Part shown: positions 1 through 33,918 of the stretch, in pieces | How the letters are laid out: every line of letters starts with the position of its first letter | How positions within the stretch are numbered: position 1 is the stretch's first letter | Origin: Desulfonatronovibrio sp. | GTDB lineage: Bacteria > Desulfobacterota > Desulfovibrionia > Desulfovibrionales > Desulfonatronovibrionaceae | Assembly (NCBI GenBank): GCA_003566455.1 | Contig: PXDF01000088.1 | Location: 1-33,918 of the forward strand | Length of the DNA stretch: 33,918 nt | Reading direction: 5' to 3' | Notes under the pieces: generated by a model | What the model was told of the DNA's origin: nothing | Database searches by the model: none | What the model saw: the letters and a program-made list of their open reading frames with translations, nothing else | Made by a program: the position numbers and the translations under genes

Positions 1-1
1 G

Positions 2-769
2 AACCTGGACAGAGAGCTGGTCTGTCTGGAAGTTCAGGATCTCAACCTGTTCTATGCCCGGGAACAGGCCCTGAAATCCATCAGCATGAAGATCCCGGCC
101 AAAAGGGTGACCGCATTCATAGGGCCCAGCGGATGCGGCAAATCAACCTTGCTTCGGTGTTTCAACCGGCTGAACGACCTGATAGATATTTGTCGTGTGG
201 AAGGGAAAATTCTTCTCGACGGCAGCAACATCTATGATCCCATGATTGATGTGGCCGAGCTCAGAAGAAAAGTGGGGATGGTTTTTCAAAAACCCAATCC
301 TTTTCCCAAGTCAATATTTGAAAACATTGCCTACGGCCTGAGACTTCAGGGAGTCAAAAACAAGAAAATTCTGTCCCAAGTTGTGGAAAAATCTTTAAAG
401 AGCGCGGCGTTGTGGGAGGAAGTCAAGGACAGACTCCATCAGAACGCGCTGGGACTGTCCGGGGGCCAGCAACAAAGGCTGGTCATAGCCAGGGCCATCG
501 CCATTGAACCTGAGGTCATTCTTCTGGATGAGCCTTGTTCAGCCCTGGATCCCATATCAACCGCCAAGATCGAAGAGCTGATCCATCAACTCAAAGAAAA
601 GTACAGCATTGTCATTGTAACCCATAATATGCAGCAGGCGGCCAGGGTTTCAGACTATACTGCCTATATGTATCTGGGAACACTCATTGAGTACAAGGAC
701 ACCATGACCCTGTTCACCAATCCCGGAGAAAAAGAAACTGAAGATTATATTACTGGAAGGTATGGTTAA
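2..769 (+). CDS. pstB: Phosphate ABC transporter ATP-binding protein PstB (5' end cut by window)
   Basis: ATPase of the Pst high-affinity phosphate importer, acting on the cytoplasmic face with PstC and PstA. The reading frame is open from base 2, so the start lies just outside the window; 255 residues are visible against a usual 250-260, so little is missing. Seen: an aromatic A-loop (FYA) near residue 18, Walker [10 protein letters not shown], a Q-loop in VFQKPNPFP, the ABC signature LSGGQQQR, Walker B VILLDEP and the switch histidine in [13 protein letters not shown]. The [11 protein letters not shown] stretch is characteristic of PstB. The in-frame ATG at 86 sits only just before Walker A and would remove the first strands, so it is not the true start. 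The remaining pst genes should lie to the left. It converges on phoU. Confidence 0.95.
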
Positions 770-813
770 CAATAAGCGTTGAGCCATGGGTGGTCAGTGG
801 TGAACAGATCATG

Positions 814-851
814 AAAAAATGGCGGCTGATTGGATAGGCCACCATTTTTTT
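814..851. terminator. Bidirectional Rho-independent terminator between pstB and phoU
   Basis: An inverted repeat with arms AAAAAATGGCGGC and GCCACCATTTTTT (one C/A mismatch) around an 11-base loop. The arm has A6 on one side and T7 on the other, so it can work on both strands. It lies 45 bases after the pstB stop and about 40 bases beyond the phoU stop, as expected for a terminator shared by convergent units. Confidence 0.8.
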
Positions 852-889
852 GAAATACAAATCTTAAGCTATCCCAATTCCATATTGTT

Positions 890-1558
890 TTATATCCTGT
901 CGTCAAACTGACAGATATGCTTGAGGCTGATTCCCTTGACTATAAACATGGTTGTCTCGGCAATATTGGTGGCCATGTCAGCGATTCTTTCAAATCTTCG
1001 GGCAATGTTTATGGTTTGAACGCAGGGTTCAATACTTTTACTCTCTTTGGACATATACTGAATAATTTCTTTCAGCACTAATGAATTGAGTTCATCCACT
1101 TCAAAATCCATGCGACAGACATGAACCGCCTTGTCCACGTCTGGAGATGAAAAGGCGATGATTGCTTCCTGGAGCATGTCATAACTTTTCTGACCCATTA
1201 GCAGAATCTTGTCGTAAAATTCCATGGGCGGATTAAGGCTCAGATAAATCGTTGCATCGGCGATATTTGCCGATTCATCGCCTATCCTTTCGAGATTCGT
1301 GCTCATGCGCAGGCAGCCGAGAATAAACCTCAGATCCCTGGCCACCGGCTGCTCAAGGGCCAGGAGCTTCAAGCACAATTCATAAACCTGAACTTCGAGC
1401 TCATTAATTTTTTCGTCATTATCTACAACCTGCTGAGCCAGGTCAGCGTCCAACCTGGAAAAGGCGGTTACAGTCTTGCTCAATGCCTGTTCAGTCTGCA
1501 CAACCATCTGCATGACCTTCATATTCAGCCTGTCCAGTTCTTCCAGAAAATGAGGCAT
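890..1558 (-). CDS. phoU: Phosphate signalling regulator PhoU
   Basis: PhoU links the Pst transporter to the PhoR kinase and keeps PhoR in its phosphatase state when phosphate is plentiful. The 222 residues match the family length. Two PhoU three-helix repeats are visible: the first carries NLERIGDESANIAD near residues 88-101, the second RRFERIADMATNIAET near 187-202, which are the metal-binding E/DxxxD signatures. A clear Shine-Dalgarno (AGGGGGA) lies 5 bases before the ATG. It is last in the phoB-phoR-phoU minus-strand unit, 36 bases after phoR, so it is probably co-transcribed with its own signalling partners. Confidence 0.95.
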   Translation of the reverse strand: MPHFLEELDRLNMKVMQMVVQTEQALSKTVTAFSRLDADLAQQVVDNDEKINELEVQVYELCLKLLALEQPVARDLRFILGCLRMSTNLERIGDESANIADATIYLSLNPPMEFYDKILLMGQKSYDMLQEAIIAFSSPDVDKAVHVCRMDFEVDELNSLVLKEIIQYMSKESKSIEPCVQTINIARRFERIADMATNIAETTMFIVKGISLKHICQFDDRI

Positions 1559-1594
1559 GTAATTCCCCCTGATTGATAGTGAGTTAAATATCTA

Positions 1595-3370
1595 TTAAGC
1601 CGCACTGCGCAATGAAAACCAGATAATACACCCTTGATTTGTCCCGGTTACGGGGCTCTCCACCCAGATTTGTCCACCCATGCTTCTAATTATATTTCTG
1701 CAAATGGACAGGCCGAGCCCTGTGCCCCTGACCTTGTTTTTGAATTTCTTAACCCGGTAAAATCTTTCAAAAACCCGGCTTTGTTCCTCTCTTGGTATTC
1801 CAGGACCGTTGTCCCGGACCCCGATGTGAATCATGTCCCCTTTCAAAACGCAGAGGACTTCGATTTGTCCCTTGTCCGGGGTAAACTTGATGCTGTTTTC
1901 AAAAAGATTCTGAAAAACATGTCCCAGGTACTCAGGCTCACCCATTGCCTCGGAGCAGATTTCATCCAGTCTGAAGTTAAAACTGATATCCCTGTCCTGA
2001 ATATAATGACAGCACTCTTTCCAGGATTTCTCAATAACAGGGCCTAAGGCAATTTTTCTGACTACGATTTTTTCCGGATCTGATTCAATTCTGGAAAGCT
2101 GTAGAATGTCGTCAAGAAGACGAATCATATTATTTGTGTTTTTATTAATTATTTCCAGAAATTCTTTTCCTTTGTTTTCAAAAAGTTCCCTGTTTTCCAG
2201 AAGTGTTTCAGTATAACCTTTGATGGACGTCAAAGGGGTCCGAAGCTCGTGAGAAGCATTGGCCACAAAGTCCTTGCGCACGCTTTCCAGACGCCGGATA
2301 TCAGTGATATCACGAAAGACCAGTATGGCCCCTATTCTCCCGCGATCCTCAGGAGAAACAATATTAACATCGTAGTGTCTGTCTTTAAAAGTTATTCCCA
2401 GACTCTTGTTTCGCACAAGGTCACTGGAAATCACTTCCTCGCAATATACCTGAAGCTCATTGCTGTGAAACACCTCCAAGGGGCGTTTTCCAAAAAAATG
2501 ATTGTAGTGGATGAACGTATCTTCAAATGACTTGTTAAAACTCATTATCCTGCCGGTGTTGTCCAGGGCTACCAGGCTGTCCCGGATTCCGTTGAGTATT
2601 GTCTGTAATTCCATCTTCTGGGAAGAGACAACCTCAATATTACTTTGGATGTTGCCGGCCATTTCATTGATTGCGTCCACTAAAGGATCAAATTCACGGC
2701 CTGGGGATTCGGTTATTCTTTTCTGATAGTTTCCATGTCCAATGGCCTGGGCCAGGCTGACCATGGGCTGGAGTTTTTTGGTCAGAATACGCACAATTAT
2801 AAAGACCAGGAGACCGGTAAAAAGAAGAGACAGAAGCATCATCTGCCAGAGCCCGGTGCTCACTCTTTTAAAAAACGAATCCATTACAGCGTATGGCGTT
2901 GCCATCCTTAGAATCACTGTACCAAAGGGATCGAGCTCCAGATTTCTGGCATAATAAATCAGGTGCCGATCAACGGTTCTGCTTTGCCTGACGCTGTAAC
3001 CCTGCCCGTCTTGCAGAGCTTTGAGGAACTCCTCCCTGGAACCATGATTTTCGACCAGGTCAAGATTATCAAAAGCAACCATGGAATCAACCAGAACAAC
3101 CCCCTGGGTACTGATCACTGTTATCCTGTCCTGGCTTTCCTGGCCGATATCCCTGATGGCCGCGTCCAGTTCACGAAGATCTTCATATTCCTGTGTGGAC
3201 AAGCCCCATATTAAAAAAGCCATGCGGTCACTGACGCTCTTAATTGTTTCTTTTTTAATTTCATCTTCAACCGTGTTTATAAAATAGTAGGAAGGAATGA
3301 CCAGGGCCATGATCAGGACCAGCCAAAAAGAAAATATCAGTTTTATTTTCAGAGAATACCTGTTTTTCAT
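1595..3370 (-). CDS. phoR: Sensor histidine kinase PhoR (HAMP-PAS-HisKA-HATPase)
   Basis: Membrane histidine kinase of the phosphate two-component system, 591 residues. Order of parts: transmembrane helix about 8-30; a periplasmic sensor region about 31-175; second helix about 176-198; HAMP linker about 199-250; PAS domain about 255-355; HisKA with phospho-acceptor His374 in NASHELRTPLTS; HATPase with N-box FENSIKFTP (about 490), G1 DNGPGIP (about 520) and G2 GTGLGLS (about 550). The long extracytoplasmic loop and added PAS make it larger than E. coli PhoR (431 residues); this layout is common in Gram-positives and deltaproteobacteria. Assignment as PhoR rests on its position between phoB and phoU, 21 bases after phoB. 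Confidence 0.9.
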   Translation of the reverse strand: MKNRYSLKIKLIFSFWLVLIMALVIPSYYFINTVEDEIKKETIKSVSDRMAFLIWGLSTQEYEDLRELDAAIRDIGQESQDRITVISTQGVVLVDSMVAFDNLDLVENHGSREEFLKALQDGQGYSVRQSRTVDRHLIYYARNLELDPFGTVILRMATPYAVMDSFFKRVSTGLWQMMLLSLLFTGLLVFIIVRILTKKLQPMVSLAQAIGHGNYQKRITESPGREFDPLVDAINEMAGNIQSNIEVVSSQKMELQTILNGIRDSLVALDNTGRIMSFNKSFEDTFIHYNHFFGKRPLEVFHSNELQVYCEEVISSDLVRNKSLGITFKDRHYDVNIVSPEDRGRIGAILVFRDITDIRRLESVRKDFVANASHELRTPLTSIKGYTETLLENRELFENKGKEFLEIINKNTNNMIRLLDDILQLSRIESDPEKIVVRKIALGPVIEKSWKECCHYIQDRDISFNFRLDEICSEAMGEPEYLGHVFQNLFENSIKFTPDKGQIEVLCVLKGDMIHIGVRDNGPGIPREEQSRVFERFYRVKKFKNKVRGTGLGLSICRNIIRSMGGQIWVESPVTGTNQGCIIWFSLRSAA

Positions 3371-3391
3371 AATGTATTTTTTAACCCTTTT

Positions 3392-4081
3392 TTACGCATC
3401 CGGCTCAAACTTATAGCCCAGTCCCCTGGAGGTATGAATCATGTCAGAATACTTGCCCAGCTTAACCCTGAGCCTGCGGATATGCGTATCTACAGTCCTG
3501 CTGTATCCCTCAAATTCATATCCCCATACATTGTTTAAAAGGTACTCCCGGGAAAGGACCTTGCCCTGATTTTGGATAAATTCTGCCAGCAGTTTGAGCT
3601 CTGTCGCGGTCAGGCTTATGTTTTTACCGTCCAGTCTGAACTGCATTGCCGCAAAATCAAACTCCAGCCCCTCATGTTTCCATACCTTTTTGTTATCAGC
3701 TTCTTCAGAATCCCTGCGAATAATGGCTTTGACCCTCAGCAGCAATTCCCTGATGCTGAAGGGTTTCAGAACATAGTCGTCAGCTCCCAGCTCAAAACCC
3801 ACAATGCGGTCGACTTCCTCACCCTTGGCCGTGACCATCATCACCTTGATATTCCTTAGTTTGGCATCGCTTTTAAGTCTGCGGCACACTTCCAGACCGT
3901 CCATATGAGGAAGCATAAGGTCAAGTATAATCAAGTCAGGAAACTCTCCTCTGGCAATATTCAGGCCGTCATATCCGTTATCTGTCACCAAAACCTTATA
4001 ACCGGCAGATTCAAGGTTTAAAAGGAGCAGATTCTGAATATCCTCTTCATCTTCTATTACAAGCACCTTGTTCTTTTTCAT
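3392..4081 (-). CDS. phoB: Phosphate response regulator PhoB (OmpR family)
   Basis: DNA-binding response regulator phosphorylated by PhoR, activating phosphate-starvation genes. Numbered from the chosen start, the receiver domain has the acidic pocket E10-D11, phospho-acceptor Asp54 (IILDLMLP), Thr84 (VTAK) and Lys106 (LKPFS); the winged-helix output domain occupies about 130-225, ending in the recognition helix SRTVDTHIRRLRVKLG. A start 21 bases upstream (4102) is open, but the ATG at 4081 has AAGGA nine bases before it and gives the usual MKKNKVLVIED N-terminus, so it is preferred. First gene of the phoB-phoR-phoU unit; a possible Pho box precedes it, suggesting autoregulation. Confidence 0.92.
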   Translation of the reverse strand: MKKNKVLVIEDEEDIQNLLLLNLESAGYKVLVTDNGYDGLNIARGEFPDLIILDLMLPHMDGLEVCRRLKSDAKLRNIKVMMVTAKGEEVDRIVGFELGADDYVLKPFSIRELLLRVKAIIRRDSEEADNKKVWKHEGLEFDFAAMQFRLDGKNISLTATELKLLAEFIQNQGKVLSREYLLNNVWGYEFEGYSRTVDTHIRRLRVKLGKYSDMIHTSRGLGYKFEPDA

Positions 4082-4146
4082 GGTTTTGCTTCCTTGAAAC
4101 ACGTCATGCCAGTTTTTAATAAATTTTTAACAATATCAGAAAAGTT

Positions 4147-4180
4147 TATTTAAACCACAAATGTCACATCCTGGTAACAG
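4147..4180 (-). promoter_or_regulatory. Possible Pho box and -10 element upstream of phoB
   Basis: On the minus strand, CTGTTAC-CAGG-ATGTGAC (4180-4163) resembles the Pho box layout of two 7-base CTGTCAT-like repeats separated by four bases; each half matches the consensus at about 5 of 7 positions. About ten bases further on lies TTTAAAT (4154-4148), roughly where a -10 element sits in PhoB-activated promoters. The box is about 80 bases upstream of the phoB start. Seen directly: repeat, spacing and AT-rich -10. Inferred: PhoB binding and autoregulation. Confidence 0.42.
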
Positions 4181-4224
4181 ACTCTTAAAATTATGGTTAC
4201 AATTTCGCCGCACCAGAGAGATTT

Positions 4225-4249
4225 GCTGTTATTTTTCAGAAATAACAGC
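4225..4249. other. Perfect 10-bp inverted repeat (hairpin or operator)
   Basis: GCTGTTATTT and AAATAACAGC form a perfect 10-base inverted repeat around the 5-base loop TTCAG. There is no flanking T-tract, so a simple terminator is unlikely. It is about 145 bases upstream of phoB and 300 upstream of the next rightward gene. It could be a dyad operator or an RNA hairpin; nothing in the sequence decides which. Confidence 0.5.
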
Positions 4250-4549
4250 AGGTATTGGTCAAAGCCTGTTTCTTGACAATGGCGACACAATTAAAATGAA
4301 AGGATTGCCTTGATTGTCCGCTGGTCATTCTCATATCAGGCTTTTTGAAAAATCAGGGTTTTTTTTCTTTCCATTAATTTTCATAGAAAATTTATTATAC
4401 AATATTATATAAGCAAGGTCTATTAAGTCACCTGAACTCTAAGAGCCATAATTTTTTTCCTGTCTGAGCTTTAATGCCAATCCTCTGCTGGACTTTCCTT
4501 TTACTCTTTTTTAATTTACTTTTTTTAAAAAAATTCAAGAAACAACCCA

Positions 4550-5083
4550 ATGCCGCAATTGAAAGAACGATGCATACCAATAAAAGGAAGCTGTGTGACT
4601 CTTATAGGCATGCCTGGCTCTGGGAAATCTACCATGGGCAGGTTGATAAGCGGAAAAATCGGCTGGGCCTGGGTGGATACGGACTATCTTCTTGAGTCAT
4701 GGTGGGGTATGCCTTTACAGGTCATCAGGGACAGGCTGGGACTGGATGATTTTTTAAAGACAGAAGAGAAGATTGTCTCTTCAATAAAATTTTACAGGAC
4801 CATCATTTCCACCGGCGGAAGTGTGGTTTATAGTCCACCAGCCATGGATCATTTGGCAAAGCTGGGAAAAATTGTGTATCTGCGGACAAAGCTTGAAACC
4901 ATAAAAACCCGCTTGAAGGACACGTCCACCAGAGGGCTGGCCATGAAGGCAGATCAAACCATTGAGGACATCTTCAACCAGAGAATGACCCTGTATGAAA
5001 AGTACGCGGGCTTTATCATTGATTCTGATATTAATGAACCTGAAAATAATGCTGAAATAATTATTTCATGGCTGAATAAATGA
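4550..5083 (+). CDS. Shikimate-kinase-family kinase, possibly a homoserine kinase
   Basis: P-loop small-molecule kinase, 177 residues (shikimate kinases are 160-180). Seen: Walker A GMPGSGKST at 20-28, DTD at 43-45, TGGS at 88-91 and the lid/adenine region with RMTLYEKYAG near 145-154. Two shikimate-binding signatures are off: the arginine of the FRxxE motif is absent (the segment reads DDFLKTEEK) and the third glycine of the GGG loop is Ser91. This suggests another substrate. From memory, shikimate-kinase-like proteins of Desulfovibrio have been proposed as homoserine kinases; that is the leading alternative. No good ribosome site precedes the ATG at 4550; a GTG at 4595 has AAGGA six bases upstream and would start VTLIGMPG, as in typical family members, and may be the real start. 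Stop overlaps the next gene by four bases. Confidence 0.75.
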   Translation: MPQLKERCIPIKGSCVTLIGMPGSGKSTMGRLISGKIGWAWVDTDYLLESWWGMPLQVIRDRLGLDDFLKTEEKIVSSIKFYRTIISTGGSVVYSPPAMDHLAKLGKIVYLRTKLETIKTRLKDTSTRGLAMKADQTIEDIFNQRMTLYEKYAGFIIDSDINEPENNAEIIISWLNK

Positions 5084-5676
5084 AAAAAATAATGCCCAGG
5101 GTGGTCTTCAAGAAACTCTCCAAACTTTACCAAAACATGGAGGATTCATACCAGATAATAGCTGAACAGATTGGACTTTCCTGCGCGGATTGTCCAGATA
5201 ACTGCTGCACCAGCTATTTTCGCCACCACACCAGAGTTGAATGGGCATACTTTATTAAAGGTTTAAATCAGGTACCCGAATCATTGAGGCAGAAAATCGC
5301 CCAGCGGGCGGAAAACTATGTTGAAAAAGCCCGTCAAGATCTGGCCAGGGGAAAAACTCCTGACATTATGTGCCCGGTCAATGAAAACGGTTTATGCGTC
5401 CTGTATGAATACCGCCTGATGATCTGTCGCCTGCACGGGGTACCTACAATCCATACCAGACCTGACGGCAAAAATCTTGTATTTACCGGATGCTTCAGAT
5501 CACAGCAAAGGACAGGAGAAATAAGCAGTTACTCCAGATTGGACAGGACAATATTTTACAAGGAACTGGCAATGCTTGAACAGGCCTTTGTGGGCTCAAA
5601 AATCGCCAGACTTCCCAGAGTCAATCTTACCCTGGCCGAAATGATTGTACTGGGCCCGCCCAGATTTTCTGTATAA
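5080..5676 (+). CDS. YkgJ-family cysteine-cluster protein
   Basis: Soluble protein of 198 residues belonging to the YkgJ/UPF0153 cysteine-cluster family, thought to bind zinc or an Fe-S centre; no reaction is established. The conserved cysteines are visible: CADCPDNCC near residues 35-43, then MCPVNENGLCVLYEYRLMIC near 103-122 followed by RLHG and a further cysteine in FTGCF. It overlaps the kinase gene by four bases (ATGA), so the two are translationally coupled and probably function together. Confidence 0.8.
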   Translation: MKKIMPRVVFKKLSKLYQNMEDSYQIIAEQIGLSCADCPDNCCTSYFRHHTRVEWAYFIKGLNQVPESLRQKIAQRAENYVEKARQDLARGKTPDIMCPVNENGLCVLYEYRLMICRLHGVPTIHTRPDGKNLVFTGCFRSQQRTGEISSYSRLDRTIFYKELAMLEQAFVGSKIARLPRVNLTLAEMIVLGPPRFSV

Positions 5677-5721
5677 CCTGAATATAAGAAGTGTTGGTTT
5701 GAATTATCAGTGAGGAGAATT

Positions 5722-6231
5722 ATGATAAAAAGAGTCATTATCCTGACAGTCTTGCTTGCTTTATTGACTGGTTGCTCTCACCTGAGTGTAAGGCATTTGC
5801 AAAAAAATCCCTTTCATCTGAACCAGGCTGAGCAGCTTTCCATGCGTTACTGGGATTTTGAGTACGTAAGTCTGGTCGAAAACGGAGACTATGTTATCAA
5901 CGGGATTGCCCTGCCCAAAACAGAGGCCCTGCCAAGTGGGGCTGAGTGGCTGCATGATTTCTGGCTCTCTGTTTATTTAAGCGATAACAGAGGAATAGTA
6001 CTGGCCAAGGATCTGGATGTCTTTCCAACTCAGAAACTCGATCCTGATAAGGGGATAAAGTTCGAGTTCAGGATGTCTCCTGAAAGAATGCCATCCACCA
6101 AGAAGATTTTTCTGACATTCGGCTACAGAATGAGCCTAACGGAAAGCGAGTATCACAGCCCTCTTCGAGAAAGGCCGCTGACCGCGGACAAAAGCGTCTT
6201 TTTTGCCAGCGAAGGTGCTCTGGCAAGGTAG
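5722..6231 (+). CDS. Predicted lipoprotein of unknown function
   Basis: A 169-residue protein starting with a lipoprotein signal: basic MIKR, a hydrophobic stretch, and lipobox LLTGC with acylated Cys18. The next residue is Ser, which favours outer-membrane sorting by the +2 rule. The rest has no transmembrane helix and I recognise no domain; a beta-rich pattern is suggested by repeated alternating hydrophobic stretches. The ATG at 5722 is preferred to the in-frame GTG at 5710 because GAGGAGA falls exactly upstream of the ATG and would lie inside the gene otherwise. It follows the cysteine-cluster gene by 45 bases and converges on the M16 peptidase gene. Confidence 0.7.
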   Translation: MIKRVIILTVLLALLTGCSHLSVRHLQKNPFHLNQAEQLSMRYWDFEYVSLVENGDYVINGIALPKTEALPSGAEWLHDFWLSVYLSDNRGIVLAKDLDVFPTQKLDPDKGIKFEFRMSPERMPSTKKIFLTFGYRMSLTESEYHSPLRERPLTADKSVFFASEGALAR

Positions 6232-6333
6232 AAGGACAAAGTACAGATGTCAGCAACCAGATACCAGCGGTGAACCCATGCCTGGAAGAAAAGGAAATGA
6301 TCTCTCTTCAGGGGTATTTTTTCTGAATGAAGA

Positions 6334-8964
6334 CTACCTGGGCAGAACGCGCATAAGATAACTTTTGTCAGGATCAAGGTATTCAATTGCCAGACCATGT
6401 AACTCTTCAGGGGAAACCTGCCTTGCCTTTTCAGTCATTTCAAGGTTGAAACCCAGATCAAGACTCTGGACAAGTAATGATGCTGCTTCTCCAGACCTGC
6501 TCGATATGGTCTGACGGCCACGGTGGTACTCTCCGAAAATCAGATTGGCTGCCCGATCCACTTCGTCTTCTTCCACGTTTCGGGTTCTCAGTTGTTCAAT
6601 TACCTCCTCAAAACCCTTAATTGCCTCATCAACCCTGTCTTCGTATGTACCGATGTAAAGGGCCAGAAAACCAGTATTGGGGGACTGCCATAACATGGAA
6701 GTTACAGAATAGGCCAGTCCCTGCCGATCCCGGAGTTCTCTGAAAAGAATTCCGCCCTGCCCGGCCAGAACCTTGTTCAGGACGCTTAAAGCCGGAGTAT
6801 GCTCATGTTCTTTACCTGGAATGGGAAAAATCATAAGGATATGAGCCTGGGTCCTGTCTCTTAAAATTACATCCTTTGTCCTTTGATCTGACCAGCTGAA
6901 ATCATGGACAATATTGTCAGAAACAGTTTCAATTTCACCCAGTGAGGCCACAAATCTGTTCACGGATTGTCTGTCAATGCTTCCACAAACAGAAATCACA
7001 TAGGGCATTTTTCTTTGCTTTTCCCAAAACGACCTGACCATTTCAGGTGTGGCCTGGAGAAGAGTGTCTTCCTCTCCCAGATGAAGATAACTGTATGCTC
7101 CTGATGAAAACAGGAAAGGAAAAAGATGGCGAAAAGCGTAGCCAACAGGACGATCCTCCTGTTGACGGATGTCAGCAATCTGGTCAGAAACTGCCCTTTC
7201 AAGCTCCATTTGAGAAAAACTCGGGGTCAGAATCACTTCGGAAAGAAGTTCCAGTATATCATCGCTGTAGCTTGTGGGGAAGCGGGCAGAAAGAGTAAAG
7301 AAATTCCTGGAGGCGGAAGCGTTTATGGACGAAGCTCTGTCCCTTAAAAATTCCTGTATCTCTTCAAAAGAACGGCGCTTTGTCTCCCTGGTCAGCGTTC
7401 CTGCTGAAAGCTCGGGCAATCCCTCCTGCTCATGCGAAACCAGACTGTTGCCTCCTGGCCAGGCTATGCTGACTGAAGTGTGAGGCAGATGATGGTCATG
7501 GATGAGCACCAGCTTTCTGTTATTGCCCAGATCAACAACTACAGTCTCATCATCCGCTTCTGAGGCAAACTGATCCGGCACCTCCTGAGTGGACACGGAT
7601 ATTCCCAGGGCGTCGGTAAACAATTCCCTGGACACGGCAACCTGTTCAGGAATCAGAGCCGCCACCACGAATTTGTCCGGACATAGATAGTTATCAATAA
7701 TGTTTTTCAGATCATCCCGGGTGACTCTGCTCAGACTGTGGATATATTTTTCCTCAGCCCGGGGATCCCCGTCCAAAAGCTGATATAATCCCAGTTTTGA
7801 AGCCGTACCACCCAAAGTTTCCCTGGATCTGAAAAGTCCTTCCTCAATATTGGTCACAGCCCTTTTAATCTGATTATCTGTAAAATCTGACTTATTAAGA
7901 GTGGACACGCGGTCCATAAATTTTTCCCAGAAAGGCTCTATTTCATCAGGATCCATCCGGGCGTAGAAATACATGAGCCCAGTCCGTTCCAGAGATAAAA
8001 CCTGCGATGATATCTGATCAACCAGGCCCCGGTCATATTTGAGCTCCCTGTAAAGCAGGGAGGTACTGTCCCCGCCAAGAAGGTAAGCCAGTATATCAAA
8101 AGCGGCTGTCTTTGGGGAGCTCAATTCAGGAGCAGGAACAGCCATGGCCATATAGGCTTTTCTCCATGGACCTTGTTCCAGGCTGATCCGTTTTTCCGGA
8201 TCCCTGTCCAGAGCAGAGATGATGTCTATTGGGATCGGCAGGGCTGATGATCTTTTGTTCTCAAGACTGCCGAAAATATTCTCAACTCCTTCCAGTATCT
8301 GTCCAGAATCGATATTTCCGCTGACTGCCAGAACCATTGACTTGGGCTGGTAAAGACGAGACACATAATCATTCAACATTTGGCGATCAAATTCTTTTAC
8401 CGTTTCCTTGAATCCCAGTATGGGGTGTTCATATGGAGTATCCTGAAAAATCATGGACTGGATAGATCTGAATACCCTGCTTCCAGGATTATCCAGAGAC
8501 CTCTGAATCTCAGCGAGCACGACGTTTATTTCCTGGTTGAGCTCATCAGGGTCAAAGGTTGATCCAAATATCATGTCCTGGAGAATATCCAGACCAAGCT
8601 CCCATTCATGTGACGGGAGGTCAATGGTGTACACAGTATAATCAAAACTGGTGCCAGCGTTTAGATATCCTCCAACCTCCTCGATTTCTCTGGCCACCTG
8701 CCCTGGTGCACGTTTTTTTGTTCCCTTAAACACCATGTGTTCCAGGAAATGACTTATACCTTCCTGTCCTGGCTGTTCATAAGCTGAACCCGCCCGGACA
8801 TAAAGACGCATGGAAACAAGGGGGAAGCGCTCGTCCTGATCGATTATCACCTGAAGTCCATTGGGAAGTGTGTGGTATTCCTGAGCCCTGGCCATACTTA
8901 ATAGTCCTGTAAAGGTTATTAGGGTTAAAAATAGAGATAAAAATATGAACGCCTTTCTGATCAT
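6334..8964 (-). CDS. Exported M16-family zinc metallopeptidase (two-lobed)
   Basis: Zinc peptidase of the pitrilysin/processing-peptidase family (M16), 876 residues, carrying both halves in one chain. A signal peptide is evident (hydrophobic 5-24, cleavage near SMARA-QEY), placing it in the periplasm. The inverted zinc motif is intact: HFLEH at 72-76 with the third ligand Glu152 (LAEIQ), 76 residues on as usual. The second, inactive lobe (about 460-876) keeps the M16C fold, including RDRQGLAYSV, the substrate-binding R...Y region. Likely role is degradation of peptides or misfolded fragments in the periplasm. It stands alone, converging on the lipoprotein gene and divergent from the bd-like complex; no clear terminator is seen in the 102 bases after it. 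Confidence 0.92.
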   Translation of the reverse strand: MIRKAFIFLSLFLTLITFTGLLSMARAQEYHTLPNGLQVIIDQDERFPLVSMRLYVRAGSAYEQPGQEGISHFLEHMVFKGTKKRAPGQVAREIEEVGGYLNAGTSFDYTVYTIDLPSHEWELGLDILQDMIFGSTFDPDELNQEINVVLAEIQRSLDNPGSRVFRSIQSMIFQDTPYEHPILGFKETVKEFDRQMLNDYVSRLYQPKSMVLAVSGNIDSGQILEGVENIFGSLENKRSSALPIPIDIISALDRDPEKRISLEQGPWRKAYMAMAVPAPELSSPKTAAFDILAYLLGGDSTSLLYRELKYDRGLVDQISSQVLSLERTGLMYFYARMDPDEIEPFWEKFMDRVSTLNKSDFTDNQIKRAVTNIEEGLFRSRETLGGTASKLGLYQLLDGDPRAEEKYIHSLSRVTRDDLKNIIDNYLCPDKFVVAALIPEQVAVSRELFTDALGISVSTQEVPDQFASEADDETVVVDLGNNRKLVLIHDHHLPHTSVSIAWPGGNSLVSHEQEGLPELSAGTLTRETKRRSFEEIQEFLRDRASSINASASRNFFTLSARFPTSYSDDILELLSEVILTPSFSQMELERAVSDQIADIRQQEDRPVGYAFRHLFPFLFSSGAYSYLHLGEEDTLLQATPEMVRSFWEKQRKMPYVISVCGSIDRQSVNRFVASLGEIETVSDNIVHDFSWSDQRTKDVILRDRTQAHILMIFPIPGKEHEHTPALSVLNKVLAGQGGILFRELRDRQGLAYSVTSMLWQSPNTGFLALYIGTYEDRVDEAIKGFEEVIEQLRTRNVEEDEVDRAANLIFGEYHRGRQTISSRSGEAASLLVQSLDLGFNLEMTEKARQVSPEELHGLAIEYLDPDKSYLMRVLPR

Positions 8965-9094
8965 TTCTGTACTCCGTATTTTTCCCTGTCCTGATTAAGA
9001 CCTCAAAAAACCGGGCTGTAACAGTCTTAGGTTGGACAAGCTCTGGTGTTTATTTTTATTGCAAAAATGTTTTACTCTGTGTATTTTTGAACTA

Positions 9095-9120
9095 AATCAG
9101 CATGTAACAACCTGCTGATT
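9095..9120. promoter_or_regulatory. Inverted repeat in the divergent promoter region
   Basis: AATCAGCA and TGCTGATT form a perfect 8-base inverted repeat with a 10-base spacer (TGTAACAACC), followed on the plus strand by ATTTTTTG. A second small dyad, TGCCA-CTGA-TGGCA, lies at 9156-9169. Both sit between the M16 gene and the bd-like operon. With its T-run the first could act as an attenuator-type terminator for a leader RNA, or the dyad could be a repressor site. No -35/-10 pair could be assigned securely. Confidence 0.4.
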
Positions 9121-9219
9121 ATTTTTTGCATATTACCAGATCTTTTAATAATTCCTGCCACTGATGGCAAGGCATGATAATATTATTTTTCAACCTTGAA
9201 GCGTGAAAGGGGTGTACTT

Positions 9220-10278
9220 ATGGATCCTTCAGGACTGATCCCTGTTGCCGATTCCATTCCCACCCACTGGGGATGGTTTTATTTTTTCCTGATTCTAACT
9301 TTTATTCTGCACCTGCTGCTCATGAATGTCATGCTGGGCAGTGGAATAATTGCCCTGGCAAGGCACTTCAAGAAAGGCAGTGACCCCTGTCCCATCTGCA
9401 AAGATATCTCCCTCAAACTCCCCTATCAAATAGCCTTTACCATCAATTTCGGAGTTGCCCCTCTGCTGTTCCTGCAGGTCCTTTACGGTCAGTTCATATA
9501 TGTCAGTTCCATAATGATGGGGGTTTACTGGCTGAGTGTCGTGGGCATACTGATAATCATGTATTACAGCGCCTATATCTATGATTTCAAGTATGACCAG
9601 TGGCCAAACCTGCGGCTTTACTTTCTGATCCTAATGGTGGTTCTGGCCCTGGTTATCGCCTTCTTTTTCTCCAACAACATGACCATCATGCTCAACCCGG
9701 AAAAGTGGACCGGCTATTTTGATGATCGTTCAGGCACCATGCTCAATTTAAGCGATCCGACTCTTATTCCAAGATATCTGCATTTTGTGGTGGCTTCCAT
9801 AGCCGTGGGAGGACTGTTCATGGCCATTACCTGGCAGTTCAAACAGGACCCGAAGGCCGCGGCGCATATTGACCAGGGAATGAAGTGGTTTACTTATGCC
9901 ACTCTGGCCCAGATCGGAGTAGGATTATGGTTTCTTATCAGTTTGCCCCAGGAGATAATGCTTCTTTTTATGGGTGGGTCAACTCTGCATACAGTCATTT
10001 TCCTCCTTGGTCTCCTTGGCGTGACAATGATCCTTGTGTTTGGCTTCAAAAAAATGGTCTGGCCGACCACTGCCGGATTAATAATGACCATTACCCTGAT
10101 GGTTCTAATGCGGGATCTGGTCAGAAACGCCTATCTCTCACCCTACTATCACCCTTCAGAACGGACCGTAATGCCGGAGTACGCCCCCCTGTTCATATTT
10201 CTGGCTGTCCTGATCCTGGGCCTGGGAGCGGTTTTCTACATGCTCAAGCTGGCCTTTGAAGCCGGAAAGGAGGCCTAA
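9220..10278 (+). CDS. Membrane subunit of a cytochrome bd-superfamily complex
   Basis: Integral membrane protein, 352 residues, about eight to nine hydrophobic helices. It resembles a divergent CydA-like fold rather than a usual CydB. Seen: His31 in helix 1 (FILHLLLMNVMLG, same place as CydA His19), RYLHFVVASIAVGGLF around His188 (very like the CydA His186 region VHTVASGYVTGA) and RDLVRNAYLSPY near 298-309, recalling the GRQPW segment. Cys57 and Cys60 (CPIC) lie in the first loop. The ATG at 9220 follows GAAAGGGG by seven bases; the TTG start 24 bases upstream has no such site. The stop TAA overlaps the next start region by one gap base only, so the two are coupled. Most likely the second subunit of the complex encoded with the following fusion gene; haem content is inferred. 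Confidence 0.7.
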   Translation: MDPSGLIPVADSIPTHWGWFYFFLILTFILHLLLMNVMLGSGIIALARHFKKGSDPCPICKDISLKLPYQIAFTINFGVAPLLFLQVLYGQFIYVSSIMMGVYWLSVVGILIIMYYSAYIYDFKYDQWPNLRLYFLILMVVLALVIAFFFSNNMTIMLNPEKWTGYFDDRSGTMLNLSDPTLIPRYLHFVVASIAVGGLFMAITWQFKQDPKAAAHIDQGMKWFTYATLAQIGVGLWFLISLPQEIMLLFMGGSTLHTVIFLLGLLGVTMILVFGFKKMVWPTTAGLIMTITLMVLMRDLVRNAYLSPYYHPSERTVMPEYAPLFIFLAVLILGLGAVFYMLKLAFEAGKEA

Positions 10279-12951
10279 ATGAATTATCCGGTATGGGAAC
10301 TGTATACACTTGGCGGCGGGTTCTGGATAGCGGTCATAGCTGTTCTGCATGTATTCGTAGCCCATTTTGCCATTGGCGGTGGCCTGTTCCTGGTTTTGAC
10401 CGAAAAAAAGGGTTACCGGGAAAACTCAAAACAGATTCTTGACTATACAAAAAAACACGCCAAATTCTTCATGCTGCTGACCCTTGTCTTCGGGGCAGTG
10501 ACCGGAGTGGGGATCTGGTTTGCCATATCACTGGTCAGTCCGGCGCCCACTTCCAGGCTCATTCACACCTTTGTCTATTTCTGGGCTATAGAATGGGTCT
10601 TTTTCATGGCCGAGATCGTAGCCATTTTCGTTTATTACTACACCTTCGGCAAAATGCAGCGGGACAAGCACCTCCTTGTGGGCTGGCTCTATTTCATTTT
10701 TGCCTGGCTTTCCCTGTTCATGATCAACGGCATAATCGCTTTCATGCTCTCCCCAGGCGCCTGGCTGGAAACGGGCAATGTCTGGCACGCCTTTTTCAAT
10801 CCCACTTTCTGGCCCGCCCTTTTCTTCAGGACGTTTATTGCTCTTATGCTGGCCGGTCTGTACGGATTTGTTACCTCTTCCTGGATAAAAGACCCGGATT
10901 TCCGGGAAAGGATGATCCGCTACTGCGCCAAATGGCTTATCCTGCCCTTTGCCTTTCTTATCCTCTCCGGTCTCTGGTATCTGTCGGCAGTTCCCGAAGG
11001 CGCCAAGGCCATGATTCTCGGCCGGTCTCCGGAGATAGTACCTTTTTTCAGGGCATTTATCTGGCTTTCCATCATCATCGTCGTGGCCGGTCTGCTGTTT
11101 TCCATTCGCATGCCCGGGTCCATAAAACGCCCCATGGCCTTTGTTCTCCTGTTCATCGGTCTTTTGTACATGGGCAGCTTTGAATGGATGCGCGAAGCAG
11201 GGCGCAGGCCTTATGTCATCTACGAATTCATGTATTCCAATTCAATTCCCGTGGAGATGGAACAGGAAATAAATGAAAAAGGGATTTTAAGTCTAGCCAA
11301 ATGGGTTGAAAACCGTGAACTGACCGATGAAAACATGCTTTCCGCCGGTCGAGAGATTTTCAACCTGCAATGCATAAGCTGTCACAGTCTGGACGGGCCA
11401 TTGAACGATATCCGGCCCATGACCGCCAAGTTCGGAGTTTACGGAATGGATTCCATGCTCAACGGCATGGGCAAACTTTACGATTACATGCCAAGGTTTA
11501 TGGGCACCAGGCAGGAACGCCTGGCCCTGGCCCGTTTTATCGTGGAAGATATCCATGGAAAGGAAGTTACGGAGCATACCCCGGCTGAGGTGCCTGTGCT
11601 TGACTTTGATATTCCGCCTTTTGATCCTGACCAGGATGAATATGTCCTCCTGGCCTGGAATACACTTGGTTTGAAATGCATTACCGACTGCGACGACTAC
11701 TGGTCCCTTCTTCCTCCTGGCAACACCATTTACGCCCAATTGGTGCGCCGTGACTTTCTGCCGGAAATCGTCCTGGATGACGTGGTCATAACCTACCAAG
11801 TGGATGATGGATTTGAGAACCCGGCTGACCATGTGGCCTTCTGGGATAACGCACATTCAATCGTGGGCAGGGAGATCCCGAGAAATGTGGGTCTGGCAGG
11901 GCTGGGCATGCAGGGCGAATTCAAACTCAATGAAAACCTCATGACCTTTGTGGCCGCGGGGATTCCAGTTGTTCCCTATTCCGACGACGGAACCATAAAT
12001 CCCTATCCATTCATTCATGTGGAAGCCAGGGATAAAAACACCGGTCAGGTTTTGGCCAGGACCAAGACCGTGGCCCCGGTGGCCGCTGAAATGGGTTGCA
12101 AAACCTGTCACGGAGGAGAGTGGAGGGTGCAGGGAAGAATGGGCATATCAGCTGAAACCGCCTCGGATGTGCTGAGGCTGCACGACAGGAGAAACAAGAC
12201 AGACCTCATGGCCAGGGCCCAGGCCGGCAATCCCGTGCTCTGCCAGAGCTGCCATCCAGATCCCCTGCTCAATGCGACCGGCGACCCGGAACTTCTGAAC
12301 ATGCCTGCCGCACTGCATGGATTTCACGCCCATTATCTGACCGACCGGCAGGGAGCTGAAGCCTGCAACGCCTGTCATCCCAGCGATCCAGACAGCCTGA
12401 CTGACTGTAAGCGCGGGGTACACGCCACAACCATAAACCTGGACTGCACCAGCTGTCACGGGACCCTGGAAGATCACGCCCTGACCCTGCTCAAGGGAGA
12501 GTATGAAAAGGGCAAGACTCTTCGAGCGGAAAGACTTATGCGCAATATTGAGCCCCGCCTGGTAGTCTCCCTGGAGGATATCAACCCCAGGACCCCTTGG
12601 GATCAGCAGCCCGACTGCCTGACCTGTCATCAGGACTTTGGCCGGCCGGAAAGTCATGAAGTAAGCGCCTTCAACGTCTGGAACGACGATGTGGGCGAAC
12701 TATACCGTCTGCGGTCAGACTTTATGGGGCTTATGTGCCAGTCATGTCACGGTGCAACTCATGCTGAATACCCTTCACTGAACAAATACGGCCGGAACCG
12801 GGATAACGTCCAGCCCATGCAGTACCAGGGAGAGCCCTACGCCATTGGAGCCAACAACAACTGTGCCGTCTGCCATGTCATGGAAATGGATTTCGAGGCC
12901 CATCATGCCGGAATGCTGGATGGGACGAGAAACAGACTCGACTCCTATTGA
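10279..12951 (+). CDS. CydA-like membrane domain fused to octahaem cytochrome c
   Basis: An 890-residue fusion. Residues 1-320 form a membrane domain related to cytochrome bd subunit I: helix 1 His24 (AVLHVFVAHFAIGG), the paired acidic residues Glu105 and Glu112 (AIEWVFFMAE, as CydA E99/E107) and REAGRRPYVIY (about 305-315, as GRQPW). The CydA b558 ligands are not present: Arg184 stands for His186 and Phe260 for Met393, and the quinol Q-loop is missing. Residues 350-425 make a mono-haem c domain (CISCH at 365); 428-600 contain a beta-rich segment starting LLAWNTLGLKC, common in multihaem proteins; 600-890 carry seven more CxxCH sites at 607, 655, 696, 723, 780, 820 and 862. The c-domain must be periplasmic. 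Probable role: O2 reduction or electron exchange using cytochrome c instead of quinol; the substrate is not shown by sequence. Confidence 0.75.
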   Translation: MNYPVWELYTLGGGFWIAVIAVLHVFVAHFAIGGGLFLVLTEKKGYRENSKQILDYTKKHAKFFMLLTLVFGAVTGVGIWFAISLVSPAPTSRLIHTFVYFWAIEWVFFMAEIVAIFVYYYTFGKMQRDKHLLVGWLYFIFAWLSLFMINGIIAFMLSPGAWLETGNVWHAFFNPTFWPALFFRTFIALMLAGLYGFVTSSWIKDPDFRERMIRYCAKWLILPFAFLILSGLWYLSAVPEGAKAMILGRSPEIVPFFRAFIWLSIIIVVAGLLFSIRMPGSIKRPMAFVLLFIGLLYMGSFEWMREAGRRPYVIYEFMYSNSIPVEMEQEINEKGILSLAKWVENRELTDENMLSAGREIFNLQCISCHSLDGPLNDIRPMTAKFGVYGMDSMLNGMGKLYDYMPRFMGTRQERLALARFIVEDIHGKEVTEHTPAEVPVLDFDIPPFDPDQDEYVLLAWNTLGLKCITDCDDYWSLLPPGNTIYAQLVRRDFLPEIVLDDVVITYQVDDGFENPADHVAFWDNAHSIVGREIPRNVGLAGLGMQGEFKLNENLMTFVAAGIPVVPYSDDGTINPYPFIHVEARDKNTGQVLARTKTVAPVAAEMGCKTCHGGEWRVQGRMGISAETASDVLRLHDRRNKTDLMARAQAGNPVLCQSCHPDPLLNATGDPELLNMPAALHGFHAHYLTDRQGAEACNACHPSDPDSLTDCKRGVHATTINLDCTSCHGTLEDHALTLLKGEYEKGKTLRAERLMRNIEPRLVVSLEDINPRTPWDQQPDCLTCHQDFGRPESHEVSAFNVWNDDVGELYRLRSDFMGLMCQSCHGATHAEYPSLNKYGRNRDNVQPMQYQGEPYAIGANNNCAVCHVMEMDFEAHHAGMLDGTRNRLDSY

Positions 12952-12966
12952 GATTGATTAAATAAA

Positions 12967-13003
12967 CCACAAAAAAGGCGCCTTGAAGGCGCCTTTTTTG
13001 TGG
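12967..13003. terminator. Strong bidirectional Rho-independent terminator
   Basis: A nearly perfect hairpin: CCACAAAAAAGGCGCCTT pairs with AAGGCGCCTTTTTTGTGG around a single G (effective loop TTGAA). The A6/T6 inside the stem gives a U-tract in both directions. It lies 15 bases after the fusion gene and before the end of the convergent pgpA. Confidence 0.9.
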
Positions 13004-13085
13004 AAAAATTACTCGGCAATGGCTAAACTCTCAACGGATTCAACTGGTATTTTGAGCCGCTAATGAACAGTCACGTGAGAAACTG

Positions 13086-13565
13086 TCACTTTAATATGAA
13101 CTCAAGCAGCAGGGTAAGGGTTATCAGAGAGTAGATCCCGGCCAGGAGATCATCCAGCATGACCGAATACCCTCCGGGCAATAATTTTTCTGAGCGCCTT
13201 ACGGGAAAAGGCTTCAGGATATCAAAAAGCCTGAACAGGAAAAAGCCCAGAGTAAGGGTAAGTAAAGACGGGGCTGTTATGAAAAGAAATGTTGTCCATT
13301 GACCCAGTACCTCGTCAATAACAGCCTGTCCCGGATCTTTCCGGCCAAAGACCTTTTCCGCAGCAGAACAGGCCCATGCACCTGCAAAGAAAAGCGCAAC
13401 CAGGACTATGATCTTTGCGCCCAAAGAAAGGTGGATGAACAACCAGGGGGCAAGGAGCACGGCAGCCAGGGAGCCCCAGGTCCCGGGAGCTTTGGGCAGG
13501 TGGCCCACAAAACCCAGAGTGGCCAGACTGGTCAGAACTTTATCCTGGACGCTTGCCTTGCTCAC
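13086..13565 (-). CDS. pgpA: Phosphatidylglycerophosphatase A
   Basis: Inner-membrane phosphatase that converts phosphatidylglycerophosphate to phosphatidylglycerol. 159 residues with three to four hydrophobic helices. Family signatures are visible: GHLPKAPGTWGSLAA near 21-35, VIDEVLGQ near 82-89, FFLFRLFDILKPFPVR near 108-123 and the acidic MLDDLLAG near 135-142. Its start overlaps the end of maf by four bases (13562-13565), so it is read as the last gene of the maf-pgpA pair. The linkage of maf and pgpA is arrangement rather than shared pathway. Confidence 0.93.
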   Translation of the reverse strand: MSKASVQDKVLTSLATLGFVGHLPKAPGTWGSLAAVLLAPWLFIHLSLGAKIIVLVALFFAGAWACSAAEKVFGRKDPGQAVIDEVLGQWTTFLFITAPSLLTLTLGFFLFRLFDILKPFPVRRSEKLLPGGYSVMLDDLLAGIYSLITLTLLLEFILK

Positions 13566-14155
13566 TGAAACTGCTCTCCGGGCAGAGTTACTGCTTTGAG
13601 CGCCCGGAGAGATCTCCAGACTTCAGCCAGGGGAAGGCCCACCACATTGGTGTAGGAACCCTGAACGGATTTGACCAGAAAAGCACCCACCCCCTGAATT
13701 GCGTAGGCCCCGGCCTTGTCTGACGGCTCGCCGGTTTTTACGTATTCCATAATCAGCTCATCTGTTGCCGGAACCATCTCCACGAGTGTCTGACAAATAA
13801 AGGATTCTGCCAGTTTCTGGGACAGGGATTTAATCATTACAGCTGTTATCACCCGGTGAGTTTTTCCCTGAAGTTTTTTGAGCATTTCAAGGGCCTGGGC
13901 GTCTGACTGAGGTTTGCCCATAATCAGCTGGTCAAAGACAACGATAGTGTCTGCTGCTATCACCAGACAGGCTGGGTTTTTTTCCGAAACTTCCAGTGCT
14001 TTTTCCTGAGCCAGATACGAAGCGTATTCTTCAGGAGACCGGCCGGGTTCAGGAGCAGTTTCCTTGAACCGGGCAGGAATAACCTGAAAACATATCCCCA
14101 GGGACGCCAGAAGAGCCTGGCGACGCGGGGAGGACGAGGCCAGAATTATGTCCAT
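13562..14155 (-). CDS. maf: Maf-family nucleoside triphosphate pyrophosphatase
   Basis: Hydrolyses non-canonical or pyrimidine nucleoside triphosphates to monophosphates (house-cleaning; also linked with septum control). 197 residues, the usual size. Seen: the N-terminal ILASSSPRRQALL loop that binds the nucleotide, the catalytic acid stretch VIAADTIV near 68-75, TAV and GAYAIQGVGAFLV near 155-167, and YTNVVGLPL near 175. An upstream start at 14275 is open but would overlap the ferritin gene and add 40 residues without family similarity; the ATG at 14155 gives the canonical N-terminus, though its only candidate ribosome site (AGGGA) is rather distant. Overlaps pgpA by four bases. Confidence 0.92.
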   Translation of the reverse strand: MDIILASSSPRRQALLASLGICFQVIPARFKETAPEPGRSPEEYASYLAQEKALEVSEKNPACLVIAADTIVVFDQLIMGKPQSDAQALEMLKKLQGKTHRVITAVMIKSLSQKLAESFICQTLVEMVPATDELIMEYVKTGEPSDKAGAYAIQGVGAFLVKSVQGSYTNVVGLPLAEVWRSLRALKAVTLPGEQFQ

Positions 14156-14240
14156 GGCTGATCTGAATGGTCCCTGAAAATCAAGAAATGAGCCACAGGA
14201 CAAAAAAGGACTTGAAGTCATTGTCTCTGGTCCGGAAAAA

Positions 14241-14747
14241 CTACTCTGAGTCAGGTGAAAATATTCTTTTTCCAAATTCCTGATTCAGCATGAACAGTCC
14301 ACCGCTCTGGTTGCCGGTCATTTTGACCTTCTGCAGAACTTCATTGGCGCTGGCTTCCTCTTCCACCTGCTCTGAAACAAACCACTGCAGAAAGTTGTTG
14401 GTGGCGTGATCTTTCAGTTCAATGGCCAGGTCCACCAGGTCATTGATCATACCAGTGACTTTCTGTTCATGGCTCAGGACATTTTCAAACACCTCAGCGG
14501 GCGAACCCCATAATTTGGGTGGGGCGTCTATGCCTTCCAGCAGAGGTCTGCCGCCCCTTTCATTGACATAATCGTAGATTTTCATGGCGTGGGACAGTTC
14601 CTCCTGGGCCTGGAGACGCATCCAGTGGGCGAATCCATTAAGGTTAATCTCGCTGAAATAGGCGGACATGGACAGATAAAGATAGGAAGAATAAAGTTCT
14701 GCGTTGACCTGTTTGTTCAGACTTTTCTCCATTTTTTCACTGAGCAT
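14241..14747 (-). CDS. ftnA: Bacterial non-haem ferritin
   Basis: Iron-storage protein forming a 24-subunit shell. 168 residues, typical of FtnA. The ferroxidase centre is intact: Glu17, Glu50, His53, Glu94, Gln127 and Glu130 fall at the same numbers as in E. coli FtnA, with Tyr24 also conserved; no haem-binding methionine typical of bacterioferritin is apparent. A strong ribosome site (AAGGAGA, seven to eight bases before ATG) decides the start. It is followed 85 bases later by maf but probably has its own promoter in the 234-base gap to its right. In an anaerobe it limits Fenton chemistry and stores iron for Fe-S and haem proteins. Confidence 0.95.
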
Positions 14748-14883
14748 TTTCAGTCTCCTTTTTTTGTAATTTTAATCAGGTATATAAGATGTATAATCGT
14801 TAATGACAAGACGCATAACAGCAGATCAGACTAAGTGCTTTGTATCTTTAGTTCTGTGACGTATTGATCATGATTACTTCATA

Positions 14884-14947
14884 ACCACAAAGATCAAAGG
14901 GTGTTGTCTTACTTATATTTCTCAGTGCTCTCTGTGAGCTCTGTGGT
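14884..14947. repeat. Imperfect inverted repeat built of CACAGAG-type units
   Basis: The right arm (14921-14947), read on the minus strand, is ACCACAGAG-CT-CACAGAG-AG-CACTGAG: three degenerate CACAGAG units with two-base separators. The left arm starts ACCACAAAGATCAAAGG and matches the first units of the right arm, so the whole can fold into a long imperfect hairpin about 64 bases overall. Similar ACCACAGAG/CACAGAG strings occur between genes of many bacteria, so this is probably a dispersed intergenic repeat. It lies between ferritin and the methyltransferase gene, with no coding sequence. Confidence 0.5.
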
Positions 14948-14981
14948 AAAAAATTAAATGCCGTATTTTCGAATATCTGTA

Positions 14982-15614
14982 CTAAGGACTGATACTGGTA
15001 AGACAAAGCCATAAGCCCCCAAAAAGGTACCCTCGCTCCCGCAGAATACGCAGATCCTTCCTGGAACTCAACAGGCCCTGCAAACCATAATTCTTCATGA
15101 ACAAGAGATAATTCCGGAAATGCTTTCTCCCTGCCAGCCGTTCAGGTACACAGGCAAGGTAATGCATTACTCTGGGAGCCACTCCTTCCGCTTTTCCATG
15201 ATCAAGAAAGGCCAGAAATCCTGTTGGTTTGACGATGCGAATTGCTTCCCTGATGATCTGATTCTGGGTTTCAGGCTCATGTTCGTGCAGGGCAAGACTG
15301 ATTATGGCCGCGTCAAAATACTTATTTCTTAAGCTGGTGGCTGTTAAATCCTCCTGATAATACTCGATATCCTTCACAGTCTTGTTCCTGGCCCTTTCAA
15401 GCATGGCTGAAGATCTGTCCACGCCGGAAGCATTAATCCCGTGCTCGTGCAGCAAAGCGCATTGTCTCCCGGTCCCGCATCCAAGATCCACGGCCCTGAC
15501 AACCTTTTGCAGGAGCAAAAGCCTGCAGATGTCCCTGCGGATAGAGTCCAGAAAAGGATTCAATATGAGGTCGTATAGGGGAGCTATGCGTTGATAATCA
15601 TCTTCAGATTTCAT
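14982..15614 (-). CDS. Class I SAM-dependent methyltransferase
   Basis: Cytosolic methyltransferase, 210 residues, substrate unknown. Seen: motif I AVDLGCGTG at 41-49 for S-adenosylmethionine, the acidic residue ending strand 2 at Asp66 (GVDRSSAML), motif post-II QEDLTAT near 86-92 and ISLALHEHEP near 105-114; the C-terminal 60 residues are hydrophobic and arginine-rich and not recognised. It overlaps the preceding HAD gene by four bases (15611-15614), suggesting coupled translation. Because bioF lies two genes upstream, BioC was considered, but the protein is short and lacks obvious BioC landmarks. Function beyond the family is open. Confidence 0.8.
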   Translation of the reverse strand: MKSEDDYQRIAPLYDLILNPFLDSIRRDICRLLLLQKVVRAVDLGCGTGRQCALLHEHGINASGVDRSSAMLERARNKTVKDIEYYQEDLTATSLRNKYFDAAIISLALHEHEPETQNQIIREAIRIVKPTGFLAFLDHGKAEGVAPRVMHYLACVPERLAGRKHFRNYLLFMKNYGLQGLLSSRKDLRILRERGYLFGGLWLCLTSISP

Positions 15615-16231
15615 GACAGGCCTGGACAGAATACAGACATGTCTTCAATAAAACTAGCTCTTTCAGTATAATGGATTGTTTTGAGACCTCTTGATCCGGC
15701 CCTTTTGATGTGGGGAAGATGATCATCAATAAAAACAATATCTCCTGGCGCGCAATCAATCCATTGAACCAGATCTTCAAATATTACAGGATCATTTTTA
15801 CTGAGACCAACATGAAAACTGTTGTAAACCCGGTCAAAATATTGAAAAAATTTATCCCGGATATCCAGTTCATCCAGCCAGTTGACCTGATCGCTGAGTA
15901 TAGCGGTCTTGACTCCCCTGCTCCTTAGATCCGACACAACCTGCAGCATCCATGGCCGCAGCTCAAACCTGGACAGAATCTCATTTCGAAGATCCTGATC
16001 GCTCCTGTTTATCCCTGTTTCCCTGCGAAAGGCGTTCCAGAATGTTTCTTCCAGAACATTCCCCACCAGATAGCCGGTGGAGATGATGATTTCTCTGGTG
16101 AGTTCATAAACTTGTCCACCATTAAGGCCTTCCTGTTCTGCTATGGAGTGAAGGCCATTCATGAATCCCTCTTCAGCCAGGACTCCCCCATAATCAAATA
16201 CAGCCCACTTTATCCTACAGTCATTAATCAT
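15611..16231 (-). CDS. HAD-superfamily hydrolase, YihX-like
   Basis: Probable small-molecule phosphatase, 206 residues. HAD motifs: I FDYGGVL with nucleophile Asp13; II ILSDQ near 112-116; III GLSKNDP near 142-148 with the conserved lysine; IV FIDDHLPHI near 168-176. The cap between motifs I and II is the small helical type. Position +2 after the nucleophile is Gly15, where many HADs have the acid/base aspartate; the FDxGG/N variant is normal in the YihX (glucose-1-phosphatase) branch, so activity is not excluded. GGTGA precedes the ATG. It is coupled to the methyltransferase and follows bioF after 105 bases. Confidence 0.82.
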   Translation of the reverse strand: MINDCRIKWAVFDYGGVLAEEGFMNGLHSIAEQEGLNGGQVYELTREIIISTGYLVGNVLEETFWNAFRRETGINRSDQDLRNEILSRFELRPWMLQVVSDLRSRGVKTAILSDQVNWLDELDIRDKFFQYFDRVYNSFHVGLSKNDPVIFEDLVQWIDCAPGDIVFIDDHLPHIKRAGSRGLKTIHYTERASFIEDMSVFCPGLS

Positions 16232-16336
16232 AAATCACCATTTTTTAGTATTATGCAATATAAGTAACTCGAAGTGGTCAATCGTGGATTTTATGTTAAC
16301 CGGTTTTTTTGCGCTTTAGATATCATAATCTGGAGT

Positions 16337-17527
16337 TCAAGAATTCTCAACTCTACTGAAAAGTTCATGATCTCTGGCCATTAAGCTGAAGGCCATCTTT
16401 ATCATTTTTTCTTCGGGCTCGCCCATATCCGCCCGCAGCGACAGGCGGAGCCTTGCAGTGTTCTCAGGAACAGTCGGAGGACGGATAGCGCCTGTGAATA
16501 TTCCATAACCCATCATTTTCTGCCAGACCTTCATTGCCAGACTGCTTTTTCCCAGAATCACCGGGATAATCTGGGTTGAGCTAAGCCCGGTATCAAAGCC
16601 CAGTTCTTTGAGGAAAGTCCTGATTCTTTCTGAAAGTTCCAAAAGAATCCGTCCTGACTGAAGGTTATTCATGATCATTTCCAGAGCAGCAAGATTAGCC
16701 CCGATCACTGCCGGAGGCAGGGCCGTGGAGTAGATAAAAGGCCTGCCTCTGTTAATGATGATATCAATGATATCCTGGCTGGAGGCGATATAGCCTCCAT
16801 AAGAGCCCATGGCCTTGCTGAAGGTTCCCATATGCACATGGATTTCCTTTTCCAGGCCCAAATGATGGGCCAGGCCCCTGCCAAACACGCCAGTGGCATG
16901 AGCTTCATCTACAACCATAAGTACTTGATATTGCTTACATAATTCGACCAGACTTTCCAGGGGGGCCACATCCCCGTCCATGCTGAAAACCGTGTCAGTG
17001 ACCAGAATTTTTGAAGGGCGTTCTCGGAATTTTTCCAGAAGGTACTCCAGGTGGTCTGTGTCCGCGTGACGATACCTGACTTGATGGGATCTGGACAGGA
17101 CTGTGGCGTCAATGATGCTCGCGTGGTTCAACCGGTCAGAAAATACGGTAGTCCCCCGCGCGGCCAGGGAGCCCAGGATACACAGATTTGCCGCGTAGCC
17201 TGATCCGACAACAAGAGCTTTCTGCTGTTTTTTAAATTCAGCCAGAACCTTTTCCAGTTGATCATATATTTGGTAGTTGCCGGATATAAGCCTGGAGGCT
17301 GAGCTTGATGTTCCATAACTTTTTATGGCCTCAATGGAGGCATTCTTCAGACCTTCAGAGTTTGAAAGCCCAAGATAGTTGTTGGAAGCAAGGTTTAGAA
17401 GTTTTTCCTTCTGATATTCAAGATAAAGCTCAGATCCATAGTCCATTAACGGTATTGTCCTGAGACTTCCCGTCCGGGAAAATGAATTCAGAGTCTGGGA
17501 TATTCCGGGCTGTATATTTTGATCCAT
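16337..17527 (-). CDS. bioF: 8-amino-7-oxononanoate synthase
   Basis: PLP enzyme that joins pimeloyl-thioester and alanine to give 8-amino-7-oxononanoate in biotin synthesis. Numbered from the ATG at 17527 (396 residues): LLNLASNNYLGLS near 43-55, the PLP-ring and phosphate residues in VFSMDGD (about 180), DEAHATG with Asp207 and His210, and Schiff-base Lys238 in GTFSKAMGSYGGY. The C-terminal AIRPPTVPENTARLRLSL is diagnostic of BioF rather than 2-amino-3-ketobutyrate ligase. A TTG start at 17578 is open but adds residues without similarity. No other bio gene is in the window, so the supply of pimeloyl-thioester is not shown. Confidence 0.87.
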   Translation of the reverse strand: MDQNIQPGISQTLNSFSRTGSLRTIPLMDYGSELYLEYQKEKLLNLASNNYLGLSNSEGLKNASIEAIKSYGTSSSASRLISGNYQIYDQLEKVLAEFKKQQKALVVGSGYAANLCILGSLAARGTTVFSDRLNHASIIDATVLSRSHQVRYRHADTDHLEYLLEKFRERPSKILVTDTVFSMDGDVAPLESLVELCKQYQVLMVVDEAHATGVFGRGLAHHLGLEKEIHVHMGTFSKAMGSYGGYIASSQDIIDIIINRGRPFIYSTALPPAVIGANLAALEMIMNNLQSGRILLELSERIRTFLKELGFDTGLSSTQIIPVILGKSSLAMKVWQKMMGYGIFTGAIRPPTVPENTARLRLSLRADMGEPEEKMIKMAFSLMARDHELFSRVENS

Positions 17528-17683
17528 GATCTTTAGGGAACTCTTTGCGACATGTGTCGGACTGTAAAATATACCCAAAAAAATTCCGCCAGAAGACAGG
17601 GCTGGGTTGGAAATATCTTGATGTTCAGCTGTAATTTAAAATCCTGACAATGATTCCCAAATGATCCTGACAGGGATTTACGC

Positions 17684-17723
17684 AAAAAAAAACCTCCAAA
17701 GCTGGAAGACTTCAGAGGGTTTA
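17684..17723 (-). terminator. Rho-independent terminator of the tRNA unit
   Basis: On the minus strand AACC(C)UCUGAAG pairs with CUUUGGAGGUU through a bulged C and a few wobble pairs, followed at once by nine Ts. It lies about 70 bases after tRNA-Asp and before bioF, so it ends the tRNA transcript. Confidence 0.7.
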
Positions 17724-17793
17724 ATTTCCATATATAGACTGGCAGCTCAGGCGTTGCTTGACAGCAAATCATAACCTGACCACCTGGTGGTTG

Positions 17794-17870
17794 TGGCGGG
17801 GCCGACGAGACTCGAACTCGCGGCCTCTGGCGTGACAGGCCAGCGTTATAACCGACTTAACTACGGCCCC
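17794..17870 (-). tRNA. tRNA-Asp (anticodon GTC)
   Basis: A 77-base cloverleaf including an encoded CCA end. Acceptor arms GGGGCCG and CGGCCCC pair perfectly, with discriminator G73. D-arm TAGTTAAGTCGGTTA, anticodon loop CTGTCAC giving GTC, variable loop AGGCC and T-arm GCGAG-TTCGAGT-CTCGT are all present. It lies 16 bases after tRNA-Val in the same transcript. Confidence 0.96.
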
Positions 17871-17886
17871 GCATATATGAAAAACA

Positions 17887-17962
17887 TGGTGGGCGGAACA
17901 GGGCTCGAACCTGTGACCCTCGGCTTGTAAGGCCGATGCTCTCCCAACTGAGCTACCCGCCC
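17887..17962 (-). tRNA. tRNA-Val (anticodon TAC)
   Basis: A 76-base cloverleaf with encoded CCA. Acceptor arms GGGCGGG and TCCGCCC (last pair G-U), discriminator A73, D-arm TAGCTCAGTTGGGAGAGC, anticodon loop CTTACAA giving TAC, and T-arm ACAGG-TTCGAGC-CCTGT. First gene of the two-tRNA unit. Confidence 0.96.
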
Positions 17963-17981
17963 CGCATGATGTGGGAATAAG

Positions 17982-18011
17982 ATACTTAAAGATTGTCACG
18001 TAAAATGTCAA
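17982..18011 (-). promoter_or_regulatory. Sigma-70-type promoter for the tRNA-Val/tRNA-Asp unit
   Basis: A perfect TTGACA (18011-18006 on the minus strand) is followed after 17-18 bases by TAAGTAT, a weak -10. The distance of about 20 bases from the -10 to the tRNA-Val 5' end is suitable for a short leader. The -10 match is only about half of consensus. Confidence 0.5.
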
Positions 18012-18018
18012 TTATTTT

Positions 18019-18657
18019 TTAAAACTTTTTAAAAAATTGCTCCAGTTTCAGAATAATAAAAGCAAATATTGATCCCACATCCATGGTTGCGTCAACAATC
18101 ACAAATCTGCTCTGGTTCAGGGATGCCCATGTCAGATAGCCATGTCTGACTTTTTTGTGAAACTCCAGACTTTCAGCTTCAAATCGGCCCTCGGATATGG
18201 TCTGATTTTTTCTGATATTCCTGTTAAGGGCCCGCTTAAGCCCGTTTTCCGCCGGCAGATCCAGCAGGAATGTGATGTCGGGCAAAATACCTTTTACCGC
18301 CAGTTGATTCAACTGGTCCAGAATGCCTGGATCAATCCCTCTCCCGTATCCCTGGTAAGCAATGGTGGAGTCGGTGAACCTGTCGGAAATTACTGTTTTG
18401 CCGGCAATAAGGGATGGGATTATAACGCTGTGCGTGTGTTGAGCCCGGTCCGCAAGATAAAGAAAAAGCTCTGCTTCCTGAGACAGGTCTTGATTTTCCA
18501 CAGACAGGAGAATTCGTCTGAGTTCAAGTCCAAGTCTGCTGCCCCCGGGTTCCATGGTCAAAACGACCTCTTTTCCTTCTTCCTGGAGATAATTTTTTAA
18601 AAGACCCGCCTGAGTGGACTTGCCGCATCCTTCTATGCCTTCAAAGGTAATAAACAA
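18019..18657 (-). CDS. tmk: Thymidylate kinase
   Basis: Phosphorylates dTMP to dTDP in DNA precursor synthesis. 212 residues. P-loop [11 protein letters not shown] at about 4-14, EPGGSRLG near 36-43, the DRF motif [10 protein letters not shown] near 88-97 with dTMP contacts AYQGYGRG near 99-106, and lid arginines in the segment 150-165. The start overlaps the end of the upstream HD-domain gene by 25 bases, so translation is coupled. It ends within ten bases of the tRNA promoter. Confidence 0.95.
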
Positions 18658-19670
18658 GACTTCTCCTTTTTGGCCGGTCTGATTTTTTGGGTTTCAGGTC
18701 TTGGAGTTTTCACCGGCTTGTAAAGATATCTGTTCATGGGTCTATGGTATTCAGACCAGTAATCTTCACCCTCATAATCTTCAGGAGGATTTTTTAAGGC
18801 CTGGTCCAAAGCATTAAGCTTGGCGTCAAGATTGTCGGCGTAGTGCAGCACAAAGGCCTCATGGGTCTTGGGTCTTTTAGGGGAACCGAATTCCAGTTCA
18901 CCGTGATGACTGAGGATAATATGCTTGAGATGCATAATAATTTCAGGAGACAGGTTCTTGGCTCTGCGTAAAAATGGTTCAATCATTTCCAGGCCCAGAA
19001 AGATATGTCCAAACAGTTTGCCCTGGTCAGAATAATCTCTGCTGATTCCGCAGGTGAGTTCCTTTGACTTTCCAAGATCATGCAAAGCAGCGGCCACAAG
19101 AAGGATGTCTTTGTCCAGAACAGGATAAAGCTCTCCTATGGAATCGCATAACCTGCAAACGCTTAGGGTATGTTCCAGAAGTCCGCCGATATAAGCATGA
19201 TGTATGGATTTGCCTCCAGGTGAGCTGATCAGGGCGGTTCTGATCTCCTCCTGCCCCAGGATGCTTTTGTAAAGACGGGTCCAGGGCGGAAAGGCTACCC
19301 TGGCGCGAAGGAAATCCATTAATTTTCTGTAAAGGTCTTCCGGAGGTATTTCTGAAACCGGCAGAAAAAATGTCATATTTATATCGCTGGTTGAAACGAA
19401 CTCAAGAGATTCAATATTGAGCTGAAGCTGATCTCGAAAGCTCTGGGCCACAGCACGGATCTCAACAATCTGCCCGGGTTTGATTTTTTCAAAACTCTGG
19501 CTTAATGGGCTCCAGATCCTGGCCTGGATGCTTCCAGTCTTATCCTGCAGGGTAAGCTGCCAGTAAGGGCCATTCTTGGCATATTCCAGACGGCTTTGAA
19601 TGACGATGAACATGTCTTCAAAATGTTGGCCCTGCCTGATGTCCTTAATATAATATTTTTTTTGCTTCAT
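18633..19670 (-). CDS. OB-fold/HD-domain protein, YhaM-like 3'-5' exoribonuclease
   Basis: 345 residues. Residues about 15-95 make an OB-fold nucleic-acid-binding domain ([20 protein letters not shown] is the typical strand pattern); about 150-290 make an HD hydrolase domain with His167 (LLEHTLSV), His197-Asp198 ([12 protein letters not shown]), [14 protein letters not shown] and [11 protein letters not shown]. This OB-HD arrangement is that of YhaM, a 3'-5' exonuclease acting on RNA and DNA ends; nuclease activity is inferred. The last 35 residues are basic and proline-rich. No clear ribosome site precedes the ATG. Coupled to tmk by a 25-base overlap. Confidence 0.83.
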
Positions 19671-19888
19671 AATGTTGTCAATTGATAAGCCATAAAGTAA
19701 TGGCAGTCTTTGGACATGGAATTGAAAGATTCTTATTATTACTGGAAATCATTTGTTCGGCTGTTTAATAGTATTATTTCCAATGTATAGCAACCAAGAT
19801 TGATCTCTGCTGTTACAGGGCTCATTTTATGATCAACTGTATAATTAATTTGAATCATTATATAATTTAATTCTTAAAAGGAAAAAAT

Positions 19889-20188
19889 ATGGCTAAGAAA
19901 AAGGGACAGACAATTGTCAAAATTTATCAGGATTGGTGCAAAGGATGTGGAATCTGCGTGACATTCTGCCCATCAGGCGTGCTGAGGTTCAACAACCAGG
20001 GCAAGGCTGAGGTGGCACATGAAGAAGAGTGTATAAATTGTGGTTTTTGTGAAGTCCATTGTCCGGACTTTGCTATTCTTGTACAGCCCAAAAATGAAAC
20101 CGGAAGCAGAAAAAACCAGACTGAGAGTATGAAGGTACCTGCTTCTGCTGAGGACAGCATGAACCCAAGTAACGAGGAGATCAGTTAA
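19889..20188 (+). CDS. korD: 2-Oxoacid:ferredoxin oxidoreductase delta subunit (2[4Fe-4S])
   Basis: Ferredoxin-like subunit that passes electrons from the TPP/Fe-S core to free ferredoxin. 99 residues with two [4Fe-4S] sites: CKGCGICVTFCP near 17-28 and CINCGFCEVHCP near 47-58. The last 35 residues are a polar, probably flexible tail. AAAGGA precedes the ATG at a good distance. First gene of a delta-alpha-beta-gamma cluster, an order common in anaerobes; the 218 bases upstream are AT-rich with TATAAT-like hexamers but no secure promoter pair. Confidence 0.9.
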   Translation: MAKKKGQTIVKIYQDWCKGCGICVTFCPSGVLRFNNQGKAEVAHEEECINCGFCEVHCPDFAILVQPKNETGSRKNQTESMKVPASAEDSMNPSNEEIS

Positions 20189-20233
20189 TCCTCTTAAAAT
20201 TACTGGATAATCCCACATTAACCAGGAAACAAC

Positions 20234-21388
20234 ATGGCAAATAAAACTAAAAAGAAAAAGCAGACCGAAATTTTTGCTCTGGGCAATGAAGCGGTAGTTG
20301 AAGGGGCTCTTCTGGCTGGTTGTGACTTTTTCGCCGGCTACCCCATTACACCCTCCACTGAAATCGCCGAAGAGATGGCCAGACGACTTCCCTGTTTGGA
20401 GAGGGGTGTCTTCATTCAGATGGAAGATGAGATCGCAAGTCTTGGAGCAGTTATTGGAGCTTCGCTGGCAGGACGCAAAGCCATGACAGCTACTTCAGGT
20501 CCTGGGTTTTCATTGATGCAGGAACACATAGGGTACGCTTGCATAACTGAAACGCCTCTGGTGCTTGTAAATGTCATGCGCGCCGGACCCAGCACTGGAA
20601 TGCCCACCAGTCCGGCTCAGGCAGATGTGCAACAGGCCAGGTGGGGCACTCATGGCGATCATCCCATTGTTGTGCTTTCAGCGGGAGATGTTCAGGAATG
20701 TCTGGAAATGACTGTGACTGCTTTTAATTTTGCAGAAAAATACCGGACTCCGGTTATTCTTCTTCTGGATGAGGTAACCGCCCACACCAGAGAAAAAATC
20801 ACCATTCCTGATCCTGAAGGCCTGTACATATATTCACGTCTTCTGCCCAGCATGCCTCCGGAATGGTACATGCCATTTGAAGACAATATGCGGGGAGTAT
20901 CGGCCATGCCGCCTCTGGGTTCAGGATACAGGTATCATGTGACCGGTCTGACACACGATGATCATGGTTATCCGACATCAAAGCCCAAAGAGGTGGAAAG
21001 TTTCATTAACAGGCTTTTCAGAAAAATTGATCAGTTCTTTTATGACATTCAGATAGTTGACGAAATTCAATGTGGCGACGCTGATACCTGCATTATTGCC
21101 TACGGATGTGTGGGCAGATCCGCTGAACTGGCCGTACAAATGGCAAGGGAACGTGGAGAAAAGGTGGGACTGCTCAAGCTCAAAACCCTTTTCCCTTTTC
21201 CAAGACCAGTTGTGGAAAAAATGTTGAGACAATGTTCTTCTGTTCTGGTGCCTGAAATGAACATGGGCCAGATTTCCCGTGAAGTTAAAAGGGTTAATAA
21301 CGGTCTGAGCAAGGTCAACACCCTGAACAGAATCGACGGACAAATTATCACCCCCGGCGAAATCCTCAAAAAATTACTGAAAGGTTAA
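20234..21388 (+). CDS. korA: 2-Oxoacid:ferredoxin oxidoreductase alpha subunit
   Basis: Alpha subunit of the oxygen-sensitive enzyme that oxidises a 2-oxoacid (most likely 2-oxoglutarate) with CoA to acyl-CoA, CO2 and reduced ferredoxin. 384 residues. Seen: GNEAVVEGALLAGCDFFAGY and PITPSTEIAEEMA near 17-50, ATSGPGFSLMQEH near 87-99, STGMPTSPAQADVQQARWG near 122-140 and GCVGRSAELAV near 290-300. The TSPAQ(A/S)D pattern is that of KorA/VorB-type proteins. Preceded by AGGAAA and 45 bases after korD. Substrate choice between 2-oxoglutarate and branched 2-oxoacids cannot be settled from sequence. Confidence 0.9.
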   Translation: MANKTKKKKQTEIFALGNEAVVEGALLAGCDFFAGYPITPSTEIAEEMARRLPCLERGVFIQMEDEIASLGAVIGASLAGRKAMTATSGPGFSLMQEHIGYACITETPLVLVNVMRAGPSTGMPTSPAQADVQQARWGTHGDHPIVVLSAGDVQECLEMTVTAFNFAEKYRTPVILLLDEVTAHTREKITIPDPEGLYIYSRLLPSMPPEWYMPFEDNMRGVSAMPPLGSGYRYHVTGLTHDDHGYPTSKPKEVESFINRLFRKIDQFFYDIQIVDEIQCGDADTCIIAYGCVGRSAELAVQMARERGEKVGLLKLKTLFPFPRPVVEKMLRQCSSVLVPEMNMGQISREVKRVNNGLSKVNTLNRIDGQIITPGEILKKLLKG

Positions 21389-21391
21389 GTT

Positions 21392-22225
21392 ATGGCAAAA
21401 GTAACCCAATTAATTCATAATTATCTGCGGCATACCAAAAAATTTCCTCATGTCTTCTGTCCTGGATGCGGTCATGGAATAGTTTTGGGCTCTCTTATAA
21501 GAAGCGTTCACGCCCAGGGCATACCCAAAGATGATATTGTTCTGGTAGCCGGCATTGGCTGCTCAGGAAGAATCCCGGTTTACGTGGACTTCAATACCGT
21601 TCATACCACTCACGGTCGGGCTCTGACCTTTGCTACAGGAATAAAGCTGGCCAATCCCAAGCTCAAGGTTATCGTAATCATGGGCGACGGAGACGCCATG
21701 TCCATTGGCGGAAATCATCTCATGCATTCTGCCAGAAGAAATATCGGGCTTACCGCGCTTGTTCTTAACAACCATATCTATGGCATGACCGGGGGACAAA
21801 GCTCCTCCACTACACCTTTTGGATGTTATTCCACAACCACTCCCTTTGGACAGATGGAAAAAGAATTTGATATCGCCGAGATTACAAAAGCTTGCGGAGC
21901 CAATTTTGTAGCCAGGGCCACTGTCATGCAGGCAAACCTTATGGACAGATTGATCTCCACGGCCCTGATCAATCCCGGCTTCAATCTGGTGGAGGTTATT
22001 ACACCCTGTCATACCCAGTTTGGTCGCAAAAATAAATACAAAACTACTGTGGATATGTATAAGTGGCTGAAAAAGAACGCGACGCCCATTGAAAAATACG
22101 TGGACATGCCCCCGGAGAAAAAGAAAGAAGTTGTTTCCACCGGTGTCTTTTCCCACAAGGACTGTGCCGGTCTTGAAGAAAGGTACGCTCAAATGCGCCA
22201 GAATCTTAATGGAGGTGCCGCATGA
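21392..22225 (+). CDS. korB: 2-Oxoacid:ferredoxin oxidoreductase beta subunit (TPP-binding)
   Basis: Beta subunit that binds thiamine diphosphate. 277 residues. Seen: HVFCPGCGHGIVLGSL near 21-36, AGIGCSGRIPVYVDF near 53-67, the TPP/Mg motif MGDGDAMSIGGNH near 97-109, and NNHIYGMTGGQSSSTTPFG near 126-144. These are diagnostic for the KorB/PorB family. It begins three bases after korA and its stop overlaps korC by four bases, so the subunits are produced together. Confidence 0.93.
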   Translation: MAKVTQLIHNYLRHTKKFPHVFCPGCGHGIVLGSLIRSVHAQGIPKDDIVLVAGIGCSGRIPVYVDFNTVHTTHGRALTFATGIKLANPKLKVIVIMGDGDAMSIGGNHLMHSARRNIGLTALVLNNHIYGMTGGQSSSTTPFGCYSTTTPFGQMEKEFDIAEITKACGANFVARATVMQANLMDRLISTALINPGFNLVEVITPCHTQFGRKNKYKTTVDMYKWLKKNATPIEKYVDMPPEKKKEVVSTGVFSHKDCAGLEERYAQMRQNLNGGAA

Positions 22226-22803
22226 GCAAAGACATGCCACTGAACAGGTTTGAAATTCGCCTTTCAGGTCTTGGAGGTCAGGGAATAATTACTCTGGGTA
22301 AAATCATGGGACAGGCTCTGGCCTTGGATCATGGCTACTACGTGACCCAGACTCAGAGTTACGGCCCTGAGGCCAGAGGCGGGGCCAGCAGAAGCGATTT
22401 GGTCATCAGCTCATCCCCCATCAGTTACCCCAAAACAATCAGCCTTGACCTGCTTGTAGCCCTGAGCCAGGAGGCGTGTAATAAGTTTTTTACCAATCTC
22501 AAAGCAGGCGGTTTCCTGGTTGTTGATACCTCCATGGTGGCTCAGACTCCGACCAATATATTCCTGGGCCTTCCCTTGACTGACATGGCCAGAAAAATCG
22601 GACTTGTTCAAACCGCCAACATAGTGACCCTTGGTGCCCTGACCCACTTTCTGCCCTTTATGAGAGCGGCATCGGTTCGCAAAAGTCTCAAGAGCATTCT
22701 GCCCTCCAAAATTATCGACATCAATATCAAGGCGTTCAACGCCGGTTTTAACGCGGCCAAAAAAGAATATCCGGACGCACCTGAAAAATGGACATCCTCC
22801 TGA
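22222..22803 (+). CDS. korC: 2-Oxoacid:ferredoxin oxidoreductase gamma subunit
   Basis: Gamma subunit (CoA-site domain) of the Kor complex, 193 residues. Seen: RLSGLGGQGIITLGKIMGQA near 11-30, QTQSYGPEARGGASRSDLVIS near 42-62 and TANIVTLGALTHF near 132-144, all typical of the pyruvate/ketoisovalerate oxidoreductase gamma family. A strong GGAGGT site lies inside the end of korB. The stop lies 16 bases inside surE, so surE is coupled to the Kor operon. Confidence 0.93.
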   Translation: MSKDMPLNRFEIRLSGLGGQGIITLGKIMGQALALDHGYYVTQTQSYGPEARGGASRSDLVISSSPISYPKTISLDLLVALSQEACNKFFTNLKAGGFLVVDTSMVAQTPTNIFLGLPLTDMARKIGLVQTANIVTLGALTHFLPFMRAASVRKSLKSILPSKIIDINIKAFNAGFNAAKKEYPDAPEKWTSS

Positions 22804-23564
22804 CAAATGACGACGGCATCCATGCCCAGGGAATCAAGTCTCTCTACAGGGAGCTGAAGAATTCCGGACATAATGTGCTGGTTGTGGCTCCACTGAACGA
22901 GCAGAGCGCTGTGGGTCATTCCTTGACCATTTTCTCTCCCCTTAGGGTGAAAGAAATCCGGGAGGACGGCTTCAGGGGACTGGCCCTTTCAGGCACGCCG
23001 GTGGATTGCGTTAAATGGGCAGTAAGTTCTCATCTGGAAAAAATTCCTGACCTGGTGCTGTCCGGAATCAACAGCGGAGCCAATGTGGGCATAGATGTCC
23101 TTTATTCGGGTACGGTATCCGCGGCCACTGAAGGAGCCCTGGCTGGAATACCTTCACTTGCGGTATCAATTGACGATTTCAGACCTCGGAATTTTTCAGC
23201 TCAGGCTCAATGGGTGGCCCGTTTTATCGAAAGATTTTCATGGTCTCAACTGCCCTCAAACAATGTGCTGAACATTAATTTTCCAGCCTGTGAAGTAGAG
23301 ATGATCAAAGGGGTTAAGGTTTGTTCCCAGACCAATGTGGTATACAAAGATCGCTATAATTGCCGCGAAGATCCCAGGGGCAGACCATATTACTGGCTGG
23401 GAGGAGAAATCCCCATGGATAAGGTCGCCCCTGACACAGACAGGGCTCTGTTGAGCGAGGGCTATATTACCCTGACCCCGCTGCGGTTTGATCTGACAAA
23501 CTTTGATGTCATGCATGAGTTGCAAGAAATAATTCTATCAGTTAGTATAAATATTAAACGCTGA
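22788..23564 (+). CDS. surE: 5'-Nucleotidase SurE
   Basis: Metal-dependent nucleoside monophosphatase of the SurE family, a stationary-phase survival protein. 258 residues. The N-terminal LLTNDDG (Asp8, Asp9) with PLNEQSAVGHSLT near 36-48 and SGINSGANVGIDVLYSGTV near 91-109 are the SurE metal and phosphate sites. Overlaps korC by 16 bases; no strong ribosome site is seen, in keeping with coupled translation. Its presence between kor and glycolytic genes is arrangement; no shared pathway is implied. Confidence 0.94.
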   Translation: MDILLTNDDGIHAQGIKSLYRELKNSGHNVLVVAPLNEQSAVGHSLTIFSPLRVKEIREDGFRGLALSGTPVDCVKWAVSSHLEKIPDLVLSGINSGANVGIDVLYSGTVSAATEGALAGIPSLAVSIDDFRPRNFSAQAQWVARFIERFSWSQLPSNNVLNINFPACEVEMIKGVKVCSQTNVVYKDRYNCREDPRGRPYYWLGGEIPMDKVAPDTDRALLSEGYITLTPLRFDLTNFDVMHELQEIILSVSINIKR

Positions 23565-23595
23565 ACTTTGAACTCTTAAGCTGCAAGGAGGCCTC

Positions 23596-24519
23596 ATGCC
23601 ATTGACTTCACCCAAAGAAATGTTCGAGGGGGCTTACCATAACGGTTATGCCATCGGCGCGTTCAATGTTAACAATATGGAAATCGTCCAGGGGATTATT
23701 CAAGCCGGCGAGGCAGAACAATCCCCCCTGATTCTTCAGGTTTCAGCCGGCGCCAGAAAATACGCCGGTCAGAGATATATTATCAAGCTTATGGAGGCCG
23801 CCCTGGAAGAAGCTGATCTGCCGATTGTTCTGCACCTGGATCATGGGCAGAATTTTGAGATCTGCAAAGAAGTGATCAATGGAGGATTCACATCGGTCAT
23901 GATTGACGGATCACATCTGCCATTTGAGGAAAATATAGCTCTGACCAGACAGGTGGTGGACTATGCTCACGGCAGGGGAGTCTGGGTTGAGGCAGAACTT
24001 GGCCGTCTGGCAGGGGTGGAAGACGAGGTGAGTTCAGAGGAAAATGTTTACACTGATCCTGATGAGGCTGTAGAGTTTGTGGAGCGGACTGGCTGCGATT
24101 CCCTGGCCATCGCCATCGGCACCAGTCATGGGGCCTACAAATTCAAGGGCAAGCCCCAGCTTGACTTTGAACGTCTGGAAAAGATTACTTCAATGCTGCC
24201 CGGCTATCCTTTAGTGCTTCATGGAGCGTCTTCAGTTCTGCCTGAATTCGTCAAAATGGCCAACCAGTATGGAGGTAATGTGGCTGACGCCAGGGGGGTG
24301 CCTGAGGATTTCCTGCGCAAGGCAGCCCGGTCCGGGGTTTGTAAAATCAATATTGACACTGATATCCGACTGGCCATGACCGCGGTTATCCGCAAATTCT
24401 TCAGGGAACATCCTGAAGAGTTTGATCCCCGAAAGTATCTGGGACCAGCGAGGCAGGCAGTCAAAGAAATGGTCCAGCACAAAATCAGGAATGTATTGGG
24501 TTCATCCAATAAAATATAA
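23596..24519 (+). CDS. fba: Class II fructose-bisphosphate aldolase
   Basis: Zinc enzyme joining glyceraldehyde-3-phosphate and dihydroxyacetone phosphate (or the reverse) in gluconeogenesis/glycolysis. 307 residues, as in the FbaA-like (class IIB) branch. Seen: GAFNVNN near 19-25, HLDHGQNFE near 80-88 (catalytic Asp and zinc His), GFTSVMIDGSHLPFEEN near 97-113, VEAELG near 132-137, GTSHGAYKF near 178-186, LHGASSV near 208-214 and CKINIDTDIR near 247-256. AAGGAGG precedes the ATG. It is followed by gap after 21 bases. GatY/KbaY-type tagatose aldolase is less likely in this context. Confidence 0.92.
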   Translation: MPLTSPKEMFEGAYHNGYAIGAFNVNNMEIVQGIIQAGEAEQSPLILQVSAGARKYAGQRYIIKLMEAALEEADLPIVLHLDHGQNFEICKEVINGGFTSVMIDGSHLPFEENIALTRQVVDYAHGRGVWVEAELGRLAGVEDEVSSEENVYTDPDEAVEFVERTGCDSLAIAIGTSHGAYKFKGKPQLDFERLEKITSMLPGYPLVLHGASSVLPEFVKMANQYGGNVADARGVPEDFLRKAARSGVCKINIDTDIRLAMTAVIRKFFREHPEEFDPRKYLGPARQAVKEMVQHKIRNVLGSSNKI

Positions 24520-24540
24520 CCTAGGCCAAAGGAGTTTTCG

Positions 24541-25545
24541 ATGTCCATTAAAATCGGCATGAATGGTTTCGGCAGAATAGGCAGGTACATGGCCAGACTT
24601 TTGTCTTCCACTCCGGATATGGAATTGGCAGTTGTCAATGCCAGAGCTGACAATGAACAGCTGGCTCATCTGCTCCAGTATGATTCAGTTCACGGAACTT
24701 TTTCAAAAAAGATCAGCGCGTTTGACCAGGGCTTTGAAATAGACGGGAAAAAAATCCAGGTCACCAGAAAAGCTCCTGGTGAGTGGATTTGGGGAGATTT
24801 TGAAGTGGATATGGTCCTGGAAACTACAGGAAAATTCACTGACCGCGAGAGTTGTGAAAAACATCTGAACCTTGGCGCTGGCAAAGTACTAATCAGCGCT
24901 CCTGGTAAAAATCCCGATGCCACCATTGTCATGGGAGTTAATGATTCTTCACTTAAACCCCAGGACAGAATCATATCCAACGCGTCCTGCACTACAAATT
25001 GTCTGGCTCCGGTGGCCAGGGTCATCTTTGACAATTTTGGATTCAAACACGGGCTTATGACCACCATACACGCCTATACCATGAGCCAGCGCATCCTGGA
25101 CGGCACCCATAAGGATATTCGACGGGCAAGAGCCGCGGCCATGTCCATGATACCTACAACAACCGGTGCAGCCAGAGCTGTAACCCAGGTTATCCCTGAG
25201 CTTGAGGGCAAGCTTGATGGAATGGCTATCCGGGTCCCCACTCCCAATGTCTCTCTGGTGGACCTGGTGGTTGAAACCGAAAACAGGACCACGGCCCAGG
25301 AGGTAAACAAGGCTCTGAAGACAGCTTCTGAAGGACCAATGAAAGGACCCCTGGGATATACTGAAAAACCCCTGGTTTCTGTGGATTATAACGGGAGCAT
25401 CCATGGAGGGGTGGTTGACGCCCTGTCCACCACCGTAATGGATGGAACAATGGTCAAGCTGATTGTCTGGTATGATAACGAGGCAGGATTCTGCAACCAG
25501 CTCCTGAGGCTCATGCGCAAAGTTATTGCCATGCAGGACAATTAA
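24541..25545 (+). CDS. gap: Glyceraldehyde-3-phosphate dehydrogenase, GapB-like coenzyme site
   Basis: Tetrameric dehydrogenase interconverting glyceraldehyde-3-phosphate and 1,3-bisphosphoglycerate. 334 residues. Rossmann start GMNGFGRIGR, catalytic Cys150 (SNASCTTNC) and His177 (TTIHAYT), the anion-binding TGAARAV and RVPTPNVSLVDL are intact. The residue that normally binds the NAD ribose (Asp in the ND pair after strand 2) is Ala34 in VVNARADNEQ, as in the NADP-preferring gluconeogenic GapB of Bacillus. Together with the flanking aldolase this suggests a biosynthetic direction. AAAGGAG precedes the ATG. A terminator lies 86 bases after the stop. Confidence 0.93.
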   Translation: MSIKIGMNGFGRIGRYMARLLSSTPDMELAVVNARADNEQLAHLLQYDSVHGTFSKKISAFDQGFEIDGKKIQVTRKAPGEWIWGDFEVDMVLETTGKFTDRESCEKHLNLGAGKVLISAPGKNPDATIVMGVNDSSLKPQDRIISNASCTTNCLAPVARVIFDNFGFKHGLMTTIHAYTMSQRILDGTHKDIRRARAAAMSMIPTTTGAARAVTQVIPELEGKLDGMAIRVPTPNVSLVDLVVETENRTTAQEVNKALKTASEGPMKGPLGYTEKPLVSVDYNGSIHGGVVDALSTTVMDGTMVKLIVWYDNEAGFCNQLLRLMRKVIAMQDN

Positions 25546-25630
25546 CAGATCTTAACGCCAGAAGCAGAATGTGCATTACTATTTAATACTATAGACAAAT
25601 CCGCCCTGTCAGTATAACAAGACTTTATCC

Positions 25631-25672
25631 ACGCCCTTCCATGACGCTCAGATCCGGAAGGGCGTTCTTCTT
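25631..25672 (+). terminator. Rho-independent terminator after gap
   Basis: Perfect 10-base stem, ACGCCCTTCC against GGAAGGGCGT, with a 15-base loop and a T-rich tail (TCTTCTT). It closes the kor-surE-fba-gap run. Confidence 0.75.
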
Positions 25673-25893
25673 GAACAACAGCCCGGATCAACAGTCTTTC
25701 CACCTCCTTTTAAAACACCAGGGTTGTTGATTCATTGGCCAGGATATTAACTCCGCTTTTCAGAAGAAATTGGACTTTTATTTGAGTATCCAGCAGGTTC
25801 AAAACATTATCTCCAGGCTATTGATTTACGATCTAACACCTGTATCTATTGACATTATCTACAATGATATTCGGGTTTTTAATGAAAAATATC

Positions 25894-25923
25894 TTGACTT
25901 AAGTATCAGTTTCAGGCTTTAAA
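25894..25923 (+). promoter_or_regulatory. Possible sigma-70 promoter for the TAXI gene
   Basis: TTGACT at 25894-25899 and TTTAAA at 25918-25923 are separated by 18 bases; the ATG lies about 57 bases further. Five of six bases of the -35 and about four of six of the -10 fit the consensus. Confidence 0.4.
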
Positions 25924-25979
25924 TAGGTATACAGCAAAGTGCTTTCGACAATTATTTACAACGACTTTAGGAGGTCAAA

Positions 25980-26972
25980 ATGAAAAAAGGGAGTTTGATT
26001 TTTTTGCTGGCCGGGTTTCTGGCTGTCTTTTTCTGCATGAGCTTTGAAAAGGCTGACGCTCAAAGAAAAGCTTTTCTCGCCTTTGGTGGAGGCCCGACCG
26101 GTGGAACTTTTAACTATTTTGCCAATGGGATGGCAATATATCTTGGCAGGCATATTCCCAATCTTGATATGTCCTCCGAAGGTTCAGGAGGTTCAGGTGA
26201 AAACTTGAGAAGAATCAACGCCGGGCAGATCGATTACGGCATTGTTTATTCTGGAGATGCTTTCCTTGGCAGACGCGGTGAGTTGCCCAATGATACAACA
26301 AAATATGATAAAGTTATGACAGTAGCTTATCTTTACGGGGCACCAGCCCAATTGGTGGTCAGAGCCGGGGACAACATAACCTCAGCCAAGCAGCTGGCCG
26401 GTAAAAGGGTTGCCGTGGGCAACGCCGGATCCGGGGCCGCTCTTTCAGCTGAAAGATTCTTCAGGCACATCGGGATCTGGGATGAAATGACCCCTCAATT
26501 TCTGGGCTATTCTCCAGCAGCATCAGCCTTCAGAGATGGACACATAGATGCTTTCTGGGTTCTTGTGGGCTATCCCAATGCCTCAGTAATTGAAGCCGCC
26601 ACTCAGAGCAGGATCAGCCTTGTTGATGTTCATAAGGATGCCCTGGAAACCGGCTTTTATGATGAATATCCCTTTTATGCCAAAGTCACCATTCCCGGCG
26701 GAACCTACCGCAATGTGGATAACCCAGTTGACACCTTCCAGGATTCCACTTTCTGGTGCGCCGGATCAGGTGTGGATGAAGATATTGTATATGAATCAGT
26801 CAAAACCATTTTCTCACCTGCAGGACTGCAGCATATGCTCACTGCTCATGGAGCAGCCCGGGAAATGAGCATAGAAAACGGCCTCACCGGAGCATCCGTG
26901 CCTATTCATCCCGGAGCCTATCGCTTCTGGACGGAGCAGGGACTGGATATTCCCGAAGAATTAAAACCATAA
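25980..26972 (+). CDS. TAXI-family TRAP transporter solute-binding protein
   Basis: Periplasmic binding protein of the TAXI type that delivers its ligand to a fused TRAP permease. 330 residues. A signal peptide is clear (KK, hydrophobic 6-22, cleavage near KADA-QRK). Family signatures: GGGPTGGTFNYFANGMA near 37-53, GSGGSGENLRRINAGQIDYGIV near 63-84 (kept short here), GKRVAVGNAGSGA near 140-152 and LGYSPAASAFRDG near 178-190. Ligand unknown; glutamate and 2-oxoglutarate are known for some relatives. TAGGAGGT precedes the ATG. It ends with its own strong terminator before the permease gene. Confidence 0.92.
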   Translation: MKKGSLIFLLAGFLAVFFCMSFEKADAQRKAFLAFGGGPTGGTFNYFANGMAIYLGRHIPNLDMSSEGSGGSGENLRRINAGQIDYGIVYSGDAFLGRRGELPNDTTKYDKVMTVAYLYGAPAQLVVRAGDNITSAKQLAGKRVAVGNAGSGAALSAERFFRHIGIWDEMTPQFLGYSPAASAFRDGHIDAFWVLVGYPNASVIEAATQSRISLVDVHKDALETGFYDEYPFYAKVTIPGGTYRNVDNPVDTFQDSTFWCAGSGVDEDIVYESVKTIFSPAGLQHMLTAHGAAREMSIENGLTGASVPIHPGAYRFWTEQGLDIPEELKP

Positions 26973-26981
26973 TATCTGATT

Positions 26982-27020
26982 GGAGAACCGGATTTAAAAT
27001 CCGGTTCTCCTTTTTTTTTT
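26982..27020 (+). terminator. Strong Rho-independent terminator after the TAXI gene
   Basis: Perfect inverted repeat GGAGAACCGGATTT / AAATCCGGTTCTCC followed by ten Ts, nine bases after the stop. Readthrough to the permease gene would be partial at best. Confidence 0.92.
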
Positions 27021-27268
27021 GGAATTTTTATTGTTGAACATCTGGCTGGTAGTTCCTTTGAAACCTTTTAGTCACTTGAAACCAAGCCTGATGAACTTCT
27101 TATTTCTTCCCTGGATATCATTTTTTTCCTGATATTTTTTTGGATACATGAAGTCCTTCACAAAAAATAACCCGCTGAATCATTCCCGCTTGAGGGGTGT
27201 ATCATCACCTGTTAAATAATTTTTTTGATCTTAATGAACAAATTTCAAACAAAATGGTGGTAAAATAG

Positions 27269-29227
27269 ATGGTTGAGAAGGATCAGATTAAAGTCGAAGA
27301 AAGTGAAGAGCTGAAAAAAATCCAGGCCAAGGAATCCAAGTTCGGCCGGAGACTTTCTCCTTTCTGGTTTACTGTTGTTTCCCTGCTCGGTGCAGCAATG
27401 GTCTTTTTTTACATGTACTCAGCTGGAGTTCAGCCATTCAATGATCAGTATCACCGTGGCGCTTATGTGCTACTGACCTATGTAATGATCTTTATTTCTT
27501 TCCCATTCTGGTCCAGATCCAGCCATAAAAGACCAACAATCGTTGACATAATCCTGGCCATGGCCTCAATTTTCGTGGTGGGCTACTGGATCACGGAATT
27601 CGAGAATCTCAATTACCGGATGGGAGCGGAAACCCAGATGGATATCTGGATCAGCATTGTGGGAATCATCCTTTCCCTGGAAGTAAGCCGGAGAGTGCTG
27701 GGCTGGTCAATCACTATTGTGGGAGCGGCCTTTCTTATCTTTGGTTATTTTGGGCCATACATGCCGGGACCTATCGCTCACAGAGGATTTGACGTCGAAA
27801 GGCTGGCCAGTTTTATTTTTCTTACCCAGGACGGCGTATTTGGAGTGATGTGCAACGTTCTGGTTACCTATGTCATCATATTTATTTTCTTTGGCTCTTT
27901 TTTGCAGCAATCAGGTGTAGGCAGGTTTTTTATTGACTGGCCCATGGCTCTGGCCGGCAAAAGCCTTGGGGGTCCGGCCAAGGTTTCCGTTGTTGCCTCT
28001 GGATTTTTTGGTTCAGTATCAGGCTCTGCCATTGCCAATACAGTATCAACAGGATCATTTACCATCCCTTTGATGAAAAGAGCCGGTTTCCGGCCACATG
28101 TGGCCGGAGCCATTGAACCTGCCGCGTCCATCGGAGGCATGTTCATGCCCCCCATTATGGGGGCGGGCGGCTTTTTAATGGCTGAAATGACCAACACGCC
28201 CTACGTTCATATCATGGCCATTGCTGTATTCCCGGCTCTGCTATATTTTCTTTCGGTTTTTGTCATGATCCACTTTGAGGCCAAAAAGCTCAATATCCGT
28301 GGTCTGGATCTGGAGGGACAGCCAAGGGCCAGGGAAGTGTTCAAGCAGCATTGGTTCAAGGCCATGCCTCTGGTAATTATAGTTCTTATGATGCTTTTTG
28401 GCTATTCTCCTGGTATGGCCGCTTTCTGGGCCACCTTGTCCTGTGTCGTTATCAGCTGGGTTGACAAGGAGTACAGGATGGGGCCCAAGGAAGTCTGGAG
28501 GGCAATGGTTGTCGGCTCGCGCAATACCCTGGTTATCGGGGCTACTGTGGGTGTAATTGGAATAATTGTGGGCACCATTTCCCTGACCGGGATTGGGCTG
28601 AAATTTTCCGATCTGATTATATCTTTTTCCGGTGGCAATCTCCTGTTAGCAATCATTCTGATCGCAGTGGCCTCTCTTGCCCTGGGCATGGGCGTTCCAG
28701 TAACAGCCTCCTATCTGATTGTGGCTGTTTTGGCTGTTCCGGCCCTGCATGAACTTGGTGTGAGCCTGATAGCAGCCCATATGATAGTTTACTGGTTCAG
28801 CCAGAATTCAAACGTAACTCCTCCGGTCTGCGTGGCTGCCTATGCAGGAGCTGCCATTGCCGGGTCAGATCCCTGGAAAACAGGATGGACAGCTCTGAAA
28901 TTTTCTAAACTCATATATGTGGTCCCTTTTTTGTTCGCTTATGAACCAGCCATGGTTCTTGACGCAAGCATTCAGGAAATCGCCATGGTCTATTTTGCCG
29001 CCACTATCGGGACCATTGCTTTTTCCGCGTGGTCCATGTTTTACCTGTTGCGAAAAACAACAATTGTTGAATGGGTGATCTTTGGTGCTGGAACATACCT
29101 GTGCTTCAGTCCTGACCTTGTTAAAGACTTTATAGGGATAAGTCTTGTGGGGCTGGTTCTCCTTAATCAATATAGAAAAAACAAGAGAGATCAGAAAAGG
29201 CTTTCCCCCCTTATACCGCCGGCATGA
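27269..29227 (+). CDS. TRAP transporter fused permease (4TM/12TM)
   Basis: Inner-membrane permease in which the small (DctQ-like) and large (DctM-like) parts are one chain, 652 residues, as in TAXI systems. A polar N-terminal 30 residues are followed by about 16-17 hydrophobic segments. Landmarks: GFFGSVSGSAIANTVSTGSF near 245-265 and MFMPPIMGAGGFLMAEM near 292-308 (conserved DctM loops), and ALGMGVPVTASYLIVA near 475-490. The uptake is driven by sodium or proton gradient (known for the family). It starts 249 bases after the TAXI terminator and thus may have its own promoter; GGTGGT precedes the ATG by nine bases. Confidence 0.92.
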   Translation: MVEKDQIKVEESEELKKIQAKESKFGRRLSPFWFTVVSLLGAAMVFFYMYSAGVQPFNDQYHRGAYVLLTYVMIFISFPFWSRSSHKRPTIVDIILAMASIFVVGYWITEFENLNYRMGAETQMDIWISIVGIILSLEVSRRVLGWSITIVGAAFLIFGYFGPYMPGPIAHRGFDVERLASFIFLTQDGVFGVMCNVLVTYVIIFIFFGSFLQQSGVGRFFIDWPMALAGKSLGGPAKVSVVASGFFGSVSGSAIANTVSTGSFTIPLMKRAGFRPHVAGAIEPAASIGGMFMPPIMGAGGFLMAEMTNTPYVHIMAIAVFPALLYFLSVFVMIHFEAKKLNIRGLDLEGQPRAREVFKQHWFKAMPLVIIVLMMLFGYSPGMAAFWATLSCVVISWVDKEYRMGPKEVWRAMVVGSRNTLVIGATVGVIGIIVGTISLTGIGLKFSDLIISFSGGNLLLAIILIAVASLALGMGVPVTASYLIVAVLAVPALHELGVSLIAAHMIVYWFSQNSNVTPPVCVAAYAGAAIAGSDPWKTGWTALKFSKLIYVVPFLFAYEPAMVLDASIQEIAMVYFAATIGTIAFSAWSMFYLLRKTTIVEWVIFGAGTYLCFSPDLVKDFIGISLVGLVLLNQYRKNKRDQKRLSPLIPPA

Positions 29228-29365
29228 ACCATGATCATGCATATTTTGTGAAAGACAGGAGTTAATCTTTTTTCCAGAAAAGGGCCTTTACAAATTATTA
29301 ACCGGGTACTAATCAAAACTATTGAATTTCGTTTTTTGCATCTCTGTTAACCAATTGGAGCGGGC

Positions 29366-30415
29366 ATGATTGCTTACACCATATATTTGCCTCAAATCAA
29401 AGGACTTTTGAAAAAGTGGGCCCTTGAACTCAATATCTATGTGCCCACCATGGTTGAAAAAGGATTTTTCGAATTTCGTCCCTGGAATGACCAGGTTGAA
29501 ATCGCCTGGGATTATGATCTTTGTTATACCACTTTGAAAAAATTCATCTTGCCTCCCAGGGAAAATATCATCTTTTTTGACATGAAAAAATATTCAGCCA
29601 GTCCGGTGACAGAGGCTCCAAAACAGCTTCTGTTCGGGGTGCATCCATATGACATAAAGGCCATCAACCAGCTGGACCAGCTGATGGAAATGGACAGTCC
29701 TGATGTAAATTACCAGGCCAGAAGGGATAACACCATTATTTTCGGTCTGGAACCTGTCCACGTTGCTGAAACCGCTTTCTGGTCAAGCATGAACGCTTCC
29801 AAGGTAGACCTTGGCTATGATCTGTACTGGACCAGAATAAGCCCGGGTGCTTTTTTTGTTCAGGTGGGTTCAGCCAGGGGTGAAGAAATGCTGAAGGTGG
29901 AAGGTCCTGTGGAAAAATCCAACTTTACCCAGAAAGAAGCCGCCAGAAGGGCTCATCTCAAGATCCTGGCTGAAGCTGAAAAACAGACCTTGAAATTTGA
30001 CTGGAGCAGAACTCCGGAACTGGTGAACAAGTTTTTCAACAACCGGACATTCTGGAGGGAAAAAGCCAAAACCTGCCTTTCCTGCGGCTCTTGCAACCTG
30101 GTCTGTCCCACCTGCTACTGTTTTGACATTCAGGAAGAAGCGGATGACCTGCTTCAAAAAGGAAGGCGATACAGGCAATGGGACGGCTGTATGCTTAGAG
30201 GATTTGCAGAAATAGCAGGAGGACACAACTTCAGGGATAATGCCTGGGAAAGGTACAGGCACAGGTATATGCGCAAGGGAAAGTATATTTTTGATAAACT
30301 GGGCGAGCTTGGATGCATTGGGTGTGGAAGATGCGTCAAAGCCTGTACCGCAGGCATAGCCAACCCCAGGAAAGTATATAATGAAATCTGGGAGGCCATA
30401 AAGAATGAAATCTGA
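29366..30415 (+). CDS. hydB: Sulfhydrogenase-type hydrogenase beta subunit (Fe-S)
   Basis: Electron-transfer subunit of a cytoplasmic four-part [NiFe] hydrogenase of the HydBGDA (group 3b-like) type. 349 residues. Two [4Fe-4S] sites: Cys237, 240, 243, 247 (CLSCGSCNLVCPTC) and Cys317, 320, 323, 327 (CIGCGRCVKACTAG). The N-terminal 230 residues match the sulfhydrogenase beta domain pattern (FGVHPYDIKAINQLDQ). GGAG lies five bases before the ATG; a weak TTGAAT/TGTTAA pair (29322-29350) may be the promoter. Overlaps the next gene by 11 bases. The role is to join the FAD/NAD subunit to the small subunit. Confidence 0.88.
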   Translation: MIAYTIYLPQIKGLLKKWALELNIYVPTMVEKGFFEFRPWNDQVEIAWDYDLCYTTLKKFILPPRENIIFFDMKKYSASPVTEAPKQLLFGVHPYDIKAINQLDQLMEMDSPDVNYQARRDNTIIFGLEPVHVAETAFWSSMNASKVDLGYDLYWTRISPGAFFVQVGSARGEEMLKVEGPVEKSNFTQKEAARRAHLKILAEAEKQTLKFDWSRTPELVNKFFNNRTFWREKAKTCLSCGSCNLVCPTCYCFDIQEEADDLLQKGRRYRQWDGCMLRGFAEIAGGHNFRDNAWERYRHRYMRKGKYIFDKLGELGCIGCGRCVKACTAGIANPRKVYNEIWEAIKNEI

Positions 30416-31235
30416 TTTTTCTCCTTATGTGCCCAGATCGGCAACTCTAGTGTCAAAGCAAGAACTCAATGAGCTGGTGACATTGTTTGAATTCGCTCAG
30501 GACAGCGGCAAGCCCCTGGCTCACAGGCCAGGTCAGTTCATCCAGGTATCGGTTTATGGAGTCGGAGAAGCCCCTTTTTCAGTAAGTTCGCCGCCCAGAA
30601 CTGATCATAACAACTTTGAACTGGCGGTACGCAGGACAGGTTCTGTAACCAACGCGCTGCACGCGCTGGAAGTCGGCGCCAAGATAGGGATAAGGGGGCC
30701 ATACGGGTCATATTTTCCCATGCAGAAATTTGTTGGTCAGGATTTTCTTTTTGTGGCCGGCGGCCTCGGGTATATTCCCATAAGAAGCGTCCTGCATTAT
30801 ATGCTCAGACACAGGGATGAATTTGGACATATTACCCTTTTAGTAGGGACAAGAAATCCCAAAGAAAGAATATTCACTGACCAGCTGGCGGAAATAAGTA
30901 AGAGAAATGATCTTGAAGTCCTGGAAACCGTGGATACTCCGGACCATGGCTGGAAGGGAAATGTGGGGGTTATCACCACCCTTTTCCCCAAAATAAGCAT
31001 TAACCCCGAAACCACCAATGTGGCCACCATTGGACCGCCAGTGATGTACAGGTTCGTTATTCAGGAGTGCAGCAAGCTGGGCATACCCCAAAACAGGATA
31101 TTCGTGTCACTGGAAAGACGCATGAAATGCGGTCTTGGCAAATGCGGCCATTGCCAGATCAATGGCCTGAACTGCTGTTTGGATGGCCCTGTTTTCTGCT
31201 ATACTGACATAGCCGGACTTGGGGAAGCCCTTTAA
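30405..31235 (+). CDS. hydG: Hydrogenase gamma subunit, FAD/NAD(P)-binding reductase
   Basis: Flavoprotein that exchanges electrons with NAD(P)H. 276 residues. FAD site RPGQFIQVSV and GEAPFSVSS near 41-62; nucleotide-binding AGGLGYIPIRS near 118-128; C-terminal [2Fe-2S] loop with Cys242, 247, 250 and 257 or 258, followed by DGPVF. This is the PyrK/HydG layout. Overlaps hydB by 11 bases. It is separated from the small subunit by 112 bases filled with an octamer repeat array. Confidence 0.88.
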   Translation: MKSDFSPYVPRSATLVSKQELNELVTLFEFAQDSGKPLAHRPGQFIQVSVYGVGEAPFSVSSPPRTDHNNFELAVRRTGSVTNALHALEVGAKIGIRGPYGSYFPMQKFVGQDFLFVAGGLGYIPIRSVLHYMLRHRDEFGHITLLVGTRNPKERIFTDQLAEISKRNDLEVLETVDTPDHGWKGNVGVITTLFPKISINPETTNVATIGPPVMYRFVIQECSKLGIPQNRIFVSLERRMKCGLGKCGHCQINGLNCCLDGPVFCYTDIAGLGEAL

Positions 31236-31264
31236 TTCATAACTCAGTGACAATAGTTTCTACA

Positions 31265-31336
31265 CTGACCAGGTGATTCACCGATTCACTGACTAACTGA
31301 TTCACTGATTTACCGATTCACTGATTCACTGACTCA
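31265..31336. repeat. Octamer tandem array 1 (nine CTGATTCA-type units)
   Basis: Nine octamers in strict register: CTGACCAG, GTGATTCA, CCGATTCA, CTGACTAA, CTGATTCA, CTGATTTA, CCGATTCA, CTGATTCA, CTGACTCA. The last unit ends where the ribosome site of the small-subunit gene begins (AAGGAGG, 31336-31342). The same octamers make the longer array after the large-subunit gene. Confidence 0.95.
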
Positions 31337-31347
31337 AGGAGGCGGAA

Positions 31348-32088
31348 ATGCCCAATAAACCAAAAGTCGCTTTTTTTGATTTCGCAGGATGCGAAGGTGA
31401 TCAGCTTCAGGTGGCCAACCTTGAGGAAAGGCTTCTTGATCTTGTATCACATCTGGAAATTGTAAGATTTCGCGAAATCAAGACCATAAAGCAGGACAAT
31501 TATGATATAGCATTTGTTGAAGGATCCATCACCAGGCCTGAAGACGAACCCAGAATCAAAGAAATCAGAAGCAACGCCAAAATTCTTGTGGCCCTTGGTG
31601 CCTGCGCCACCATAGGCGGCATCAACTGCTTGAAAAACTTCATTAAGGAATCTGAATACAAGGCTACTGTTTACGGCAATTTTGGAAGATGGTATTCTAC
31701 TTACGCTGCCAGACCTCTGTCCGCGATTGTCAAAGTGGATATGGAAATACACGGGTGCCCCATTGACAGAAATGAATTTGCCAGGGCTGTAAAAGAGCTG
31801 CTTCTGGGCAAGATTTATTCCCCGCCTGACTATCCTGTATGCGTTGAATGTAAAATGGCAGGAAACATATGCAGATACGAGCAGGGCAAGCTCTGCCTTG
31901 GTATTGTGACCAGAGCGGGCTGTAACGCGTGTTGCGTTACTGAAGGCAGTGTCTGCTGGGGATGCCGCGGTCTGGCCCCTGACGCAAATATGGATGCCGC
32001 GGGACAGATAATGGATGAACATGGTTTTTCCTGGCTGGAAGCCCAGGATCACCTTAGACTGTATTTTGGATACAATAGCAGACTTTAA
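31348..32088 (+). CDS. hydD: [NiFe] hydrogenase small subunit with Asp at a proximal-cluster site
   Basis: Small (electron-relay) subunit, 246 residues, cytoplasmic (no Tat signal). It aligns by eye with HydD of sulfhydrogenases (AFVEGSI, LGACATIGG, HGCPID). The proximal [4Fe-4S] ligands expected are four cysteines; here Cys15, Cys86 and Cys137 are present but the second site, normally CxGC, reads CEGD: Asp18 (codon GAT). Cysteines 165, 168, 175, 183, 192, 195/196, 203 and 206 supply two further clusters. Asp as a proximal ligand is known in actinobacterial-type group 1h enzymes. The start is fixed by AAGGAGG, and it lies directly after the octamer array. Confidence 0.88.
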   Translation: MPNKPKVAFFDFAGCEGDQLQVANLEERLLDLVSHLEIVRFREIKTIKQDNYDIAFVEGSITRPEDEPRIKEIRSNAKILVALGACATIGGINCLKNFIKESEYKATVYGNFGRWYSTYAARPLSAIVKVDMEIHGCPIDRNEFARAVKELLLGKIYSPPDYPVCVECKMAGNICRYEQGKLCLGIVTRAGCNACCVTEGSVCWGCRGLAPDANMDAAGQIMDEHGFSWLEAQDHLRLYFGYNSRL

Positions 32089-32115
32089 TTCTGCCAGGGA
32101 ATTCCCGGAGACACT

Positions 32116-33516
32116 ATGACTATGGAAAAAGTTAAAGAACGGAAAAAAGAACAAAGTTCTAAAAAAATCTTGTCGCCTGATCCAGCTGGACCAAGAACTC
32201 TTGAAGTCAAACATCTGACCAGAGTGGAGGGGCATGGGAATATTATTGTGAAACTTGATTCTGGCAATCGGGTTCAGGACTGTCAATGGCAAGTGGTTGA
32301 AGCTCCGAGATTTTTTGAAGCCATGGTTCAGGGCAGACCTTATGAAGACATTCATCATATTGTTTCAAGAATCTGCGGTATTTGTTCCATAGGGCACCAG
32401 CTTTGTTCCATTCAGGCCACAGAAGATGCTTTTGGACTCAATGTCTCAGAGCAGACCCTTGATTTGAGAAAGCTTGCCCTGCATGCTGAAAATCTACAAA
32501 GCCATCTTTTGCATATCGGTTACCTTGTTCTTCCTGACCTTCTGGGTGTAGACTCTGTCCTTCCGCTGGCTCAAACCCATAAGGATGAACTTGTGAATCT
32601 GGTGGCATGCAGACGTATATCAAATGAATTCAGCCGCCTGATCTGCGGGCGGACCACTCATCCCCAGAGACTGATTCCCGGGGGCATGGAAAAATTTCCT
32701 GCACCTCAGGAACTGGTTGAATTAAAATCCATGCTTGAAGAAAGCCTGGGCCGGATGGCTAAAATAGTGGATCTTTTCACTGCCCTGGCTGATAAGTGGC
32801 CTGTTTTCAGAAGGCCTACAGAATATGTGGCCCTGGTTTCCCCATCAGAATATGCCCTGTATTCAGGGGAAATCGGCAGTTCAAAGGATATCAACAGACC
32901 AGCCGCGCTATATCAGCAGATCACCAATGAATACTGTGTTCCTCAGTCCACAGCCAAATGGACAAAAAATACAGAAAATTCCTATATGGTTGGGGCCTTG
33001 GCCAGATTCAACCTTAATCACAAGCTTTTGAGTCCAGAGGCTCAAAAGGCTGCGCTCAAGCTGAGTCTTAAGGCCCCTGAATACAATCCATACCTCAATA
33101 CAGTTGCTCAGCTTGTAGAATGTGTCCATTCAGCTCAAGACTCTCTGGACATTATTTCCGGACTTCTCAGCCGTGGTCTTAAACATGAGAAGCCAGCCCC
33201 GATAAAAATAAAGGCCGGAAAGGGAGTAGGCGCGGTTGAAGTACCCAGAGGCCTGCTTATCCACAATTATGAATACAATGACCTGGGAAGAATCGTTTCA
33301 GCTGATTGCGTTATCCCCACCAACCAGAATCACGGTAATATACAGATGGATATGGATGCTATAAAGCCTCTTCTCTCAGGACTTGATCCGGAGGCCATCG
33401 AACTCAAACTGAGTATGCTGGTTCGTGGTTATGATCCGTGCATATCCTGCTCCACCCATCTGATTGATGTGACCGGTACACCTGAGGAGAGTCTGGTCAA
33501 ATTCGTCCGGGTATAA
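32116..33516 (+). CDS. hydA: [NiFe] hydrogenase large (catalytic) subunit
   Basis: Catalytic subunit holding the NiFe(CN)2CO site, 466 residues. The N-terminal motif RVEGHGN and L1 SRICGICSIGH (Cys87, Cys90, His94) and the C-terminal L2 DPCISCSTH (Cys442, Cys445, His448) give all four Ni ligands. The 18 residues after His448 should be removed by a maturation protease, which is not in the window. Sequence type is group 3, so coupling to NAD(P) is inferred from HydG. GGAG lies five bases before the ATG, with a second in-frame ATG at 32122 also usable. It follows the small subunit by 27 bases. Confidence 0.92.
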   Translation: MTMEKVKERKKEQSSKKILSPDPAGPRTLEVKHLTRVEGHGNIIVKLDSGNRVQDCQWQVVEAPRFFEAMVQGRPYEDIHHIVSRICGICSIGHQLCSIQATEDAFGLNVSEQTLDLRKLALHAENLQSHLLHIGYLVLPDLLGVDSVLPLAQTHKDELVNLVACRRISNEFSRLICGRTTHPQRLIPGGMEKFPAPQELVELKSMLEESLGRMAKIVDLFTALADKWPVFRRPTEYVALVSPSEYALYSGEIGSSKDINRPAALYQQITNEYCVPQSTAKWTKNTENSYMVGALARFNLNHKLLSPEAQKAALKLSLKAPEYNPYLNTVAQLVECVHSAQDSLDIISGLLSRGLKHEKPAPIKIKAGKGVGAVEVPRGLLIHNYEYNDLGRIVSADCVIPTNQNHGNIQMDMDAIKPLLSGLDPEAIELKLSMLVRGYDPCISCSTHLIDVTGTPEESLVKFVRV

Positions 33517-33918
33517 TCAGATCTGGTTGAAAATCAGCTGATTGTCTGGTTATTCTCATATTTTTGGGTCATTCTCACGAGTTAAACTTACGGTTTGGTC
33601 TCATCCCCTGAGAATGCATGACCGCCTTGCTGTCCATGTTCAGCCCGAAATCAGATCATCCGGTCTCAACCTCAAAGTCCGAGCATTGCTGTTCTGACTC
33701 TTGACAAGTTTGTGATCCTCTTCACCGATTCACCTACCCACCGATTCACTGACTTGCTGATTCACTGATTCACTGACTTGCTGATTCACTGATTCACTGA
33801 CTTGCTGATTCACTGATTCACTGATTCACTGACTTGCTGATTCACTGATTCACTGATCCTGCCAACCGGAAAAACAATAATCATTCTTGACTAATCTCAT
33901 TTTTTAGAATAATCTTAA
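33517..33918. other. Non-coding end of window
   Basis: No gene is supported in these 400 bases. The first 200 bases show no convincing terminator, RNA or repeat. From 33725 to 33857 lies the second octamer array, and the last 60 bases are unremarkable AT-rich sequence. Confidence 0.6.
33725..33857. repeat. Octamer tandem array 2 (16 units plus a partial)
   Basis: Sixteen full octamers in register (33725-33852), plus CTGAT. Two unit types dominate: CTGATTCA and CTGACTTG. CTGACTTG recurs at 33749, 33773, 33797 and 33829, each followed by two or three CTGATTCA, giving a 24-base higher-order period with one 32-base step. The first three units are degenerate (CCGATTCA, CCTACCCA, CCGATTCA). The array shares its unit with that before hydD. 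Confidence 0.96.

Follow-up and report, generated by a model that had tools for sequence, protein, structure and literature searches.

A candidate cytochrome c-fed bd-superfamily oxygen reductase with an eight-haem subunit in Desulfonatronovibrio

To our knowledge, every cytochrome bd oxidase studied so far draws its electrons from quinol. In the canonical subunit CydA the residues His19, Glu99, Glu107 and Glu445 belong to the active site, and a ninth helix follows the motif that contains Glu445. Members of the OR-C family carry a c-type haem on subunit I and have no quinol site; the families of the superfamily, OR-C included, were reportedly defined by Murali, Gennis and Hemp in 2021. Three families are distinguished in the bd superfamily, namely qOR, OR-C and OR-N (PMC13189123, PMC10839748), and the OR-N type CydAA' of Nitrospinota and Nitrospirota is thought both to pair two CydA-like subunits and to use cytochrome c (PMC10839748). 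The known O2 sinks of sulfate reducers are flavodiiron proteins and bd oxidases (PMC11451228), and bd oxidases sustain sulfide-resistant respiration (PMC4815019).

The window analysed here (the whole stretch of 33,918 nucleotides, contig PXDF01000088.1) comes from a genome whose nearest named relatives are Desulfonatronovibrio metagenome-assembled genomes (MAGs). It contains two adjacent genes, B and A, with the following features.

9220..10278, + strand: subunit B, 352 residues, nine transmembrane helices, a divergent CydA paralogue
10279..12951, + strand: subunit A, 890 residues, a bd-superfamily membrane domain, a mono-haem c domain and a seven-haem region
10279..11220, + strand: membrane domain of A (residues 1–314), eight transmembrane helices, assigned from Pfam, the alignment with canonical CydA, the tree and the fold search
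11293..11562, + strand: mono-haem c domain of A (about residues 339–428), CISCH at residue 365 and invariant Met404
11593..12948, + strand: C-terminal region of A (residues 439–890), a beta-rich haem-free stretch (about 455–600) followed by seven CXXCH motifs

A is presumably labelled in databases as an ordinary oxidase subunit. The initial annotation, made from the sequence alone, had read it as a fusion of a CydA-like membrane part with a mono-haem domain and a seven-haem region, and the open reading frame, the Pfam matches and the conserved motifs all bear this out. A search against Pfam gave a match with Cyt_bd_oxida_I (PF01654) over residues 17–230 (E = 5e-12, above the curated cut-off), a match with Cytochrome_C7 near the C-terminus (residues 777–866, E = 7.9e-10) and a match with Cytochrome_CBB3 over residues 354–421 that falls below the cut-off (E = 1e-4); the mono-haem domain also matches cytochrome c6. 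The eight CXXCH motifs of A lie at residues 365, 607, 655, 696, 723, 780, 820 and 862, and all of them are conserved in position among relatives of 43–84% identity. Since the motifs are found at the same sites down to 43% identity, they are not chance occurrences. Met404 and the CXXCH motif of the mono-haem domain are invariant, in the short relatives as well, which fits a predicted His/Met ligation of this haem. In the tail, the seven histidines of the CXXCH motifs and seven further histidines (197, 242, 245, 277, 295, 390 and 437/438 when counted along the first row of the tail alignment) are invariant or nearly so among 12 diverse sequences. The presence of seven additional conserved histidines fits a set of seven bis-His haems, a pattern that would be expected of a wire rather than of a multihaem enzyme with catalytic activity.

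When 61 superfamily sequences were aligned, the A residues His24, Glu105, Glu112, His131, Glu306 and Arg309 fell in the columns of canonical CydA residues. Among these, His24, Glu105 and Glu112 share columns with His19, Glu99 and Glu107 of Escherichia coli CydA, as the initial annotation had proposed, and Glu306, in the sequence REAGRRPY, corresponds to Glu445 (GRQPW motif). The latter correspondence, like the presence of a partner directly upstream of A, had gone unremarked in that annotation. All A-type rows apart from one distant outlier (L083) have the canonical CydA residue at His24, Glu105, Glu112 and Glu306. By alignment, A retains the residues that would hold the haems of the CydA active site (His24 and Glu306) together with both active-site glutamates (Glu105 and Glu112). 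The columns of the CydA Q-loop are gaps in all A-type sequences shown, in agreement with the earlier reading that the loop is absent. The position of the b558 histidine (CydA His186) is taken by Phe183, with Arg184 adjoining it, and that of the b558 methionine (CydA Met393) falls near Ile266, in a stretch that aligns poorly and where the placement is unreliable. The loss of the b558 ligands that had been claimed is upheld, but the positions that had been given for it, Arg184 and Phe260, are not.

A fold search using Foldseek with the predicted structure of A (pLDDT 72 overall, weak in the tail) returned CydA chains as all of the best matches (E = 5.5e-7), and both this search and the tree place the membrane domain inside the CydA superfamily. 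The model contains eight membrane helices, the last of which ends at about residue 307, just past Glu306. With eight helices compared with the nine of CydA, the chain exits the membrane just past Glu306 and runs into the c domains. Taken with the known topology of CydA, the helix count of the model suggests that this exit would lie beside the active site on the periplasmic side, the side on which c-type haems are attached.

The open reading frame of B as mechanically called starts at TTG 9196; the conserved start is ATG 9220, which is preceded by GAAAGGGG and begins a sequence MDPxxLIP that is conserved among relatives. The TAA codon of B directly abuts the ATG codon of A, and the ribosome site for A, AAAGGAGG, lies within the last codons of B. 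No Pfam family matched B, CydB (PF02322) included, and its identification as an ordinary CydB was rejected on these grounds. A comparison of the B and A profiles using hhalign gave a probability of 96.3 and an E-value of 1.8e-9 over 226 columns, and B was a weak match (E = 2.2e-5) when the genome was searched with the A profile. The AlphaFold model of B (pLDDT 86, pTM 0.85) has nine long helices, and its fold matches subunits I and II of cytochrome bd, the best TM-score being 0.71 with a CydB-type chain (9r2g_D), at Foldseek E-values that are modest (1.5e-3 and above). Wherever the flanks of relatives can be read, B almost always adjoins A, preceding it in the eight-haem type and following it in the other types. 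His188 of B lies in the column of the canonical b558 histidine and His31 in that of His19. Across the B sequences of the clade, His31 is always present and His188 is absent from a single one, of an Aminicenantes genome; the only sequences that lack His31 are two far relatives (L061 and L175) that fall outside the clade. These conserved histidines suggest that B may hold a low-spin haem. The two far relatives (L175, 2692–3681, − strand; L061, 2061–3089, − strand) are divergent CydA/B-like proteins of 330 residues, each located beside a small protein with two transmembrane helices.

Canonical CydAB (PDB entries 6rko and 5doq) shares with B-A the fold, the equivalents of His19, Glu99, Glu107 and Glu445 and the two-subunit build. 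A differs from it in having no Q-loop, no b558 ligands, eight rather than nine helices and a c-haem tail, whereas B resembles CydB in fold but has no Pfam CydB match and is recognizably related to A in sequence. The OR-N type CydAA' resembles B-A in being bd-like, in pairing CydA-like subunits and in its probable use of cytochrome c as donor. The 620-residue branch (L165–L176 and L084), which is taken as OR-N-like, differs from A in having lost the equivalent of Glu105 (CydA Glu99) and mostly that of Glu306 (CydA Glu445), and small separate c-type proteins with one or two haems are encoded alongside. With OR-C, A has in common the superfamily core, both active-site haem ligands, the absence of a quinol site and a c haem on subunit I; the latter two are the defining features of OR-C. 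The two differ in that the single c domain of A is followed by a seven-haem module of about 450 residues. Since A departs from the quinol oxidases in three respects, namely the Q-loop, the b558 ligands and the CydB partner, B-A is described here as an enzyme that, judged from its sequence, matches the described character of OR-C and may be termed OR-C-like with a new tail. A literature search, with most subscription journals outside its range, found no description of the eight-haem fusion.

The membrane domain was found in 77 of the 395 Desulfobacterota genomes sampled. Some members come from lineages that have relatives in culture, under the record names Solidesulfovibrio magneticus and Desulfovibrio sp. 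DV. The long, eight-haem form was found in 18 of the 395, with nine family codes, and also in independent MAGs, and a frameshift or chimera was rejected as the origin of A on this basis. Other relatives have either a single c domain or between two and four c domains of the mono-haem kind. L013 and L014 are MAG contigs in which a frame change interrupts the A gene, owing either to an assembly error or to decay. The tree resolves three starred groups, canonical CydA, the 620-residue group and the A type, and the program cautions that the first two of these join by long branches; the A type forms a c-haem-carrying clade apart from canonical CydA. Within it, the eight-haem forms constitute a single clade (94/99) which includes a tail-less A of 445 residues and one haem, accompanied by B (L065, 8358–9695, + strand). 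As a starred branch nests this sequence among the eight-haem forms, the seven-haem tail has been lost there.

The tail has free-standing counterparts in the widespread 'LGMHC...LPPYNTLxAQV' multihaem cytochromes, which share the same 440-residue module, usually with seven haems, but are exported or lipoprotein-like and have no membrane oxidase domain. In those listed as L119–L134 the 'LGMHC...LPPYNTLxAQV' domain precedes five to seven haems; this haem-free stretch corresponds to no Pfam family. In a separate and quicker tree of the tail module, a single starred clade holds all of the fused tails and, nested among them, two free copies. One of these copies (L115, 8064–9851, − strand) consists of a signal-like N-terminus followed by the mono-haem c domain and the seven-haem module, the membrane part having been lost; its genome also encodes the full fusion. 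More distant free copies are common in Desulfobacterota, and none was found in the host genome. From the single starred clade of fused tails and the abundance of distant free copies, a secreted multihaem cytochrome became joined, most likely a single time, to a bd-type subunit that carried c haem; the tail was lost again at least once.

The initial annotation had regarded A as part of a redox enzyme that exchanges electrons with periplasmic cytochrome c, and the domain matches, motifs, alignment and fold support this. Its wording left open whether the enzyme draws on cytochrome c or delivers to it, and the gene neighbours of the relatives favour the former, that is, O2 reduction. Two loci from different groups (L007 and L066) have a common gene order of cydA, cydB, a trihaem class III cytochrome c, a flavoprotein, a flavodiiron protein with ODP and flavodoxin domains, a HEAT-repeat-like protein, B and A. 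In L067 cydAB and an Rrf2-type regulator lie beside B-A, and the B gene of L020 shares 4 bases with an overlapping gene of flavodiiron type. Beside the L057–L059 type there is repeatedly a gene for a di-haem cytochrome c peroxidase, and upstream of the L062 type one for a peroxiredoxin. Canonical cydAB adjoins only three of about 25 long-form loci, which is well above the roughly 0.5% of genomes in which a given gene is expected by chance to lie within 9 kb of cydA, although this estimate is rough and the loci are not all independent or equally long. The many spurious opposite-strand reading frames that the neighbour clustering gave in high-GC loci were disregarded. In the window itself the B-A operon contains no O2-related genes and the pair stands alone. 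Together, the O2-defence neighbours of the relatives and the enrichment of cydAB favour O2 reduction, and we consider it likely that B-A is a heterodimeric bd-superfamily O2 reductase of strict anaerobes that is fed by periplasmic cytochrome c and not by quinol.

An alternative is an outward flow of electrons through B-A, in which B or A would oxidize menaquinol and the haem chain would pass the electrons to periplasmic or extracellular acceptors, as in the CbcL-type quinol dehydrogenases of metal reducers. We regard this as unlikely given that the Q-loop quinol site is absent from A, that A still has all of its O2-site residues and that the recurring neighbours of the relatives are O2-defence genes, even though the tail belongs to a family of cytochromes secreted in many genomes of the phylum and a b558-type histidine is kept in B. 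A further alternative is that B-A is a detoxifying enzyme whose di-haem site reduces a different small oxidant, for instance nitric oxide or peroxide. The occurrence of canonical cydAB at three independent loci points instead to O2, and the key residues of A are those of the O2 site; a different oxidant therefore also appears improbable, despite the cytochrome c peroxidase and peroxiredoxin genes that adjoin relatives and the ability of the flavodiiron proteins found beside them to reduce NO as well as O2 (PMC11451228). That the membrane part of A is a non-catalytic anchor or redox sensor for the tail is very improbable, for although the 620-residue sister group demonstrates that loss of the Glu105 and mostly of the Glu306 equivalents can occur and soluble copies of the c domain with seven haems exist (L115), the active-site residues of A are strictly conserved and an anchor would not explain why L065 keeps the membrane part and B without the tail.

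If B-A is the cytochrome c-fed O2 reductase proposed above, the seven bis-His haems of the tail would be loaded by periplasmic cytochromes of low potential, for example c3 that had received electrons from hydrogenases or formate dehydrogenases. The next carrier would be the His/Met mono-haem c domain, lying over the active site as the point of entry in place of b558, and it would pass the electrons on to the di-haem site for the reduction of O2 to water. B, a CydA paralogue with a histidine at the b558 position, would take the place of CydB, possibly with a low-spin haem of its own. The tail may serve both as a wire and as an electron store for the four-electron reaction. The probable role would be the removal of O2 in a sulfide-rich anaerobe. 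The existence of a natural tail-less form (L065) and of lineages with cultured relatives makes the role of the tail testable.

The host is a sulfate-reducing bacterium. Its genome (96.5% complete) has dsrA above the cut-off and five matches to class III cytochrome c, and encodes a single canonical CydA and a single flavodiiron protein. No COX1 match, and hence no haem-copper oxidase, was found in it, so that B-A would be the sole cytochrome c-dependent oxidase there. Because bd oxidases are sulfide-resistant, a bd-type cytochrome c oxidase would be useful to a sulfide producer. A more specific proposal, which we put forward only tentatively and think rather doubtful, is that B-A is a sulfide-tolerant cytochrome c3 oxidase which reduces O2 directly at the expense of the periplasmic c3 pool, without recourse to quinones, the eight haems acting as wire and store and the low-spin b haem having moved from A to B. 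More generally, a bd-type enzyme fed by cytochrome c and equipped with a multihaem tail would allow strict anaerobes to remove O2 with electrons from the oxidation of periplasmic H2 or formate by way of a sulfide-tolerant class of enzyme.

In another locus (L077, 8010–12438) a three-haem A and B are followed by an octahaem cytochrome with a PF11783 (Cytochrome_cB) domain, possibly in one operon. Promoter and terminator scans returned about as many sites as shuffled sequences. A strong hairpin of 17 pairs with flanking T and A runs is located at 12967–13003, between A and a convergent pgpA-like gene, and is likely to be a two-way terminator. A ferritin gene (PF00210, E = 3.8e-49) lies 1.3 kb downstream of A at 14241–14747 on the − strand, in a block that is syntenic in L002.

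Follow-up and report, generated by a model that had tools for sequence, protein, structure and literature searches.

The hydBGDA operon

The window, that is, the whole stretch of 33,918 nucleotides of DNA from Desulfonatronovibrio, a sulfate reducer, that was analyzed, carries four genes arranged head to tail (29366-33516) in the order hydB-hydG-hydD-hydA, which is that of the sulfhydrogenase-type (group 3b) [NiFe] hydrogenases. The genes and the evidence for each are:

29366..30415, + strand: hydB, Fe-S beta subunit, AsrA-like (open reading frame; Pfam/NCBIfam; syntenic in relatives)
30405..31235, + strand: hydG, FAD/NAD(P)-binding gamma subunit, AsrB-like (open reading frame; Pfam/NCBIfam; syntenic in relatives)
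31348..32088, + strand: hydD, [NiFe] hydrogenase small (delta) subunit with Asp18 (open reading frame; Pfam/NCBIfam; PDB sequence and fold)
32116..33516, + strand: hydA, [NiFe] large (alpha) subunit (open reading frame; Pfam/NCBIfam; PDB match)

Regarding the individual subunits, all four (beta, gamma, delta and alpha) are recognized by sulfhydrogenase models. NCBIfam and Pfam describe HydB as a 4Fe-4S beta subunit; HydG has the domains of a group 3b gamma subunit (Pfam NAD_binding_1, FAD_binding_6 and DHODB_Fe-S_bind), and HydA contains both CxxC motifs of a large subunit, its Ni-site sequences RICGICSIGH and DPCISCSTH being intact. As for HydD, a protein of 246 amino acids, its best Pfam family is Oxidored_q6 and its best NCBIfam model sulfhyd_HydD; it scores 168.6 bits with the NCBIfam HydD model NF040836 (cut-off 500) and 140.8 bits with the ShyD model NF040831 (cut-off 460), and judged by these scores it is a relative, and not a member, of these narrow equivalogs. 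The unreached cut-offs count against a group 3b-like assignment, a label that rests on the operon and on the nearest structures. The score with the FrhG family (59.6 bits, cut-off 245.5) places HydD outside the group 3a Frh enzymes.

The best PDB match of both HydD and HydA is soluble hydrogenase I (SHI) of Pyrococcus furiosus, which is thus their closest relative of known structure. The AlphaFold model of HydD (pLDDT 84.5) superposes on the SHI delta subunit with a Z score of 27.8 and an rmsd of 2.3 over 241 residues at 38% identity; it also matches MvhG, FrhG and the group 1 small subunits. When the N-terminal 211 amino acids of HydD were searched against the PDB, group 3 enzymes ranked first, and the group 1h small subunit 5aa5 was absent from the 15 matches with E up to 10.

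The arrangement is shared by the relatives: hydA lies 3' of hydD at every HydD locus of the species-genome scan described below, and hydB and hydG lie 5' of it, the exceptions being two Cys-type loci (L097 and L106) and contigs that start late. In a genome of the same genus (G001), the genes 3' of hydA resemble, by eye, one for cobalamin biosynthesis, one for an AsnC-type regulator and one for proline catabolism, so that hydA has no maturation genes next to it there. Directly 5' of hydB, also by eye, the window has a TAXI-type TRAP binding protein and a fused TRAP permease (25980-29227), and a TRAP permease precedes hydB in G001 as well. The gap between hydG and hydD holds a tandem array (31274-31336) of about 7.9 copies of the 8-base unit TGATTCAC, which ends just 5' of the apparent ribosome-binding site of hydD. 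Finally, the genome of the window encodes a second [NiFe] hydrogenase on another contig (L112 on C70), whose small subunit has the all-cysteine motif SSCGGC and is part of one 637-codon open frame with two CRP-like cyclic-nucleotide-binding domains (by eye); its large-subunit gene lies 3' of the fused frame.

The small subunit and its Asp18 motif

The features of HydD that concern its clusters are the following:

31390..31401, + strand: C15-E-G-D18 motif, TGC GAA GGT GAT (read directly; the Asp column is that of FrhG Asp60)
31603..31605, + strand: Cys86, third proximal-cluster ligand (invariant among the homologues compared)
31756..31758, + strand: Cys137, fourth proximal-cluster ligand (invariant among the homologues compared)
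31840..31965, + strand: C-terminal segment with Cys 165, 168, 175, 183, 192, 196, 203 and 206 (all eight invariant)

The first-pass annotation had pointed to an aspartate in place of the second cysteine of the proximal cluster, and the gene agrees with it: the translation reads GCEGDQ, Cys15 (TGC, 31390-31392) is in place, codon 18 is GAT (31399-31401), and Cys86 and Cys137 are intact. Its description of the CxxC pair as universal was too broad, since hydrogenase small subunits with CxxD exist (FrhG and group 1h). The alignment of Asp-type with Cys-type HydD revealed no cysteine that replaces the lost second ligand; Cys94, near Cys86, was considered as a compensating residue and rejected, being Cys, Ser or Ala in the Asp-types and also Cys in many Cys-types. 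The eight C-terminal cysteines are invariant in Asp-types and Cys-types alike and, by analogy with SHI, probably bind another two [4Fe-4S] clusters. In the same segment, an additional cysteine adjoins an invariant cluster ligand (Cys195-Cys196, 31930-31935, in GCxxCC); it occurs in 44 of 68 Asp-types and in one of 20 close Cys-types.

Conservation of Asp18

At the level of the order, 101 genomes from the same genus, family and order as the window were compared: the window protein and each of the 19 other orthologues, with identities of 65-90%, read CEGD, and the more distant small subunits examined in those genomes have CxGC. The nearest named relatives of HydD belong to Desulfonatronovibrio bins (90%). 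Beyond the order, a scan of species genomes gave 80 HydD relatives; outside Desulfobacterota it was a single pattern-based scan that started from the window protein and is biased to near relatives. These 80 together with the Desulfobacterota matches, after removal of duplicates and of sequences below 33% identity, form a HydD-type set of 116, with Asp in 73 and Cys in 43, a ratio that is no census because one of the six scan patterns, FFDFAGCE, ends at the motif. The column aligned with the second proximal cysteine is thus Asp throughout the clade, as the first-pass annotation had proposed to check by aligning homologues.

Within the HydD-type set, Asp is encoded by GAC in 48 cases and by GAT in 24, so that it is the residue that is kept and not the codon. 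Regarding selection, comparison with three sequences of the same genus gave NG86 dN/dS of about 0.03-0.07 (dN 0.06-0.07; dS 0.84-2.4, near saturation in the two comparisons with the higher values), and no stop codons were found; hydD is maintained by purifying selection and is no decaying gene.

Evolution of the Asp branch

A tree of 76 HydD sequences, calculated with columns 13-24 left out, places all 41 Asp sequences in one branch together with a single Cys sequence, L056; the support of this branch is moderate (88/91). The Asp/Cys label requires two changes on the tree, where shuffled labels need 25 on average, and the placement of all Asp sequences in one clade is not rejected (p-AU 0.38). 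L056 fits either a sister to the gain of Asp or a reversion. The trait therefore probably had one origin in this HydD branch, followed by inheritance or transfer between bacteria and archaea.

The taxa of the branch are Desulfovibrionales, another Desulfobacterota genus, Bathyarchaeota, an Asgard archaeon, Thermoplasmata, Bipolaricaulota, a Phycisphaerae, an Aerophobetes and a deltaproteobacterium filed under Myxococcota; many of them are metagenome bins from a scan seeded with the window protein, and lone odd placements are to be taken with care. The close Cys-types are mainly from Chloroflexota and other Desulfobacterota. The Bipolaricaulota proteins (L092, L093, L094, L095, L103 and L104) have an insertion of about 24 residues in the C-terminal cluster region, between the first and the later cysteines, read directly in L092 and from HSP lengths in the others.

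The large subunit next to the proximal cluster

In HydA, 14 positions separate the Asp from the Cys sets, and six of them fall within residues 173-188, in the stretch SRLICGRTTHPQRLIP. Alignments identify His182 of this stretch, by homology, as the histidine that faces the cluster; in Hyd-5 the corresponding conserved histidine points at the proximal cluster (PMC3940037). Most Cys-type relatives differ from the Asp-types in this segment, and L056 keeps RTTHPQR.

A large-subunit residue that would pair with Asp18 was sought and each candidate was discarded: L056, a Cys-type, keeps T180, Q184 and R185; L100, also a Cys-type, keeps R185; L070, an Asp-type, is without Q184 and P188; and the matching residue is absent in FrhA of the Asp-type Frh. 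A strict coupling between HydA and Asp18 is unsupported because L056, L100 and L070 break the pattern, and from the alignments the difference between the sets at 173-188 may reflect shared ancestry only.

Probable ligation and possible role of Asp18

Taken together, the product of hydBGDA is very probably a functional [NiFe] hydrogenase, cytoplasmic, NAD(P)-linked and group 3b-like, with a proximal [4Fe-4S] cluster held by Cys15, Asp18, Cys86 and Cys137. Electrons would pass, in either direction, between the NiFe site in HydA and NAD(P)H by way of the proximal cluster, the pair of C-terminal clusters in HydD, the HydB clusters and the HydG flavin. As judged from sequence, Asp18 is most likely the fourth iron ligand of the working cluster, because its column matches that of FrhG and of group 1h, because the C81D variant of the Alteromonas macleodii hydrogenase, changed at the second proximal cysteine, is active (PMC4070099), and because no substitute cysteine is present. 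The FrhG chain of Methanothermobacter marburgensis reads GCTGD in its PDB sequence, and Asp60 was placed as a ligand of the proximal cluster and later had clear cryo-EM density (PMC3591093, PMC3930138). The first-pass annotation did not know such a ligand as a feature of sulfhydrogenase-like group 3 enzymes; Asp60 of this group 3a enzyme shows that it is not new to group 3.

As for what the carboxylate does, it could, speculatively, tune the potential to a modest extent or couple electron with proton transfer, and a modest effect of either kind is plausible. In other proteins, the ferredoxin of P. furiosus shifts from about -350 to -397 mV upon the D14C change (PMC8097209), and replacement of a Glu ligand in Nfn uncouples the two electron branches (PMC9503767); given these two results, an Asp ligand carries no predicted direction of change. 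In its fullest form, the proposal would be that Asp acts as a redox-tuning or proton-coupling switch that sets direction or potential, was fixed once in the sulfhydrogenase branch and then spread among bacteria and archaea, converges with Frh and group 1h, and is accommodated by RTTHPQR next to His182; as a whole this is advanced only tentatively and should be regarded as doubtful.

It may instead be that Asp is near-neutral: either residue would serve as ligand, Asp became fixed a single time by chance, and it was retained because the pocket had by then adapted to it. This is a possibility to be taken seriously even if we would not expect it to hold. Frh enzymes have either Cys or Asp, as do close HydD relatives that share the operon, and the potential of the ferredoxin moves only moderately with D14C; against this, the branch includes both bacteria and archaea and keeps Asp strictly, L056 being at most a single possible reversion.

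That Asp18 is not permanently bound, the cluster being [3Fe-4S], or [4Fe-4S] in which the fourth iron is labile or water serves as ligand, in a redox-dependent form, is unlikely. The introduction of PMC4070099 describes an Asp-ligated Pyrococcus ferredoxin whose iron is labile, and [3Fe-4S] clusters that result from some artificial changes of Cys to Asp, which counts against stable ligation by Asp; on the other side stand Asp60 of FrhG, bound with clear density in the identical column, and the retained activity of the A. macleodii C81D enzyme.

An adaptation to oxygen, as proposed for group 1h, is very improbable. CxxD is shared with group 1h, where the insensitivity to O2 has been partly ascribed to this motif, and the first-pass annotation had raised the link; it finds no support here, since Frh of Methanothermobacter, a strict anaerobe, has the identical ligand. 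The bias toward H2 production that the first-pass annotation named besides oxygen tolerance is likewise unsupported. The organism of the window and most hosts of Asp-type enzymes belong to anaerobic lineages, and oxygen tolerance is for this reason a weaker reading than a modest redox or proton-coupling effect; from its recurrence in anaerobic lineages it can be argued that CxxD alone is no signature of oxygen tolerance. Finally, an error in the GAT codon or a decaying gene, which the first-pass annotation had named together with all-Cys nearest homologues as grounds for doubt, has a negligible chance: the window does come from a 245-contig assembly, but Asp recurs in all orthologues of the order across separately assembled genomes, its codons GAC and GAT both occur, dN/dS is low and the operon is intact.

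Comparison with known hydrogenases

Asp18 as the probable fourth ligand of the proximal cluster sets HydD apart from its nearest structural relative: SHI, the group 3b sulfhydrogenase of P. furiosus (PDB 9nez, 9e1j and 9e15), has the all-cysteine motif CYGCQ, whereas HydD has CEGDQ. Frh of M. marburgensis (group 3a; PDB 3zfs, 4ci0 and 4omf) has CxxD in a column identical to that of HydD, but its partner is the F420-binding FrhB, while those of HydD are HydB and HydG. FrhG of Methanosarcina and of Methanothermococcus has Cys in the column of Asp60, and Frh therefore has the same Asp/Cys split as HydD. The group 1h small subunit 5aa5 (HofK) reads GCDGDS, with CxxD at the proximal site as in HydD, and ligation by three Cys and one Asp has been described for this group (PMC8498564); the group 1h enzyme is, however, a two-subunit group 1 hydrogenase, and that of the window is encoded by the four genes hydBGDA. 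These comparisons of FrhG, FrhA and the group 1h/Huc chains were made on PDB sequences. Besides, Yonemoto et al. list a Cys-to-Asp change at the second proximal position for G. metalloreducens (PMC4070099).

Asp at the proximal cluster is hence known from group 3a Frh and from group 1h. No earlier report of it in group 3b was found in the open-access literature, with search wording that may have missed some, and as far as this literature goes it is new that a whole clade of sulfhydrogenase-type enzymes has the swap as its trait; these enzymes join the hydrogenases with Asp at this cluster, with a swap that is fixed across many phyla. The role of non-cysteine ligands in Fe-S enzymes in general has been described as poorly understood (PMC9503767). 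In this respect, the close Cys-type relatives (from Chloroflexota and other Desulfobacterota, L056 and L100 included) differ from the window protein in having CEGC instead of CEGD, with HydD 47-61% identical, the same operon in nearly all and the same remaining cluster cysteines; Asp-types and close Cys-types with the same operon are thus natural matched pairs for the effect of a carboxylate near the NiFe site.
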